A stretch of 64,000 nt of DNA from Haloprofundus salinisoli (GTDB taxonomy: Archaea; Halobacteriota; Halobacteria; Halobacteriales; Haloferacaceae): assembly GCF_020097815.1 (NCBI RefSeq), contig NZ_CP083663.1, forward strand, positions 1,488,001-1,552,000. The letters are read 5' to 3'. The notes under the pieces are model-generated. The model searched no databases and was not told the origin of the DNA. It saw only the letters and a list, made by a program, of their open reading frames with translations. Positions within the stretch are counted from its first letter, which is position 1; the number at the start of each line of letters is the position of its first letter. This document shows positions 1 to 64,000 of this stretch, in pieces. A program made the position numbers and the translations under genes.

Positions 1-415
1 CCCGGCGAGCGTCGTCGAGACGCACCCCGTCGGTGATGGCTCCGTTGACCACGCCGCCGTCACCGACGGGGGCGAGTCGAGTACCGCGAAGCAAGTCTCG
101 TCGGCGCCACAGCGGGCATCTGACGGCGGAACGGTTCCCGCAGAACGCGGCGAAAACGGAACGCCGGACCTCGACGAGTCCGCCGACTTCGACGACCCGT
201 GGGCCGCCGAGGCGTTTCTCGACTCGCTCGACTGGAGCGCCTACGGGACGACACCGGAGAAACTCAGAGACGGCCTCGAACTCGTGTCGGCCCGCGAGCA
301 GGTGTGGGTGATGCCCGGTCTCCCGTTCATCGTCCCGATGTTCGTCGGCCTGCTCGTCGCGCTCGTCTACGGCGACATCCTGTTCGGCCTGCTCGGCGCG
401 GTCGGACTGGTGTGA
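1..415 (+). CDS. pibD: Prepilin/preflagellin peptidase, C-terminal part (5' truncated by window edge)
   Basis: The reading frame is already open at base 2 and ends at TGA 413-415, so only about 137 C-terminal residues are visible. They form an acidic, low-complexity linker, then a short conserved-looking segment (near [16 protein letters not shown]) and one hydrophobic membrane segment running to the C-terminus ([18 protein letters not shown], then a YGD motif). This architecture matches the end of haloarchaeal A24-family prepilin peptidases, which cleave class III signal peptides of pilins and archaellins at the cytoplasmic face of the membrane. The catalytic aspartates of the N-terminal part are off-window and cannot be checked. 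hisI follows 49 bp later. Identification rests on recalled family appearance, so it is likely rather than certain. Confidence 0.65.
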
Positions 416-464
416 CCGTCGAAAACGCACAAGACATATCGGCCGGACCCGCTTCTGTGCGACT

Positions 465-824
465 ATGACCGTCGACGTGGACTTCGGCGAGGACGGCCTC
501 GTCCCCGCCGTCGCCCAGGACGCAGACTCCGGCGAGGTGTTGATGCTGGCGTACGTCTCGCCCGAAGCGCTCGAACGCACCCGGGAGACGGGCCGCGCGC
601 ACTACTACTCGCGCAGCCGCGACGAACTCTGGGAGAAGGGTGCGACGAGCGGCCACACCCAAGATGTGAAAGAAGTCCGCGTCGACTGCGACGCCGACAC
701 GCTGCTGTATCTCGTCGACCAGTCCGGCGGCGCGTGCCACACCGGCCACCGCTCCTGTTTCTACCGGACCGTCGACGGCGAGAGCGTCGGCGAACGCGTG
801 TTCGACCCCGACGAGGTCTACTGA
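465..824 (+). CDS. hisI: Phosphoribosyl-AMP cyclohydrolase
   Basis: A 119-residue protein, the usual size for monofunctional HisI. It opens the purine ring of phosphoribosyl-AMP in step 3 of histidine biosynthesis. Family signatures are plain: the [18 protein letters not shown] stretch near residues 46-63, the metal-binding D74-C75-D76-x-D78 cluster, and the zinc cysteines C91 and C98 in the [14 protein letters not shown] region. There is no fused HisE (phosphoribosyl-ATP pyrophosphatase) domain. The next gene begins 3 bp after the stop, suggesting co-transcription. No other his gene is in the window, which fits the scattered histidine genes of haloarchaea. Confidence 0.97.
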
Positions 825-827
825 GCT

Positions 828-2054
828 ATGACCGACACGGACCACCCGGCGACCGGCGAGAGCGGCGAACCCGGCGTCGCCGTCGACTCGCCTACGGACC
901 CCTCGAACGCCGAGGCGGTCGCCGACGAACTCGAAGCCGCGTTCGACGCTCGTCGAGACGCCGAGGCGGCGGTCACCGACGCGGGAACGGAGACCGTCGA
1001 GTCGGTCGCCGACGCCTACGACCGAGCGTTGGCACTTCTGGACCGCTACGAGGACCGTGCGACCGGCACCGGTGACTTCGGCGCGTTCGTCGAGTTCGAG
1101 CGGAAGTTCCTCGAACTCGTCGAGGGGGTCGACGACGACGCTCCCGCCGCCGACGCGTTCGACGCGGCCAACGACATCCTCGACCGTCGCCGCCTGAGCC
1201 AGAGACATTTCGACGCTGCCCGCGACGCACTCGATACCGCCGCCGACGTCGCCGCATTACTGGAGGAACGAGACGCCGCCCGCGAGCGACACCGGACCGC
1301 GACCCGCGACGCCGAGCGGTGTCTCTCGAACGTCGATAAGCGTCTCTCGGAACTCCGACGCCTCGAACGACTCGGCGAGGCCGACCTCGACGCTCCGGTC
1401 GACCGGCTTCGGGAGCCGATCCGGGCGTACAACGACGCCGTCGGCGAAGCGTTCGAGGCGTACAAAGGCGACGCGAGCGCCCGCGACGCGCTCTCGTTCG
1501 TCTCGACGGCCGCAGGGTATCCGTTAATCGACTACGACGCGCCGCCCGCCGACCTCCGCGAGTACGTCGCGTCGGCCGACGTGGGCGCGGAACCGATTCC
1601 GGACCTGCTGGAGTACGCCGACTACTCGAACTCGAAGCTCTCGCACTTCGTCGCCGACCCGGCGGAGCTGAAGGCGCGCGTCGCGGTGAACCGAACCTAT
1701 CTGGATCGCCTCGACGGCGGGCCGCTGACGGTGTCGTGGCCGCCGCCGCCGGCCGCCGAGTTCCGATGTCTGGTCCCCGAGCTCGTCTCGGTCGTCTCGC
1801 GGTTCGCCCCCGAGGAGGTCGTCGCTCGGTGTCGAGAGCTTCGGTATCTGGTCGAGAACGACGACTACGACCGTCTCCGGACGGCGGCGGCGGCCCGCGG
1901 GTCGCTCACCGAGGCCGAACAGGCGAAACTCCAGCGCGGCGAAGTGACCGCGTCGCTCGATGCGTTCCGTACGTCTCGTGACCGGCTGCGTACGACGCTG
2001 GACCGGCACGGCTACGACTCGGAAGCGCCGCTCGACGTCTCCTCGTCGGCGTAA
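828..2054 (+). CDS. Conserved haloarchaeal coiled-coil protein of unknown function
   Basis: A 408-residue, strongly acidic soluble protein with no signal peptide or membrane segment. Residues 30-250 are mostly Ala/Glu/Arg/Leu/Asp with heptad-like spacing, indicating long coiled coils (for example ALLEERDAARERHRTATRDAE). The C-terminal third is more globular (YADYSNSKLSHF and the following VNRTYLDRLDGGPLTVSWPP area). It starts 3 bp after hisI, so the two are probably one transcript, although no functional link to histidine synthesis is visible. I recognise no enzymatic motif; a structural or DNA-organising role would be a guess. Confidence 0.85.
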   Translation: MTDTDHPATGESGEPGVAVDSPTDPSNAEAVADELEAAFDARRDAEAAVTDAGTETVESVADAYDRALALLDRYEDRATGTGDFGAFVEFERKFLELVEGVDDDAPAADAFDAANDILDRRRLSQRHFDAARDALDTAADVAALLEERDAARERHRTATRDAERCLSNVDKRLSELRRLERLGEADLDAPVDRLREPIRAYNDAVGEAFEAYKGDASARDALSFVSTAAGYPLIDYDAPPADLREYVASADVGAEPIPDLLEYADYSNSKLSHFVADPAELKARVAVNRTYLDRLDGGPLTVSWPPPPAAEFRCLVPELVSVVSRFAPEEVVARCRELRYLVENDDYDRLRTAAAARGSLTEAEQAKLQRGEVTASLDAFRTSRDRLRTTLDRHGYDSEAPLDVSSSA

Positions 2055-2093
2055 CCCGGCTCAGTACTCTCTCCTCGGTAGTTGTCGTTCGAT

Positions 2094-3458
2094 TCAGGGG
2101 TCCGGAAGCGCCGCCGTCAGCGCCGAGCGGGCGTCCTCGGCTAACGCCTCGGCGCGGTTGGTCTCGCGGGCCTCCGCGTAGATTCGGACTTTGGGCTCGG
2201 TGCCGGAGGGGCGGACGAGCACCCACGCGTCGCCGTAGTCGAGGCGGTAGCCGTCGATGATGTTCGGGTCGGCGTCCGCTCTCTCGGCGTACTTCTCGGC
2301 GGCGGCGAGCATCGCGTTCAGCTCGGCTTCCGTGTCGTACACGAGGTTGACGCGGACGTTGTGGTAGTCGGTGTACGGCGCGACGATCTCGGAGGGCGGT
2401 TTCTCGGCGACGAGTTCGAGGAACTTCGCGCCGATGAACGCGCCGTCGCGGACGAGGCGGTAGTCGGGGAAGAAGACGCCGCCGTTGCCCTCGCCGGCGA
2501 CGGGAACCGTCTCGCCTTCGGCCCACAGCTCTCGAATTCGGGTGATGAGGTTCGTGCTGCCGATGGGCGTCAGTTCGAGGGTCGCGCCCACGTCGTTGCA
2601 GACGTCGACGAGCCGCTGGGAGACGTTGACCGCGGCGACGGTCGTGTCGCCCTTCGAGAGGCCGGCGGCCGAAAGCGCCGCCAGCGAGGCGTCGCCCTCG
2701 ATGTACCCGCCGCGTTCGTCGAAGAAGATGGCCCGGTCGGCGTCGCCGTCGTGGGCGATTCCCACGTCGGCGTCGGCCGCGCGGACCAGTCGTCCGAGGT
2801 CGCCGAGGTTCTTCTCGACGGGCTCGGGTTTCCGTCCCGGGAAGTGGCCGTCGGCCTGCCCGTTGACGGTCACGACCTCGCAGCCGAGTTCGCGGTAGAA
2901 GTCGGGGCTGGTGAGCGCGCCCGCGCCGTGGCCGGGGTCGAGCGCGACTCTGAGGCCGGCGGCGGCGATCTTCTCGCGGTCGACGGTGGCGAGCATCTCG
3001 TCGACGTAGTCGCGGTTCGCCGACTCGACGCGCCGCGTCTCGCCGACCTCGTCCCACGCGACGGTGTCGAACTCCTCGGCGAGGATGTGGTCTTCGATGC
3101 GTTCGAGCCGTTCGACGACGAGTTCGACGCCGTCGGGACCGACCAGTTTGACGCCGTTGTACTCCGGCGGGTTGTGCGAGGCCGTGATGACGATGCCCGG
3201 CACGCCCTCGACTTCGCAGTAGCGCGTCACCGCCGGCGTCGGCGTGACGCCGAGGCGGTCGACGTCGACGCCGACGCTCGCCAGTCCGCTGGCGGCGGCG
3301 TTCGAGAACAACTCGCCCGTCGTCCGAGTGTCGCGTGCGATGGCGGCACGGTCGACTTTCCACACCGTCCCGGCGGCTTTCGCCACTCGGAGCACGAACT
3401 CGGGGGTGAGCTGTTCGTTCGCCACCCCGCGTGTCCCACTCGACCCGAACAACTTCAT
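2094..3458 (-). CDS. glmM: Phosphoglucosamine mutase / phosphomannomutase family
   Basis: A 454-residue alpha-D-phosphohexomutase. The N-terminal GSSGTRGVAN signature, the phosphoserine loop ITASHNPPEYNG with catalytic Ser94, the metal loop HDGDADRA near residue 235, the sugar-specificity loop GEGNGG, and the C-terminal phosphate loop RPSGTEPKVRIY are all intact. GEGNGG and overall form fit archaeal GlmM (glucosamine-6-P to glucosamine-1-P, toward UDP-GlcNAc for glycoproteins), but archaeal members are often bifunctional with phosphomannomutase activity, so the substrate is inferred. It converges on the upstream plus-strand gene, leaving a 39-bp gap. Confidence 0.93.
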   Translation of the reverse strand: MKLFGSSGTRGVANEQLTPEFVLRVAKAAGTVWKVDRAAIARDTRTTGELFSNAAASGLASVGVDVDRLGVTPTPAVTRYCEVEGVPGIVITASHNPPEYNGVKLVGPDGVELVVERLERIEDHILAEEFDTVAWDEVGETRRVESANRDYVDEMLATVDREKIAAAGLRVALDPGHGAGALTSPDFYRELGCEVVTVNGQADGHFPGRKPEPVEKNLGDLGRLVRAADADVGIAHDGDADRAIFFDERGGYIEGDASLAALSAAGLSKGDTTVAAVNVSQRLVDVCNDVGATLELTPIGSTNLITRIRELWAEGETVPVAGEGNGGVFFPDYRLVRDGAFIGAKFLELVAEKPPSEIVAPYTDYHNVRVNLVYDTEAELNAMLAAAEKYAERADADPNIIDGYRLDYGDAWVLVRPSGTEPKVRIYAEARETNRAEALAEDARSALTAALPDP

Positions 3459-3542
3459 GAGCAGTTGCTCTTGCGGGCAGGAAGAAAGCCGTTCCGGAGA
3501 CGACTCACGAGACTGTCCGGGCGCGACGAACGTCGGGATGAG

Positions 3543-3863
3543 TTACCGTACCGCGTCGTCGCTGTCGCCGTCGAGTTTCGTCTGCGAGAGGGGGACGGCG
3601 GTCACCCCCGCGCCGTTGCCGCTCTTGTACGCGTAGATGACGACGCCGGCTTCCTCGTCGACGGCCCGCTTCAGCGTCCCGCTGAAGCCGGCGTCGCGGG
3701 GCCGGGCCGAGGCGAACCTGAGCTCGCGGTCGTTCTCGCCGGCCGCCTCGGCGTCGTCGGAGGCCTCGGAGCCGGCAGTTCCGGCGGATGTGGCGGACTC
3801 GACCGGTTGGAACCGGTCGCTCACGTCTTCGTCTGCGTCGTGGAGGGAGTCGAACAGACCCAT
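3543..3863 (-). CDS. Small conserved acidic protein of unknown function
   Basis: About 106 residues starting at MGLFDSLHDADEDVSDRF. An in-frame ATG five codons upstream exists, but MGLFDSL is a more typical start. The N-terminal half is low-complexity Ala/Glu/Ser. The C-terminal half (ARPRDAGFSGTLKRAVDEEAGVVIYAYKSGNG) looks folded. No motif gives a function. It sits between the mutase and the dihydrolipoyl dehydrogenase gene, all on the minus strand, so it could be read through from the oxoacid dehydrogenase operon. Confidence 0.75.
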   Translation of the reverse strand: MGLFDSLHDADEDVSDRFQPVESATSAGTAGSEASDDAEAAGENDRELRFASARPRDAGFSGTLKRAVDEEAGVVIYAYKSGNGAGVTAVPLSQTKLDGDSDDAVR

Positions 3864-3905
3864 GCGCGACACGCGCACCGACCCGTCAAAAAACTGCGTG
3901 TTCGC

Positions 3906-5333
3906 TCAGCGGTTCAGTGTGTGAATCGCCTGTCCCTCGGCGTTCTCGGCGGCCTCCTGCACCACTTCGGCGAGCGTCGGGTGCGTGTGGATGGTCGCCG
4001 CGACGTCTTCGAGCGTCGCGCCCATCTCGACGGCGAGCGCGACTTCGGCGATGAGTTCGGACGCCTCGGGACCGACGATCTGGCCGCCGAGGATAAAGCC
4101 CGAATCCTCGTCGGCGACGAGGCGACAGAACCCCTCGGTGTGGCCCGTGGTCATCGCGCGTCCGCTGGCGTTGAACGGCATCTGGCCGACGACCGGCGTG
4201 AAGCCGGCTTCCTCGGCCTCGGCTTCCGTCATCCCGACCGTGGCGATTTCGGGGTCGGTGAAGACGGCCGCCGGGACGGCCTGATAGTCGAGCGCCGCGG
4301 GTTCGCCCGCGATGACTTCGGCGGCGACGATGCCCTCCTTGAACGCCTTGTGCGCGAGCATCGGTTCGCCGGCGACGTCGCCGACGGCGAAGATGTGGTC
4401 GATCTCCGTCCGCGCGTAGTCGTCGGTTTCGAGAAAACCCCGCTCGTTGGGTTCGAGGCCGATGGCGTCGAGCCCCAGCGTGTCGGTGACGGGCGAGCGC
4501 CCGACGGCGACGAGCACCTTGTCGGCGGGGTACGTCGACTCCTCTCCGTCTTCGGTCTCGGTGACGACGGTGATGCCGCCGTCGCTCGACTCGCGCCACT
4601 CCGACGCGCCTTCGCCGAACTGAAAGTCGACACCGAGGTCCTTCGCGCGGCGCTTGACGACCGTCGAAATGTCGTCTTCGTACGTCGGGAGCACGTCGTC
4701 GAGCATCTCGACGACCGTCACGTCGGTGCCGAGTTTGGCGAACACCGTCGAGAGCTCCATCCCGATGTAGCCCGCGCCGACGACGACGAGTCGCTCGGGA
4801 ATCGAGTCCATGTCGAGCGCCTCCTTCGACCCGATGACCGGGTCGTCGGCGTAGTCGAAGTTCGGAATCTGGATGGTTCGACTGCCGGTGGCGACGACGC
4901 AGGAGTCGAACTCGATGCTCTCGCTGCCCTGGCCCTCGCCGCCGTGGGCGACGCGGACGCTGTTCTCGTCTTTGAACGTTGCCGTTCCCTTTACGAGGTT
5001 GACGCCGTTTGCCTTACACAGTTTCTCGACGCCGCCGGTGAGGCGGTCGACGATGCCGTCCTTCCAGTCGACCATCTGCGCCATGTCGACGGCGGGGTCG
5101 GCGTGGATGCCCATCTCCTCGGCGTGGCTCGCCTCGTGGGCGAGGTCCGCGCCGGTGATGAGCGCCTTCGAGGGGACACAGCCGCGGTTGAGACAGACGC
5201 CGCCGTAGTCGTCCTTCTCGACGAGCGTCGTGTCGAGGCCGCGCTGTGCGGCGCGGATGGCGGCCACGTAGCCGCCCGGTCCGCCGCCGATGACCAGTAC
5301 GTCCGTTCCGGTTGAGATGTCTCCGACGACCAT
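3906..5333 (-). CDS. lpd: Dihydrolipoyl dehydrogenase (E3)
   Basis: A 475-residue flavoprotein disulfide reductase, normal length for E3. It reoxidises dihydrolipoamide on E2 and passes electrons to NAD+. Visible features are the FAD-binding GGGPGG loop at residues 16-21, the redox disulfide C47-x4-C52 (GGVCLNRGCVPSK), the NAD-binding GAGYIGMELS region, the FAD-binding FAVGDVAGEPMLAH segment, and the C-terminal catalytic His-Glu dyad in HTHPTLAE (near H451/E456). It is the last gene of the E1alpha-E1beta-E2-E3 operon, 4 bp after E2. Haloarchaea usually oxidise pyruvate with a ferredoxin-dependent enzyme, so the complex probably acts on branched-chain or other 2-oxoacids. Confidence 0.97.
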   Translation of the reverse strand: MVVGDISTGTDVLVIGGGPGGYVAAIRAAQRGLDTTLVEKDDYGGVCLNRGCVPSKALITGADLAHEASHAEEMGIHADPAVDMAQMVDWKDGIVDRLTGGVEKLCKANGVNLVKGTATFKDENSVRVAHGGEGQGSESIEFDSCVVATGSRTIQIPNFDYADDPVIGSKEALDMDSIPERLVVVGAGYIGMELSTVFAKLGTDVTVVEMLDDVLPTYEDDISTVVKRRAKDLGVDFQFGEGASEWRESSDGGITVVTETEDGEESTYPADKVLVAVGRSPVTDTLGLDAIGLEPNERGFLETDDYARTEIDHIFAVGDVAGEPMLAHKAFKEGIVAAEVIAGEPAALDYQAVPAAVFTDPEIATVGMTEAEAEEAGFTPVVGQMPFNASGRAMTTGHTEGFCRLVADEDSGFILGGQIVGPEASELIAEVALAVEMGATLEDVAATIHTHPTLAEVVQEAAENAEGQAIHTLNR

Positions 5334-5337
5334 GAGA

Positions 5338-6960
5338 TTATTCGAGTAGCAGGAGTTTGGGGTTACGGAGGTACTCCATCACCGTGTTCGTGAACGCTGC
5401 GGCGTCCGCGCCGTCGATGACGCGGTGGTCGATGGAGAGCGACAGCGGCAGCGTCTCCGTGGCGACGACGTCGTCGCCGTCTACGACCGGCCGCTTTTCG
5501 ATGCCACCGAGTCCGAGGATGGCCGTTTCGGGGTAGTTGATTATCGGCGTGGCGTACTCGCCGCCGATGGCCCCGAAGTTCGTGATGGTGAACGTCCCGC
5601 CCTGCATCTCCTCGCGGGTCACTTTGCGCTCGCGGGCGCGGGAGGCGAGGTCGTTCACCTCCCGCGAGAGCTGCAGAATGGACTTCTTGTCGACGTTCTT
5701 CACGACGGGCACCATCAGCCCGGCGTCCGTCGCCACCGCGATGCCGATGTTGTACTCGTCCTTGACGAGTATCTCGGCGTTCTCGGGGTCGGACTCGTCG
5801 AGCGTCGAGTTCAGTATCGGGTGCTCGCGTAACCCGGCGACGATGGCCTTCATCACGAACGGCATGTACGTGAGCTTCACGTCGCGCTCGGCGGCGAGCT
5901 CCTTGTACTCCGCGCGCACGTCGACGAGTTCGTCGACGACGGTCGTATCGTGGTGGGTGACGTGCGGGGCGGTGTACAGCGACTTCTCCATCTGTTGGCC
6001 GATGGTGCGCCGGACGCCCCGATACGGGATGCGTTCGGCGACACCGTCTTCGGTGGCGTCCGTCGCGGACGCGCCTTCGGCCTCGCTCGCTTCCGCCGCC
6101 TCGGCGTCGGCCTGCACCTCGGCTTCGCGCGCCTCGCGCTGAGCCTGCGCGTACTGCGTCACGGCTTCGGGCGTGACGAACGCCTGGCCGTCGCGCGTCT
6201 CGTCGGTCGGCACGTCGTCGATGTTTATACTCTCCTCTTCGGCCATGCGGCGCGTCGCGGGCGCGGCGAGCGTCCGGTCGCGCCCGGCGGCCTCCACGCT
6301 CGCAGCCGACCCGTCGACGGATTCTCCGTCGTCGCGTCGGCTCACGGCCGATTTCTTCTCGCCGATAGCGGTTTCGCGCGGGCCCGAATCGCTTCCTTCG
6401 ACGTCGCTGTCCATCCGGCCGTTGGCGGCCGTCTGGACGTCTGCGTCGGTGACGCGACCACCGGGGCCGCTGCCGTCGACGGACTGTATGTCGACGTTCA
6501 GTTCGCGCGCGAGGCGGCGGGCGCTCGGCGCGGCGAAGACGCGACCCTTCGGCGTCTCGGCCTTTCGGTCGGCGCTCTTCTCGGCGGACTCGCCGGCGAC
6601 GGCTTCTCCGTCGCCTTCGCCGACCGCCTCGTCGCCGGTTTCGCGCTCGTCGGCCTCGCTCTCTTGAGCCTCCATCTCCGCGGAGGCGCGCTCCTCGTCC
6701 GCTGCTTCGTCGCCCTCACCCTCGACTTCGAAGGTGATGATGACGTCGCCGACGGGGACGATTTCGCCCTCTTCGGCGAGCAGTTCCTTCACCGTCCCGT
6801 TGTACGGCGACGGCACCTCAACGAGCGCCTTGTCCGTCTCCACCTCGGCGACCGCCTGGTCCTCGGTGACGGTGTCGCCGGGCTCGACGAGCCACGAGAC
6901 GAGTTCGCCTTCGGCGACGCCCTCGCCGACGTCGGGTAGTTTGAACTCCTTGACTCCCAT
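5338..6960 (-). CDS. pdhC: 2-oxoacid dehydrogenase complex E2 (lipoyl acyltransferase)
   Basis: 540 residues. In order: one N-terminal lipoyl domain with the lipoylated lysine K44 in ETDKA; an acidic linker (about 80-135); a peripheral subunit-binding domain (about 141-176, AAPSARRLARELNVD, GPGGRVTDADV); a second basic/Ser-rich linker; a second, degenerate binding-domain-like segment (about 230-267, AAPATRRMAEEESINIDDV, FVTPEAV); another acidic linker; and the acyltransferase core (about 310-540) with the catalytic DHRVIDG motif near H512/D516. E2 forms the complex core and carries acyl groups from E1 to CoA. It lies 3 bp after E1beta and 4 bp before E3. The doubled binding domain is unusual. 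Confidence 0.95.
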   Translation of the reverse strand: MGVKEFKLPDVGEGVAEGELVSWLVEPGDTVTEDQAVAEVETDKALVEVPSPYNGTVKELLAEEGEIVPVGDVIITFEVEGEGDEAADEERASAEMEAQESEADERETGDEAVGEGDGEAVAGESAEKSADRKAETPKGRVFAAPSARRLARELNVDIQSVDGSGPGGRVTDADVQTAANGRMDSDVEGSDSGPRETAIGEKKSAVSRRDDGESVDGSAASVEAAGRDRTLAAPATRRMAEEESINIDDVPTDETRDGQAFVTPEAVTQYAQAQREAREAEVQADAEAAEASEAEGASATDATEDGVAERIPYRGVRRTIGQQMEKSLYTAPHVTHHDTTVVDELVDVRAEYKELAAERDVKLTYMPFVMKAIVAGLREHPILNSTLDESDPENAEILVKDEYNIGIAVATDAGLMVPVVKNVDKKSILQLSREVNDLASRARERKVTREEMQGGTFTITNFGAIGGEYATPIINYPETAILGLGGIEKRPVVDGDDVVATETLPLSLSIDHRVIDGADAAAFTNTVMEYLRNPKLLLLE

Positions 6961-6963
6961 CGG

Positions 6964-7956
6964 TTAGAACTCCACCGCGTTGCGGATACCTTCTTCGACG
7001 CGCGCGGCGTTCGGGAGGTAGTAGTCCTCCAGCGCGTACAGCGGGTACGGCACGTCGTAGCCGGTGACGCGCTCGACCGGCGCTTCCTGGTACAGAAGCG
7101 CCTCCTCCTGGATGATGGAGGTGATTTCGCCGCCGAGGCCGCCGGATTTCGGGGCCTCGTGAACGACGACGGCGCGGCCGGTCTTCTTGAACGAGTCGAC
7201 GATGGCCTCGCGGTCCAGCGGCGAGACGGTGCGGAGGTCGACGACTTCGATGTCGATTTCGCCTTCGAGGTTCTCGGCGGCCTCCATCGTCGCGCGCGTC
7301 ATCGCGCCGTAGGTGAACACGGAGACGTCCGACCCCTCGCGGCGGACCGCGGCCTCGCCGATGGGCACCGTGTAGTCGTCTTCGGGGACTTCACCGCGGA
7401 ACGCGCGGTAGATGAGTTTCGGTTCGAGGAAGATCACGGGATCCGGATCTCGAATCGCGGAGATGAGAAGGCCCTTCGTGTCGTGCGGGGTCGACGGCAT
7501 GACGACCTTCAGGCCCGCCTCGTGCGCGTAGAACGCTTCTTTGGACTCGGAGTGGTGCTCGGGGGCGCGGATGCCGCCGCCGTACGGTGCGCGGAGCACC
7601 ATCGGCAGCGTGTAGCGACCGCGCGAGCGGGTCCGGAGCCGCGACATGTGGCTCACGATCTGGTCGAACCCGGGGTACATGAAGCCGGAGAACTGAATCT
7701 CCGGGACCGGTTTCATGCCGTAGGCGGCCATGCCGACGGCCGTGCCGATGATGCCGGACTCGGCCAGCGGCGTGTCGATGACTCGGTCGTCGCCGAACTC
7801 GTCCCAGAGCCCTTCGGTGGCCCGGAAGACGCCGCCGTTCTTGCCGACGTCCTCGCCGAGGACGACGACGTCGTCGTCCGCCTGCATTTCGGTGTAGAGA
7901 CCGTCCCGTACCGCCTGAACGAGCGTGAGGTTCTGCGATTGTGTTGCTTGTGCCAT
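6964..7956 (-). CDS. pdhB: 2-oxoacid dehydrogenase E1 component, beta subunit
   Basis: A 330-residue transketolase-like protein typical of heterotetrameric E1 beta subunits. Family stretches include VVLGEDVGKNGGVFRATEGL, DTPLAESGIIGTAVGMAAYG and RLRTRSRGRYTLPMVLRAPYGGGIRAPEHHSES, followed by a C-terminal transketolase domain (TVSPLDREAIVDSFKKTGRAVVVHEA). With E1alpha it binds thiamine diphosphate and decarboxylates the 2-oxoacid. Its start overlaps the E1alpha stop by one base, indicating translational coupling. The cytoplasmic complex needs lipoate, and lipA is encoded nearby at 11.2-12.1 kb. Confidence 0.96.
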   Translation of the reverse strand: MAQATQSQNLTLVQAVRDGLYTEMQADDDVVVLGEDVGKNGGVFRATEGLWDEFGDDRVIDTPLAESGIIGTAVGMAAYGMKPVPEIQFSGFMYPGFDQIVSHMSRLRTRSRGRYTLPMVLRAPYGGGIRAPEHHSESKEAFYAHEAGLKVVMPSTPHDTKGLLISAIRDPDPVIFLEPKLIYRAFRGEVPEDDYTVPIGEAAVRREGSDVSVFTYGAMTRATMEAAENLEGEIDIEVVDLRTVSPLDREAIVDSFKKTGRAVVVHEAPKSGGLGGEITSIIQEEALLYQEAPVERVTGYDVPYPLYALEDYYLPNAARVEEGIRNAVEF

Positions 7957-9059
7957 CAGTCTTCGAGGAAGGCTTCGTCGCCGTACTGTTCACGAATCGA
8001 TTCGAATTCGGCCATCTGCTCGCGGAGGTCGCGGGGCATCTCGGCGTAGACGTGCTCGAACATCTCGGTCGGCTCCGGTCGCTCGACCGACTCGGCGGCC
8101 TTGATGGCGTCCGCGACTTCCGCCTCGACCTCCTCGCGGATGGCGTCGACGGACTCGTCGTCGAGGCGGCCCGTCTCGCGGAGGAACGCCTCCAGCCGCG
8201 GGATGGGATCTTTCGCCTTCCACTTCTCGACCTCGTCGTCGTCGCGGTAGACCGTGGGGTCGTCCGCCGTCGTGTGCGCGCCGAAGCGGTACTGGACCGC
8301 CTCGATGAGCGTCGGGCGAAGCTGTCCCTCCTCCGGGTTCTTCGCCTTTTCGACGGCCGCGTTCGTCACCTGGTACACCGCCAGCGGGTCCATGCCGTCG
8401 ACCTGGACGCCGTCGATGCCGTAGGCGACGGCTTTCTGGGCGATGGTCTCGCTCGCGGTCTGCCGTTCGCGGGGCACCGAAATCGCCCACTGGTTGTTGT
8501 TACAGAAGAAGACGTTCGGCGTGTCGAAGACGCCCGCGAAGTTGACGCCCTCGTGGAAGTCCCCCTCGCTGGTCGCGCCGTCGCCGAAGTAACAGATAAA
8601 GGCCTTGTTCTCGCCTTTGAGCTTCGAGGCCCACGCCGCGCCCGTCGCGTGCGGAATCTGGCTGGCGATGGGGACGGCGACGGGGAAGATGTTGACGCCC
8701 TCGTCCATCTTGTTGCCGGCCTCGTGGCCCATCCAGTACAACAGCGTCTGCTTCAGCGGGAGGCCGCGGACGACCGCCGCGCCGTGTTCGCGGTAACTCG
8801 GGAACATCCAGTCGTCCTCCGCGAGCGCGAACGAACTGCCGATCTGCGCGCCCTCTTGGCCCGACAGCGGCGGGTACGTCCCCATCCGCCCCTGTCGCTG
8901 GAGGCTCACCGCGCGCTGGTCGAAATGCCGCGCCAACCGCATCTGCCGGTATATCTCGACGAACTCCTCGTCTTCGAGGTCGGGAACCTCACCGACGACG
9001 GAGCCGTCTTCGTCCAGTACCCGAACCATCTCGTCGGGGTCACGCTGTAACGTGCTCAC
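7956..9059 (-). CDS. pdhA: 2-oxoacid dehydrogenase E1 component, alpha subunit
   Basis: About 367 residues from a GTG start reading V-S-T-L-Q-R-D-P. An in-frame ATG at 9077 would add six residues (MQVGSP). I prefer GTG because close haloarchaeal homologues, as I recall them, begin with an S-x-LQRDP sequence and because an AGGTGG ribosome-site-like stretch lies just before it. The thiamine diphosphate motif runs from [13 protein letters not shown] to [11 protein letters not shown], and the phosphorylation-loop-like [20 protein letters not shown] region is present. It is the first gene of the four-gene operon, so the AT-rich block upstream should hold the promoter. Confidence 0.94.
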
Positions 9060-9437
9060 GGGAGAACCCACCTGCACATGGTCGAACAGTCTCCCGCCCG
9101 AGTTATAGGGTTTTCGTAAATAATTTACTATAGTCAGAAATTCTGCCTCCCACGTCGAATCTGTCCACGACGCCGCAGAAAAATTTCTACTTCAAAATAT
9201 CTGTCGGGCCGACTAGCCGATTCCAGTGATTATCTCTCCACATTCCGGAGTATAATGGACAAATGGGAAGGATTGCTTCGCATCTGCGAGGTGCCACGAC
9301 AACGACTCACGCGAGAGGCCGTCTCACGGTGCCTACCGCCCGAAGACGGTCACCCCACTTTCGCCTCCGACCCCCGACCCGCGACGGCCGATTCGGCGCG
9401 TCTGGGCTCCGTTTATATACGGCTCCCGTCTCGGTCG
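9060..9437. promoter_or_regulatory. AT-rich control region upstream of the oxoacid dehydrogenase operon
   Basis: No convincing gene lies in this 378-bp gap. For the minus-strand operon a TATA-like CCTATAACT (about 9100-9108) sits 25-30 bp above a likely transcript start near 9078, and a further AT-rich block lies at 9112-9132. Two short palindromes follow: CAGAAATTCTG at 9135-9145 and AGAAAAATTTCT at 9177-9188, about 42 bp centre to centre, which could be operator half-sites. At 9410-9423 a palindromic TATA-containing element, CCGTTTATATACGG, has no obvious gene on either strand. Confidence 0.5.
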
Positions 9438-10805
9438 CTACTCTACCGCACCGTCGTACCGCTGGACGACGTCGAAGACGGCGTCGGTGCCGAACTCGAC
9501 GGCTTCGACGGGGATGCGCTCGTCGGCGGCGTGGACGAGTGACTGAAAGTCGAACTCCGAGGGGAGATCCATCGGCGTGAAGCCGTAGCTCTGGACGCCG
9601 ATTCGCGCGAAGATGCGCCCGTCCGTGGCCGCCGGGAGCACGTACGGCACCGGAACCGCCTCCTCGTCGGCGTCGCGGAGCACCTCGTCCAAGAGGGGAA
9701 ACAGCCCCAGATCCGTTTCCTCGGGTCCCTTCTCGAAGCGTTCCACCTCGACGTCGACGCCGTCGCCCAGCAGATCGCGGAGTTCGGCGGCCACGTCCTC
9801 GTCGGTCTGTCCCGGCAGCAGGCGGCTGTCGACGGTGAACTCGGCTCTCGCAGGGACGACGTTTATCTTGTCGCCGCCGCGGAGAATCGTCGCGTTCGCC
9901 GTGTTGTGCAACAGCGCCTCGAACGTCCCGGCTTCGTCGCCGAGCGCCGCCAGCGACTCGTCGACCGCCTCGGGGTCTTTCAGTCCCCGAAGAACCGCGG
10001 CCGTCTCGTCGTCGACCTCTTCGGCCATCCGGTCGAGCATCTCCTCGACCGGCGGCGTGAGGTGGTACGGGAGTCGCTCGCGGTCGAGTTTCACGAGCGC
10101 CTCGCCGATACGTCCGACGGCGTCGCCGCGACTCGGCCGCGAGGCGTGACCCGCGTTCCCCGTCGCGCTCACGCGAACCCAACACACCTGTTTCTCGTTG
10201 ACCTGCACGGGGTAGAGGCGCGCGCCCGCCAACTCCATCGGGTAACCGCCGAACTCGCCGAGGGCGAACTCGACGCCCTCGAACAGTTCGGGGTGTTCGT
10301 CCACCAGAAACGCCGCCCCCTCGTCGCCGCCGGCTTCCTCGTCGGCGAGCAGACAGAGCACGAGGTCACCGGCGAGGTCGACGTCGTCGCGGGCCGCGCG
10401 GAGAAACGCCGCGACGAACATCGCCACACCCGACTTCATGTCGAGCGCGCCGCGGCCCCAGACGTAGCCGTCCTCCTCGACACCCGCAAACGGCGGGTGC
10501 GTCCACGCCTGGTCGCTCGTCGGCACCACGTCGACGTGGCCGTACAGCATCAATGCAGGAGAATCGCCACCTTCGATGCGAGCGACGAGGCTCGGCCGGT
10601 CCGGCGTCTGCGCGTAGAGCTCGGAGTCGATACCGGCGTCGGCCAACAGGTCGGCGGCCCACTCGATGCACGTGCGCTCGGCGCCGGGCGGGTTCGTCGT
10701 GTCGAAGCGAATCAGTTCCTGGAGGAGTTCGGCCGGGCGGTCACAGAGGCTGGCGTCGACTGTCGGCTCGCCGTCGCCGACGTACTCGCCGGGTTCGTTC
10801 GTCAT
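9438..10805 (-). CDS. M20 family metallopeptidase (ArgE/DapE/CPG2-like)
   Basis: 455 residues with the M20 layout. The first metal ligands are in LMLYGHVDVVP, then WGRGALDMKSG with the bridging Asp, the catalytic Glu pair in LADEEAGGDEG, a dimerisation/lid domain (about 200-320, with RVSATGNAGHASRPSRGDA), and a late His in the PATDGRIFARIG region. Members deacylate or desuccinylate amino-acid derivatives or cleave dipeptides, and the substrate cannot be told here. It is a single gene on the minus strand with no arg or dap neighbours, which argues against a firm ArgE or DapE name. Confidence 0.9.
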   Translation of the reverse strand: MTNEPGEYVGDGEPTVDASLCDRPAELLQELIRFDTTNPPGAERTCIEWAADLLADAGIDSELYAQTPDRPSLVARIEGGDSPALMLYGHVDVVPTSDQAWTHPPFAGVEEDGYVWGRGALDMKSGVAMFVAAFLRAARDDVDLAGDLVLCLLADEEAGGDEGAAFLVDEHPELFEGVEFALGEFGGYPMELAGARLYPVQVNEKQVCWVRVSATGNAGHASRPSRGDAVGRIGEALVKLDRERLPYHLTPPVEEMLDRMAEEVDDETAAVLRGLKDPEAVDESLAALGDEAGTFEALLHNTANATILRGGDKINVVPARAEFTVDSRLLPGQTDEDVAAELRDLLGDGVDVEVERFEKGPEETDLGLFPLLDEVLRDADEEAVPVPYVLPAATDGRIFARIGVQSYGFTPMDLPSEFDFQSLVHAADERIPVEAVEFGTDAVFDVVQRYDGAVE

Positions 10806-10876
10806 CTGCCGCTACGCTCGCGTCGGGGTGTGATAAACGCTCACGCGGCGGCGATTCGGTCCGCTTCTCGCGGGAC

Positions 10877-11068
10877 TCAGAGACGACTCTTCGACCCGCC
10901 GCCACTCGAAAACAGCCAGTACGCCCCGTAGAGCACCGCACCGAGGACGAGGAGCATCAGCACCGTCCTGACGAGGGCCGTGACCAGTCCGACGAGAAAG
11001 CCCAGCACGCTCACGGCGACGAACAGCAGGAGGAGGACGAGTGCGACGCGGAGGAGGGTGCTTGCCAT
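10877..11068 (-). CDS. Small two-helix membrane protein
   Basis: 63 residues. A continuous hydrophobic region (about 4-55, LLRVALVLLLLFVAVSVLGF then VLMLLVLGAVLYGAYWLF) suffices for two membrane helices, followed by a short SGGGSKSRL tail. The compact size, clear ATG, and intergenic position between the M20 peptidase and lipA (both minus strand) support a genuine gene. Similar tiny membrane proteins are common in haloarchaea. No function can be assigned. Confidence 0.72.
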   Translation of the reverse strand: MASTLLRVALVLLLLFVAVSVLGFLVGLVTALVRTVLMLLVLGAVLYGAYWLFSSGGGSKSRL

Positions 11069-11189
11069 AGTTCGACTTCGGTCTCGGCGTATATGACTGT
11101 TGATGCACGAGAGGGGTCTTGGAGGCGGCTCAGTTGCTCTCTGCCGCGCGCCTCCGCCCGGTTCACGGCCCTTTCCGGTCGCCGTTCGC

Positions 11190-12122
11190 TCATTCGGCCG
11201 CCGCTCGTGCGGCGGCCCGCGCCTGTTCGACGCTCTTGCCGTCGCGCAGGAGCGCGTCGACGAACAGCTCGCCCGCCTTGTACGACGACCGGACCATCGG
11301 CCCGGAGGCGCAGTAGAGGAAGCCGAACTCGTCCTCGGCGACGCGCCGCCACGTCTCGAAGGCGTCGGGGTGGACGTAGTCGAACACGTCGAGGTGCGAG
11401 CGAGAGGGCTGGAGATACTGGCCGAAGGTGACGATCTCCACGTCGGCTTCGCGGAGGTCCGACAGCGTCTGATAAATCTCGTGGTGGTACTCGCCGAGAC
11501 CGAGCATCAGGCTCGTCTTCGTGTAGATGTCGGACTCTCTCTTCACTTGTTCGAGCACCGACAGCGACTGTTCGTAGTTCGCGCGTCGGTCCCGAACCGG
11601 CCACTGGAGGCGTTCGACCGTCTCGATGTTGTGGGCGACGACGTCCGGCTCGGCGTCGATTATCTTCCGGACGAGTCGCGGTTCGCCCTGGAAGTCCGGA
11701 ATCAGCACCTCGACGAGCACCTCGGGGTCGCGTCGCTTGATTTCCCGAATCGTCTGCGCGAAGTGGCCCGCGCCCTGGTCCGGGAGGTCGTCGCGGTCCA
11801 CGGAAGTCAGGACGACGTAGTCGAGGCCGATCTCGGCGACGGCTTCGGCGACGTTCGCGGGTTCGTCGGGGTCCAGCGACTCCATTCCTCCCGTCTGCAC
11901 GTCGCAGAAGTTACAGCCGCGAGAACAGCGGTCGCCCATCAGCATGAACGTCGCCGTCCCCGGGCCGTCTCGGCCGCTCCAGCACTCGCCGAGGTTCGGG
12001 CAGTTCGCCTCCTCGCAGACCGTGTGGAGGTCGCGGTCGCGGAGGGTCTGCTTGATCTCGGTGAACCGGCGACCGGACGGCGGCCGCATCTTCAGCCAGT
12101 CCGGTTTCCGCCTGTAAGCCAT
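11190..12122 (-). CDS. lipA: Lipoyl synthase
   Basis: 310 residues from MAYRRKPDWLKMRPPSG; longer in-frame starts only add a basic non-conserved extension. LipA inserts two sulfurs into octanoyl groups on E2-type lipoyl domains by radical SAM chemistry. The auxiliary [4Fe-4S] cysteines C36, C41 and C47 (CEEANCPNLGEC), the radical-SAM triad C66-x3-C70-x2-C73, and the late RSSY motif supplying the auxiliary-cluster serine are all present. It is near but not in the 2-oxoacid dehydrogenase operon whose E2 it would modify. No lipoate ligase or octanoyltransferase is in the window. Confidence 0.97.
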   Translation of the reverse strand: MAYRRKPDWLKMRPPSGRRFTEIKQTLRDRDLHTVCEEANCPNLGECWSGRDGPGTATFMLMGDRCSRGCNFCDVQTGGMESLDPDEPANVAEAVAEIGLDYVVLTSVDRDDLPDQGAGHFAQTIREIKRRDPEVLVEVLIPDFQGEPRLVRKIIDAEPDVVAHNIETVERLQWPVRDRRANYEQSLSVLEQVKRESDIYTKTSLMLGLGEYHHEIYQTLSDLREADVEIVTFGQYLQPSRSHLDVFDYVHPDAFETWRRVAEDEFGFLYCASGPMVRSSYKAGELFVDALLRDGKSVEQARAAARAAAE

Positions 12123-12190
12123 ACGTACCCCTACGGGTGGGCGTGCAAAAACGTGATGATTGTCGGGGTGGCGTCGGGGTCCTGCTTCGG

Positions 12191-13030
12191 TCAGTCCCAC
12201 GCGTTCGTGCTGACGTAGGAGACGCCGTCGTCGGCTATCCACTGGAGCAGCGCCGCGACCTCCACGGGGCTCTCGACGGTCGCCGTCGCGCCGATGTCCT
12301 CGTCGCCGACGTAGACGCTCACGCCGCCCGCGGACGCGATGGTCTCGAACGCCGACCGGTCGCCGACGTCGTCGCCGACGTACATCGGGAGGTAGCCCTC
12401 GGCGTCGGCCGCGAAGGCGTCGACCACCGCGCCCTTGCTCGTCTTGACGTCGGGCTTTATCTCGACGATGGCGCGCCCCGACGCCGTCACCAACCGGTCG
12501 TCGCCGTGTTCGTCGACGACGTCCTCCACTCGCTCCGTCACTTCCTCGGCGCGGTCTTCGGCGCGGCGGAAGTGGACCGTCGTCGTCCAGCGTTTGTCCT
12601 CGACGGCGACGCCCTCCTCGTCGGCCAGTTCGTCTTCGAGTCTCGTGCGCACCTTCTCGACGACCGGTTCGGCCGCCTCGGCCTCGGGGTGGACTTCGAT
12701 GTCGCCGTCGCCGTAGTCGGTCTCGATACCGTAGTTACCGGCGTAGGTGACGTCCTTCACGTCGACACGGTCGCGCACGTCTTCGAGGCCGCGGCCGCTG
12801 ACGACGGCGAGTTTCACCCCGTGGGATTCGCGGAGCCGTTCGACCAACTCCGCGTTCGTCGGCGTTATCGTCGCCTCCTCGGGGTCGTCGACGATGGGTG
12901 CGAGCGTCCCGTCGAAGTCCAGACAGAGCAGGAGCCCCTCGTGGTCGGGCAACCGCGTCTGGAGCACGGCTATCGTCTGCGTAACGCCGTCTTCGGGTCG
13001 GAACCGCTCTCCGTCGGTCGGGTCGCTCAC
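12191..13030 (-). CDS. otsB: Trehalose-6-phosphate phosphatase
   Basis: 279 residues. The GTG start (V-S-D-P-T-D-G-E-R-F) overlaps the otsA stop as GTGA, so translation is coupled. HAD motif I is DFDGT with catalytic D38 and D40, followed by VVSGRGLEDV (motif II area) and a cap domain. The late acidic VGDDVGDRSAF motif binds Mg2+. It dephosphorylates trehalose-6-phosphate to trehalose, a compatible solute for osmotic stress. An open frame in this phase continues far upstream, but that part is antisense noise over otsA. Confidence 0.95.
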   Translation of the reverse strand: MSDPTDGERFRPEDGVTQTIAVLQTRLPDHEGLLLCLDFDGTLAPIVDDPEEATITPTNAELVERLRESHGVKLAVVSGRGLEDVRDRVDVKDVTYAGNYGIETDYGDGDIEVHPEAEAAEPVVEKVRTRLEDELADEEGVAVEDKRWTTTVHFRRAEDRAEEVTERVEDVVDEHGDDRLVTASGRAIVEIKPDVKTSKGAVVDAFAADAEGYLPMYVGDDVGDRSAFETIASAGGVSVYVGDEDIGATATVESPVEVAALLQWIADDGVSYVSTNAWD

Positions 13031-14565
13031 GATTTCGTCTCCTGTCGGTTTCGGTCGTCGGCCTGCTCGGTGTTCATCCGTCGAAGGCCCTGGACGGTGC
13101 CCAGAAGCGACGCCAGCCACGTGTCGAGGTCGTTCTCGAGGACGGACTCCCTGAGCGCGTCCATCCGTCGCTCGCGCTCGTGGTCCGGCATCGTCAGCGC
13201 CTCCTCTATCTGGTCGGCCAGCGCCGCTTCGTCGTACGGCTCGATCGTCACCGCCGTGTCGCCGAGTTCGCCGTGCGCGCCCGTCATCCGGCTCAACACC
13301 AGAACTCCGTCCTCGGTGTCGCTGTCGGATTGCGCAGCGACGTACTCCTTGGCGACGAGGTTCATCCCGTCGCGCACCGGCGTGACGAGCGCGAGGTCGC
13401 TGTGGGCGTACAGGCCGTACAGTTCCGGATTCGTCAGGTGTTCGTCGATGCGGACGACCGGCCGCCAGGAGTCGGTGGCGAACCGCTCGTTGAGGCGGTC
13501 GATGCGCTCGTCGACTTGCGACTGGAGGCGCTGGTACTCGGGGATGTCGGAGCGACTCTCGGTCGCCTTCTGGACGTACGTCAGCCGTTCGCGCCACTCG
13601 GGACGCGTCTCGAACAGGTGATAGAGCGCGTCGAGGCGCTCCGGAATCCCCTTCGTGTAGTCGAGCCGGTCGACGCCGACGGCGACGTGGGAGCCCTCCG
13701 GGATTCCGTACTCGGCTTTGAACTCCGACCAGAACGACCCGTCTCGCTCGCCGGCCAACCTGCCGATGCGTTCGGCGTCGACGCCGAGCGGGAACGCTCG
13801 AACGAGCGTCGTCTCGCCGTCGTACTCGACTTCGCCGCTGTCGGTGTCGACGCGGGCGTCCTCGAAGCACGCGTCGACGCAGCCGAGGAAGTTCTCGACG
13901 TAGCGCTCGGTGTGAAAGCCGATGAGGTCGTTGGCGAGCAGCCCGTCGAGCAGTTCGTGCCGCTGCGGACAGACGCGGAACGTGTCCCACGTCGGCCACG
14001 GGATGTGCCAGAACTGGAACAGCGTCGTCTCCGGAAGCGCCGCTCTCGCGTACGAGGGAGCGAGCGCGAGGTGATAATCCTGGAACCAGACGACAGACTC
14101 CTCGTCGGCCTGCTCGACGACGGCCTCGGCGAACTGCTCGTTCACCGTTTTGTACCGCGACCAGAAGCGGTCCTCGAAGTTCGTCTTTCCGATGAGGTCG
14201 TGACAGAGCGGCCACAGCACCTGGTTGCTGTAGCCGTAGTAGTACTCGTCGACGGCGTCCTCAGAGAGCCACACCCGGCGGAGCGTGTAATTGGGGTCGT
14301 CGGGCGGAACGCGGACGCAGTCGTTCTCGTCGGTCACCTCGGCGTCGGCGTCGCCGTCGCCCCAGGCGATCCAGGTGCCGTCTATCTGCTGCATTACCGG
14401 GTCCAGTCCTGCGGTGAGGCCGCCGACCGGGCGGTCGACGACGATTTCGCCGTCCTCGTGGCGGTGGCTGTACGGCTGGCGGTTCGAGACCAACACCAGC
14501 GAGGACTCGAAGGCATCGATGGGCGTCTCGGTGATAGCCGTCGACTCGGAAGCGTCGGGAGTCAT
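13027..14565 (-). CDS. otsA: Alpha,alpha-trehalose-phosphate synthase (GT20)
   Basis: 512 residues from MTPDASESTAITE. It makes trehalose-6-phosphate from a nucleotide-glucose and glucose-6-phosphate. GT20 landmarks are SNRQPYS (27-33), the donor loop RPVGGLTAGL (45-54), WFQDYHLALAP, HIPWPTWDTFRVCP, GFHTERYVENFLGC, VDRLDYTKGIPERL and VLSRMTGAHGELGD near the C-terminus. The start shares ATGA with the stop of the small upstream gene, and the stop overlaps otsB as GTGA, so three genes are chained by 4-bp overlaps. Donor specificity (UDP, GDP or ADP glucose) is not readable by eye. Confidence 0.96.
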   Translation of the reverse strand: MTPDASESTAITETPIDAFESSLVLVSNRQPYSHRHEDGEIVVDRPVGGLTAGLDPVMQQIDGTWIAWGDGDADAEVTDENDCVRVPPDDPNYTLRRVWLSEDAVDEYYYGYSNQVLWPLCHDLIGKTNFEDRFWSRYKTVNEQFAEAVVEQADEESVVWFQDYHLALAPSYARAALPETTLFQFWHIPWPTWDTFRVCPQRHELLDGLLANDLIGFHTERYVENFLGCVDACFEDARVDTDSGEVEYDGETTLVRAFPLGVDAERIGRLAGERDGSFWSEFKAEYGIPEGSHVAVGVDRLDYTKGIPERLDALYHLFETRPEWRERLTYVQKATESRSDIPEYQRLQSQVDERIDRLNERFATDSWRPVVRIDEHLTNPELYGLYAHSDLALVTPVRDGMNLVAKEYVAAQSDSDTEDGVLVLSRMTGAHGELGDTAVTIEPYDEAALADQIEEALTMPDHERERRMDALRESVLENDLDTWLASLLGTVQGLRRMNTEQADDRNRQETKS

Positions 14566-14972
14566 CCTCGCTCCACCCGCGGTGATGCGTTCGCGGCGTT
14601 CCCGGCGTTCGCGGCGTCCGCGATGTTTGTGATGCTGGCGACGGTTCCGACGTCCGGGTGCGTCATCGTGCCCGCGACGTCTCCGTCGGTGAGGGCGTCG
14701 GCGGTCGCTCCGCCCTCCAGTCGACGCATCCAGTCGTACACCGCGTCGAGCGCTTCCTCTTTGGAGGTGACGTACCGGACTCTCCGTTGGTCGACTACCT
14801 CCCCGACGGACTCGCGACACCGAATCTCCCACCGCCGCCCGAAGCGTTGCGGCGTCGCGACCCGTTCGGCTTCCACCCGAAGACCGTTTCGTTCGAACGC
14901 TATTGCCTTGCCCGGCGCACGTACCCACTCGTTCGGCACTCGTCCCTCGATAAACTCTCTGAGTGCGTCCAT
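14562..14972 (-). CDS. Small protein, first gene of the trehalose operon
   Basis: 136 residues from MDALREFIEGRVPNEWVRAPGKA. The N-terminal 90 residues look folded (NEWVRAPGKAIAFERNGLRVEAERV, RRWEIRC, RVRYVTSKEEALDAVYDWMRRLE). The tail is Ala/Asn-rich low complexity. It overlaps otsA by 4 bp and is therefore probably a functional partner or regulator of trehalose synthesis. I do not recognise the family. A TATA-like GTATATAC at 15019-15026 would give a transcript start about 20 bp before this ATG. A second GTATATAC lies at 14980-14987. Confidence 0.78.
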   Translation of the reverse strand: MDALREFIEGRVPNEWVRAPGKAIAFERNGLRVEAERVATPQRFGRRWEIRCRESVGEVVDQRRVRYVTSKEEALDAVYDWMRRLEGGATADALTDGDVAGTMTHPDVGTVASITNIADAANAGNAANASPRVERG

Positions 14973-14979
14973 TACGGTA

Positions 14980-15026
14980 GTATATACCACACCGACGAGA
15001 GGGATGCTGATTGTGCCTGTATATAC
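14980..15026. promoter_or_regulatory. Two GTATATAC palindromes in the divergent trehalose/regulator promoter
   Basis: The perfect 8-bp palindrome GTATATAC occurs at 14980-14987 and 15019-15026, 39 bp apart start to start, in the 178-bp gap between the trehalose operon (minus) and the HTH regulator (plus). The distal copy is correctly spaced to be the operon TATA box. The proximal copy lies 8 bp before the ATG, too close to be a normal TATA box, so it could be an operator. This is inferred from spacing only. Confidence 0.45.
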
Positions 15027-15150
15027 GCGCACTTTCAACCAAGGGTAATAATAGTGAATATATGTCTACGTGACTGTCCTACCGGGCGACATTCGTCGTT
15101 CACGTGGGTTCGCCAGCAGGTTCAATTCCGTGCGCACCAACCGTATCTAC

Positions 15151-15822
15151 ATGAGTACTATTGCGGAGGTCGAACTTCCCGCAAACGAGTTCGCGCTTTG
15201 TCAGACGCTCGATTCGGTTCCGGACGCCGAGTTCGAGGTCGTCCGACTCGCCGCCCACGGCGCCGACCACGTAATGCCGTACGTCCGCGTCTCCGGAACC
15301 GACGCCGATCCGATGAATGAGGCGCTGGAGGACGACCCGAGCATCGAAGACGCCGAACTGCTCGACGACCTCGGCGACGAGCTCCTCTACCGGATGAACT
15401 GGATCGACAACATCCACGTCATCATGCACGTCCTCCTCGACGAGGGTGGGACTATTATGGAGATGTACGGACAGAACAACCGGTGGCACCTCCGCATCCT
15501 CTTTCCGACCCGGGACACGCTCTCTGCGACCCACGAGTTCTGTACCGACAAGGGGTTGACGTTCTCCATCAAGAACATCTACGACCTGAAGCAGTCGACG
15601 GGTCGCGGCGAGTTCGGACTCACCGAGGACCAGTACACCGCACTCGTCACGGCGGTCGAACGCGGCTACTTCGACGTCCCGCGCGACGTAACGATGGGCG
15701 AACTCGCCGCCGAACTCGACGTCTCCCAACAGGCGCTCTCCGAACGCCTCCGACGCGGGCACAAGACGCTCGTCGAGAGCGCACTCCGCGTCGGCGACGC
15801 GGCGTCCGGCGACGACTCCTGA
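15151..15822 (+). CDS. Bat-type HTH-10 transcriptional regulator
   Basis: 223 residues from MSTIAEVELPANEFALCQTL; an upstream in-frame ATG would add 27 unlikely residues. The N-terminal 150 residues resemble the sensor-like domain that precedes the helix-turn-helix in bacterio-opsin-activator family proteins. The C-terminal 60 residues (LTEDQYTALVTAVERGYF, then MGELAAELDVSQQALSERLRRG) are a clear HTH_10 DNA-binding domain. No PAS or GAF domain is evident. It is divergent from the trehalose operon across a 178-bp gap, so controlling that operon and itself is a reasonable hypothesis. A weak AT-rich stretch about 27 bp before the ATG could be its promoter. Confidence 0.9.
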   Translation: MSTIAEVELPANEFALCQTLDSVPDAEFEVVRLAAHGADHVMPYVRVSGTDADPMNEALEDDPSIEDAELLDDLGDELLYRMNWIDNIHVIMHVLLDEGGTIMEMYGQNNRWHLRILFPTRDTLSATHEFCTDKGLTFSIKNIYDLKQSTGRGEFGLTEDQYTALVTAVERGYFDVPRDVTMGELAAELDVSQQALSERLRRGHKTLVESALRVGDAASGDDS

Positions 15823-15929
15823 GCCGAACTTGTTCTTTTCGTTACGTTCTTTTGTTCATGAATATCTAACGGTTACCCACGGACCGGCAGAGATTTATTA
15901 TGCATGAAGAATGAGAGAACGATAACACG

Positions 15930-17324
15930 ATGTTCGACCTCACAACAGAGGACATCACGGAGGGGTCGATATCCCGTGCGTTGGTCGTCCTCGCTGCCCC
16001 GCTCGTCATCCAGAGCCTCACGCAGGTCGTCCAGCAGTTGGTCGACGTGTTCTGGCTCGGCCGCTACGGCGAGAACGCCGTCGCCGCCGTCGGGTTGAAC
16101 TACCCGATAATCAGCATCGCCGTCGTCCTCGTCACGCTCGCGCCGTTCGTCGGCACGCAGGTCATCGTCTCCCAGCGCGTCGGCGGCGACGACACCGCCG
16201 GTGCGAGACGCGTCGCCTTCCACGGGACGACGCTGGCGCTCGCCTTCGCCCTCGTCGTCGGCGCAGTCACGTACGTCGCCGCACCCTCTATCGTCCGCCT
16301 CGTCGGTGCCGACCCCACCTTCGCCGAGATGGCGGCGGTGTACCTGGCGACGTACGCGCTCGGGATGCCGTTCGTCGCCGTCAGCGACACGCTCGAAGGC
16401 GCGTTCACCGGGTGGGGCGACTCCCGCGCCGCCCTCTACGTCACGCTCGTCACCGTCGTGACGAACCTCGTTCTCGACCCGTTTCTCATCCTCGGCCTCT
16501 GGGTGTTTCCGGAGATGGGCGTCGAGGGCGCGGCGCTGGCGACGGTGGCGGGATTCGCCGCCGGTATGGCGCTCGCCATCGCGCTGGCCGTCGGCCCGCG
16601 CGACACGTTCTCGCTGTCGCTGGCCGACGTCGGCTTCGACCCCGCCGAGTACCGCGAGATCCTCGACGTCGGCGGGCCGCTGGTCGGTCAGCGAATCGCC
16701 CAAGACGCCGTCCGCGTCTTCATCGTCGGCATCGTTGCCGTCGCCGGGGGTGCGGCCGGACTCGTCGCCTACACCGTCGGCGCTCGCATCGCCAGCATCG
16801 CGTTTATCCCCGCGGGCGGCCTCCAGCAGGCCTCCCAGAGCATCATCGGCCAGAACCTCGGTGCGGAGAAGCCCGAGCGTGCGAACCGGACGACGTGGAC
16901 CGGCGTCGCCATAGCCGCGGTCGCTCTGGGTCTCGTCGGTGCCGGGCAGTGGTTCGTCCCCGAACCGCTGACGATGCTGTTCGTCCCCCACATCTCGGAG
17001 GCCGCGCTCACGCTGACCGTGCAGTATCTCCAGATTCTCGCGCTCGGCTACTGGGCGCTCGGCGCGACGTACCTCTTCCTCGGCGGCTTCAACGGGGCGC
17101 GGAAGACGAAAACGAGTCTCGTCGTCTCGCTCGCCCAGTACTGGGGGGTTCGGCTCCCGATCGCCGCCCTCGGCGTCTACGCGTTCGGCGCGGGTGTTTC
17201 CGCCGTCTTCTGGGCGGTGACGCTCTCGAACGTCACGGCCGCCGTCGGCGCGGGTGCGTACTACTACTACACGACGAGCGACGGCATGTTCGAGCGAGCC
17301 GTCGCCGTCGCCAGCGCGGACTGA
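15930..17324 (+). CDS. MATE family multidrug/sodium antiporter
   Basis: 464 residues with about 12 hydrophobic segments in the two-bundle MATE arrangement. The N-terminal SRALVVLAAPLVIQSLTQVV and VDVFWLGRYGENAVAAVGL stretches are characteristic, as is a matching pattern in the second half (GGPLVGQRIAQDAVRVFIVG, IPAGGLQQASQSIIGQNLG). It probably exports organic cations using Na+ or H+ gradients, with unknown substrate. A TATA-like ATTTATTATG (about 15894-15903) lies roughly 30 bp before the ATG, so the leader is very short. It is a single gene. Confidence 0.93.
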   Translation: MFDLTTEDITEGSISRALVVLAAPLVIQSLTQVVQQLVDVFWLGRYGENAVAAVGLNYPIISIAVVLVTLAPFVGTQVIVSQRVGGDDTAGARRVAFHGTTLALAFALVVGAVTYVAAPSIVRLVGADPTFAEMAAVYLATYALGMPFVAVSDTLEGAFTGWGDSRAALYVTLVTVVTNLVLDPFLILGLWVFPEMGVEGAALATVAGFAAGMALAIALAVGPRDTFSLSLADVGFDPAEYREILDVGGPLVGQRIAQDAVRVFIVGIVAVAGGAAGLVAYTVGARIASIAFIPAGGLQQASQSIIGQNLGAEKPERANRTTWTGVAIAAVALGLVGAGQWFVPEPLTMLFVPHISEAALTLTVQYLQILALGYWALGATYLFLGGFNGARKTKTSLVVSLAQYWGVRLPIAALGVYAFGAGVSAVFWAVTLSNVTAAVGAGAYYYYTTSDGMFERAVAVASAD

Positions 17325-17513
17325 GCGAGCGCCCCTCGCGCGACTTCTGCAGCTCCGTCCCGACCGACCTCCCGCCGACGCTCCGAACGGGCTCCGCCTC
17401 GGATTCGGTAAGGAAACGCCTTTGTCGCCGCGGTGCCGGATTCCGGCTATGACCCGCTCTCCGCGTCTTCCGACACGTCCGCTCCGGTGCTCGAACCCGA
17501 TGGTGAGCGCCGA

Positions 17514-19850
17514 ATGAAGGTCGCCGAGGCGATTCCGGAGTTCGCCGACGCGTTCGGCTTCGAGGAGTTCAACCGGATGCAGCGGGAGGCGCTGCCCGCC
17601 ATCATGGAGCGCGAGGAGAACCTCGTCGCCAGCGCGCCCACCGCCAGCGGCAAGACCGCCCTCGCCGAACTCGCCATCTGTAAGTGCCTCCGCGACGGCG
17701 GGACGGCGCTGTTCGTCGCTCCGCTTCGCGCGCTGACGAACGAGAAGGAGGCGGAGTGGGACCGCTTCGAGTCGATGGGCTACTCGGTGTACGTCGTCAC
17801 CGGCGAGCGCGACCTGAACCCGCGGCGCGCCGAGCGCGCCGACATCCTCGTGATGACGCCCGAGAAAACCGACTCGGCGACGCGGAAACACGACTCCGCG
17901 CGCTACTCGTTCATCGCCGACGTGAGCTGCTGCGTCATCGACGAGGTCCACCTGCTCGACTCCGAATCCCGCGGCGGCGTCCTCGAAGTGACCATCTCCC
18001 GCCTGCGACGCATCTGCGACCCGCGCGTCGTCGCGCTGTCGGCGACGATGCCGAACGTCGACGACGTGGCGGCGTGGCTCGACGCGGTCCCCGAAACGAC
18101 GTTCGAGTTCGGCGACGACTACCGGCCCGTCGACCTGCACGCGAGCGTCCAGACGTACACCCACGGCGAGAACTCCTTCGCGGACAAGTACCGTCGACTC
18201 TACCGCGCGCTGGACTTAGCCGAACCGCACATCCGCGACGGCGGGCAGTCGCTTGTCTTCGTCGCCTCCAGACAGGACGCCGTGATGGCCGCCGCCAAAG
18301 CCCGCGACGAGATCGGCCAGCGCGACATCCCTATCGGCTCCCGCGGCGACTACGACTTTCACACCGACGCCAAGGAACTGAAGAACGACAGCCTCCGGAA
18401 GGCCGTGCTCGACGGCGTCGGCTTCCACCACGCCGGACTCGCCAAGGAGGACAGAAACCGCGTCGAACAGTGGTTCAAAGAGGGGAAAATTCAGCTCCTC
18501 TTCTCGACGTCGACGCTCGCGTGGGGCGTCAACCTCCCGGCGCGCTGCGTCGTCATCCGTGACACGAAACACCACGACCCGCTAGAGGGCGACGTGGATA
18601 TCAGCCCCCTCGACGTGCTCCAGATGCTCGGTCGCGCGGGACGGCCCGGCTACGACGACGTGGGCTACGGCTGGGTCGTCTGCGACCGCTCAGAGGCCGA
18701 CAAGTATCGGCGACTGCTGAAGGAAGGAAAGGAGATCGAGTCGCGTCTCGCCTCCGACCTCGACTCGCATCTCAACGCCGAAATCGCGATGGGTACCATC
18801 GCCGATTTGGACGACGTGATGTCGTGGCTGGAGACGACGTTCTACTACGTCCGCGCCGGGTCCAAACCCGCCGACTACGACTTCGAGGGACTCCGCGAGC
18901 GCGTGCGCGACACGCTGGAGACGCTCGTCGACCGCGGCTTCGTCGAGACCGACGAGAGCCTCGCCGTGAACCCGACGACGCTCGGTCGCCTCGCCTCGAA
19001 GTACTACCTTCGCCTCGAAACCTCCCGACGCTTCGCGGACCTCGCCGACCGCGACCGAATCGCCGTCGACGACGTGTTGGAAACCGTCGCGGGCGCGTCC
19101 GAGTTCGACAGCGTGTCGGCGCGACAGGCCGAACAGGACGCCCTCGACTCCGTTCTCACCGGCGTCGACACGCACCTCGAAGACGGGAATCGAAAAGTGC
19201 TCGCCATCCTCCACGCGGGGATGGCCGGGTCGACGCCCGCCGACCTCAGAAGCGACGCGTGGGTCATCAGACAGAACGCGCTGCGACTGCTGGCGGCGCT
19301 GCGGGAGTTCCTCGACGAGTTCTCGGGGCCGCGGACGGCGAACCTCGCCCGTCGCATCGAGGCGCGGGTCGAACACGGCGTCAGCCGCGACGCGGCGGCG
19401 TTGACCGCCGTCGACGGCATCGGCCCGACCCGCGCGAGCAAGTTAGCGACCGGCGGCCTCGCGTCGCCGGCGGACGTGGTCGACGCCGGCGTCGAGGAAC
19501 TGACCCGCGCGGGGCTCTCCGACGGCGTCGCCGAACGCGTCGTCGAACGCGCGAAGTCGCTGCCGCGACTCGAAATCGAGTGGGGCGCGTTCCCCAAATC
19601 CATCTCGAAGGGCGAAAACGATATGCGCGAGGTGACGGTGAGAAACGTCGGCGGCGCGGCGCGGACGGGCCTGCGCGTCACCGTTAACGGCGTCGAGATG
19701 AGCCAGAAGACGGTCTACCTCTCGGACCAGACGACGGTGCCGGTCGCCGTCTTCGGCGCGCAGGACGAACTGGAGTTCCGCATCGAGGCGGCGTTCCCCG
19801 AACTGCCGCTCGCGCCCGTCGCCGACTCGCGCACCGTCGTCGTCGAGTGA
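17514..19850 (+). CDS. hel308: Hel308-like superfamily 2 DNA helicase
   Basis: 778 residues from MKVAEAIPEFADAFGFEEFN. Motif I is APTASGKT (41-48), followed by LFVAPLRALTNEK, motif II DEVH (143-146), motif III LSATMPN, motif V FSTSTLAWGVNLPA and motif VI QMLGRAGRPGYDDVG. A winged-helix and ratchet region follows, then a helix-hairpin-helix (VDGIGPTRASKLATGG). The last roughly 90 residues (from EWGAFPKSISKGEND) look beta-rich (VTVRNVGGAARTGLRVTVNG). Hel308 proteins unwind 3' to 5' at stalled replication forks. Two paralogues are usual in haloarchaea, so the exact paralogue is uncertain. The extra C-terminal beta domain is noteworthy. Confidence 0.9.
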   Translation: MKVAEAIPEFADAFGFEEFNRMQREALPAIMEREENLVASAPTASGKTALAELAICKCLRDGGTALFVAPLRALTNEKEAEWDRFESMGYSVYVVTGERDLNPRRAERADILVMTPEKTDSATRKHDSARYSFIADVSCCVIDEVHLLDSESRGGVLEVTISRLRRICDPRVVALSATMPNVDDVAAWLDAVPETTFEFGDDYRPVDLHASVQTYTHGENSFADKYRRLYRALDLAEPHIRDGGQSLVFVASRQDAVMAAAKARDEIGQRDIPIGSRGDYDFHTDAKELKNDSLRKAVLDGVGFHHAGLAKEDRNRVEQWFKEGKIQLLFSTSTLAWGVNLPARCVVIRDTKHHDPLEGDVDISPLDVLQMLGRAGRPGYDDVGYGWVVCDRSEADKYRRLLKEGKEIESRLASDLDSHLNAEIAMGTIADLDDVMSWLETTFYYVRAGSKPADYDFEGLRERVRDTLETLVDRGFVETDESLAVNPTTLGRLASKYYLRLETSRRFADLADRDRIAVDDVLETVAGASEFDSVSARQAEQDALDSVLTGVDTHLEDGNRKVLAILHAGMAGSTPADLRSDAWVIRQNALRLLAALREFLDEFSGPRTANLARRIEARVEHGVSRDAAALTAVDGIGPTRASKLATGGLASPADVVDAGVEELTRAGLSDGVAERVVERAKSLPRLEIEWGAFPKSISKGENDMREVTVRNVGGAARTGLRVTVNGVEMSQKTVYLSDQTTVPVAVFGAQDELEFRIEAAFPELPLAPVADSRTVVVE

Positions 19851-19865
19851 CCTCGCTCTCTCGCC

Positions 19866-20549
19866 TCAGCGTTCGGGGTCGGTTCGCGCGAGCAGTTCCT
19901 TTCTGAGTTCCGTGGGGCCTTCGACCACCGTGTCCGCCGCCGAGAGGTCGGCGTCGGCGTTTATCTCCGTCCGGTAGCCGAGGACGTGCGCCCCGGCGCG
20001 CTGGGCCGACCGCGCGCCGTTCGTCGAATCCTCGACGACGGCGCAGTCTTCGGGGGTGAGGTTCAGTCGCTCGGCGGCGGTCTCGTAGATGACCGGCTCG
20101 GGCTTGCCGGGGCCGTCGATGTCCTCGGCGCTCAACACGAGGTCGAGCGGGTCGATGCCGAACCGCTCGCGGACCATGGCTATCCACGACTGCGGCGAGG
20201 AGGAGACGATGGCGACGGCGACGCCGCGGTCACGAAGCGTGTCCAGAAGCGCGTCGAACCGCGGCATCACGGAGACTTTCTCGGTGTATATCTCCTCGGC
20301 GGCGTCTTCATAGATGGCGACGAACTCGTCTCTGTCGACGGTGACCTCGTACTCGGCGGCGAGGTAGTCGTATATCTCGCGGTAGTTCATCCCCGTTATC
20401 TCGTCGCGCTCGGGCGGCTCGCCGGCGACGACGTCGGCGAAGATGACCTCGTCCTCGATCTCGTGCCAGAACTCCTCGGAGTCGACGATGACTCCGTCCA
20501 TGTCGAACAGAACCGCGTCCATACCGCTCAGGTCACGGTCCGAACTCAT
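19866..20549 (-). CDS. HAD superfamily phosphatase (beta-phosphoglucomutase-like)
   Basis: 227 residues. Motif I DMDGVIVDSEEFW near residues 16-28 carries the nucleophile and acid/base Asp pair, followed by a helical cap. Motif II lies in VAIVSSSPQSW, the conserved Lys in GPGKPEPVIYE, and motif III in CAVVEDSTNGARSAQRAGA. It probably acts on small sugar phosphates; the exact substrate is unknown. It is convergent with the helicase gene. A later start at the internal Met (MDAVLFDMDG) is possible. Confidence 0.88.
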   Translation of the reverse strand: MSSDRDLSGMDAVLFDMDGVIVDSEEFWHEIEDEVIFADVVAGEPPERDEITGMNYREIYDYLAAEYEVTVDRDEFVAIYEDAAEEIYTEKVSVMPRFDALLDTLRDRGVAVAIVSSSPQSWIAMVRERFGIDPLDLVLSAEDIDGPGKPEPVIYETAAERLNLTPEDCAVVEDSTNGARSAQRAGAHVLGYRTEINADADLSAADTVVEGPTELRKELLARTDPER

Positions 20550-20787
20550 AGCTCTGGGGGCTGGCCCCTGATAAGACGGGCTTACTCGTTCGTTCGCTCG
20601 GAACAGTATATCTCAGTAACATCTGCGGTTCTGAAACCCTGAAAACAAAACTCTTAACGGCTCTATATCGGTTTTTCGCCCAGCGTTGCAGATGTGGGGT
20701 TGTCCATAACAAAGCCCGTTCCACCGGTTCTGGCAGACATCGAGACCGGTCGGTGCGACGACGCGCACCGGCCCGCTGCGCCCACTC

Positions 20788-21966
20788 ATGTCACGAACAC
20801 GCTTCATCACGGTCTGTCTCGTCGTGTTGCTCTGTTTGACCGTCTCGCTCTCGCCTGCGGTGTCGACGGCGACGCTCGGCCCCGACGCCGACGGCGGTCC
20901 GACGGTACAGCAAGTCGACGGTGGCGAAGGAGACGACGATAGTGACGACGAAGACGAGGACGACGACGGAGACGACGAAGAAGATGGTGGCGATGACGAA
21001 GGAGAGGATGATGACGACGACGGTGACGAAGAAGGCGACGAAGCAGAAGACGAGGATGATGACGACGACGGTGACGACGATGACGATGGACAGGGCGACA
21101 ACGGGAACGGAGACGGCCCGCCTGACCACGCCGGAAACGGACCGGGGAACGACGGTAGCGGCAACGGTCCGCCGGACCACGCCAACAATCCAGACGGCGG
21201 GGACGATGGCGACAGAGCCGCCGCGGTAGACGAGGATGACGACGAGTCGAACGCCCCGAAGTCGGCACCAAAACAGCAGGAGACGCCGACGGGCACACCG
21301 ACGTCGGCCCCGACGAACACACCGACGAGTACGCCGACTTCGACACCGACGAGTACGCCGACTTCGACACCGACGAGCACGCCGACTTCAACACCAACGA
21401 GTACGCCAACGTCAACGCCGACAAACACGCCGACGTCGACCCCCACCTCGACGAGTACGCCGACGTCGACCCCCACCTCGACGAGTACGCCGACGTCGAC
21501 CCCGACGAGCACCCCGACGGCCACCGACTCGCCGACGTCCACTCCCACGACCACCGACCAGAACCAGAGTTCGTCGGGCACCGTCGGAGTGGTTAACCTC
21601 TCGGCGACCCGGTCGACGGTCCCCTCGGGCGAGCCGGTAACGTTCGTCGCGACGCTCCAGAATCCGACTTCGCAACCGGCGAACCACACCGTTCGCCTCC
21701 GCCTGTTCGGTGAAGTCGCGGACGTGAAGACGGTCACCGTTCCCGCGGGCGGGACGGCGACGGTTCAGTTCACCCGGACCATCCTCGCAACGGGCGAGCA
21801 CACCGCTCGCGTCGGCGACCAGACGGCCACCGTCACCGTCACCGAGTCGCAGGTCGCCACCGACGACCCCGAGACGACGAGTTCGACGGGCGTCCCCGGA
21901 TTCGGCGTCGGCGTCACGCTCGCGGCGTTGCTGGCGGTCGCGGCGCTCGCGCTCCGGCGCGAGTGA
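20788..21966 (+). CDS. PGF-CTERM surface protein with Asp-rich and Thr/Pro repeat stalks
   Basis: 392 residues. A Sec-type signal peptide (about 1-29) is followed by a nearly pure Asp/Glu/Gly segment (about 48-110), an Asn/Gly/Pro section (about 110-150), a mucin-like [10 protein letters not shown] repeat region (about 168-265), one CARDB/Ig-like beta domain (about 270-355), and a C-terminal [24 protein letters not shown] tripartite tail. The PGF motif is the archaeosortase A signal, so the protein should be cleaved and lipid-anchored on the cell surface. The Thr stalk is a likely O-glycosylation site. Repeated DNA in the stalk (GACGAGTACGCCGACTTCGA-like units) will vary in length. Function and partner unknown. 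Confidence 0.9.
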
Positions 21967-22016
21967 GCGTCGGTACCGATATCGAGACCGGCGCGGAAGC
22001 CAACGCGGCCGTCGAC

Positions 22017-22613
22017 CTACCCGCGGTCGGCGGTCACCCCGACGGCGACGACGTCGATGAGCGCGTCGCGGACGCGGTCGTAGTCGTCGAACTCCTCGCG
22101 GTACAGCGTCACGAACGTCGCCGCGCGGAGCACGTCGGCGACGATGTCCGGGTCCTCATCGGCCAACAGTCCCGTTTGCTTCCACTGCTGGAGGAACGAC
22201 CGCAGCAGCGCCGTCTTCTGCGCGCGGGCGTCGGCGGCCTCTGCGTCGGAGAACTGCGACTGCAACCAACCCAGTTCGTCCTCGCTGACGAGCGCGCGAA
22301 TCAGCGGGTTCGTCTCCAGCTCCCGTATGATTACGTCTAACAGCGTCCGAATCCCGGATTCGGCGTCGTCGACGTCCGAGAGCGCTTCGCGGAGCGTCCC
22401 GATAAGTCGCTCCCCCTCGCCTTCGAGGATATGGAGGTAGAGGGCCTCCTTCGAGTCGAAGAACTGGTAGAACGTGCTCGGCGCGATGCCCACCGCGTCC
22501 GTGAGGTCGGCGATGGTCGTCTTGCCGAGACCGAACTGCGCGAACAGTTCGCGTCCGGCGGCGACGAGCCCCTGCTCGATGCGCTCGCGTTCGGCGTCGG
22601 TGAAGCCTCTCAC
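22017..22613 (-). CDS. TetR family transcriptional regulator
   Basis: 198 residues from a GTG start (V-R-G-F-T-D-A-E-R-E-R-I); a GGGGG ribosome-site-like run directly precedes it. Longer frames add a basic extension that overlaps the permease gene. The N-terminal helix-turn-helix (GLGKTTIADLTDAVGIAPSTFYQFFDSKEALYLHIL) is a classic TetR_N domain, with an effector-binding helical domain behind it. It follows the ABC transporter genes on the same strand (64-bp gap), so it probably represses that exporter. Ligand unknown. Confidence 0.92.
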   Translation of the reverse strand: MRGFTDAERERIEQGLVAAGRELFAQFGLGKTTIADLTDAVGIAPSTFYQFFDSKEALYLHILEGEGERLIGTLREALSDVDDAESGIRTLLDVIIRELETNPLIRALVSEDELGWLQSQFSDAEAADARAQKTALLRSFLQQWKQTGLLADEDPDIVADVLRAATFVTLYREEFDDYDRVRDALIDVVAVGVTADRG

Positions 22614-22677
22614 CCCCCAGCCTCCGTCCCTCCGCGTCGTCTCTCTCCCCGATTCGCCCGAGGACGCTCGAAGCGGT

Positions 22678-23541
22678 TCACGCGAGGTCCCTCCGTCGGA
22701 ACCACGCCCGCGCCGCGGCCACGAGGACGACGGTGGCACCCACTAATACCGCCGCGCCGGCGAGGCCGTACTCGCCGTTGACGAGAATCGCCGTCGGGTC
22801 GTAGTACCGCGTCGGCGCGAGCGCGCCGACCCACTCGAAGTCGGTGTTGGCCGTCACCGTCTCCAGAAGGAAGAGTCCGAAGACGACGCCGATAGCGCCG
22901 CGCTGGGCCGTGCTCGCGCGGTCGAGCGTCACCGACAGCAGGAGGCCGATGGCCGAACAGGCGAGCAGGTACGGCACCGACAGCGCGTGCGCGGCCAAGA
23001 GATCCATCACGGCGATGGGTTCGTCGACGAGCGTCGTCCCGACGAGCACCGCCGCGAAGACGACGGCGTTGACGACGAGAACCGGCACGAACATCGAGAG
23101 GAACTTGCCGACGACGACGGTGCCGCGCGGCGTCGGCGTCGACAGCAGCAGGTCCATCCGGTCGTGCTCCACGTCGTCGGCGACCAGAGAGGCCGCGCTG
23201 TAGGCGACGTACACGCCCAGGAGGAGCACCCACGCGAACTGGTACAGTTCGACGGCGAGGAATCCCTCGATGGTGGTGAGTGTCTCGACGCCGAACGCCT
23301 CCTGAAACGCCGGCGGCAACGACTGGATGTACGCGTCCAAGTCGACGCCCGACGAGGTGATGGAGGGGTAGAGACCGACGTACATTGCGGCCACGAAGGC
23401 GAGAAGCGCCGAGAGTACGACGCTCCCGCGGAGTTTTCGCCCCGCTTCGTAGCGCGCGACGGCGAGGAGTCTGTTTCCGCTCGCCGTTCGCCCGCGCTCG
23501 ATCTCGGACTCGGCGGCGACTCCCGTCTCGGTCTCAGCCAT
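22678..23541 (-). CDS. ABC transporter permease (ABC-2 type)
   Basis: 287 residues from MAETETGVAAESEIERGRT. An N-terminal cytoplasmic segment precedes six hydrophobic stretches (for example VVLSALLAFVAAMYVGLYP, FAWVLLLGVYVAYSAASLV, VLVVNAVVFAAVLVGTTL, the AGAAVLVGATVVLVAAARAW tail). A DDVEHDRMDLLLSTPTPRGTVVVGKF motif, common to ABC-2 exporter permeases, sits in the first cytoplasmic loop. The start overlaps the ATPase gene end by 8 bp, so the two are translated together. Likely an exporter of drug-like or lipid compounds; substrate unknown. Confidence 0.9.
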   Translation of the reverse strand: MAETETGVAAESEIERGRTASGNRLLAVARYEAGRKLRGSVVLSALLAFVAAMYVGLYPSITSSGVDLDAYIQSLPPAFQEAFGVETLTTIEGFLAVELYQFAWVLLLGVYVAYSAASLVADDVEHDRMDLLLSTPTPRGTVVVGKFLSMFVPVLVVNAVVFAAVLVGTTLVDEPIAVMDLLAAHALSVPYLLACSAIGLLLSVTLDRASTAQRGAIGVVFGLFLLETVTANTDFEWVGALAPTRYYDPTAILVNGEYGLAGAAVLVGATVVLVAAARAWFRRRDLA

Positions 23542-24559
23542 CGAACTCACCTCCGGCCGTCGCCGTCTGCGGACGCGACCGCCCGCCTTCGATCTCACCC
23601 TCGTTCGCGTCCACGTCGCCGTAGAAGCGCATGAACACGTCTTCGAGCGGCGCTTCGCGGACATCGATGTCGACGACCGAGTGACGCGTCAGCTCGGTCA
23701 GGAGGGCGTCGTACTCGCCAGTGAAGGTGAACGCCAGCTCCTTTTCGTCGTGCCGCTCTCGGTCGTGGACGCCGTCGAGGGCGAACGCGTCCGCGTCGAG
23801 CGCGTCGGCGGTGCGGACCCGGACGCGCTTGCCGCTGCGGTCGAGAAGCGTCTCGACGTCTTCGAGCGCGACGAGCCGCCCGTCGCGGAGGATTCCCACT
23901 CGGTCGCAGACGCGGCGGACCTCCGCGAGCACGTGCGAGGAGAAGAACACGGTGACGCCGCGGGTCTTCTCGCCGGCGAGGAACTCGTAGAACCGCTCCT
24001 GCATCAGCGGGTCCAACCCCGAGGTCGGTTCGTCCATCACGACCAGCTCGGGGTCGTGCATGAACGCCAGCACCAACCCGAGCTTGCGCTTGTTACCGGT
24101 CGAGTACTCCTCGACGCGGCGGTCGACGGGCGCGTCGAACAGGTCGAGCAACTCATCGCTCCGCACGTCACCTTTCAGCGCCGCGTGGTAGTCGATAATC
24201 TCGCGCCCCGTCGCGCCGGGGTCGTACTCGACTTCGCTCGGGAGATAGCCGACACGCCGCTTTACCTCCAAGAGCGCCGCTTCGTCGGTCACGCCCGCGC
24301 CCAGCACCGACGCCGACCCAGAGGTGGGCGACAGAAAACCCAGCAGCGTCCGGATGGTCGTCGTCTTCCCCGCGCCGTTCGGCCCGAGGTAGCCGAACAC
24401 CTCGCCCGATTCGACGGTAAAGGAGAGGTCGTCGACGGCGAGCGTTCCGTCCGGCTTCTCCTCCTCGCGCTCTTCGCGCCGATCTCGTCGGGGACGACCC
24501 GGGAGCCGTCTCCCGTCCCCGTAGCGCTTCGTCAGGCCGTGGAGTTCGATGGCTGGCAT
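23534..24559 (-). CDS. ABC transporter ATP-binding protein
   Basis: 341 residues from MPAIELHGLTKRYGDG. Walker A is GPNGAGKTTT, the Q-loop area follows, the signature is degenerate (EEYSTGNKRKLGLVLAF), Walker B is LVVMDEPTSGLDP, and the H-loop is VTVFFSSHVLAEV. A C-terminal roughly 100-residue extension is typical of ABC-2 exporters (DrrA/CcmA type). A charged insert (GRPRRDRREEREEEKPDG) separates the first two strands and is rich in Arg, unusual for halophile proteins. It forms a transporter with the overlapping permease, and the TetR gene completes the operon. Confidence 0.94.
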   Translation of the reverse strand: MPAIELHGLTKRYGDGRRLPGRPRRDRREEREEEKPDGTLAVDDLSFTVESGEVFGYLGPNGAGKTTTIRTLLGFLSPTSGSASVLGAGVTDEAALLEVKRRVGYLPSEVEYDPGATGREIIDYHAALKGDVRSDELLDLFDAPVDRRVEEYSTGNKRKLGLVLAFMHDPELVVMDEPTSGLDPLMQERFYEFLAGEKTRGVTVFFSSHVLAEVRRVCDRVGILRDGRLVALEDVETLLDRSGKRVRVRTADALDADAFALDGVHDRERHDEKELAFTFTGEYDALLTELTRHSVVDIDVREAPLEDVFMRFYGDVDANEGEIEGGRSRPQTATAGGEFDG

Positions 24560-24705
24560 AGCTATCAGCGACACTACACGCTATGAATACATGAACAATT
24601 TGTTTTCACAGTTTTGAGGCGGTCGACCCGCCGATAGCACCGAAATCGGTTCTGGACGACGATTCGGGCGAGCGTTCAAACCCGATGACGGGACCACCCC
24701 GTCGT

Positions 24706-25455
24706 ATGTCCGAGGAGATGCGACTCTTCGCCGGTGACTGTACCACGACGTTCGAGGGCACACGCGAACAGACCCAGCGGGGGCACGTCGTCGCGCTCGT
24801 CAAACCCGACGGGACCGTCCTCGTCCACGACGCCGACGGCTACCAGCCGGTGGCGTGGCTCACCCGCGCCGACTCGGTCACCGTCGAAGCCGACGACTCC
24901 GGGTTCGCGGTCACCGCCCGAACCGACGATCAGACGCTCCGCGTGGTCTCGAACGCGGCGACCGGTCGCGCGAGTTATCCCACCACGCCTGCGGGAATCC
25001 CGGTCGGCGACTGCCCCGACTGCGGCGGTGCGCTCGTCCGAACCGGCGGCGACGTTCGCTGTCTCGACTGCGGGGCGTCGCACTCGCTGCCCGCGGGTGC
25101 GGCGGTGCTCGACGAGACGTGCGACGACTGCGGCCTCCCGCTGATGCGCGTCGAACGGGGGACCACCTTCGAGTGCTGTATCGACTACTCGTGCGAGTCA
25201 CTGGACGACCTCGTGCGCGAGGAGTTCGACCGCGAGTGGAGCTGCCCGGACTGCGGGTCGGACCTTCGGGTGCGCCGGGCGGGCGGCGGTCCCCTGCTCG
25301 CGGGGTGCGACGACTACCCCGCCTGCGACACCGCGTTCACGATTCCGGCGGGCGTCGTCGTCGACGACTGCGACTGCGGCCTCCCGGTGTTCGAAACGGC
25401 GCGCGGGCGACGCTGTCTCGACGGCACGTGCGAGCGGTTTCGACCCGAGACCTGA
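24706..25455 (+). CDS. NucS-N-like domain fused to four topoisomerase-type zinc ribbons
   Basis: 249 residues from MSEEMRLFAGDCTTTFEG. The first roughly 95 residues (TREQTQRGHVVALVKPDGTVLVHD) resemble the N-terminal DNA-binding domain of archaeal NucS/EndoMS, but the RecB-like nuclease domain is absent. Four successive cysteine modules follow: CPDCGGALV...CLDC, CDDCGLPLM...CCIDYSC, CPDCGSDLR...CDDYPAC, and CDCGLPVFE...CLDGTC, like topoisomerase I C-terminal ribbons. Such a protein should bind nucleic acid. It is close to endA and trpS on the same strand, which hints at RNA or DNA processing. I can assign no activity. Confidence 0.82.
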   Translation: MSEEMRLFAGDCTTTFEGTREQTQRGHVVALVKPDGTVLVHDADGYQPVAWLTRADSVTVEADDSGFAVTARTDDQTLRVVSNAATGRASYPTTPAGIPVGDCPDCGGALVRTGGDVRCLDCGASHSLPAGAAVLDETCDDCGLPLMRVERGTTFECCIDYSCESLDDLVREEFDREWSCPDCGSDLRVRRAGGGPLLAGCDDYPACDTAFTIPAGVVVDDCDCGLPVFETARGRRCLDGTCERFRPET

Positions 25456-25522
25456 GTCGAGATTCGAAAGACGGCGGCGTACGACCGCAGACACTATGTC
25501 GTCGCCGCGCGGCCGATAGCGT

Positions 25523-26578
25523 ATGCACGGTCACGCACGCGACGACGCCGTCCGTGTCGGCGGGAACGCCCGCCAACAGTTCCACGACGCGCGCGGCTAC
25601 GGCGCTCCGGTCGAGGGAAACGAGATAGACCTCGCGCCGGTCGAAGCCGCTCACCTCCTCTATCGGGGTGACCTCGACAGCGTCGACGGCGACGGTTTCC
25701 GAGAGTTTTTCGTCTCGACGGCCGAGGAAAAGCCGCGGTTTGCGCTGCAGTTTCTCGTCTACGCCGACCTCCGCGAGCGGGGATTCTACCTCTCGCCCGC
25801 CCGCGAGCCGTGGGTCGAGATCGACGCCGCGGGCGACCCCGACTGCGACTTCGTCGTCTTTCCCCGCGGCAAGGACGCCGACGACGGCGTCGTCGAACAC
25901 CGCGTCCGCGTCGTCGGCGAGCGCGCCTCCGTCGTCGCCGCCGAGATGGCAGGGTACGTGTTCGCCGTCGTCGACGAGGAGAGCGAACTGACGTATCTGG
26001 AGGCGACCGAGCACACCTACGACGGCGAGACGACGTACGAGTTGCCGACGAATCTGGAGGGCGTCCTCCTCGACGACCGAGCGGTCTGCTGGAACGCGCC
26101 CGCGGACCTCTTCGAGTCCGGATTCTACGGCCAGCCGCTGACCGGCCGCGACGCGGCTATCGAGGGCGCGGTCCAGCTCTCGCTGCTCGAAGCGGCGTCG
26201 CTCGTCGCCGACGACGCGCTCGCGCTCGGCACCGCCGACGACTACGCCGCCGTCGTCGAACGCGGCCGCACGGTCGAAGGCGAGCGCTTCGACCGTCGAC
26301 TCCGCGTGTACGACGCGCTGCGCGAGCGAAACGTCGTTCCCAAGACCGGCTTCAAGTTCGGCGCGGATTTCCGGACGTACGCCTCCGTCGACTCCGTCGA
26401 GGAGCTCGGGCACTCCGAGACGCTCGTTCGCGTCGTTCGACCAGACCACTCCTTCGCGCCGCGGGACCTCTCGCTGGACGTTCGCCTCGCCGGCGGGGTC
26501 CGGAAGCGAATGGTTTTTGCGCTGACCGACGCCAACGAAGGCATAGAGTGGCTGTCGGTCGCTCGCCTGACACCGTAG
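25523..26578 (+). CDS. endA: tRNA-splicing endonuclease (EndA, two-repeat type)
   Basis: 351 residues with two homologous endonuclease repeats, as in the alpha2 archaeal enzymes. The N-terminal repeat (about 1-170) is catalytically degenerate. The C-terminal one holds the catalytic triad: Tyr in KTGFKFGADFRTY, His in ELGHSETLVRVV, and Lys in the GGVRKRMVFA strand. It cleaves bulge-helix-bulge structures in pre-tRNA introns and in the 16S and 23S rRNA processing stems (see the stems in the rRNA operon). It lies 67 bp after the zinc-ribbon gene and 62 bp before trpS. Confidence 0.94.
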   Translation: MHGHARDDAVRVGGNARQQFHDARGYGAPVEGNEIDLAPVEAAHLLYRGDLDSVDGDGFREFFVSTAEEKPRFALQFLVYADLRERGFYLSPAREPWVEIDAAGDPDCDFVVFPRGKDADDGVVEHRVRVVGERASVVAAEMAGYVFAVVDEESELTYLEATEHTYDGETTYELPTNLEGVLLDDRAVCWNAPADLFESGFYGQPLTGRDAAIEGAVQLSLLEAASLVADDALALGTADDYAAVVERGRTVEGERFDRRLRVYDALRERNVVPKTGFKFGADFRTYASVDSVEELGHSETLVRVVRPDHSFAPRDLSLDVRLAGGVRKRMVFALTDANEGIEWLSVARLTP

Positions 26579-26640
26579 TCTTCGACGACCGATTTCACCG
26601 GGTTCACTGACGGACACCGACATTCACGAGTTCGATTTCC

Positions 26641-28326
26641 ATGACACGCGACACCGACCCCGAGACGAGCGCCCAATCCGACGACGAGCGCGCGCGCACC
26701 GACGGTGTTTCCGACGAACAGAGCGAGTCGGAAGCCCGTCGGGAAGTGCCGCTTCCCGACGGTGGAGAGACCGAGACCGCAGGCGCAGACGACGTGGCCC
26801 TCGACCCGTGGGGCTCCTCTACCGTCTCCGACTACCGCAAACTGTTCGAGGAGTTCGGCATCGAGGAGTTCGACGAACTGCTCGACGAGGTGCCGAACCC
26901 CCACTACCTGATGCGCCGCGGCGTCATCTTCGGCCACCGCGACTACCGGCCCGTCGCCGAGGCGATGCGCGAGGGAGACGAGTTCGCCGTTCTCTCCGGT
27001 TTCATGCCGACGGGCGACCCCCACATCGGCCACAAGCTCGTCTTCGACGAGATCATCTGGCACCAAAAGCAGGGCGGCGACGCCTACGGCCTCATCGCCG
27101 ACCTCGAAGCCCACTCCGCGCGCGGCCTCTCGTGGGGCAAGATAGACGAACACGCCCGCGACTACCTGCTGTCGCTCATCGCACTCGGCTTCGACGCCGA
27201 GGACGGCGAGCTCTACCGGCAGTCGGACAACCGCGTGCTGCAGGATCTCGCCTTCGAACTCGGCTCCAAAGCCAACTTCTCCGAGTTCGAGGCCATCTAC
27301 GGCTTCGGCGGCGAGACGAGCGTCTCGCACATGCAGTCGGTAGTCACGCAGATGGCCGACATCCTCTACCCCCAACTCGACGAGCCGAAGCCGACAGTCA
27401 TCCCGGTCGGCCCCGACCAGGATCCCCACGTCCGCCTCGCGCGCGACCTCGCCTCTCGGATGCGCTTCTTCGGCGTCACCGAAGCGTACGCGAGCTTCGA
27501 ACTCGACGACCGAGAGAAAACGCTGGTCGCCGCCTGCTACGACACCTTGGACCCCACCGACTTCGACGATCACGACCTGCGTTGCGTCCACGTCGCCGAG
27601 TTCCTCGACGAGGCGACGCCCGAGAAACTCGACGCACTCGGCGTCGTCGTCGACTCCGAGACGGTCAACTCCGCGAAGGCGAAACTCGACGAGGCGGGGA
27701 TGGAACCGCTCCGGCCGCGCGTCCGATTCCTCGACCGCAACGCCACCGAGGAGGCGTTCGAGGCGCTCATCGAGGCCGTCGACGGCGAGAAGCGCGTCTT
27801 CGAAGAGCACGTCGACGCCTTCGAGCTCTCCGCCGAGGAGGCCGAGGAACTCGCCCGGCAGGTCGAGATGGAGAACGGCGGCTACGGTTTCCTGCCGCCA
27901 TCCTCCATCTACCACCGCTTCATGACCGGCCTCACCGGCGGGAAGATGTCCTCGTCGATTCCGGCGAGTCACATCAGTCTGCTCGACGACCCACAGGACG
28001 GCTACGACAAGGTCCGGTCGGCGACGACCGGCGGCCGCGAGACGGCCGACCTCCAGCGCGAACTCGGCGGCGAGGCCGACAAGTGTCCCGTCTACGAACT
28101 GTACGCCTACCTGCTGTCGGGCGACGACGACGAGTTCGCCAAGAGGGTGTACGACGAGTGCGTCGGCGGCGAGCGCCTCTGCGGCGGCTGTAAGGAACAG
28201 GCGGCCGAACTGATGTACGAGTTCCTCGAAGACCACCAGGAGAAACGCGAGGAGGCCGAAGAACTGCTCGACGCCCTGGATATCGACCTCGACTCGAAGC
28301 GAAGGGGTTCCGGCGGCGAGCACTGA
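26641..28326 (+). CDS. trpS: Tryptophanyl-tRNA synthetase
   Basis: 561 residues, longer than bacterial TrpRS because of an acidic N-terminal extension (about 1-70). Class I signatures are TGDPHIGH near residue 127 and GGKMSSS near residue 434. The archaeal-type core in between and a Cys-rich C-terminal segment (CVGGERLCGGCKEQA) follow. It charges tRNA-Trp with tryptophan in the cytoplasm. EndA upstream is needed to splice the intron of haloarchaeal tRNA-Trp, which may explain the association of the two genes. No Trp-rich leader peptide is visible in the 62-bp gap. Confidence 0.95.
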   Translation: MTRDTDPETSAQSDDERARTDGVSDEQSESEARREVPLPDGGETETAGADDVALDPWGSSTVSDYRKLFEEFGIEEFDELLDEVPNPHYLMRRGVIFGHRDYRPVAEAMREGDEFAVLSGFMPTGDPHIGHKLVFDEIIWHQKQGGDAYGLIADLEAHSARGLSWGKIDEHARDYLLSLIALGFDAEDGELYRQSDNRVLQDLAFELGSKANFSEFEAIYGFGGETSVSHMQSVVTQMADILYPQLDEPKPTVIPVGPDQDPHVRLARDLASRMRFFGVTEAYASFELDDREKTLVAACYDTLDPTDFDDHDLRCVHVAEFLDEATPEKLDALGVVVDSETVNSAKAKLDEAGMEPLRPRVRFLDRNATEEAFEALIEAVDGEKRVFEEHVDAFELSAEEAEELARQVEMENGGYGFLPPSSIYHRFMTGLTGGKMSSSIPASHISLLDDPQDGYDKVRSATTGGRETADLQRELGGEADKCPVYELYAYLLSGDDDEFAKRVYDECVGGERLCGGCKEQAAELMYEFLEDHQEKREEAEELLDALDIDLDSKRRGSGGEH

Positions 28327-28396
28327 GCGAGTCGTCTCCTGACGCGGCGAACTAGCGAAGCGTCGAACTAACCAGCCAGCCGAATTTACAGCAGAA

Positions 28397-28428
28397 ATTA
28401 TATTTATTCCTATTGTAGAGTTCTTCGA
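28397..28428 (+). promoter_or_regulatory. Leaderless promoter of the lipoprotein gene
   Basis: ATTATATTTA at 28397-28406 is centred about 27 bp before the GTG at 28429. This fits a haloarchaeal TATA box with transcription starting at or next to the start codon. Confidence 0.6.
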
Positions 28429-28794
28429 GTGAAGCGTCGACACGTCCTCTGGCTCGGTGCCGCCGCGGTTTCGACTGTGCTCGGCGGTTGCGCCACCAAT
28501 CCACCGCCGCACCTCCGGGTTCGGAACTTCTCCGGCTACGACCGGACGATACGCGTCCGAGTCGTGCGGGGAGAGAACGAACTGATCTCCCGTCGATTTT
28601 TCGTCCCGTCGAACCACGACGAGCGCCAGAGAACCGTCGACGAGGTGTATCCCGAGACGGGCGTCTACACTGTCGAAGCCGCCGTCGAGAACGGCCCCGA
28701 GGCGACCGAAACCGTCGAGTTTCACTCCCAACCGTTTATCTCGCACGTGACAATTGACCGCGACGGACTCACTATCGGCCGAATCGCTCCCTGA
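28429..28794 (+). CDS. Small predicted lipoprotein
   Basis: 121 residues from a leaderless GTG. The N-terminus (MKRRHVLWLGAAAVSTVLGGC) is a signal peptide ending in a lipobox-like LGGC, with basic residues at the start, so export (possibly Tat) and lipid attachment at the membrane are likely. The mature part of about 100 residues is beta-rich (HLRVRNFSGYDRTIRVRVV, GVYTVEAAVENG), probably a single Ig-like domain. Function unknown. It is convergent with the ornithine cyclodeaminase-like gene. Confidence 0.8.
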   Translation: MKRRHVLWLGAAAVSTVLGGCATNPPPHLRVRNFSGYDRTIRVRVVRGENELISRRFFVPSNHDERQRTVDEVYPETGVYTVEAAVENGPEATETVEFHSQPFISHVTIDRDGLTIGRIAP

Positions 28795-28819
28795 GTTCCG
28801 TTTTCGACGTTCTTTCCCT

Positions 28820-29818
28820 CTACAGTTCGACTTCTCTCCCGACGTCTTCGCGCTCGGCCGCCTCGTACACGTGCCCCGCCGTCGCCGCGTCCAACACCGC
28901 AGTACCGACGCTCGTGGCGACCAGTATCTCGTCGTCGCTCTCGCGTCCCGATTTCCCCTCGAACACGTCCGACAGCGGCGTGAGATCCGACGCTGACAGC
29001 CCCGCGTCGGCGACGTCGCCCGTCTCCGCCGCCTCCTCGGGCACGTCCGCGAATACCTGCGCCGCGCGCGCCATCGTCTCCGCGTCGAGTTCGCGCATCG
29101 CCACCGTGTACGCGCCGACGGCGACGACCAGCGCGCCGGGTTCGAGCGCTGACCCCGGGAAGACGGGCTCCTCGCTCGTCGTCGCGGTGACGACGACGTT
29201 CGCGTCCGAGACGGCCGATTCGGGCGAATCGACAGACTGTACCTCTACACCGTCGAGTTCGTCCTCGTCTCGCAAGTCCGCCGCGCACGCCTCGCGCGAG
29301 TCGCTCGGCGAGTAGATTCTGACGGAGTCGAGATTCGTCGCCGCCGCAATCGCCCGGGTTTGCCAGCGCGCCTGCGTGCCCGCGCCGACGACACCGAGTC
29401 GAACCCCGTCTCCGGCGGCGAGGTACTTCGCCGAGAGACCGCCGATACACCCGGTTCGGGCGTTCGTGATACGCGTCCCGGCCATGTACGACAGCGGCAG
29501 TCCCGTTCTCGCGTCCATCAGCGCGATTTGGGCGCTGACGGTCGGTAACCCTCGCTCCGCGTTGCCGCCGTGGACTGCGGCGAGTTTCGTCGCGTAGGTG
29601 TCCGAGCCGTGGAGGTACGCGGGCATCGTCAGCGCCGTCCCCGCCGGATTCTCACCCGTTTCGTCGGTTCCGACGGGAAAGTGCGGTCGCGGCGGGCGCT
29701 CCACCTCGCCGCGGCCCTGTTTGACGAACGCCGCCTCGACGACCGGAAGGAGGGCCGAGAGCGAGAGCAAGCGGGAAACGTCGTCGTCCGAGAGCACGCG
29801 AACCGGGCTGGGAGTCAT
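28820..29818 (-). CDS. Ornithine cyclodeaminase / mu-crystallin family dehydrogenase
   Basis: 332 residues with the family layout. The N-terminal substrate domain has RPHFPVG, YATKLAAVHGGN and SAQIALMDARTGLPLSYM. The Rossmann domain has the GVVGAGTQARWQ nucleotide-binding loop, and a TATTSEEPVFPG motif follows. Members include ornithine cyclodeaminase, alanine dehydrogenase and imine reductases, so the substrate is uncertain. It is divergent from a FAD-dependent amino-acid oxidase-like gene (103-bp gap). The pair could cooperate in amino-acid breakdown. Confidence 0.9.
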   Translation of the reverse strand: MTPSPVRVLSDDDVSRLLSLSALLPVVEAAFVKQGRGEVERPPRPHFPVGTDETGENPAGTALTMPAYLHGSDTYATKLAAVHGGNAERGLPTVSAQIALMDARTGLPLSYMAGTRITNARTGCIGGLSAKYLAAGDGVRLGVVGAGTQARWQTRAIAAATNLDSVRIYSPSDSREACAADLRDEDELDGVEVQSVDSPESAVSDANVVVTATTSEEPVFPGSALEPGALVVAVGAYTVAMRELDAETMARAAQVFADVPEEAAETGDVADAGLSASDLTPLSDVFEGKSGRESDDEILVATSVGTAVLDAATAGHVYEAAEREDVGREVEL

Positions 29819-29921
29819 GGCGGCAGTTCTTCCGGCGGCGTGGTGAACGTTTCGCGGACGGGGACGCGCGTGGCCGACCGAAGGCGAAACATGCTTGCGC
29901 TACGACACCGATGCGCACACC

Positions 29922-31082
29922 ATGCATATCGTCGTCGTGGGTGGCGGAATCGTCGGGTTGTCCTGCGCGTTCGCGCTCGCCGAGCGCGGCGCGGCGGTCA
30001 CCGTCTGCGAGTCGGGGACGCTCGGCGGCGGCAGCACCGCCCGCTCCGCCGGTGGCATCCGAACGCAGTTCTCGACGCGGGTGAACGTCGAACTCTCGCT
30101 TTCGAGTCTCCCGGTCTGGGAGTCGTTCGAGGAGCGATTCGGCGTCGACATCGCCCACAACCGGACTGGCTACCTCTTTCTCGCCCGCGAGGACGACACT
30201 GCCGACGCGTTCGGCGAGCAGGTGGCGATGCAGAACGACTGCGGCGCGGAGAGCGAACTACTCTCGCCGGACGAGGTGGCCGAGCGGTGGCCGCACGTCC
30301 GGAGCGAGGCGTTCGTCGCCGCTACCTACTCGCCTCTCGATGGCTTCGCGGATCCGTACCTCGCGCTGCAGGGGTACGCCACCGCGGCCCGAGAGGCGGG
30401 CGTCGACATCCGAACGAAGACACCGGTGGAAGGAATCGAGCGCGTCGGGTCCGGCTCCCGCTTCCGCATCGTGACGGGCGGCGAGGCAGCCGAGACTCTC
30501 GACGTCGACTACGTAGTCAACGCGGCGGGCGCGTGGGCCGGCGAGGTGGCGGCGATGGTCGGTCTCGACCTGCCCGTCTCGCCGCGGCGGCGACAGATCG
30601 CGGTCGTCGAACCCGAGATTCCGGTCGCAGACGCCGAACCGCTCACCATCGACCTCGATACGGGGTCGTACTTCCGGCCCGAGCGCGAGGGCCAAGCGCT
30701 CGTCGGCGGGCAGTTCGACGAGGACGACGCGGACGTCGACCCCGACCGCTTCTCGGAGTCGATGGACCTCGACTGGGCGGTGACGGCCGTCGAACGCGCC
30801 GGCGACTGCGCCGACTACTTCGGCCCCGAGACCCGCGTCGTCCGCGGGTGGGCCGGACTGTACGCCGTGACGCCCGACCACCATCCAATCGTCGAGGAGA
30901 GCGCGCCGGGCGTCGTCACGGCGGCGGGTTTCTCGGGCCACGGCTTTCAGCACGCCCCCGCGACGGGCCGCGTCGTCGCCGAACTCTGTCTCGCCGGCGA
31001 GGCGTCGCACGTCGACGTGTCGGCGCTGTCGTCGTCGCGGTTCGAGGCGGCCGAGGTCATCGAGGAGCGGAACGTCGCCTGA
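29922..31082 (+). CDS. FAD-dependent oxidoreductase (DAO family, sarcosine/D-amino-acid oxidase-like)
   Basis: 386 residues from MHIVVVGGGIVGLSCAFALAE; the GxGxxG dinucleotide loop is at residues 7-12. Typical DAO motifs are STARSAGGIRTQF near residue 40, a DYVVNAAGAWAG strand and a C-terminal FSGHGFQHAPATGRVVAEL loop. These enzymes oxidise N-methylated or D-amino acids, glycine or dipeptides. The divergent ornithine cyclodeaminase-like gene suggests an amino-acid catabolic unit. The reductant acceptor and substrate cannot be told. Confidence 0.9.
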   Translation: MHIVVVGGGIVGLSCAFALAERGAAVTVCESGTLGGGSTARSAGGIRTQFSTRVNVELSLSSLPVWESFEERFGVDIAHNRTGYLFLAREDDTADAFGEQVAMQNDCGAESELLSPDEVAERWPHVRSEAFVAATYSPLDGFADPYLALQGYATAAREAGVDIRTKTPVEGIERVGSGSRFRIVTGGEAAETLDVDYVVNAAGAWAGEVAAMVGLDLPVSPRRRQIAVVEPEIPVADAEPLTIDLDTGSYFRPEREGQALVGGQFDEDDADVDPDRFSESMDLDWAVTAVERAGDCADYFGPETRVVRGWAGLYAVTPDHHPIVEESAPGVVTAAGFSGHGFQHAPATGRVVAELCLAGEASHVDVSALSSSRFEAAEVIEERNVA

Positions 31083-31100
31083 GAGTCGGCCCTCGCAACG

Positions 31101-31130
31101 TTTTTACTCGGGTGTCACAATCTGACGCAC
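31101..31130 (+). promoter_or_regulatory. Leaderless promoter upstream of the phe leader ORF
   Basis: TTTTTAC at 31101-31107 is centred 27 bp before the ATG at 31131, the spacing expected for transcription starting at that ATG. No comparable AT-rich box precedes pheS at 31363, so this appears to be the promoter for leader plus pheST. Confidence 0.6.
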
Positions 31131-31214
31131 ATGGCATCCGAACCCCGACTCGGACCGAGGAGACGCCCAGCGCAGTCGCTTCGCGGGTTCGGTTTCTTCT
31201 TTACGGCCGCCTGA
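31131..31214 (+). CDS. Putative phenylalanine leader peptide upstream of pheST
   Basis: A 27-codon frame (MASEPRLGPRR, then RPAQSLRGFGFFFTAA) with four Phe codons in five positions (20, 22, 23 and 24, around Gly21) near its end. It starts exactly where a leaderless transcript from the TTTTTAC box should begin and ends 148 bp before pheS. The stop TGA (31212-31214) lies in the loop of a GC-only hairpin (GCCGCC-TGAG-GGCGGC, 31206-31221). This parallels bacterial phe attenuator peptides, in which ribosome stalling at Phe codons controls pheST. Archaeal attenuation of this sort is not established to my knowledge, so the role is inferred. Confidence 0.6.
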   Translation: MASEPRLGPRRRPAQSLRGFGFFFTAA

Positions 31215-31256
31215 GGGCGGCGGACTCTCCGACGGCGCGAGAGCGTCGCCGGCGAC
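31206..31256 (+). promoter_or_regulatory. Candidate attenuator hairpins of the pheST leader
   Basis: Three potential stems follow the Phe codons. The first is GCCGCC/GGCGGC (31206-31221), with the leader stop codon in the loop. The second is CGACG (31230-31234) with CGTCG (31244-31248). The third is the palindrome GTCGCCGGCGAC (31245-31256), which overlaps the second and so is mutually exclusive with it. Alternating structures are what attenuation needs, but no clear T-run follows, and GC-rich DNA makes chance stems common. Confidence 0.4.
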
Positions 31257-31362
31257 GAAACCGCTCGGGTCGGCCACGCGCTCGGCGCTCCCGCGACGGA
31301 CGCCGGGCGTTCGGAACTGCTAACAGGCGGGCAAACGGTGTCCACGACAATCAGCACTCAGT

Positions 31363-32865
31363 ATGCGACTCCCGGAATCACAGGTCGCGGTGTTGGAAGC
31401 CGCGAGCACGGACGCAAAGACGGTCGGCGAACTCGCCGACGAGACAGGATTGAAACCCGAGACGGTGACGCGGGCGGTCTTCGACCTGCGCGACGACGGC
31501 CTCGTCGCCGTCGAGGAGCGGACCGAGACGACGACGACGCTCACCGAGGAAGGTGAACAGTACGTCGAGGCGGGGCTGCCCGAGGTTCGCCTCTACCGCG
31601 CCGCCGTCGACGCGGGCGGTACCGACGGCGCGGTCCCGATGGGCCGGGTCATCGGCGCGTCGGGCCTCGGGGGTCCCGAGGTCGACATCGCGCTGTCGAA
31701 CTTCGCGCGGAAGGGCTACGGCCGCATCGACAGCGGCGAGTTGGTCGTCGACCCCGACGCCGACCCCGACGCCGACGCGGAGGTGACGGCGCTGGCGGCG
31801 CTCGCCGCGGGCGAGAGCGTCGACGACGAACAGGTGCTCGACGAACTCGACCGCCGCGGCCTCGTCGACCGAGACGAGTCGACGGTTCGCTCCGTCTCGC
31901 TCACCGACGACGGCGTGACCGCGATGATGGAGGGCGTCGAAGTCGCGGAGACGGTCGACCGCCTCACACCCGAACTGCTCACGTCCGGCGAGTGGCGCGA
32001 CGTGGAGTTCACCGAGTACAACGTCGAGGCCGACGCGCCCGAGGAGCGCGGCGGGAAGGTCCACGTCCTTCGGCAGACCGCCGAGAGGGTGAAGGATACG
32101 CTCGTCGGCATGGGCTTTCAGGAGATGGAGGGACCGCACGCAGATTCGGAGTTCTGGATCAACGACTGCCTGTTCATGCCGCAGGACCACCCGGCGCGCA
32201 CTCACTGGGACCAGTTCGCCCTCGACGTGCCGCCGATGAAAGAGATTCCCGAAGGCCTCCTCGAACGCGTCGAATCCGCCCACCGCGAGGGCGTCGGCGA
32301 CGACGGCGACGGCTACCACTCGCCGTGGACCGAGGACGTGGCGCGCGAGGTCGACCTCCGCGGACACACCACGTCGCTGTCGATGCGCTACCTCTCGGGG
32401 GACGCCGAGGGCGAGTTGGAACCGCCGCAGCGCTACTTCTCCGTCGAGAAGGTGTACCGCAACGACACGCTCGACGCGACCCACCTGCTGGAGTTCTTCC
32501 AGATCGAGGGCTGGGTGATGGCCGAGGAGCTCTCGGTGCGCGACCTGATGGGGACGTTCGAGGAGTTCTACCGCCAGTTCGGCATCACGGATGTCCAGTT
32601 CAAACCGCACTACAACCCGTACACGGAGCCGAGCTTCGAGCTGTTCGGTCGGCACCCGACGACGGGCGAACTCATCGAAATCGGTAACTCGGGGATGTTC
32701 CGCCCCGAGGTGCTCGAACCGCTGGGCGTCGACTGCGACGTGATGGCGTGGGGCCTCGCGCTCGAACGCCTCGCGATGCTCGTCACCGGTGCCGAAGACA
32801 TTCGGGACCTGCACGGAACGCTCGCCGACCTCGACTTCCTGCGGAACGCGGAGGTGATTCGCTAA
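31363..32865 (+). CDS. pheS: Phenylalanyl-tRNA synthetase, alpha subunit
   Basis: 500 residues, the archaeal/eukaryotic length. N-terminal winged-helix DNA-binding-like domains (about 1-200, LPESQVAVLEAA, VGELADETGLKPETVTRAV) precede the class II catalytic core. In the core are motif 2 (YFSVEKVYRNDTLDATHLLEFFQIEG) and motif 3 (GLALERLAMLV). It forms an alpha2beta2 enzyme with PheT. The stop TAA overlaps the pheT ATG by one base. Expression is probably set by the Phe leader region upstream. Confidence 0.97.
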   Translation: MRLPESQVAVLEAASTDAKTVGELADETGLKPETVTRAVFDLRDDGLVAVEERTETTTTLTEEGEQYVEAGLPEVRLYRAAVDAGGTDGAVPMGRVIGASGLGGPEVDIALSNFARKGYGRIDSGELVVDPDADPDADAEVTALAALAAGESVDDEQVLDELDRRGLVDRDESTVRSVSLTDDGVTAMMEGVEVAETVDRLTPELLTSGEWRDVEFTEYNVEADAPEERGGKVHVLRQTAERVKDTLVGMGFQEMEGPHADSEFWINDCLFMPQDHPARTHWDQFALDVPPMKEIPEGLLERVESAHREGVGDDGDGYHSPWTEDVAREVDLRGHTTSLSMRYLSGDAEGELEPPQRYFSVEKVYRNDTLDATHLLEFFQIEGWVMAEELSVRDLMGTFEEFYRQFGITDVQFKPHYNPYTEPSFELFGRHPTTGELIEIGNSGMFRPEVLEPLGVDCDVMAWGLALERLAMLVTGAEDIRDLHGTLADLDFLRNAEVIR

Positions 32866-34661
32866 TGCCAGTCGTAGACGTAGACACGGACGAACTTCGC
32901 CGGTTGACCGGCCACGAGGAGAAATCGGACGACGAACTCAAAGACGACCTGTTCGCGCTCGGCCTCGAGTACGAGGGCGAGACGGAAGACGGGCTCATGC
33001 AGTTCGAGTTCGGCCCGGACCGCCTCGACCGCCTGTCGGTCGAGGGCGTCGCCCGGTCGCTTCGCTACCAGTACGGCGACGACCGCGGCGTGTACGTCCC
33101 GCAGACGAACTCGCCCGACTGGACCATCGACGTCGACGAGTCGGTGCCAGAGCAGCGTCCGTACGTGACGGGCGCAATCGTCCGCGGCGTCGACCTCGAC
33201 GAGGACGCCCTCGACTCGTTCATCCAACTCCAGGAGAAGCTCCACGCGACGATGGGTCGAAAGCGCGTCAAGGGCGCTATCGGCATCCACGACCTCGTGA
33301 TGCTGAAGGGGGCGAACCTCGGCGAGCGCGACGTCGGAGCCGACAGCGGCCCGGAGGAGGTGAACGAGCGACGCGAGTCGAGTCCGCGAACGAGGGGTAA
33401 CTCCATCACCTACCGCGGGGTCGACCCCGAGGGCGAGCGGTTCGTCCCGCTCGACTCGAACGCCGAGTTGACGCCCGGCGAGGTGCTCGAACGGCATCCA
33501 ACGGGCGAGAAGTACGCCGACGTCGTCGCCGACTACGAGCGCTACCCGGCCATCTACGACGAACTCGGCCTGTTCTCGTTCCCGCCGGTCATCAACGGTC
33601 GGCGGACGGAAGTCGACGAGGATTCTACTGATTTGCTCGTCGAACTCACCGGCACCGACCAGTGGACCATCGACAAGATGTGTAACATCATCTGTTACGC
33701 GCTGTCGGCGCGCGGCGGAACTATCGAGGAAGTGGAAGTCGAGACGCCCGAAGGGACGCTCGTCCGCCCGGACTTCGACGTCGACACCAAGACGGTCGAA
33801 CACGACCGCATCGAGACGCTTCTCGGGACCGACCTCGACTTCGAGGAGGTCGTCGACCTGTTCGAGCGCTCTGGTCTCGACGCCACCACGAATCTCGGCG
33901 ACGAGATGAGCTACGAGGTCGAGATTCCGCCGTACCGCGTCGACGTTCTTCATCCTGTGGACCTCGTCGACGACGTGGGTCGCGCCTACGGCTTCAACAC
34001 GCTCGAACCGCGCTATCCCGACGTGGGGACCGTCGGCGGCCGCCACGACCGCTCGGACCTCGAACGTTCGGTGCGCGAGCGGCTCGTCGGCCTCGGCTTC
34101 GAGGATATGCTGAACTTCCACATGACCGACGAGGCGACGAACTACGACCGGATGGGGCTCGATAGCGAGACGCCGGAAGCGTCTCGAACGGACGACACCG
34201 CCCTCGGCGCGACGCCGCCGGTCCGCATCGTCGAACCCTACAGCGAGGACTACACCATGCTGCGGACGTGGGCGCTCCCGTCGCTGATGACGGTGCTGGA
34301 GAACAACACCCACCGCGCGTACCCGCAGGAGCTCTCGGAAGTCGGCTTCGTCGCCCACGAGGAGAGTGAGGCGAACACCGGCGTCGCCGAGAGCCACCGC
34401 GTCGCGGGCGTCCTCGCGCGCTACGACGCGACGTACGAGGACGCGAAGGCCAAACTGCAGGCGCTCTGCCGCGACTTCGGCGTCGAGCTGGAGACGCCCG
34501 CCGCCGAGCATCCGTCGTTCATCGACGGCCGCACCGCCGCCGTCGTCGTCGACGGCGAGCCGGCGGGCGTAATCGGCGAGATTCATCCCGAGGTGCTGGT
34601 CGAACACGACCTCGAACTCCCCGTCGTGGCGTTCGAGTTCGAGCTGGCGGCGTTGGCGTAG
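32865..34661 (+). CDS. pheT: Phenylalanyl-tRNA synthetase, beta subunit
   Basis: 598 residues from MPVVDVDTDELRRLTGHEEK, the archaeal PheT size, without the bacterial N-terminal EMAP-type and C-terminal anticodon-recognition extensions. B3/B4 and B5 domain stretches are seen (HATMGRKRVKGAIGIHDL, LDFEEVVDLFERSGLDAT, VEIPPYRVDVLHPVDLVDDV), followed by a catalytic-like module. It provides tRNA binding and editing for the PheST enzyme. The start overlaps the pheS stop by one base, so translation is coupled. Confidence 0.96.
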   Translation: MPVVDVDTDELRRLTGHEEKSDDELKDDLFALGLEYEGETEDGLMQFEFGPDRLDRLSVEGVARSLRYQYGDDRGVYVPQTNSPDWTIDVDESVPEQRPYVTGAIVRGVDLDEDALDSFIQLQEKLHATMGRKRVKGAIGIHDLVMLKGANLGERDVGADSGPEEVNERRESSPRTRGNSITYRGVDPEGERFVPLDSNAELTPGEVLERHPTGEKYADVVADYERYPAIYDELGLFSFPPVINGRRTEVDEDSTDLLVELTGTDQWTIDKMCNIICYALSARGGTIEEVEVETPEGTLVRPDFDVDTKTVEHDRIETLLGTDLDFEEVVDLFERSGLDATTNLGDEMSYEVEIPPYRVDVLHPVDLVDDVGRAYGFNTLEPRYPDVGTVGGRHDRSDLERSVRERLVGLGFEDMLNFHMTDEATNYDRMGLDSETPEASRTDDTALGATPPVRIVEPYSEDYTMLRTWALPSLMTVLENNTHRAYPQELSEVGFVAHEESEANTGVAESHRVAGVLARYDATYEDAKAKLQALCRDFGVELETPAAEHPSFIDGRTAAVVVDGEPAGVIGEIHPEVLVEHDLELPVVAFEFELAALA

Positions 34662-34847
34662 GTCCGCAAACGCCTCTCTCTCTCTCTCGAACCGCTCTGT
34701 TCTCGCAGCGGCTGTAACCGAGGTGTACTCCGTTCTCGCTATCTGAACGGCGGATAACTCGAACGAATATCTACTTCTACGTTATTCTCCTTGGGAATGT
34801 CAGGCTCCGATGGATATATGTGGCTGATTGTCGCACATCGAACCGTC

Positions 34848-36101
34848 ATGAATCCTCACGAAAAACAATTTGAGACGTTGTCGGTGACCCACGGCGAACG
34901 CGACCAGCGCCCCGCCGAGGGCGTCGAGGACGTCGTCGTGCCCCTCCACCTGAGTTCGACGTACGAGATTCCCGACATCGACCCCGAGGTGGGCCTCGAA
35001 GATCTGGACCCCGACGAGGGGCAGTTCCTCTACTCTCGGCTCTCGAACCCGACGCGGAACGCGCTCGAACACCGACTGGCGGCGCTCGAAGGCGGAACCT
35101 ACGGATTTGCCTTCGCCTCCGGCACCGCGGCCATCGTCGCCACGGTGATGGCCGCCGTCGAACCCGGCGACCACGTCGTCGCCTTCGACGACCTCTACGG
35201 CGGGACGCGCACGATGTTGACTCGACTGTTCGAAGAGCGCCTGCACGTCGACGTCTCGTTCGTCGACGCCCGCGAGGTCGACGTCGTCGCCGACGCGATG
35301 CGCGAGGAGACGACGCTCGTCTGGATGGAGACGCCGACCAATCCCCTCCTGCGTCTCTGCGATATCGAAGCCATCGCCGACGTCGCGCGCGAACACGACG
35401 CGCTCCTCGGCGTCGACAACACGTTCCTCAGCCCCGTCTGTCAGAACCCGCTCGAACTCGGTGCCGACGTGGTGGTTCACAGTACGACGAAGTATCTGAA
35501 CGGCCACAGCGACTCCTTGGGCGGGGCGGCCATCACCGACTGCGCGACTCTCTCCGAGGAGATCGCGTTCCTCCAGCGCGTCGGCATGGGGAACATGCTC
35601 TCGCCGTTCGACTCGTATCTCGTGCTTCGCGGGACGAAGACGCTCCCGCTGCGGATGCGCCAGCACAACGAGAACGCGATGGTCGTCGCGCGGTTCTTAG
35701 AGGACCACGAGCGCGTGCGGTCGGTCCACTACCCCGGCCTGGAGAGCCACCCACAGCACGACCTGGCGAAGAGGCAGATGTCCGGTTACGGCGGCGTGCT
35801 CTCCGTGGAACTGGACGCCGACCTCGACGGCACCGCCGAGTTCCTCGGCCACCTCTCGGAATTCTCGCTGGCGGTGAGTCTCGGCGGCGTCGAGTCGCTC
35901 GTCGAACACCCGGCGACGATGACGCACTCGCCGCTGTCGCAGGCCGAACGCGACGAACTCGGCATCACCAACTCCCTGATTCGCCTCTCGGTCGGCGTCG
36001 AACACGTCGACGACCTCGTCTCGGATCTGGAAGCCGGCTTCGCGGCGCTCGCGTCGCACTCGGTGGCCGGCAGCGACGCGGCGGCGATGTCCGACGACTG
36101 A
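34848..36101 (+). CDS. metB: Trans-sulfuration enzyme (cystathionine gamma-synthase/lyase family)
   Basis: 417 residues from MNPHEKQFETLSVTHGERDQ. An in-frame ATG 57 bp upstream is unlikely because a TATA-like GATATATG at 34812-34819 places the transcript start near 34843. PLP-fold family motifs are SRLSNPTRNALEHRLAALEGG, FASGTAAIVATVMA, DNTFLSPVCQNPLELGADVVVHSTTKY, with the PLP lysine near 214, and LGGVESLVEHPATMTHSPL. Members make or cleave cystathionine, or act as methionine gamma-lyase or sulfhydrylase. The family is certain but the exact reaction is not. It lies alone between pheT and valS. Confidence 0.92.
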   Translation: MNPHEKQFETLSVTHGERDQRPAEGVEDVVVPLHLSSTYEIPDIDPEVGLEDLDPDEGQFLYSRLSNPTRNALEHRLAALEGGTYGFAFASGTAAIVATVMAAVEPGDHVVAFDDLYGGTRTMLTRLFEERLHVDVSFVDAREVDVVADAMREETTLVWMETPTNPLLRLCDIEAIADVAREHDALLGVDNTFLSPVCQNPLELGADVVVHSTTKYLNGHSDSLGGAAITDCATLSEEIAFLQRVGMGNMLSPFDSYLVLRGTKTLPLRMRQHNENAMVVARFLEDHERVRSVHYPGLESHPQHDLAKRQMSGYGGVLSVELDADLDGTAEFLGHLSEFSLAVSLGGVESLVEHPATMTHSPLSQAERDELGITNSLIRLSVGVEHVDDLVSDLEAGFAALASHSVAGSDAAAMSDD

Positions 36102-36193
36102 GTCTCGCCGCTTCGCCCTGCCCTCGGACGCAGTACCGCCTGCCGGACAACCGAGGCGTTTAACAGCGGTCCGGGGAGTAGACACGTCCGAGA

Positions 36194-38785
36194 ATGCCCA
36201 GTGGAGCATACGACCCGGAGGCCACGGAACGAAAGTGGCAGAAGCGGTGGCTCGACGAGGAGACGTACGACTACGACGACGCCGCGGTCGACGGGGACAC
36301 GGTCTTCTCCATCGACTCGCCGCCGCCGACGGTGTCTGGGAGTCTCCACTGGGGCCACGTGTACGGCTTCACCCTGCAGGATTTCGTCGCCCGCTTCGAG
36401 CGGATGCGCGGCGAGAACGTCTTCTTCCCGTTCGGCTACGACGACAACGGCATCGCCTCCGAGCGACTGACCGAGGACGAACTCGACATCGAACACCAAG
36501 ACTACGAGCGCCGCGAGTTCCAACAGCTCTGCCGGGAGGTCTGCGCCGAGTACGAATCGGAGTTCACCGAGAAGATGCAGGCGCTCGGCATCTCCATCGA
36601 CTGGGACCGCACCTACCGAACCATCGAACCGCGCGTCCAGCGCGCCTCCCAGCTCTCCTTCATCGAACTGTACGAACAGGGCCGCGAATACCGCCAGCGC
36701 GCGCCCGCCATCTGGTGTCCCGAGTGCGAGACGGCCATCTCGCAGGTGGAGACCGAGGACGACGAACAGCCGAGTCACTTCCACGACATCGAGTTCGAGG
36801 TCACGGATTCGGCGGAGTCCTTCGTCATCTCGACCACGCGGCCGGAACTCCTGCCCGCGTGTGTCGCCGTCTTCGTCCACCCCGACGACGACGAGAATCA
36901 GCATCTGGTCGGCGAGGAGGCGACGATTCCGCTATTCGGTCAATCCGTCCCGATCATCGCCGACGACCGCGTCGACATGGAAACCGGGTCCGGCATCGTC
37001 ATGTGCTGTACGTTCGGCGATCAGAACGACATCGAGTGGTACCAGGCGCACGACCTGGACCTCCGCATCGCCATCGACGAGTCCGGCACGCTGACCGAGG
37101 AAGCCGACGAGTACGCCGGATTGGACCGCGACGACGCCCGCGAGGCCATCGTCTCGGACCTCGACGACGCGGGCTACCTGCTCGACCGCCGCGCCATCAC
37201 CCACGTGGTGAACGTCCACGAGCGCTGCGGAACGCCCGTCGAGTTCCTCGTCACCGAGCAGTGGTACATCAAACTGCTCGACAAGACCGACGAGTATCTG
37301 GAGGCCGGGAGAGAGATGGAGTGGTTCCCCGAGAAGATGTTCACCCGGTACAAAAACTGGATCGAAGGGCTCCAGTGGGACTGGTCCATCTCCCGACAGC
37401 GCTCCTCGGGCATCCCGTTTCCCGTCTGGTACTGCGCGGAGTGCGACCACGAGGTCATCGCCCGCAAGGAAGACCTGCCGGTCGACCCGCTGTCGGACGA
37501 CCCGCCGGTCGACGCCTGCCCGGAGTGCGGCTACGACGAGTTCGTCCCCGAGGACGACGTGTTCGACACGTGGGCGACGTCCTCGCTGACGCCGCTCGTC
37601 AACGCCGGGTGGGACTGGGACCCCGAGAGCGAGGAGTACGCGATGGAGCGTCCGGAGATCTACCCGTTCGACGTGCGCCCGCAGGGTCACGACATCATCT
37701 CCTTTTGGCTGTTCCACACGGTCGTCAAGTGCTACGAGCACACCGGCGAGGTGCCGTTCGACTCGGTGATGATCAACGGGATGGTGCTCGACGAGAACCG
37801 CGTGAAGATGTCCAAATCCTTGGGCAACATCGTCTCGCCGGACGAGGTGCTCGACGAGTACCCCGTCGACGCCGCGCGCTACTGGGCGGCCGGGAGCGCC
37901 GTCGGCGACGACCTGCCGTACAACGAGAAGGGTATCGTCGCGGGCGAGAAGTTGCTTCGAAAGCTGTGGAACGCCTCGAAACTCGTCGACAGCCTCACCC
38001 CCGACGAGCGTCTCGACCAGCCCGACGACCTGCGGGCCATCGACCGCTGGTTGCTCGCGGAGATGGACGACACCATCCGATTCGTCACCGAGAAGCTCGA
38101 ATCGCGAGAGTTCTCGAAGGCCAGAGACCACCTCCGGAGCTTCTTCTGGCACACGTTCTGCGACGACTACCTCGAAATCGCCAAAGAGCGCGACGACGAG
38201 TCGGCGGCGTACGCGCTTCAGACGGCGCACCGGCGCTTCCTCAAACTGTTCGCGCCGTTTCTCGCGCACATCACCGAGGAGCTCTGGCGGGAGCTGTACG
38301 ACGACCGGAGCATCCACAACACCGACTGGCCCGACCCCCTCGGCCTCGACGCCGACCACGAGGCCGGCGAGACGGCGATGGCCGTCGTCGGCGCGCTCCG
38401 CAAGTACAAGAGCGACGCCCAACTGTCGCTGAACGCCTCCATCGACAGCGTCGACGTGTACGGCAACGTCGCCGGATTCCAGGAGGAGATCCAGCGGGTG
38501 ATGCACGTCGAGTCGCTGTCAACCCTCGAAGAAGAACCCGAGATCGAGTCCGTCGTGACGGGTATCGACCTCGACTACTCGGTCGTCGGTCCCGAGTACG
38601 GCAGTCAGGTGCCGGAGATAGAGGCCGGGCTGGAGGCCGGCGAGTACGAGCTCGGCGAGGAGTCGCTGTCAGTCGCGGGTGTCGAACTCGACTCGGAGAT
38701 GTTCAGCGTGGACCGCGAACGGCAGTACACCGGCGAGGGAGAGATGCTCGAAGCCGGCGACGCAATCGTCATCGTGCGGAACTGA
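36194..38785 (+). CDS. valS: Valyl-tRNA synthetase
   Basis: 863 residues. The HIGH-equivalent is HWGH at residues 52-55 and KMSKS lies near residue 538 (ENRVKMSKSLGN). An intact CP1 editing domain (about 170-330, FVISTTRPELLPACVAVFVHP, METGSGIVMCCTFGDQND), two zinc-finger-like Cys pairs (WCPECETA and CAECDHE/CPECGYDEF) and a C-terminal anticodon domain are present. It charges tRNA-Val and hydrolyses mischarged Thr. A GTTTAACA box at about 36157-36164, roughly 33 bp before the ATG, may be its promoter. Confidence 0.97.
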   Translation: MPSGAYDPEATERKWQKRWLDEETYDYDDAAVDGDTVFSIDSPPPTVSGSLHWGHVYGFTLQDFVARFERMRGENVFFPFGYDDNGIASERLTEDELDIEHQDYERREFQQLCREVCAEYESEFTEKMQALGISIDWDRTYRTIEPRVQRASQLSFIELYEQGREYRQRAPAIWCPECETAISQVETEDDEQPSHFHDIEFEVTDSAESFVISTTRPELLPACVAVFVHPDDDENQHLVGEEATIPLFGQSVPIIADDRVDMETGSGIVMCCTFGDQNDIEWYQAHDLDLRIAIDESGTLTEEADEYAGLDRDDAREAIVSDLDDAGYLLDRRAITHVVNVHERCGTPVEFLVTEQWYIKLLDKTDEYLEAGREMEWFPEKMFTRYKNWIEGLQWDWSISRQRSSGIPFPVWYCAECDHEVIARKEDLPVDPLSDDPPVDACPECGYDEFVPEDDVFDTWATSSLTPLVNAGWDWDPESEEYAMERPEIYPFDVRPQGHDIISFWLFHTVVKCYEHTGEVPFDSVMINGMVLDENRVKMSKSLGNIVSPDEVLDEYPVDAARYWAAGSAVGDDLPYNEKGIVAGEKLLRKLWNASKLVDSLTPDERLDQPDDLRAIDRWLLAEMDDTIRFVTEKLESREFSKARDHLRSFFWHTFCDDYLEIAKERDDESAAYALQTAHRRFLKLFAPFLAHITEELWRELYDDRSIHNTDWPDPLGLDADHEAGETAMAVVGALRKYKSDAQLSLNASIDSVDVYGNVAGFQEEIQRVMHVESLSTLEEEPEIESVVTGIDLDYSVVGPEYGSQVPEIEAGLEAGEYELGEESLSVAGVELDSEMFSVDRERQYTGEGEMLEAGDAIVIVRN

Positions 38786-38873
38786 GCGATGCTCGCTGCG
38801 GAATAGAGCCGTAACCGTCGCGCGGGCGACGCCCGCGTGCGTGAACTGCTACTTTACAGGTCGACGCTGAAGT

Positions 38874-39929
38874 CTACGTGTCGACGCCGACGGCCTCTTC
38901 GACGCTGTCGAAGCCGTCACGTTCCAACAGGTCGAGGAGTCCTGCGTTGATGTCGCGGGCGACGCTCGGTCCCTCGTAGACGAGCGCCGTGTACAACTGG
39001 ACGAGACTCGCTCCGGCGCGTATCTTCGCGTAGGCACCCTCCGCGTCGGAGACGCCGCCGACGCCGATAATGGGGACGTCGGTTCGGCGGGCGACGAAGC
39101 GAATCATCTTCGTCGCACGGTGCTCGATGGGTTTCCCGGAGAGGCCGCCGCGTTCGGCCTGATTCGGGCTGCGGAGCGAGGCGGGTCGCTCCGTCGTCGT
39201 GTTGGTAGCGACGACGCCGTCGAGAGCCAGGTCGTCGACGACGGCGAGCGCTTCCTCGATAGCCGGCTCCGGCAGGTCGGGGGAAAACTTCACCAGAAGG
39301 GGCGACGCCCCGGCGTCTTTGAGCGCGCCGAGGATGCGTTCCAGGGATTCGCGGTTCTGGAGTTCGCGGAGTCCGGGCGTGTTCGGACTGGAGACGTTGA
39401 CGACGAAGTAGTCGCCCGCGTCGGCGACGCGTTCGTAGGTGTAGCGGTAGTCGTCGGCCGCCTCGGCCAAGGGAGTCGATTTCGACTTACCGATGTTGAT
39501 GCCGACGGGCACGTCTGGGAGCTCGCCCGCGTCGAGTCGTTCGCCCACCGCGTCGGCCCCGTGGTTGTTGAAGCCCATCCGGTTGATGATGGCCTGGTCC
39601 TCGGGAAGACGGAACATTCGGGGGCGGGGGTTGCCGGGCTGGCGCTCCGCGGTGACACCGCCGACTTCGACGTGACCGAACCCGAGGGCGGCGAGAACGG
39701 CGGGGATCTCGGCGTTCTTGTCGAAGCCGGCGGCGACGCCGACGGGGTTCGAGAACGGCTCGCCGAACAGGTTCACGTTTAGGCGAGCGTCGTCGACGGT
39801 GTACCGGTGTGCGAGTACGCCCTCCACTCGGGTGTGTTGTACGGCGCGGAGTACGCGATAGGTGGCTCGGTGGGCCGACTCGGGCGGCAGCGCGAACAGC
39901 GCCGGTTTCGTCGCGTCGTACGGTCGCAT
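38874..39929 (-). CDS. pyrD: Dihydroorotate dehydrogenase (quinone), class 2
   Basis: 351 residues, including the N-terminal extension typical of membrane-associated class 2 enzymes. Flavin and substrate motifs are FGEPFSNPVGVAAGFDKNAE, RMGFNNHGADAV, the catalytic-Ser region VNVSSPNTPGLRELQNRESL, and the FMN-phosphate loop IIGVGGVSDAEGAYAKIRAGAS. It oxidises dihydroorotate to orotate in pyrimidine synthesis and passes electrons to the quinone pool. A single gene on the minus strand, convergent with valS. Confidence 0.96.
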   Translation of the reverse strand: MRPYDATKPALFALPPESAHRATYRVLRAVQHTRVEGVLAHRYTVDDARLNVNLFGEPFSNPVGVAAGFDKNAEIPAVLAALGFGHVEVGGVTAERQPGNPRPRMFRLPEDQAIINRMGFNNHGADAVGERLDAGELPDVPVGINIGKSKSTPLAEAADDYRYTYERVADAGDYFVVNVSSPNTPGLRELQNRESLERILGALKDAGASPLLVKFSPDLPEPAIEEALAVVDDLALDGVVATNTTTERPASLRSPNQAERGGLSGKPIEHRATKMIRFVARRTDVPIIGVGGVSDAEGAYAKIRAGASLVQLYTALVYEGPSVARDINAGLLDLLERDGFDSVEEAVGVDT

Positions 39930-40010
39930 CGTGCGTACCCTGTCGACGCTGGCGCATTAATCCGCCGAACGCGTCGCTCGGCGGGTGGGGTTATCGAGAC
40001 ACGGACGCTC

Positions 40011-40208
40011 TCAGAAGTCGTGCTCTACTTCGTCCGGGTCGGCTTTTTGGATGATGATCTTGTTGTCGCGGACACGGACGAACACCTCGTCACCGATCTC
40101 GAGACCGGCGACCGCGAGTTCGTCTTCGTGGAGGTTAACGTGTACGTTGTGGTATTCGCCGTTTTCGTCTTTGGCACCACTCGGGCTGAGCTTCTTTTTC
40201 CGAACCAT
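40011..40208 (-). CDS. AbrB/SpoVT-like small protein
   Basis: 65 residues: MVRKKKLSPSGAKDENGEYH, then a VHVNLHEDELAVAGLEIGDEVFVRVRDNKIII segment. The segment after residue 20 has the swapped-hairpin AbrB pattern (GLEIGDEVFVRVRDNKIIIQ). Such domains bind DNA, often as antitoxins or regulators. No toxin gene is adjacent. TATA-like TTATGTATA about 32 bp above the ATG (about 40240) gives a short leader. It is divergent from the MC1 gene, sharing a 240-bp region. Confidence 0.8.
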   Translation of the reverse strand: MVRKKKLSPSGAKDENGEYHNVHVNLHEDELAVAGLEIGDEVFVRVRDNKIIIQKADPDEVEHDF

Positions 40209-40397
40209 CGCGGTTGTCTACTCGAACCTCGCTGTAGGATATACATAAGTGTTGTCTCACCGCGCTTCGCATGCGCGCGAGCGAAAACAACAACAGAGAC
40301 GGAGTATTCGGTCAGAATGATGGTTCCTTCGACCGCTAATCGCCAGCACGCGGGGGGACGATATTTAAGCGTTTCGTCGGATAGTGCTCATTTAGCC

Positions 40398-40411
40398 GAT
40401 ATATTTATATC
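40398..40411 (+). promoter_or_regulatory. Palindromic TATA element of the MC1 gene
   Basis: GATATATTTATATC at 40398-40411 is a perfect inverted repeat and the strongest TATA-like element in the divergent region. It predicts a transcript start near 40430, with an 18-20 nt leader before the MC1 ATG at 40449. A second AT-rich box lies near 40361-40367. Confidence 0.55.
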
Positions 40412-40448
40412 AAACCGTGTGTTCGATTGCCATGGAGAGCAGAAAACC

Positions 40449-40757
40449 ATGGTACGTGAAGACGGTAAGCGTAATTTCGCGCTTCGAGATTCGAGTGGAA
40501 CAGAGTCGAGTGTGTTCTCGGGGAACACCCCCCGTCAGGCGGCGCTGAAGGCGGCCAGACGGCTCGAACCGGGTAGTTCCGAGGACAGCGCCGAGCGGAC
40601 GGAGCTTCAGCTCCGAGAGAAGGGGACTGACAAGGTCCACATCTACGACGGCTGGGCGTGGAACGAGACCGCCCCCGACAACAAACCCGACTGGATGCCC
40701 GACGACATCACCGAGGCGAACGTCTCGAAGAAAGGCATCGAACACATCGAAGAGTAA
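40449..40757 (+). CDS. mc1: Non-histone chromosomal protein MC1
   Basis: 102 residues: MVREDGKRNFALRDSSGTES, then SVFSGNTPRQAALKAARRLE, a KVHIYDGWAWNE centre and an acidic tail. The GKRNFALRDSSG, TPRQAALKAARRL and KGTDKVHIYDGWAWNE blocks are the family signature of MC1, which binds and bends DNA around microcircles or four-way junctions. A strong TATA box lies 45 bp upstream. An out-of-frame ATG at 40432 begins a 38-codon frame that overlaps the start. MC1 is chromatin-associated in the cytoplasm. Confidence 0.93.
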   Translation: MVREDGKRNFALRDSSGTESSVFSGNTPRQAALKAARRLEPGSSEDSAERTELQLREKGTDKVHIYDGWAWNETAPDNKPDWMPDDITEANVSKKGIEHIEE

Positions 40758-41393
40758 GGATTCGTCATCCGGACATCTTTTGCAGGCGTCGTTCTCCGAT
40801 AGGATTTTCAACCGCGTGCTCGGAGGCCCAGACGCGCGGCTACCACTCGACCAGACCGCACGTGCGACGCGTGGGATGACCGGTCGACCTCCTGCCGTGC
40901 GATACTTCTTTCCGAGTCACATCACCACTCGACACTCCCGCATGTCTCTGACTCTCTCACGGTGTGAAACCGCATGACGAAGTGGTCTCGGTTCGACGGT
41001 CTTTTATGTGACCCTGTCTTTGCTGATAATGCGAAGGTCGCCCCGACGGGGTGACCGGGGTTGCCCCGAAGTCGTGCTCTGCACGGACCCTGCGGCAATC
41101 CCGAGACGACGCCCTTATATGCTAAGGGCGTTCAGTCGAAGTACGCAGAGGTCGCCGCCGGATATCGATTCCGACGGCGACCGACATCCGATGCCCTTAA
41201 GTGTATCAGGGCATTCGGAGGTAATGCGGAAAAACAAGATACGACGCGATTGCGAGGCCGTTCAACTCGGCCATCAATCGCGGGCTGGGTCGAAGCGAAT
41301 CCGACGGGTTTATACCCGCGAATTGCTTCCACCTAAGTCCGAAGGAAATGAGGATTCCGCCCCTGCGGTCCGCCGTACAGACGGAATCTGATG
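40758..41393 (+). promoter_or_regulatory. rRNA operon upstream region with four tandem promoters
   Basis: No credible gene is present. Four promoter-like units share a CGACG/CGATG block followed by a TATA-like box: 40992-41014 (TTCGACGGTCTTTTATGTG), 41102-41125 (CGACGCCCTTATATGCTAAG), 41186-41210 (CCGATGCCCTTAAGTGTATC) and 41298-41320 (CCGACGGGTTTATACCCG). Predicted starts are about 25 bp downstream. Units 2-4 sit in inverted repeats. TGCGAAGG and TGCGGAAA recur in similar positions after units 1 and 3. Multiple tandem rRNA promoters are known in haloarchaea. Confidence 0.8.
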
Positions 41394-41409
41394 TGAGCCA
41401 ACGTAGTTC
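41394..41409 (+). other. 16S rRNA processing stem, 5' arm
   Basis: The 16-nt TGAGCCAACGTAGTTC at 41394-41409 is the exact reverse complement of 43093-43108. Further pairing continues inward through CCCGACCGAC, GGTC/GTCG, GAACTC and GCAAT, with small bulges. This is the haloarchaeal 16S precursor helix, normally cut by the bulge-helix-bulge endonuclease encoded by endA. Confidence 0.85.
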
Positions 41410-41530
41410 GGTGACACCCGACCGACCGACGGTCTCGTCGCCGAACTCGGACCATGCAATACCTATAACGGTGATTCGCTCCCGTCAGGGAGCAAATCCC
41501 GCCACCCCCTGACCCACCAGGGTCAGGAAC

Positions 41531-43003
<1,473 letters not shown>

Positions 43004-43092
43004 ACTGACCCGTGACCACCCCGACGTGGGTGGCACACCTTTCATTGCAATCCTGAGTTCGCCGACGACCGCTCTGTCGGTCGGGCACCTCA

Positions 43093-43108
43093 GAACTACG
43101 TTGGCTCA
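43093..43108 (+). other. 16S rRNA processing stem, 3' arm
   Basis: GAACTACGTTGGCTCA is the exact reverse complement of 41394-41409; the paired region extends back to about 43045. It lies between the 16S end and tRNA-Ala. Confidence 0.85.
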
Positions 43109-43115
43109 AAAGACG

Positions 43116-43139
43116 CTCCTGCTTGGTTGAAAGCAGGAG
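43116..43139 (+). other. Perfect hairpin immediately upstream of tRNA-Ala
   Basis: CTCCTGCTT (43116-43124) and AAGCAGGAG (43131-43139) form a 9-bp stem with a six-base loop, ending one base before the tRNA. It may guide processing of the 16S-tRNA junction. Confidence 0.6.
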
Positions 43140-43140
43140 T

Positions 43141-43212
43141 GGGCCCATAGCTCAGTGGTAGAGTGCCTCCTTTGCAAGGAGGATGCCCAGGGTTCGAATC
43201 CCTGTGGGTCCA
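43141..43212 (+). tRNA. tRNA-Ala (TGC)
   Basis: 72 nt. Acceptor GGGCCCA pairs TGGGTCC with A as discriminator, anticodon loop TTTGCAA, anticodon TGC within CTCC/GGAG, and T arm CAGGG-TTCGAAT-CCCTG. No CCA is encoded. It lies in the 16S-23S spacer, as usual in haloarchaea. Confidence 0.97.
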
Positions 43213-43232
43213 TCACTCGGACCGACCCGAGA

Positions 43233-43281
43233 CCGTGTCCCTTAAGTGGGAGACGCCACTCGATTCAAGTCCGAAGCAAGA
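43233..43281 (+). promoter_or_regulatory. Internal promoter in the 16S-23S spacer
   Basis: CCGTGTCCCTTAAGTGGGAG resembles the third upstream rRNA promoter (CCGATGCCCTTAAGTGTATC). The AGTCCGAAG placed about 25 bp after the TATA matches the same motif at the same distance after the fourth promoter. This could transcribe 23S-5S independently. Confidence 0.65.
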
Positions 43282-43361
43282 CCGATGCACCACCCCGTGT
43301 AAGCGCGGGTGGGAAGGGTTGAACACGTGACCATTCACTCCGGCGCGTGTCATGAAACCGT

Positions 43362-43393
43362 GTGTACGTGCAATCCAGACGTCCACTGGACCC
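43362..43393 (+). other. 23S rRNA processing stem, 5' arm
   Basis: GTGTACGTGCAATCCAG (43362-43378) pairs exactly with 46409-46425, and CTGGACCC (43386-43393) with 46394-46401. The unpaired bases between give a bulge-helix-bulge-like joint. Confidence 0.85.
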
Positions 43394-43434
43394 GTTCAAT
43401 CGAACGGATTACAGTGTCCATCACTATACCATCG

Positions 43435-46340
<2,906 letters not shown>

Positions 46341-46393
46341 CTCATACCGCATGGGTATAGAGGTTTTCAGACGCTGCATCCATTCGATCGAAT

Positions 46394-46425
46394 GGGTCCA
46401 GGCGTTCACTGGATTGCACGTACAC
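46394..46425 (+). other. 23S rRNA processing stem, 3' arm
   Basis: Complement of the 5' arm at 43362-43393, including the exact 17-bp CTGGATTGCACGTACAC at 46409-46425. Confidence 0.85.
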
Positions 46426-46508
46426 TACGGTTTCCGCAAGCCCAAGACAGCATTCGTCTTGCACAACCGACTTTGGAAGAAAGAACGGTTCGACTCCGTT
46501 CGTCGGCG

Positions 46509-46630
46509 TTAAGGCGGCCACAGCGGTGAGGTAACACCCGTACCCATCCCGAACACGGAAGTTAAGCTCACCAGCGTGAACGCAACTACTGGAGTGCGCG
46601 AGCCTCTGGAAACACGTTCTCGCCGCCTCT
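46509..46630 (+). rRNA. rrf: 5S ribosomal RNA
   Basis: About 122 nt. Terminal AGGCGGC pairs with GCCGCCT, the conserved GAACACGGAAGTTAAGC segment is present, and the position after 23S is standard. Ends are approximate by a few bases. Confidence 0.93.
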
Positions 46631-46647
46631 CACTCATACTTCATTCA

Positions 46648-46685
46648 TCGCCCACAGAGCACGCGCTCTGCGGGCGTTCTTCATT
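46648..46685 (+). terminator. Terminator-like hairpin after 5S rRNA
   Basis: CGCCCaCAGAGC and GCTCTGcGGGCG form a long stem with an ACGC loop and one mismatch, followed by TTCTTCATTT. It would end the rRNA transcript before tRNA-Cys, which has its own TATA-like box. Confidence 0.55.
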
Positions 46686-46700
46686 TCGAAACACATCGCT

Positions 46701-46735
46701 ATCCTTAAGCGGCCGACGCTAATAGAATCAGACGC
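46701..46735 (+). promoter_or_regulatory. tRNA-Cys promoter
   Basis: A CTTAAGC box at 46703-46709 lies about 28 bp before the tRNA and is followed by a CGACGC motif. Together with the preceding hairpin it suggests independent transcription of tRNA-Cys. Confidence 0.5.
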
Positions 46736-46811
46736 GCCAAGGTGGCAGAGTCCGGCCGAACGCAGCGGCCTGCAGAGCCGCCCATCGCCGGTTCAAATCC
46801 GGCCCTTGGCT
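46736..46811 (+). tRNA. tRNA-Cys (GCA)
   Basis: 76 nt. Acceptor GCCAAGG with CCTTGGC, discriminator T (U73 typical of Cys), anticodon loop CTGCAGA within GCGGC/GCCGC, and T arm GCCGG-TTCAAAT-CCGGC. No CCA encoded. Confidence 0.96.
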
Positions 46812-47075
46812 TAACTTCTCACGCGAAACAGTTCTCTCTTCGATTGTTGATATTCGTCGAGATGCCTCTCAGCGGAACGCTCACCTCTACTGGAGCGTCC
46901 CGCACGCCTTCGGGGCCCGATCAATTCGCCGTCGCCTACATCAGTTCACCAATTCAGAATACCGACGCGAGTGTGGTACGCTTCTCCACTCGATTAGCAG
47001 GGTCTACTCTCGATAATTATCATCTCGATAGGTTCTACTGAAAGCCTCAAGTATTGAACAGAGCGGATAAACCCG
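46812..47075. other. Gene-free stretch after tRNA-Cys
   Basis: 264 bp with lower GC than the flanks. The only structure seen is an imperfect inverted repeat, GCGGAACGCTC (46872-46882) with GAGCGTCCCGC (46893-46903). No coding frame with haloarchaeal composition is present. Confidence 0.5.
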
Positions 47076-47630
47076 TCACACTTCATAGGTTAGAACTGCA
47101 AAAACATCGCCATATTTTTGCACGTTAGCCAGTTTCAGAGGCGGGGTGGTGATCCTCCGCGGCAGTAGTGGCGCACCCGAAGCAAGCATGACGGGAGCAA
47201 CGGTGAGAATGAGCTCGTCGAGGAGACCCTGATCATGGAACTGTCCTACGAGATCACCACCACCGACAAGCCAGACGTTCTTCCCGTCTGCGGCCCTCAC
47301 CATGTCCGCATGAACAGGCGCAACGTCTCCCTGCACGAAGTGAATGTCCGCACCATCAATCACGGGTAACTCCCGACTGCTAAACACCCAAGCCGGAACC
47401 TCATATGGCCACTTTGCCGGTTCCTCCAGTAGGTTCTCATGCTCGATGACCCACTCGTAGGTCGTCGAACCCATGGCCAGGGCACCAACCTGGTCTATGA
47501 ACTGCGGGTAGTCGTCCTGTACACCTTCGATATCGCCGATATCCCCGAACTGGAAGAGCCAGTCGAGTGAGTTCTCCTCATCGGCGAGGTACCCGTTGAT
47601 GCTCGATGCTGTGTAGTATTGGGTCTTCAT
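47076..47630 (-). CDS. Dihydrofolate reductase family (RibD C-terminal-like) protein
   Basis: 184 residues: MKTQYYTASSINGYLADEEN, then LDWLFQFGD, a GALAMGSTTYEWVIEHE motif, VFSSRELPVIDGADIHFVQG, and NVWLVGGGDLVGQFHDQGLLDELILTVAPVMLASGAPLLP. This is the short RibD_C-type reductase fold common in lateral gene pools, with NADPH-dependent reduction of an unknown pteridine- or pyrimidine-like substrate. GC is markedly lower than in the neighbours, a sign of transfer. No partner genes nearby. Confidence 0.9.
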   Translation of the reverse strand: MKTQYYTASSINGYLADEENSLDWLFQFGDIGDIEGVQDDYPQFIDQVGALAMGSTTYEWVIEHENLLEEPAKWPYEVPAWVFSSRELPVIDGADIHFVQGDVAPVHADMVRAADGKNVWLVGGGDLVGQFHDQGLLDELILTVAPVMLASGAPLLPRRITTPPLKLANVQKYGDVFAVLTYEV

Positions 47631-47917
47631 CGCTTCAATCGTGGTTTAGGAAGCGTTCTGGCGGCATTAAGACTGCACACCACCAGCCTGCCACGCGCCA
47701 CGGTATCGTCGTAACTCCTAGGTGCTCCGAGAACTGTTCGACGCTAGAATCGGTCTGGTGTTCTCGGCCGCTGAGCGTCGCCGTAGCGAATACACGGACC
47801 GACAGCTCGCCTACTCTCCAAGTCGTCTACACCGCCCACCAGCAGCGCTACGATACCGAGTGGGAGTACGACATCACCTGACGAGTAGGGTGGGTAGTTC
47901 ACACGGATCTACTACCG
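47631..47917. other. Gap with no supportable gene
   Basis: 287 bp of lower-GC DNA between two minus-strand genes. Overlapping short plus-strand frames exist but show no recognisable domain. It could hold decayed coding sequence. Confidence 0.4.
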
Positions 47918-48586
47918 CTATTGAACTCGATAACTCACGGCGATTCCGTTACCGATCGGTAAAACGACTGTCTCGAAGGCCAAATCCTCTTTTACAGTCT
48001 GGAGATAGTCAGCAATTCCTCGTGTGAACTTGTTTAGGTCGTCGCGCTCAGCGCCCGTTGCGACCGCTACCAGTTTGTCAAACTCAATTGGACCGGCTGT
48101 AATGGCATTGTCAGCGACGATTACACCGCCGACGGGAACGTCTTCTCGTACGGCATCGAACGCTTCGAGATATCGATGTTTCTGGTGGTCGATAAGGACA
48201 ACGTCGAAGGGGCCGTCGTAGCGCTCGATTGTCTCCAAGGCGTCACCTAATTCGTATCGAGCGAGCGCATCGAAACCGCCTTTAGATAGATAGTGACGGG
48301 CGAGTTCGAGTTCGTCTCGGTCAACTTCTGTGAGGATAATCTCGCCGTCTTCAGGAAGCGCCTGTGCGAACCAGTATGCTGAGTAGCCGTAGCCAGAACC
48401 AAACTCGAAAATGCGCTTTGCGTCCGTCATTCGCGCAAGTAGACGTAACGTGGCTCCAACTTCAGGGCCTACGTGAGGAAACCCCTCTGCGGCAGCATAT
48501 TCGTCCATCTCGATAAGCGTCTCATCGGGGTCAGGGCCCATCAGACGAACAAAGCGATCGATATCCTCCGCAGGTATCTCTGCCAT
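47918..48586 (-). CDS. SAM-dependent O-methyltransferase (catechol O-methyltransferase type)
   Basis: 222 residues from MAEIPAEDIDRFVRLMGPD. The core has motif I FEFGSGYGYSAYWFA, an acidic motif after ILTEVDRDELELARHYL, FDVVLIDHQKHRYLEAFD and a PVGGVIVADNAI strand, the arrangement of metal-dependent O-methyltransferases. It likely methylates a small hydroxylated compound; substrate unknown. Low GC for the window suggests acquisition, together with the adjacent reductase-like gene. Confidence 0.9.
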   Translation of the reverse strand: MAEIPAEDIDRFVRLMGPDPDETLIEMDEYAAAEGFPHVGPEVGATLRLLARMTDAKRIFEFGSGYGYSAYWFAQALPEDGEIILTEVDRDELELARHYLSKGGFDALARYELGDALETIERYDGPFDVVLIDHQKHRYLEAFDAVREDVPVGGVIVADNAITAGPIEFDKLVAVATGAERDDLNKFTRGIADYLQTVKEDLAFETVVLPIGNGIAVSYRVQ

Positions 48587-49100
48587 ACACTCTCGTCTCG
48601 CAGAGAGGGGATAATTGGATAGGTGGCCTCGGGTAGAGACTACCGTTGTCGGAAGTGGTGTGTATTTCGCGTCCACTGACCGTCTTTGACCCTGTCGAAA
48701 CCCTCAGTCAAGGATAGAAACATTGTGGAGATAGAGTGTGTGTTTAGCAACCAACCGGCCTTCTATTCACCGCGTTCGTGGTACAACGACTGGGAGATAG
48801 CTCATGCGTATCTATCGTGCTTCTGCCAGCCAGGAGAGAACCATGCCCACCGACGGTGTTCAGTCGCTTGGTTGGCGATTTGTGGAGTCCTGAAGTGAGT
48901 CTGTACTGTTTGTCAGTCCAGCGGTGGTTCGACGGTTTTCCCGAACCCGACATCGGCGACGAAGCCGCCCTTCGACGTTTTGTGTTTCGGTCACCGGCAG
49001 TTCGGAGTCGACGGTGTGACTTCGGCGCGTCGTCTCCAGGTATCGTCCCACGTGTCCGCGAAAAGTAATCGTTATACCCCGTCTCTCCTTTGCCAAAACT
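48587..49100. other. Gene-poor region, possibly decayed
   Basis: 514 bp without a convincing gene. Short frames on both strands have no family signature and include basic stretches unlike real haloarchaeal proteins. It may contain remnants of an element. Confidence 0.4.
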
Positions 49101-49961
49101 ATGCAACGACGCGCCGCAGCTATCTCCGTCGCGTTCTTCCTGTTGATCGGAGCGGCCTCGTACTCGCTCATCGCGACGGCCCAGGAACCGACGATACAGT
49201 TCGAGAACGCTGAACACGAACTCCAACAGGGTGACCAGTTCACCCAGGGCGGCCAGCAGTACACGGTCACGTCGCTCGACGCAACGGTAGAGGGTGGTGA
49301 CCACGGAAGCGCGGCGACGCTCGAACGAAGCGGTCAACTCGCGTGGACCAATCAGTCCGCCCAGTACACCCAAACGTGGGGGAACAACTCCTCGGTCTCG
49401 GTCTCCAACGAGAGTTACCAAGTAGTCATCCCCAACGAGTCGAACCCCAACACGTTTGCGCTCCGCGAGGAACTGAACCAGACCGCACTGCTGCAGGCGA
49501 ACGAGTCGGTCGACAACGAGATGGTCACGCGTGACGGCCAACAGTACGTCGTCTACAACGACGGTAGCGGGAACCCGACGCTCATCCCCGCAGAACAGTT
49601 CTTCCCGGAACCGAGCAGCACGCAGTACAACGAAGGCCAGCAGTTCGACTACGAGGGTAACCAGACTACCGTCCAGAACGTCACTACCAGCGAGGCGACG
49701 CTGACGTGGACCGCTCCACGAAACAACACCATCGACCTCGAAGACGAGTCTACCGTCACCGTGGGCGACCAGCAGTATCTGGCGTACTTCCCGAGTAACG
49801 ACACCGTCTACCTCACGCAGGATAGAGCCAGCTACGACGCACAACAGCAAGAGATAGCGACCTTCAACCGCCACATGAAGGGCCTACAGGGCGTCACCAT
49901 CCTCTCTGCGTCGCTCGCAGTCCTGCTCATCGGACTGGCGTATCTCCCCTCGCGGTACTGA
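49101..49961 (+). CDS. Membrane-anchored extracellular protein with many N-glycosylation sequons
   Basis: 286 residues. An N-terminal hydrophobic segment (about 6-26, AISVAFFLLIGAASYSLIA) and a C-terminal one (about 263-282, VTILSASLAVLLIGLAYL) flank an ectodomain rich in Gln, Asn, Ser and Thr with roughly ten N-x-S/T sequons (for example NNSS, NESY, NQTA, NQTT, NVTT, NNTI, NDTV). Three repeated segments containing QQGDQF or GQQYTV look like duplicated beta hairpins. Family function unknown; the two-membrane-helix, glycosylated design suggests a cell-surface role. Confidence 0.85.
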   Translation: MQRRAAAISVAFFLLIGAASYSLIATAQEPTIQFENAEHELQQGDQFTQGGQQYTVTSLDATVEGGDHGSAATLERSGQLAWTNQSAQYTQTWGNNSSVSVSNESYQVVIPNESNPNTFALREELNQTALLQANESVDNEMVTRDGQQYVVYNDGSGNPTLIPAEQFFPEPSSTQYNEGQQFDYEGNQTTVQNVTTSEATLTWTAPRNNTIDLEDESTVTVGDQQYLAYFPSNDTVYLTQDRASYDAQQQEIATFNRHMKGLQGVTILSASLAVLLIGLAYLPSRY

Positions 49962-50050
49962 ACGAGGAACGCAACTCGGCTCCGGTTTTTCCACTTCTTT
50001 CGGCACTGTTCGGAGCGATAGCGAGACGACTGTCCCGGCGACGGCTCGAC

Positions 50051-50509
50051 TCAGCGATCGTCTCGTTGGTGAACCGCGAGGACCGGTGCCGGGACGGTCC
50101 GAAGCACGCGCTCGGTGACGCTGCCGAGCAGATACCGCCGAACGCCGCTGCGACCGTGCGTCCCCATCACCACTATGTCGATATCGTTCTCGATGACGTA
50201 CTCGCCGATCTGCTCGTGGGGAACGCCGTGGACGACCGCGGCCTTGCCGTCGATTCCGGAGTCGCGGGCGCGTTCGACGACCGCCTCCGCATCCTCCCGC
50301 GCACGGTTGTCGAGTCGTTCGACGAAGCCGCTTTCGACACCGCCCGCGCTGAACAGTCCGCCCGCTTCCACGAGATTCACCGCCGAGAGCGCGTGGAGTT
50401 CGGCGTCGAACGTGCGGGCGATAGCCACCGCGTGTTCGGCCGCCGCCGTCGCACAGGCGCTGCCGTCGGTCGGAACCAGTATCGTATCGTACACAGTCGA
50501 CCACCACAT
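50051..50509 (-). CDS. Universal stress protein family
   Basis: 152 residues from ATG; a GTG five codons in (V-Y-D-T-I-L-V-P-T-D-G-S) is a plausible leaderless start. The single UspA domain has the N-terminal ILVPTDGS strand and the C-terminal ATP loop GTHGRSGVRRYLLGSVTERVLR (G-2x-G-9x-G-S/T), so ATP binding is expected. Usp proteins are usually cytoplasmic dimers with stress-linked roles. It is divergent from the zinc-finger gene at 50.6 kb. Confidence 0.93.
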   Translation of the reverse strand: MWWSTVYDTILVPTDGSACATAAAEHAVAIARTFDAELHALSAVNLVEAGGLFSAGGVESGFVERLDNRAREDAEAVVERARDSGIDGKAAVVHGVPHEQIGEYVIENDIDIVVMGTHGRSGVRRYLLGSVTERVLRTVPAPVLAVHQRDDR

Positions 50510-50582
50510 AGTCCTATGTCACCGCATAGCATGAATGGTGGCTGCGTCCGACGGTCGGATAAAAGTGTCTCGCGGTGCAACA

Positions 50583-50939
50583 GTGAGTGTGTCCGAATCC
50601 AACGACGACCAGGAGATGCCGCCGGCCGCCGACGTCGACGACACGCCGACGATTCGCTGTACGCGCTGCGACCGCACCTGGGACCTCGAGTACGAACTCG
50701 ACGAGTTGAACGTCGGCAACCAGTCGTTCGAACAGTTCGCGCTCGACCACAGACGCCACACCGGCCACTTCCCCGACGACGTGACGCCGTGGATCGCCAC
50801 CTGTCGACAGTGTCCCGACGGCGAGCAGTTCCTCTCGGAGCGCCCCGCCCGTCGGTGGGCGGAGACGCACGCCAGACACACCGACCACGCCGTCTCGCTC
50901 GACTACGGCGACGAACAGTCCGTGGTCGAACCGAAGTGA
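50583..50939 (+). CDS. Small zinc-binding protein, function unknown
   Basis: 118 residues from GTG. An ATAAAAG box centred near 50562, 21 bp before the GTG, supports a start at or near there; the GTG at 50589 is also possible, and the ATG at 50535 is less likely. Conserved-looking Cys pairs (CTRCDRTWD and CRQCPDGEQ) plus His-rich stretches (DHRRHTGHFPDD and ETHARHTDHAV) suggest one zinc site. No enzymatic motif. Divergent from the Usp gene. Confidence 0.78.
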   Translation: MSVSESNDDQEMPPAADVDDTPTIRCTRCDRTWDLEYELDELNVGNQSFEQFALDHRRHTGHFPDDVTPWIATCRQCPDGEQFLSERPARRWAETHARHTDHAVSLDYGDEQSVVEPK

Positions 50940-51177
50940 GACCGGCGTCAGCGTGAGCGTCAAACTTTCCGTCCCCTCGTCGCCGACGCGGAAACCCGTC
51001 GCTCCGCGGAACTCGATCTCGCCCGTCGGCACCGAGAGTGTCCCGAGCTTCTCCTTCAGTCAGCGGATGAGCGCCCCCTGTCGTCGACGCTCGAGCAGAA
51101 CCACTTCTCGCCGTACAAGGTGATTCGCGTCGTAACGTATCGCTGCCACGGGTGAAGGACCCGTCGAGAGCCGCAAC
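50940..51177. other. Intergenic region with possible gene fragment
   Basis: 238 bp. On the minus strand a broken frame reads KEKLGTLSVPTGEIEFRGAT after an in-frame stop, so it could be part of a decayed gene. No family recognised. Confidence 0.3.
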
Positions 51178-52431
51178 TCAGGGGCCGAACGTCAGCGGTT
51201 CGCGCAGTCGCCAGACGTCGGTCTCCGGTTCGAGTCGGTGCGGTTCGGCCCCTCGTTCGGTGAGGATACCGGCGTGGTACAGCATCGCCTTCAGCTGGAA
51301 GACGGTCGGCGAGTGAAAGACGTTCCCGTCTCGCAGCGCTTCAACTCGAAGACCGCCCTCCTCGTCCAGCACTCGGCGGCGCGCCTCGTCGGTTCCGCGT
51401 ACGAACAGTTCCACGGTGAACGTCGGGTGTAGGACGTGCACCCACTCGACGAGGTCGAGAAGCGACGGGTCACGGATGCCGTCGTCGTGCATCGTCTGCA
51501 GTTCCTTGACTAACAGTTGGGTCGCGGGGTACGCCCAGACGACGCGTCTGGCCACCAGCCCCCACTCGGGAGCGAGGTCGCAGAACCGCTTTCGAGACCC
51601 TCGCCAGTCGTCGAACGTCGCAAGCGCGGCGTCGACCGAGTCGTAGCGGTGCAGTGCGAACCGAACCACCTCCTCGCCGAGCGACGTGAGTTCGGTGCGG
51701 TCGGGCCGTTCGTCAGTTAGCCCGAGAAACGCCGCTCCTCGCCGGGCGTCGGTCGTCGCCCCGACGACGCGCTCGGCGAGTATCTCGTCGGTGACGCCGT
51801 CGTGGTACAGCGCGAGCGGAACGCCGAGGTAGTTCTTCGGGTGGTTGAGACCGAACGACTTGTCGGCGACTCCCTGTGCCGTGGCCTGAAATCGGATGGC
51901 CGTCGCGTCGTCCGAGGTTCGATTACCGACGACGCGCGGGACCTCGAGGGGTTCGACGTCGCCGTCCACGTCGACGCCGAGGACGCCGACGTTGAGCTCG
52001 CGGGCGAGCGTTCGCACCGATTGCGAAATCGACTCGACGGGTGCCGCGACGTACACAGCGTTGGCCTCGTGGAGGCGGTCGTACGCCTGGACGACTCCGC
52101 GTTCGACGTCGACGGCCCCCGACCCGGTGTGGCCCTTCGCCTCGACGGCGATCAGTGGCGGTTGGTCTCCGAAGCGCTCGACGGCGAGTAGCTCCGGTTC
52201 CAACGGACGAACGCCGACGAGGTCCGGATAACCGGAACCCAACCGAACGTGGTTGAACGGCGCGAGACGCTCGCGCACCGCCGACGAAATCGGCTGGCCG
52301 GGGAGCCACTCGTCCATCGCGAACTGCGTGTCCACGACCGAGTAGGTGTCCGGCTGAGTTGGGTCGGGAAAGAGACGGCGCTTGGCGTGGACGAGGACCT
52401 CCGGTTCCGAGAGCGGTGCCGCGCTGGCCAT
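51178..52431 (-). CDS. Predicted PD-(D/E)XK nuclease-fold protein
   Basis: 417 residues. An N-terminal domain holds a nuclease-type pattern: the Asp of GSGYPD at D70, then E97 and K99 (PLIAVEAKGH), and the RGVVQAYDRL motif with Q115, the order seen in RecB-like nucleases. The C-terminal 220 residues look helical and winged-helix-like. I recognise no named family. It lies right next to the 3' end of tRNA-Arg, where integrative elements insert, and near a duplicated piece of that tRNA end. Defence, repair or mobile-element roles are all possible. Confidence 0.75.
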   Translation of the reverse strand: MASAAPLSEPEVLVHAKRRLFPDPTQPDTYSVVDTQFAMDEWLPGQPISSAVRERLAPFNHVRLGSGYPDLVGVRPLEPELLAVERFGDQPPLIAVEAKGHTGSGAVDVERGVVQAYDRLHEANAVYVAAPVESISQSVRTLARELNVGVLGVDVDGDVEPLEVPRVVGNRTSDDATAIRFQATAQGVADKSFGLNHPKNYLGVPLALYHDGVTDEILAERVVGATTDARRGAAFLGLTDERPDRTELTSLGEEVVRFALHRYDSVDAALATFDDWRGSRKRFCDLAPEWGLVARRVVWAYPATQLLVKELQTMHDDGIRDPSLLDLVEWVHVLHPTFTVELFVRGTDEARRRVLDEEGGLRVEALRDGNVFHSPTVFQLKAMLYHAGILTERGAEPHRLEPETDVWRLREPLTFGP

Positions 52432-52600
52432 AGGTCGTCATCTCGGATGATGTGTATGAATGGAGGTGTTTTGTCGCTCGGAGCGGGGAGTCTGTGTGAG
52501 GGTCGTACGACTGGTCGATGGCGCCCGGCGAGACAAACCAACGGCACGGTCTGTCCGTGGACGTGTCGCTGTCGCTCGTCGTTTCGTGGAAACGGCCAAA

Positions 52601-52615
52601 ACGGACCCGACGGGA
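52601..52615. repeat. Duplicate of the tRNA-Arg 3' end (att-like)
   Basis: ACGGACCCGACGGGA at 52601-52615 repeats exactly at 52668-52682, the second copy being the 3' end of tRNA-Arg plus one flanking base. This is a typical footprint of site-specific integration. Confidence 0.55.
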
Positions 52616-52668
52616 GTGAACAAACGCGAAGCGTTTGCGAACTACGTCGGGGGAGTGAGCAAAGCGAA

Positions 52669-52741
52669 CGGACCCGACGGGATTTGAACCCGCGACATCT
52701 TGGTCCGGAACCAAGCACTCTGTCCACTGAGCTACGGGCCC
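52669..52741 (-). tRNA. tRNA-Arg (CCG)
   Basis: 73 nt on the minus strand. Acceptor GGGCCCG with CGGGTCC, discriminator G, anticodon loop TTCCGGA within CTTGG/CCAAG giving CCG, and a regular T arm. A TTATAG box about 25-30 bp upstream (near 52770) may be the promoter. Confidence 0.96.
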
Positions 52742-52856
52742 TCACCGCAACGTACACGATAACTGGCTATAACGGTTGTGCCCTGTCTCTCGGTGGCGGC
52801 GCTGTCGTCTCTGTAGTCTCTCCAGAAGAACGAAAATCGAAAGCGTTCGTCGCCGA

Positions 52857-53447
52857 TTACGGCGCGGTGCCGGTCTCGATGGTGAAGTCAGCGCGCGGGT
52901 AGGCGACGCAGGTGAGCGTGTAGCCCTCTTCGAGTTCGTTGTCGTCGAGCATCTGTTGGTTGTCGTGGACGACGTAGTCCTCGGAGTTGCCGCCGGAGGA
53001 GATCTGGCCCGCACAGGAGACGCACTGTCCCTGTCGGCAGGCGTACGGGAGGTCCCAGCCCTCCTCTTCGCCGGATTCGAGGACCGTCTTGTTGTTCGGG
53101 ATCTCGATGGTCGCACCCTCCTTGACGAACTCCACCTCGAAGTACTCGACTTCGTCCTCGGGGATGTCGGCGGGACTCGAACTCTCCTCTTCGGCAGCAC
53201 CCTCTTCGAGTTCACCTTCCTCGCCTGCCGTCGCACCGCCGACGGCGACGGCACCGCCGCCGCCGATAGAGCGGTTCATCGGTTCGGGGAAGTCCGTCTC
53301 GGGGACCGTCGACGCGCGCTGTTCGAGCACCTCTTGGGAGATGTCCGCGGTGGACGTCCACCCCGTCCCCTTCGAAAAGTGCATCGCGACGGCGAGCGCC
53401 GTCAGCGCCGCGCCCAGTCCTACCGCCACTGGGTCGATCAGAGCCAT
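52857..53447 (-). CDS. Membrane-anchored [2Fe-2S] ferredoxin-like protein
   Basis: 196 residues. One N-terminal hydrophobic helix (about 5-23), a Gly/Glu-rich linker (60-95), then a plant-type ferredoxin domain with cluster ligands C137, C142, C145 and C180 (YACRQGQCVSCAG and LTC). Electron-transfer role, probably at the membrane, with an unknown partner. Ordinary haloarchaeal ferredoxins lack such an anchor. Confidence 0.9.
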   Translation of the reverse strand: MALIDPVAVGLGAALTALAVAMHFSKGTGWTSTADISQEVLEQRASTVPETDFPEPMNRSIGGGGAVAVGGATAGEEGELEEGAAEEESSSPADIPEDEVEYFEVEFVKEGATIEIPNNKTVLESGEEEGWDLPYACRQGQCVSCAGQISSGGNSEDYVVHDNQQMLDDNELEEGYTLTCVAYPRADFTIETGTAP

Positions 53448-53569
53448 ATCGGCGGCTACGGAGTACTGGTTTACAACAGTTGTGATTCCACCGACGGCTC
53501 ACCCACTGTACGGCCGCTCTCGGGGACTCTGCGCGACGAGACTCGAAGTCGACTCTCGCTGCGGGCCGA

Positions 53570-53809
53570 CTACTCCAGTGGAATCCGTTTGAGTTCCTCC
53601 TCGCCGCGCTCTTTCACCCGGTCGAACTGGCTTCGAGCGGTCACTTGCGTCTCGCCGAACGTCGCCCCGACGAGTGCGCCGATGGCCGCGCCCGTACTGG
53701 CGGCTTTCTTGCTCAGTACTGCCCCGACCGCGCCGCCGATAGCTCCGCCGATGGCCGCGTACCGAACGCGGCTCAGGACACGGTGGAGACGAACGGATAG
53801 TTTGCCCAT
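53570..53809 (-). CDS. Small glycine-zipper protein
   Basis: 79 residues from MGKLSVRLHRVLSRV; two extra residues would come from an upstream ATG. The middle (AAIGGAIGGAVGAVLSKKAA, AAIGALVGATFGE) is a glycine zipper likely to form membrane-inserting helices, followed by a charged tail. Function unknown; similar small proteins occur across haloarchaea. Confidence 0.7.
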   Translation of the reverse strand: MGKLSVRLHRVLSRVRYAAIGGAIGGAVGAVLSKKAASTGAAIGALVGATFGETQVTARSQFDRVKERGEEELKRIPLE

Positions 53810-53865
53810 GGGCAAGCATACGCCGCCGGATTAAATAACGCTGTTCTCAGTCCGTCGCCGTGACT

Positions 53866-54132
53866 TTACGGACTCGCTGCCGATGGCGAGACGGCGTGCC
53901 GTCGTCGCGCAGTCGCGGTCCGACGCGCCTCGACCACTCGCCCGAGCAGTTCGTTGGCGACCGCCGGCGCAGCGCCGATGAGGCCCGCACCGAACGCCAG
54001 CCCGTACCAACTGAGCGCCCCGCGCGGAGTCAGCTGCACCGCGTAGAGCGCGACGACTGCCGCCAGAAGCGTCGCCGCCGCGAGCGCCACGCCGTATCCG
54101 AACAGAAGCCCCGCTCTGCGGAGCTGTTCCAT
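53866..54132 (-). CDS. Small membrane protein
   Basis: About 88 residues from MEQLRRAGLLFGYGVALAAA; an upstream ATG adds seven. Two hydrophobic stretches (LLFGYGVALAAATLLAAVVAL and LSWYGLAFGAGLIGAAPAV) and a basic C-terminal tail. No function evident. Lies between the glycine-zipper gene and gnd. Confidence 0.65.
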   Translation of the reverse strand: MEQLRRAGLLFGYGVALAAATLLAAVVALYAVQLTPRGALSWYGLAFGAGLIGAAPAVANELLGRVVEARRTATARRRHAVSPSAASP

Positions 54133-54242
54133 CCGTCCGAAACCCGATATCATAGTTCGTTTCTCCTCCTCGGTAGTACGCTCGCCGAGGAGATAGCCTC
54201 GCGCTCGCGGTCCGCTCTACGGACCGTCCCTCCCCGAGACAC

Positions 54243-55136
54243 TCACTGGCGGGTGACTTCGTGGCGGCCGAAGCCGTAGCGGAGTCGGTTCGCCAACCGC
54301 CGCGAGAACCGCCCTTCGTTTCGGCTGTCGAAGCGCTCGGCGAGCGCCTGGTAAATGAGCGGCACCGGAACCTCCTGTTCGAGCGCCTCCTGGACGGTCC
54401 ACGTGCCGGTCGACCCGCCGGCGATGTGGTCGGCGACGTCGCCGAGGTCCGACCCTTCCTCCGCGAACGCCTCCTCGCAGAGTTCGAGCAGCCACGAGCG
54501 GATGACCGCGCCGTTGTTCCACGTCCGCGAGACGGCTTCGAGGTCGAGGTCGTAGCGGCCGTCAGCGAGGAGTTCGAAGCCCTCGCCGTACGCCTGCATC
54601 AGCGCGTACTCGACGCCGTTGTGGACCATCTTCACGTAGTGGCCCGACCCCGATTCGCCCATCCGGTCGTGGCCGTCGGGGCCGGTGGCGACGGCGTCGA
54701 AGACGGGCGTCAGCTCGTCGTACGCCCACTGCGGGCCGCCGACCATGAGCGAGAAGCCGAGTTCCGCGCCCGCGGGGCCGCCGCTGGTGCCGCAGTCGAG
54801 GTACGCCGCCCGACACGCCTTCGCGCGCTCGACGGAGCGCTCGAAGTGGGAGTTGCCGCCGTCAACGACCACGTCGTCGTCGTCGAGATACGGGTCGAGG
54901 TCCGCGAGCGTCGCGTCGACGGCGTCGCCGGCCGGCACCATCAGCCAGATGCGCTTCTCGTCGCCGAGTTTTTCGACGAGGTCTTCGACGCTCTCGGCGG
55001 GGTCCGCGCCCGCCTCGGCGGCGGTCTCTATCGCCCGTTCGTTGAGGTCGAAGGCGACCACGTCGTGGCCCGCGGCGACCACTCGTTCGACGACTATCTG
55101 GCCCATCCGACCGAGTCCGATGACGCCCAGTTGCAT
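54243..55136 (-). CDS. gnd: 6-phosphogluconate dehydrogenase (decarboxylating)
   Basis: 297 residues, the short archaeal/actinobacterial form. The NADP Rossmann loop is GLGRMGQ, with DGGNSHFERS and the catalytic stretch GESGSGHYVKMVHNGVEYALMQ. It oxidises and decarboxylates 6-phosphogluconate to ribulose-5-phosphate; haloarchaea are known to use an oxidative pentose phosphate route. In-frame sequence further upstream is an overlapping extension without homology. Confidence 0.95.
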   Translation of the reverse strand: MQLGVIGLGRMGQIVVERVVAAGHDVVAFDLNERAIETAAEAGADPAESVEDLVEKLGDEKRIWLMVPAGDAVDATLADLDPYLDDDDVVVDGGNSHFERSVERAKACRAAYLDCGTSGGPAGAELGFSLMVGGPQWAYDELTPVFDAVATGPDGHDRMGESGSGHYVKMVHNGVEYALMQAYGEGFELLADGRYDLDLEAVSRTWNNGAVIRSWLLELCEEAFAEEGSDLGDVADHIAGGSTGTWTVQEALEQEVPVPLIYQALAERFDSRNEGRFSRRLANRLRYGFGRHEVTRQ

Positions 55137-55256
55137 GGTCGGAGGTTTATCGGAGGGAGGTAAGGGGTTGTGGTTCGCCGGAGCCGCCGGAGTGCGTCTC
55201 GTCGTCGGCCGCAGCGTCGCTGGACTTACGCTTCCCGCACCCGTACAGTCCTCGAC

Positions 55257-55661
55257 ATGACACTCACAGACATCCTCGACGCGACCGTCGCCACCGCCGC
55301 GCCGACGACGCCTGTCGGCGACGTGACCGCCGCGATGCGGAGGAACTCGCTCGAACTCGTCGCCGTCCTCGACGAGCAGCGACCGCTCGGCCTGCTGACG
55401 CCCGCCGATATCGGCCGCGCGTACGTCGCCGGCGAGGATCTCGACGACAAGACCGCCAGCGACGTCCTCTCGGGCGACCTCGTCACTGTCCGCGAGTCCG
55501 AGGACCTCTCGGCGCTGGTCGCACACCTCGCAGACGAGAACGCTCGTCGCGCCGCCGTCGTCGACGACGCGGGCGACTTCGTCGGCGTCGTCCGATTGGA
55601 AGACGCGCTTGTTCAGTACGGCGAGGATTTGACTCGGATTCTGTCGATGTTCGACGGGTGA
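55257..55661 (+). CDS. CBS domain pair protein
   Basis: 134 residues carrying two CBS motifs (about 5-60, PLGLLTPADIGRAY; and 70-125, FVGVVRLEDALV). Such modules bind adenine nucleotides and regulate transporters or enzymes. Divergent from gnd across about 120 bp and 124 bp before the aminopeptidase gene. Partner unknown. Confidence 0.88.
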   Translation: MTLTDILDATVATAAPTTPVGDVTAAMRRNSLELVAVLDEQRPLGLLTPADIGRAYVAGEDLDDKTASDVLSGDLVTVRESEDLSALVAHLADENARRAAVVDDAGDFVGVVRLEDALVQYGEDLTRILSMFDG

Positions 55662-55785
55662 CGGAGGCGGCGGCCGGAGGCGCTCGGGGAGGTCTGTCGG
55701 AGCGTCGCGTCGGACTGAGGGCGTCCAGTCGCGGCCGCGGCGCGGAACCGGAGTCTCTTACCACCCGCCCGCCCTCCGGACGCGC

Positions 55786-56883
55786 ATGGACGAGAGGGTA
55801 CGCGAGCACGCCGAGGTGCTCGTCGACTGGAGCGCGCGCATCGAAGCCGGCGACGACGTTATCGTCAGCGTCGCCGAGGACGCCCACGACCTCGCCGTCG
55901 CCGTCGCCGAGAAACTCGGCGAGCGCGGCGCGAACGTGGTGACGCTGTACGACTCCGCGGAGGTGTCGCGGGCCTACCTGAAGAACCACGACGGCGAGTT
56001 CGACGAGGACCCGGCGCACGAACTCGCACTTCTGGAGAACGCCGACGCCTACCTCCGCCTCGGCGGTGGCCGAAACACGACCGCGACGGCGGACGTGCCC
56101 GGAGAGACCCAGCGCGCGTTCGCCCGCGCACGCGAAGGACCCCGCGAGGCGCGGATGGACACCGACTGGGTGGCGACTGTTCACCCGACGCGCTCGCTCG
56201 CCCAGCAGGCCGGGATGGCCTACGAGGAGTACCAGCGGTTCGTCTACGACGCCGTCCTCCGCGACTGGGAGTCGCTCGCCGACGAGATGACGCAGATGAA
56301 GGAGGTGCTCGACGCCGGCAGCGAAGTCCGAATCGAGAAGGAGCAGACCGACCTGACGATGTCCGTCGAGGGCCGGACCGCCGTGAACTCCGCCGCCTCC
56401 GTCGCCTACGACTCGCACAACCTCCCGTCGGGCGAGGTCTTCACGGCTCCGTACGCCACCGAGGGCGAGGTGTACTTCGACGTGCCGATGACTATCCAGA
56501 GCAAGCGTCTCACCGACGTCCACCTCGCGTTCGAGGCGGGCGAGGTCGTCGACTTCAGCGCCGGCCAGAACGAGGGCGTGCTCGCGGACATCCTCGACAC
56601 CGACGAGGGCGCGCGTCGCCTCGGCGAACTCGGCATCGGGATGAACCGCGGCATCGACCGCTTCACCGACAGTATCCTCTTCGACGAGAAGATGGGCGAC
56701 ACCGTCCATCTCGCGGTCGGCCGGGCGTACGACTCCTGTCTCCCCGAGGGCGAAGCGGGCAACCAGTCGGCGGTCCACGTCGACATGATCACCGACATGA
56801 GCGAGGACTCGCGGCTGCTCGTCGACGGTGAAGTCGTCCAGCGAAACGGAACGTTCCGGTGGGAGGACGGCTTCGAGGGGTAG
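55786..56883 (+). CDS. M29 family aminopeptidase
   Basis: 365 residues with the leucyl aminopeptidase T/AmpS pattern. The N-terminal domain (VVTLYDSAEVSRA) is followed by a metal-binding C-terminal domain (LPSGEVFTAPY, NEGVLADILDTDEGARRLGELGIGM, the KMGDTVHLAVGRAYDSC segment, and a late AVHVDMI). It releases N-terminal amino acids from peptides with two metal ions. The last 13 codons lie within a 100-bp tandem repeat, so the C-terminal coding end is duplicated downstream. Confidence 0.93.
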   Translation: MDERVREHAEVLVDWSARIEAGDDVIVSVAEDAHDLAVAVAEKLGERGANVVTLYDSAEVSRAYLKNHDGEFDEDPAHELALLENADAYLRLGGGRNTTATADVPGETQRAFARAREGPREARMDTDWVATVHPTRSLAQQAGMAYEEYQRFVYDAVLRDWESLADEMTQMKEVLDAGSEVRIEKEQTDLTMSVEGRTAVNSAASVAYDSHNLPSGEVFTAPYATEGEVYFDVPMTIQSKRLTDVHLAFEAGEVVDFSAGQNEGVLADILDTDEGARRLGELGIGMNRGIDRFTDSILFDEKMGDTVHLAVGRAYDSCLPEGEAGNQSAVHVDMITDMSEDSRLLVDGEVVQRNGTFRWEDGFEG

Positions 56884-57084
56884 TTAGTCTCTTTTTGGTG
56901 CAGATTTTTGCCGAGCGAGTCCCACGAGCGAGGCAAAAAGGTGCAACGGAACGTTCCGGTGGGAGGACGGCTTCGAGGGGTAGTTAGTCTCTTTTTGGTG
57001 CAGATTTTTGCCGAGCGAGTCCCACGAGCGAGGCAAAAAGGTGCAACGGAACGTTCCGGTGGGAGGGCGGCTTCGAGGGGTAGT
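56845..57084. repeat. 100-bp tandem repeat, 2.4 copies
   Basis: Units at 56845-56944, 56945-57044 and partial 57045-57084. Period is exactly 100, with one substitution (A to G) in the partial copy. Each unit starts with the last codons and stop of the aminopeptidase gene, then an inverted repeat TTTTTGCC...GGCAAAAA that looks like a two-way terminator. Confidence 0.95.
56911..56940. terminator. Bidirectional terminator-like inverted repeat (first copy; second at 57011-57040)
   Basis: TTTTTGCC and GGCAAAAA can form a stem flanked by T or A runs on each strand, between convergent genes. The sequence is duplicated 100 bp downstream. Confidence 0.55.
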
Positions 57085-57094
57085 CGTCCGCGCC

Positions 57095-57454
57095 CTACCG
57101 ACTCCCGTCGTTCGACTCGTCTTTGTCGACGTTGATGCTGAGCGGTCCGCTCCGGTCGTTCTCTTCTTGGTCGCCGCCGAGGAGCCTCGACCGGAGGTCG
57201 TCGGTGAACGACTGGACCTGGTCGCGGACGGTCTTGACCTCCTCTTCGAACCGCTCGACCGTTCGCTCGACGTGATACACCCGCGTCGCCGGGATTCGGC
57301 GGACGATGTCGCGGCCCTCGTTGTCCTCGCCGACTTTCACCAGCCAGTGGTCCTGGAAGTACGCGACGTGTTCGTTCTGGACGTTCTGTTCGATCGTCTC
57401 GCCGTCGGGGTCTTCGTACACTATCGTCGCCTCTCCGAGCTCTTTGTCGACCAT
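57095..57454 (-). CDS. Conserved haloarchaeal protein of unknown function
   Basis: 119 residues from MVDKELGEATIVYEDPDGET, with a beta-rich first half (VAYFQDHWLVKVGEDNEGRD, IPATRVYHVERTVERFEEEV) and a charged tail predicted coiled-coil. No motif indicates function. Convergent with the aminopeptidase gene over the tandem repeat. Confidence 0.78.
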   Translation of the reverse strand: MVDKELGEATIVYEDPDGETIEQNVQNEHVAYFQDHWLVKVGEDNEGRDIVRRIPATRVYHVERTVERFEEEVKTVRDQVQSFTDDLRSRLLGGDQEENDRSGPLSINVDKDESNDGSR

Positions 57455-57540
57455 AGGTAAGAGTGAGCGCCCAGACACGAAGTAGTGTGGGTCGCCGCGA
57501 GACGGTCGGTGTCGCTGACGCGCCGAGACGCGGCTCTCGA

Positions 57541-58272
57541 CTACTCCTGTTTCGGTTCGTGGACGTGCCCACACTCGGGGCACTCCACCTCTTCGGCACG
57601 CAGCTGGGCGCTCGACTGGCGGACCTCGCGCATGACGCTCGAAATCCGCTCCTCGGCGTCGAGTTCCTCGGCGACCGCCAAGTCGACACCTTCGACCTCC
57701 AGGAGGAACTTGGCGATTTCGGTCACCTCGTACATCGTCTCGTCCAACTCTTCGGCCGTGAAGAAGCCGCTCATCGCGCCGTAGAGGAACGTCGCGCCCG
57801 ACTTCTTCACCTTCCCCTCGAAGGAGGCGCGGGCCTGGTTGACCGCCTGCGGGGTGTACGTGTCGGTCATGAAGGGCACCAGGCGCGGGAGGTTCTCGCC
57901 GATTTTCGTCATCTCGACGCCCGTCTCGGTCCGGAAGTCCGCGCAGAGGCGGGCGATGGCCCACTCGCGGGCGGTGATGTACGTCCGGTCCCGAAGGAAG
58001 CCGTTGACGCGGTCGTACTGCGCGCCGTCCATCTTCTTGAACCGGGCGTACTTCTGGACGTCTTCGGGGACGTCTTCGGCGGCGGTGTCGTCGACGGGTT
58101 CGTGGGCGTCGATGGGGGCGTCGCTCGCCTCGTCGGTCGCTGCTGCGCCGTTTTTCGTCTCGCTCTTCTCCGTCTCCGCCGCGCGTTCGTCGGTCTCGAC
58201 TGCCTCGTCGCGCGCGCCGTTTTCCGTCTCTCGCTCGGGCGACTCCGAGGGCGTCGCGGGGTCGTCTGCCAT
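57541..58272 (-). CDS. DUF5806-like haloarchaeal protein
   Basis: 243 residues from MADDPATPSESPERETENG. A low-complexity acidic N-terminus (1-70) precedes a helical domain (KYARFKKMDGAQYDRVNGFL, DRTYITAREWAIARLCADFR, TEIAKFLLEVEG) and ends with a CPECGHVHEP zinc-ribbon-like motif. Family recalled, function unknown. The Cys pair suggests one zinc site if paired with another protein. It lies 86 bp from the previous minus-strand gene. Confidence 0.72.
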   Translation of the reverse strand: MADDPATPSESPERETENGARDEAVETDERAAETEKSETKNGAAATDEASDAPIDAHEPVDDTAAEDVPEDVQKYARFKKMDGAQYDRVNGFLRDRTYITAREWAIARLCADFRTETGVEMTKIGENLPRLVPFMTDTYTPQAVNQARASFEGKVKKSGATFLYGAMSGFFTAEELDETMYEVTEIAKFLLEVEGVDLAVAEELDAEERISSVMREVRQSSAQLRAEEVECPECGHVHEPKQE

Positions 58273-58426
58273 ACTCCGCCCTTGTGAACCGGGTACAAAA
58301 GGGTTGTCGGCGTCGGCCGAGCGTCGGATACCGGCGGCCCGGTCGGGCGGCGTCGGAGGCCCACGGGCGACCAACCGCCGATTTCGGCGATAACTGTTTT
58401 GGCTTCCGCCTGCAACTGCCCCCCAT

Positions 58427-58795
58427 ATGAAGGTGTTACTGGGAATTGGCGGGAGCGAGGACTCGTATCAGGCGCTCGAACGCACGGTGGAACGAGCGGT
58501 CGCCGCGGACGACGACCTGACCGTCGCCATCGTCGAGAACCCGAACTCGGAGGCGACGCCCGAAGAGATCGAGACGCGCGTCCGCGAGCAGTTAGAGAGC
58601 GCCGCCATCGACGCCGAGATTCGGCACGTCGAGGGTGACCCCGGCAGCAGCCTCGTCGACCTCGCCGAGAGCGGCGGCTTCGACCAGCTCGTCCTCGGCG
58701 GCGGCCAGCGCAGTCCGATGGGCAAGATCAGTATCGGGGGCATCGCCGAGTTCGTGCTCCTGAACTCCCACAAGACGGTGAAACTGGTGCGATGA
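58427..58795 (+). CDS. Short universal stress protein-like
   Basis: 122 residues: MKVLLGIGGSEDSYQALERT, DLTVAIVENPNSEATPEEIE, with a late LVLGGGQRSPMGKISIGGIA instead of the standard G-rich ATP loop. The core resembles UspA, but ATP binding is uncertain. The stop and the next ATG share ATGA. Confidence 0.85.
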   Translation: MKVLLGIGGSEDSYQALERTVERAVAADDDLTVAIVENPNSEATPEEIETRVREQLESAAIDAEIRHVEGDPGSSLVDLAESGGFDQLVLGGGQRSPMGKISIGGIAEFVLLNSHKTVKLVR

Positions 58796-59325
58796 AGCGA
58801 GAGCGTCTCTACCCCGACGAACCGGCGGGACCGTTCGACGCGCCGCCCATCGAGTTCGAGGACCGCGAGGGCCGCTCCATCGAGATTCGCGCCTACGACC
58901 CCGACGGCGACGACTACGAGCGCCTCGTCGAGATGTACGCCGAGTTCGACCCCGCCGACCGCGCGCAGGGCATCCCGCCGGGCCGCGAGGAGCGCATCCG
59001 GTCGTGGCTCGACACGATTCTCGACTCGGACTGTCTGAACGTCGTCGCGTGGCACGGCGACGAGGCGGCGGGCCACGCGACGCTCGTCCCCGACGAGGAC
59101 GCCTACGAACTCGCCATCTTCGTGCTCCAGACGTACCAGCGCGCCGGCATCGGCACCTACCTCATGGAGGCCCTCCTGGGACACGGCCAGACCAGCGGTG
59201 CCGAGAAAGTGTGGCTCACCGTCGAGCGGTGGAACCGCGCGGCCGTCGCGCTCTACAAGAAGATCGGCTTCGAGGTGAGCAACGCCGAGAGTTTCGAGTT
59301 GGAGATGGCACTTCGACTGAACTGA
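58792..59325 (+). CDS. GNAT family N-acetyltransferase
   Basis: 177 residues. The acetyl-CoA binding stretch is VLQTYQRAGIGTYLMEALLG, with VWLTVERWNRAAVALYKKIGF behind. It likely acetylates a small molecule or N-terminus. It overlaps the Usp-like gene by 4 bp (ATGA), suggesting linked function. Confidence 0.92.
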   Translation: MKRERLYPDEPAGPFDAPPIEFEDREGRSIEIRAYDPDGDDYERLVEMYAEFDPADRAQGIPPGREERIRSWLDTILDSDCLNVVAWHGDEAAGHATLVPDEDAYELAIFVLQTYQRAGIGTYLMEALLGHGQTSGAEKVWLTVERWNRAAVALYKKIGFEVSNAESFELEMALRLN

Positions 59326-59443
59326 TCCGACACTGGCCGAGAGACGGCCGAGAGACGATAGAGGGGTCTCGCAGCGCGCTTTCGCCGAACGCGTTCTTCC
59401 GAGAAGCGTACGACTAAGCACGTTACCGCATAGCACTCTGTGT

Positions 59444-60202
59444 ATGACGCGCACATCCGACGTGCTACTGGAGAACCGGACGTGGACGGACGTTGAAGAC
59501 GCACTCGAAGCGGGGACGCGAACCGCGATCATCGCCGTCGGTTCCGTCGAACAGCACGGACCGCACCTCCCGCTCATCATGGACACCCTCGCGGGCGACG
59601 AGCTCTCGCGGCGCATCGCCGAGAAACTCGGCGACGCCTTCGCCACGCCGACGATTCGCCCCGGCTGTTCGGGACACCACATGGAGTTCCCCGGCACGAT
59701 TACGGTTCCGCCGGAGACGCTGATGGAGTTGATTCGGTCGTACTGCCGGTCGCTGGACACCCACGGATTCGAGCATCTCGTGCTCGTGCCGACCCACGGC
59801 GGTAACTTCGCGCCGGTCAACACCGTCGCCCCCGAGCTCGCGCGCGAGCTCGACGCGAACGTCGTCGCACTCGCAGAGCTCGACACGATGATGGAACTGA
59901 TGAACGAGGGTCTGCGCGAGGCGGGCGTCGAGTACGAGGAACCGGTCATTCACGCAGGCGCGGCGGAGACGGCGATGGTGCTGGCCGCCGCCGAAGAACT
60001 CGTCCGAACCGACCGACTGGAACTCGGCCGCGAGGGCGACATCTCCGTCTCGCGGCTGCTCAGCGACGGCTTTGCGGCGATAACGGAGAACGGCGTCCTC
60101 GGCGACCCGCGGGAGGCGACGTCCGAGGCCGGCGAGGCGATCTTCTCGAAACTGACTGACGCGTACGTCGACCGAATCGAGGCCGAACGCGACGCGGTCT
60201 GA
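59444..60202 (+). CDS. Creatininase family amidohydrolase
   Basis: 252 residues with creatininase motifs: VGSVEQHGPHLPLIMDTLAG (metal ligands near residues 34-48), HHMEFPGTITV, THGGNFAPVN. Some archaeal members are formamidases in riboflavin/F420 synthesis (ArfB), so ArfB is a possible identity; substrate otherwise unknown. Single gene. Confidence 0.9.
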   Translation: MTRTSDVLLENRTWTDVEDALEAGTRTAIIAVGSVEQHGPHLPLIMDTLAGDELSRRIAEKLGDAFATPTIRPGCSGHHMEFPGTITVPPETLMELIRSYCRSLDTHGFEHLVLVPTHGGNFAPVNTVAPELARELDANVVALAELDTMMELMNEGLREAGVEYEEPVIHAGAAETAMVLAAAEELVRTDRLELGREGDISVSRLLSDGFAAITENGVLGDPREATSEAGEAIFSKLTDAYVDRIEAERDAV

Positions 60203-60218
60203 TTCGGGCCGAGACGGC

Positions 60219-60671
60219 TCAGACCGACAGTACGGGCTGACTCGCGTACAACAGCACGTACTCGGCGGCCTTCTCCAGCACTTCGCCGGGGTCACCCGAG
60301 ACGGGTTCACGCGGGACGACGATGAAGTCGGCGTCGAGTTCCTCTGCGGTGTCGAGGACCACGCTGCCGGGATGGCGGGTCTTCACGTTCGTCGAGAACC
60401 CGTAGGCCGTCGACGTGGCCACCTCGACGTCACTCGATTCGGCCATCTCTGCGACGTTGTCGGTGAACGCCTCCGTCTCGGTGGCGATCTCGTCTTCCTC
60501 GACGGCACCGGTTTCGATTGCGCGGGCCATCTCCTCGCCGAGCACGTAGACAGCGTGGACGGCAGCGCCGTACTGTTCGGCGATGCCGATGGCGTACTCG
60601 ATGGCGACAGTCGACTCGTCGCTCCCGTCGACCGGTACCAACACGAGGTCGAGTTCCAAGGGCGTCGTCAT
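60219..60671 (-). CDS. Universal stress protein family
   Basis: 150 residues from MTTPLELDLVLVPVDGSDES. Usp fold with N-terminal LVLVPVDGSDES; the C-terminal region (FIVVPREPVSGDPGEVLEKA) departs from the ATP-loop consensus, so it may be a non-ATP-binding Usp. It is divergent from the next Usp gene with a 119-bp gap. Confidence 0.9.
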   Translation of the reverse strand: MTTPLELDLVLVPVDGSDESTVAIEYAIGIAEQYGAAVHAVYVLGEEMARAIETGAVEEDEIATETEAFTDNVAEMAESSDVEVATSTAYGFSTNVKTRHPGSVVLDTAEELDADFIVVPREPVSGDPGEVLEKAAEYVLLYASQPVLSV

Positions 60672-60790
60672 ACCCCTCTCTGGGCGGGCCTGCCTCAAAA
60701 ACGCTCCCCCCGCGCGGACGCGAACGTACACCGCCCCGCGTTCGCTCGGTCGCGCGTGGTTTTATGCCGTGCCCGGGCGAACCCGGCGAT

Positions 60791-61228
60791 ATGTTCGACA
60801 CCATCGTTATCGCGACAGACGGCTCCGAGAGCGTCCGGCGCGCGGTGGCCGTCGCACTCGACTTCGCGGAGACGTTCGACGCGACGGTTCACGCACTCTA
60901 CGTCGTCGACAGCGGGGAAGTCGACTCGTCGCCGGAGCGACTCCGCGAGGAGATGCGCGACGCGCTTCACGAACGCGGCGAGGAGGCGCTCGAAACCGTC
61001 CGCGCGGAGGCGGCCCGCGACGTGACCACCGCCGTCCGCGAGGGCCGCCCCGCGGCCGTCATCGGCGAGTACGCCCGCGAGCACGACGCCGACCTCGTCG
61101 CCACGGGGACGCGCGGCCGCCACGGCGAGAACCGGTTTCTCATCGGCAGCGTCACCGAACGCGTCGTCCGAACCTGCCCGGTTCCCGTGTTGACCGTGCG
61201 ACAACTCGACAGCTCGGAGAGCGCCTGA
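60791..61228 (+). CDS. Universal stress protein family
   Basis: 145 residues from MFDTIVIATDGSESVRRAVA. The ATP loop is present (GTRGRHGENRFLIGSVTERV). Divergent from the preceding minus-strand Usp gene; the two probably share a control region. Confidence 0.94.
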   Translation: MFDTIVIATDGSESVRRAVAVALDFAETFDATVHALYVVDSGEVDSSPERLREEMRDALHERGEEALETVRAEAARDVTTAVREGRPAAVIGEYAREHDADLVATGTRGRHGENRFLIGSVTERVVRTCPVPVLTVRQLDSSESA

Positions 61229-61326
61229 GCCGCGCGTCGGCCCCGTACCGGACGCGCTGTTCACCTCCTCTCCTCTCTTTTCCGACCTCTCGTCTCTCGG
61301 CGTCGACGTCCGCGAGTCGTCCGCCG

Positions 61327-61767
61327 CTACTCGTCGTCGACGAGCAGCTCGACGACAGGCGCGTCGGGTTCGTCGCGCTCTCGCGCCGCGAGCAGTTGCC
61401 ACCGCGTGACGACGCCGGCGAGGCGGTCTGCGTCGTCGACGACCAACACGAACCGCTCCTCGGAGTCGAGCGCGCGTTCGAGACACGTTTCGGTCGGAAC
61501 GCTCGCCCCGACGACCAGCGGCTTCTCTGGGGTGAGGTCACCGACCGTCTCGGGCGCCAGCGGGTCCGCCTCGTCGCGTCGCACCTGTCGCGGACTGTAC
61601 ACGCCGAGCGGCCGTTCGCCGTCCAGTACGACGACGCACCCGCTCGGGTCGAGTCCGTCGGCCAGCGCGGCCAACGGCGTCCGCTGCGATACTCCGTAGA
61701 CGGGTAACCCCAACGTCGGTTCGCCCGGCTCTCCGCCGGGTCGACCGCCCTGCACACTCTCTGACAT
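61327..61767 (-). CDS. CBS-domain protein
   Basis: 146 residues with two CBS-like halves (about 20-80, VYGVSQRTPLAALADGLD...PLGVYSPRQV; 85-135, DRLAGVVTRWQLLAA). Function by analogy is nucleotide-sensing. Near the Usp genes, which also bind nucleotides. Confidence 0.85.
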   Translation of the reverse strand: MSESVQGGRPGGEPGEPTLGLPVYGVSQRTPLAALADGLDPSGCVVVLDGERPLGVYSPRQVRRDEADPLAPETVGDLTPEKPLVVGASVPTETCLERALDSEERFVLVVDDADRLAGVVTRWQLLAARERDEPDAPVVELLVDDE

Positions 61768-62039
61768 CGGTTCTGCCTTCGGACTGTCAGACGTTAGTTA
61801 CTGACTGGCTACTGTTTGTGTCAACGAATGCTTTATCTCCCGTTTGACGCGTGGCGGTCGCTCGCGGTACTCTCGAAAATCCGATGCCGAGGAGGCGGTC
61901 GGACACGCGCTTCGCTTCTGACAGTGGTAGATTCGGCTCGGGTGTGATCGAATCGCGGGGGTTGAGAGATTCTCCGGCTTCTGCTCGCCGACGCTCGCCA
62001 AATCACCGCCGTTTTCACCTCGCCGCACTTCGGTCCCCT
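61768..62039. other. Gap between CBS and DHH genes
   Basis: 272 bp with a moderately AT-rich part near 61797-61845. No gene seen; it should hold both promoters. Confidence 0.5.
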
Positions 62040-63281
62040 ATGGACGACGACCTCATCGACTCCGGACTGCTCCCCCTCTCGCGGAAATCGCTCCTTCCCG
62101 GGACGGGCTTTTTCTACCCCGACTCGCTCGACGAAGAGCGCGCCGACGAACGCGTCAAAGAGGCCGTCGAGGGCGCCGAAGCCGTCGTCGTCGCCGACCT
62201 CGACGCCGACGGACTCGGCTGTGCGGCGCTGATTCGAGAACTGTACGACGCGGCGCTCGACCCCGAACCGTTCCTCGCGGATATCGAACGCCGTCTCGAA
62301 GACGACGATCCCGTCGCCGACAAGGAGGACGAAGACGAGGAAGCCGACGAAGACGCGGCGCTCGACTCGTCGGTAGCGCTCGTCGGTGCCGGGCCGCACA
62401 ACGTCGAGGACGCGCTCGAACGCGTCGCGGAGTACGCCGACGACGGTATCGACGTCTACGTCTGCGACCTCTGCCCCGACAAGTACGAGTACGTCGAGGA
62501 GGCGCTCGAATCGCTCGTCGCTCACGTCGACAGCGTCCGGTGGTTCGACCACCACCAGTGGGGCGACGACGTCGCGGCGGCGGTCCGGGAAGCGGGCGTC
62601 GACCTCGTCGTCGGCGACTCCGACGAGGAGTGTACGACCGACGTGGCGCTTCGCTCGCTCGACTACGACTTCTCCGAGCAGTTCGAGGAACTCGCCGCGG
62701 TGACGCGCGACCACGACCTCTGGATCCGCGAGGACGCCCGAAGCGACGACCTCGCCGACTACGCCTACTGGGTCGGCAACGAGGAGTACGTCGCCATCGT
62801 CGCCGCCTACGGCGCGGACCTCCCCGAGCAGGCGCTGGCGTACGTCGAACACCGACGCGTCGAGAAAGGACAACTCATCGAGCTCGCCGTCTCGCGGGCG
62901 GAGTTCAAGCGCGTCGGCGAGTGGACCGTCGGCGTCACCTACGGCCGCTGCTCGCAGAACGAAGTCGCCGAGGCGCTCCGCGAACAGGGTGCCGACGCCG
63001 CGGTCATCGTCAAACCCGCCGGGAGCGCGAGCATCCGCGGCTCCGAGAGCTTCGAGCGCGCGCACGAAGTCGCCGCCTACGTCGACGGCGGCGGCCACCC
63101 GCGCGCGGCGGGCTGTAAGCCCGACATCTACGACGACATGCTCGACTACGCGAACCACTGGAGCACGCAGGGCAGCGCGGCGAAACGCGTCATCTTGGCC
63201 GCCTTCGAGCGCGTCGCCGAAACAGCCGAAGAAGAGGAAGAAGCGGAACCCGAAGACGAAGGCGTCGAGACCGAACTGTGA
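62040..63281 (+). CDS. DHH superfamily phosphoesterase (RecJ-like)
   Basis: 413 residues from MDDDLIDSGLLPLSRKSLLP. Asp ligands in ADLDADGLG (D53, D55, D57), the DHH signature in WFDHHQWG near residue 165, and a DHHA1 domain with GGGHPRAAG near residue 350. An acidic insert (about 88-112) is a halophilic linker. Archaeal RecJ-like nucleases/GINS-associated nucleases or RNA phosphoesterases share this form, so activity is uncertain between DNA and RNA. Confidence 0.9.
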   Translation: MDDDLIDSGLLPLSRKSLLPGTGFFYPDSLDEERADERVKEAVEGAEAVVVADLDADGLGCAALIRELYDAALDPEPFLADIERRLEDDDPVADKEDEDEEADEDAALDSSVALVGAGPHNVEDALERVAEYADDGIDVYVCDLCPDKYEYVEEALESLVAHVDSVRWFDHHQWGDDVAAAVREAGVDLVVGDSDEECTTDVALRSLDYDFSEQFEELAAVTRDHDLWIREDARSDDLADYAYWVGNEEYVAIVAAYGADLPEQALAYVEHRRVEKGQLIELAVSRAEFKRVGEWTVGVTYGRCSQNEVAEALREQGADAAVIVKPAGSASIRGSESFERAHEVAAYVDGGGHPRAAGCKPDIYDDMLDYANHWSTQGSAAKRVILAAFERVAETAEEEEEAEPEDEGVETEL

Positions 63282-63323
63282 GGCGTCGAACGGCGCGACG
63301 CGATTAGCTCGGGCTCTCGCCTC

Positions 63324-64000
63324 TCACATCTGTAGGCGCTTGCTCTCTGGGTCGAGGTCGCTCCACGAGACGCTTCCGGCGTCGACGATGGCGTCGGGGT
63401 CAAGCGCGGGGTCGGCGAGCACCGTCGCCGACGTCTGGAACGGCGGCCGCAGTTCGCCGTGGGCGGGGTCCTCCATCGACACCGGGTCGGCGCCGGGGCC
63501 GCTGGCTTCGCCGACGACGGCGCGGAACGCCATGCCGTACGGTTCGTGCGGGGCGCAGTAGAGGTCGTAGACGCCGGGCGTCTCGAACCTGTAGAGCCAG
63601 TACGTGCCTGCGCCGAGCACGGGCGAAGAGATCGCGGGTACGCCGTCGGGAACGCGCTGGGTCCGTCCGAGCTGCGGGTGGTAAGCGGTGATCGTGTGGT
63701 CGGGCGTCCCGAGCGTGAACTGGACGACGTCGTCCGGTTCGACGAGGAGCCCGGCCGGTTCGAAGTAGAACTCGGGGACGGGCGCTCCCTCCCGGGGAGC
63801 GATGAGCAGTTGGACCTCGTGGTCCGGCTCGACGGGCGGGGTGGCGTCCAACGAACGACCGACGTATCCGAACTGCGCATCGAGTTCCTCGCCGGAGTCG
63901 GTCGCCTGCGGGCTGTCGGCCTCCGCTTGCGACACGCAACCAGCGGCCGCGACCGCCGCCCCGACTCCGAGCGCCGCTAACAGCGAGCGGCGCGAGAGGG
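63324..64000 (-). CDS. Halocyanin-like cupredoxin lipoprotein (N-terminus truncated by window edge)
   Basis: The frame is open to the window end. It starts SRRSLLAALGVGAAVAAAGC, a twin-arginine signal with lipobox, and continues for about 200 mature residues. Type I copper ligands are visible: His in DHTITAYHP, then Cys, His and Met in YDLYCAPHEPYGMAF. It is an exported, lipid-anchored blue copper protein that may carry electrons at the membrane. A GTG at 63935 is internal. Confidence 0.9.
   Translation of the reverse strand, partial: LSRRSLLAALGVGAAVAAAGCVSQAEADSPQATDSGEELDAQFGYVGRSLDATPPVEPDHEVQLLIAPREGAPVPEFYFEPAGLLVEPDDVVQFTLGTPDHTITAYHPQLGRTQRVPDGVPAISSPVLGAGTYWLYRFETPGVYDLYCAPHEPYGMAFRAVVGEASGPGADPVSMEDPAHGELRPPFQTSATVLADPALDPDAIVDAGSVSWSDLDPESKRLQM

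Follow-up and report, generated by a model that had tools for sequence, protein, structure and literature searches.

The 64,000-nucleotide stretch of Haloprofundus salinisoli DNA that was analysed (the window) carries pheS (31363–32865) and pheT (32865–34661) on its forward strand, encoding the alpha and beta subunits of phenylalanyl-tRNA synthetase, respectively. The identity of pheS is read from its sequence and agrees with the Haloferax annotation in PMC4983044; that of pheT, which overlaps the pheS stop codon, is assigned from its position and translated sequence. The upstream neighbour gene ends at 31082 and is followed on the same strand by a candidate leader promoter composed of CGCAACG and a TTTTTAC box (31094–31107, with the box at 31101–31107), from which transcription is predicted to start at or next to the ATG at 31131. 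This ATG opens a 27-codon frame (31131–31214, MASEPRLGPRRRPAQSLRGFGFFFTAA and stop) with the Phe codons TTC, TTC, TTC and TTT at codons 20 and 22–24, and a 148-nt gap separates its stop codon from pheS. Two RNA structures are proposed here on the forward strand. Stem A lies within the frame and pairs CCGAACCC of codons 3–5 (31138–31145) with GGGTTCGG (31185–31192), directly upstream of the last three Phe codons, TTC TTC TTT (31194–31202), which we call the sensor codons. Hairpin B (31215–31266) directly follows the leader stop and consists of helix P1 (31215–31220 with 31261–31266), an internal loop CGGAC/CGAAA and helix P2 (31226–31238 with 31243–31255). Further downstream, the block CGGAACTGCTAAC (31312–31324), about 40 nt before pheS, represents a possible second promoter or another conserved element.

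The leader frame is far beyond chance expectation, given its top rank in a scan of the organism's own genome and its recurrence in five genomes of the genus. In the scan, which covered about 864 kb for a promoter followed by a short frame with repeated rare residues, the pheS leader is one of the two top-ranked candidates; the other has no convincing downstream gene, and no other codon-run leader in this 864 kb is convincing besides that of pheST. Across the genus, pheS is the one site at which the pattern of promoter, ATG and three Phe codons is present in each of the five genomes, while the equivalent His-run pattern gives nothing shared.

A pheS orthologue is found in all 391 genomes searched within the class, the nearest named relative being H. 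marisrubri (L003; 94% PheS identity). Upstream regions were compared for 80 named loci and about 80 loci from genomes picked to cover the genera of the class, with duplicates removed and, outside the organism's own family (f1), mostly one genome per genus. The leader ORF is present at 122 of the 158 distinct haloarchaeal pheS loci. It is widespread in f1 and is kept in families f2 (6/7), f3 (12/16), f4 (25/26), f6 (2/2), f7 (3/3), f8 (3/3), f9 (1/2) and f10 (2/2), and was not found in the loci of two deep lineages, f5 (0/1) and f11 (0/3). The original prediction had described a TTTTTAC promoter and a 27-codon frame with four Phe codons in five positions, and both are borne out in the relatives: the T-rich box starts 29–30 nt upstream of the leader ATG in 112 of 125 leaders, and the peptides follow the consensus M.[SP]E[PS][HR]...GFGFFFA(R)*, the middle being free to vary. 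In archaea, a box-to-ATG spacing of 29–30 nt means that the transcript begins at the start codon, so the mRNA is predicted to be leaderless. To judge from this alignment, the Phe-rich frame before pheST is real, functional-looking and ancient.

Several loci depart from this arrangement. Ten of them (L016, L019, L062, L067, L069, L079, L081, L138, L140 and L147) have no leader, and most of these retain the promoter-like block; its retention without a leader in several lineages suggests repeated loss of the leader. In the genus of L169, the leader ORF ends about 37 nt upstream of pheS, with neither Hairpin B nor the promoter-like block. In the metagenome assembly L024, the leader is frame-shifted by one base, which reflects either a sequencing error or decay. 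Among the loci examined, the element is found only in Halobacteria; sampling outside the class is weak and comprises archaeal loci only. An insensitive search beyond the class with the Hairpin B model returned three Halobacteria and one weak match (E = 0.006) in another family.

The Phe codons of the leader fall into two kinds. The one before glycine is never TTT; TTC stands there in 106 of 120 leaders, and when Phe is lost from this position the codon becomes TCC, GTC or CTC, with a matching change in the arm at the start of the frame. By comparison, the three sensor positions interchange TTC and TTT (75/29, 60/42 and 77/21, respectively) while Phe is kept. This contrast in synonymous variation indicates that the pre-glycine codon is held by RNA pairing and the sensor codons by coding. 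TTT makes up 92 of 304 (30%) sensor codons, as compared with 78 of 1440 (5.4%) Phe codons of pheS, an enrichment that possibly favours slower decoding.

Stem A is supported by compensatory change. Its arms are CCGAATCCC with GGGATTCGG in L021, L061 and L072, CTCGAACGCG with CGCGTTCGAG in L008 (Halorubrum), GCCCGACACCGC with GCGGGGTCGGGT in L014 (Halolamina), CCGAGCCC with GGGCTCGG in L139, GTCGGACG with CGTCCGAC in L074, and CCGGACCCG with CGGGTCCGG in L013, where the Phe codon has become Ser. Among the 98 distinct pairs of arms, 89.7% of positions can pair (80.3 ± 0.7 in shuffles), the covariation score is 0.292 (0.150 ± 0.009 in shuffles), and 74 cells are changed on both sides, as compared with 26.8 in shuffles and a maximum of 37. 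Since shared ancestry can mimic covariation, we also used a phylogenetic null in which the parsimony substitutions of each column are re-placed at random on the PheS tree. Stem A scores 0.325 against 0.126 ± 0.038 under this null and is exceeded in none of 1000 simulations. The minimum-energy fold of the leader in the window contains Hairpin B and lacks Stem A, and its stability is no better than that of shuffles; in light of this model, Stem A may form only co-transcriptionally or transiently.

Hairpin B covaries as well. In 48 aligned sequences its internal loop reads YGGA(N)/(N)GAAA, with the bases GGA and GAAA invariant, and the helices vary freely. Paired cells amount to 91.5%, and covariation reaches 0.597 against 0.166 in shuffles, falling to at most 0.146 when the partner is slid by 1–3 columns. 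Against the phylogenetic null, P1 scores 0.453 (null 0.137 ± 0.040) and P2 0.787 (null 0.167 ± 0.050), each exceeded in 0/1000 simulations, and the slid controls of Stem A, P1 and P2 in this test are unremarkable and not significant. Furthermore, each strand complements its own partner better than those of other species (t = 17 for Stem A, 12 for P1 and 16 for P2). A stricter nearest-pair test on the PheS tree, which has low power, retains P2 (p = 0.004), with Stem A and P1 not significant. A covariance model of Hairpin B finds the pheS site as its only significant match in the organism's own genome, the next best, at E = 0.14, falling within a protein-coding gene and being rejected.

The two structures are placed at characteristic distances from the sensor codons. 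The last Phe codon lies 17.6 ± 1.8 nt from the Hairpin B loop, although the distance from stop codon to loop varies from 5 to 13 nt, and the two component distances compensate each other (r = –0.66 overall; r = –0.74 in the subset on the tree, 0/2000 tree-based simulations, with 5/2000 for the spread of the sum). The Phe-to-hairpin spacing thus is constrained across the aligned leaders. Counted from the last Phe codon, P1 starts after a median of 10.5 nt; from the end of the Stem A arm to the last base of the stop codon, the median distance is 19 nt. Bacterial ribosomes cover about 13–15 nt behind the P site and 10–12 nt beyond the A site.

We consider it probable that the element is a ribosome-position sensor of charged tRNA-Phe that adjusts pheST expression. 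Translation of the leader mRNA would start immediately upon its emergence. A ribosome paused at the Phe codons would cover the 3' arm of Stem A, leaving Stem A open, and the base of Hairpin B would then lie at the mRNA entry site with Hairpin B closed. A ribosome that has moved on to the stop codon would cover the 5' strand of P1 and open Hairpin B, its rear edge now just past the Stem A arm, so that Stem A could re-close over the start region. Because the position of the ribosome would open or close each structure, opposite RNA states would result: an open Stem A with a closed Hairpin B under Phe shortage, and the converse under Phe sufficiency. The shortage state may raise pheST output, which is the least certain step of the proposal. 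As neither Hairpin B nor any hairpin of the gap is followed by a U-run in the window, our guess is that factor-dependent termination or polarity acts in the untranslated gap while Hairpin B is open.

Published start-site data bear on this locus. The Haloferax volcanii transcription start-site map of Babski et al. 2016 (PMC4983044) includes in its Table 2 a pheS 5'-UTR of 150–250 nt that contains a frame of 26 aa (2772 Da, pI 5.9) with its own start site and no additional start at pheS itself, as well as a 23-aa frame upstream of a plasmid trpS, for which a separate start site is likewise given. The same table holds upstream frames in the long 5'-UTRs of HTH-10 regulators and ABC transporters. 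The authors term such frames small proteins or uORFs and offer a 'small gene directly upstream' as an alternative; in the available portions of the article the frame sequences are not given, and cognate codons, RNA structure, conservation and attenuation are not mentioned. The leaders of genus g6, for example MASEPKRGTRASEPTTDGFGFFFLTA of L191 (26 aa, pI 5.9), fit the published description, and g6 may be Haloferax. The 26-aa and 23-aa frames are almost certainly the pheS element and its Trp counterpart. The upstream pheS frame was therefore already tabulated for H. volcanii in 2016, uninterpreted; what appears to be new here is that the element is archaeal and leaderless and is built from different RNA parts.

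We examined trpS2, a haloarchaeal trpS paralogue, because of the trpS entry in Table 2 of PMC4983044. A leaderless ORF with Trp codons stands in front of trpS2 at all 37 loci examined, namely 7 plasmid and 30 genome loci (L240–L277, with L243 left out), as in MTTAPWRWWSPLSGADSPAVVVAAA of the organism's own genome, MQSAPTCWRWRAPGADSLAFAA and MVSTSHANCWRWHASWEVDSGAV. The own-genome trpS2 (L256) lies at G000:C1:1279156-1280292, with the Trp leader about 84 nt upstream. In these leaders, the first codons pair with a stretch downstream of the Trp codons (CCGCTCCC with GGGAGCGG, CCACTTCCC with GGGAAGTGG, CTACTTCCC with GGGAAGTAG), and the covariation of this stem is 0.339 against 0.204 ± 0.015, the comparison here being with shuffles and not with a tree-based null; L255 and L276 were misassigned in that run, and their leaders were taken from a separate reading. 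Like the Phe leader, the Trp leader is a leaderless ORF with cognate codons whose start arm pairs with a segment adjoining the sensor codons. In contrast to the Phe leader, whose sensor codons follow the stem, the Trp leader has them in the stem's loop, and no YGGA/GAAA hairpin is recognised. On the plasmids, trpS loci L242, L245, L246 and L247 (Haloprofundus sp. MHR1, Natrinema and strain XH8) have a GTG-start leader, MSTS.ETDER.WR*, in which Trp is encoded once and the stem of the other Trp leaders recurs. Downstream of the Trp leader at L249–L277 lie a TAACCCG segment, which is conserved, and GCTCACTCGCTTTCTC, a stretch rich in pyrimidines; together these could be a terminator. Since the leaders of two synthetase genes are each rich in the cognate amino acid, they are better read as sensors than as stray small genes, and we regard this as the strongest argument for the sensor reading.

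An alternative is that the frame belongs to an independent small gene or RNA transcribed from a promoter of its own, pheST being driven by a promoter at 31312–31324 and the two being neighbours without regulatory coupling. The block at these positions resembles the leader promoter and is matched at 104 of 122 loci with a leader and at 28 of 36 without one, at a median of 34 nt upstream of pheS. This retention irrespective of the leader, together with the 'small gene directly upstream' that Babski et al. (PMC4983044) allow for such cases, is what the alternative can draw on. The conserved block also makes doubtful the original prediction that no second TATA box precedes pheS, although the available H. 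volcanii data, with no start mapped at pheS (PMC4983044), favour that claim and speak against the separate gene. The block is probably the pheS promoter in species without a leader; where a leader is present, it may be a promoter of low or conditional activity, which the H. volcanii map does not show in use and which could bypass the leader. In addition, the cognate amino acid in the leaders of both pheST and trpS2 would be unexpected of unrelated small genes, and the middle of the peptide is not conserved. We therefore hold two uncoupled neighbours to be unlikely, and a leader coupled to pheST remains our preferred reading.

Hairpin B could instead be a protein-binding site, for example for PheRS, its GAAA resembling the tRNA-Phe anticodon, with feedback control through the bound protein and with the Phe codons merely tuning translation. 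A loop invariant in G, G, A and GAAA between helices that vary is what a binding site would look like. However, the YGGA/RAAG motif forms consecutive sheared G-A pairs and is stable, which accounts for the invariance without a ligand, and the element has no match above chance in Rfam 15. Moreover, protein binding leaves unexplained both the conservation of Phe through TTC/TTT exchange and the constrained Phe-to-hairpin spacing. We rate a protein-binding role as improbable.

Attenuation of the classical Escherichia coli pheST type, with terminator and antiterminator formed by a hairpin at the stop codon and by stems in the gap, is what the original prediction had envisaged structurally. The Phe-rich leader, the presence of hairpins and the pheST target all suit such a scheme, and the stop-codon hairpin GCCGCC-TGAG-GGCGGC can indeed be drawn in the window. 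Over 106 species, however, this hairpin does not covary (complementarity 13.1 for own and 13.1 for cross-species pairs) and looks incidental, as far as alignment can tell, and no covarying, mutually exclusive stems were detected in the 148-nt gap. The other pairings tried were likewise rejected. The Phe codons can pair with the GAAACC of Hairpin B in the window (CGGUUUCUUC with GACGAAACCG) and show no covariation in this pairing; the middle of the ORF is not convincingly more complementary to the post-stop region or the Phe codons of its own species than to those of other species; and neither the 3' strand of P1 nor the ORF start has a covarying partner downstream. For the region 3' of Hairpin B, no covarying pairing was found with the ORF start, the Phe codons or the 3' strand of P1 within a search window of 60 nt past GAAA, which thus covers the pheS start in some species only. 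Within this range, the comparison gives no sign of translational attenuation of the erm type, in which an alternative hairpin hides the start codon of the downstream gene. In the Natrialbaceae-type loci L061, L072, L125, L133, L136 and L137, the last codons, GCCCGG, can pair with CCGGGC after the stop; this pairing around the stop codon has no class-wide support. Since all alternative pairings tested lack covariation and the gap hairpins lack a U-run, the classical scheme appears highly improbable.

Programmed frameshifting at the Phe run has next to no probability: a U-rich codon run about 10 nt upstream of a stable hairpin does recall frameshift sites, but the distance between leader and pheS shows no preference among the three frames (47/42/36), and the shifted frames yield no conserved product.

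Taken together, the conservation, the synonymous Phe codons, the covariation and the start-site data strongly support, at the level of sequence comparison, an attenuator-like Phe leader for haloarchaeal pheST. Of the original prediction, the regulatory idea stands in this form, and alignment across haloarchaea keeps the frame and its Phe run; the stop-codon hairpin is unsupported, its place being taken by Stem A within the frame and Hairpin B after it. More broadly, we lean slightly toward the view that leader-peptide attenuators of synthetase genes (Phe at pheST and Trp at trpS2) arose in Halobacteria as a class of their own, suited to leaderless mRNAs, with Stem A and Hairpin B at pheST switching in opposite senses while one ribosome advances from the sensor codons to the stop codon. 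If true, ribosome and RNA polymerase in archaea would be coupled closely enough for amino-acid supply to be sensed on mRNAs that lack a 5' leader. A class-wide archaeal case with an independent Trp counterpart would also offer a handle on termination versus continued transcription when translation stops, and the pheS leader lends itself to direct testing with a reporter in Haloferax volcanii.

Although control by leader-peptide attenuation is found in every textbook, it is to our knowledge known from bacteria only. Full-text searches, which covered open-access articles other than preprints, returned no report of it in archaea, and any priority is therefore provisional. T-box riboswitches resemble the present element in sensing tRNA charging, as proposed here, upstream of aminoacyl-tRNA synthetase genes. 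They differ in having no leader peptide, and neither the T-box Stem I specifier loop nor the T-box bulge is matched above chance here in Rfam 15. As compared with the bacterial leader-peptide attenuators of pheST, pheA and trp (E. coli pheM, pheL and trpL), the haloarchaeal element is archaeal and starts leaderless without a Shine-Dalgarno sequence, its start-codon arm pairs just upstream of the sensor codons, and its post-stop hairpin carries a purine internal loop. Because these RNA parts differ and no U-run terminator or covarying antiterminator was found here, we do not class it as a member of the bacterial type. It is nevertheless proposed to work like one, with a short ORF rich in cognate codons, the same pheST target, and RNA structures sited where the position of the ribosome can alter them.
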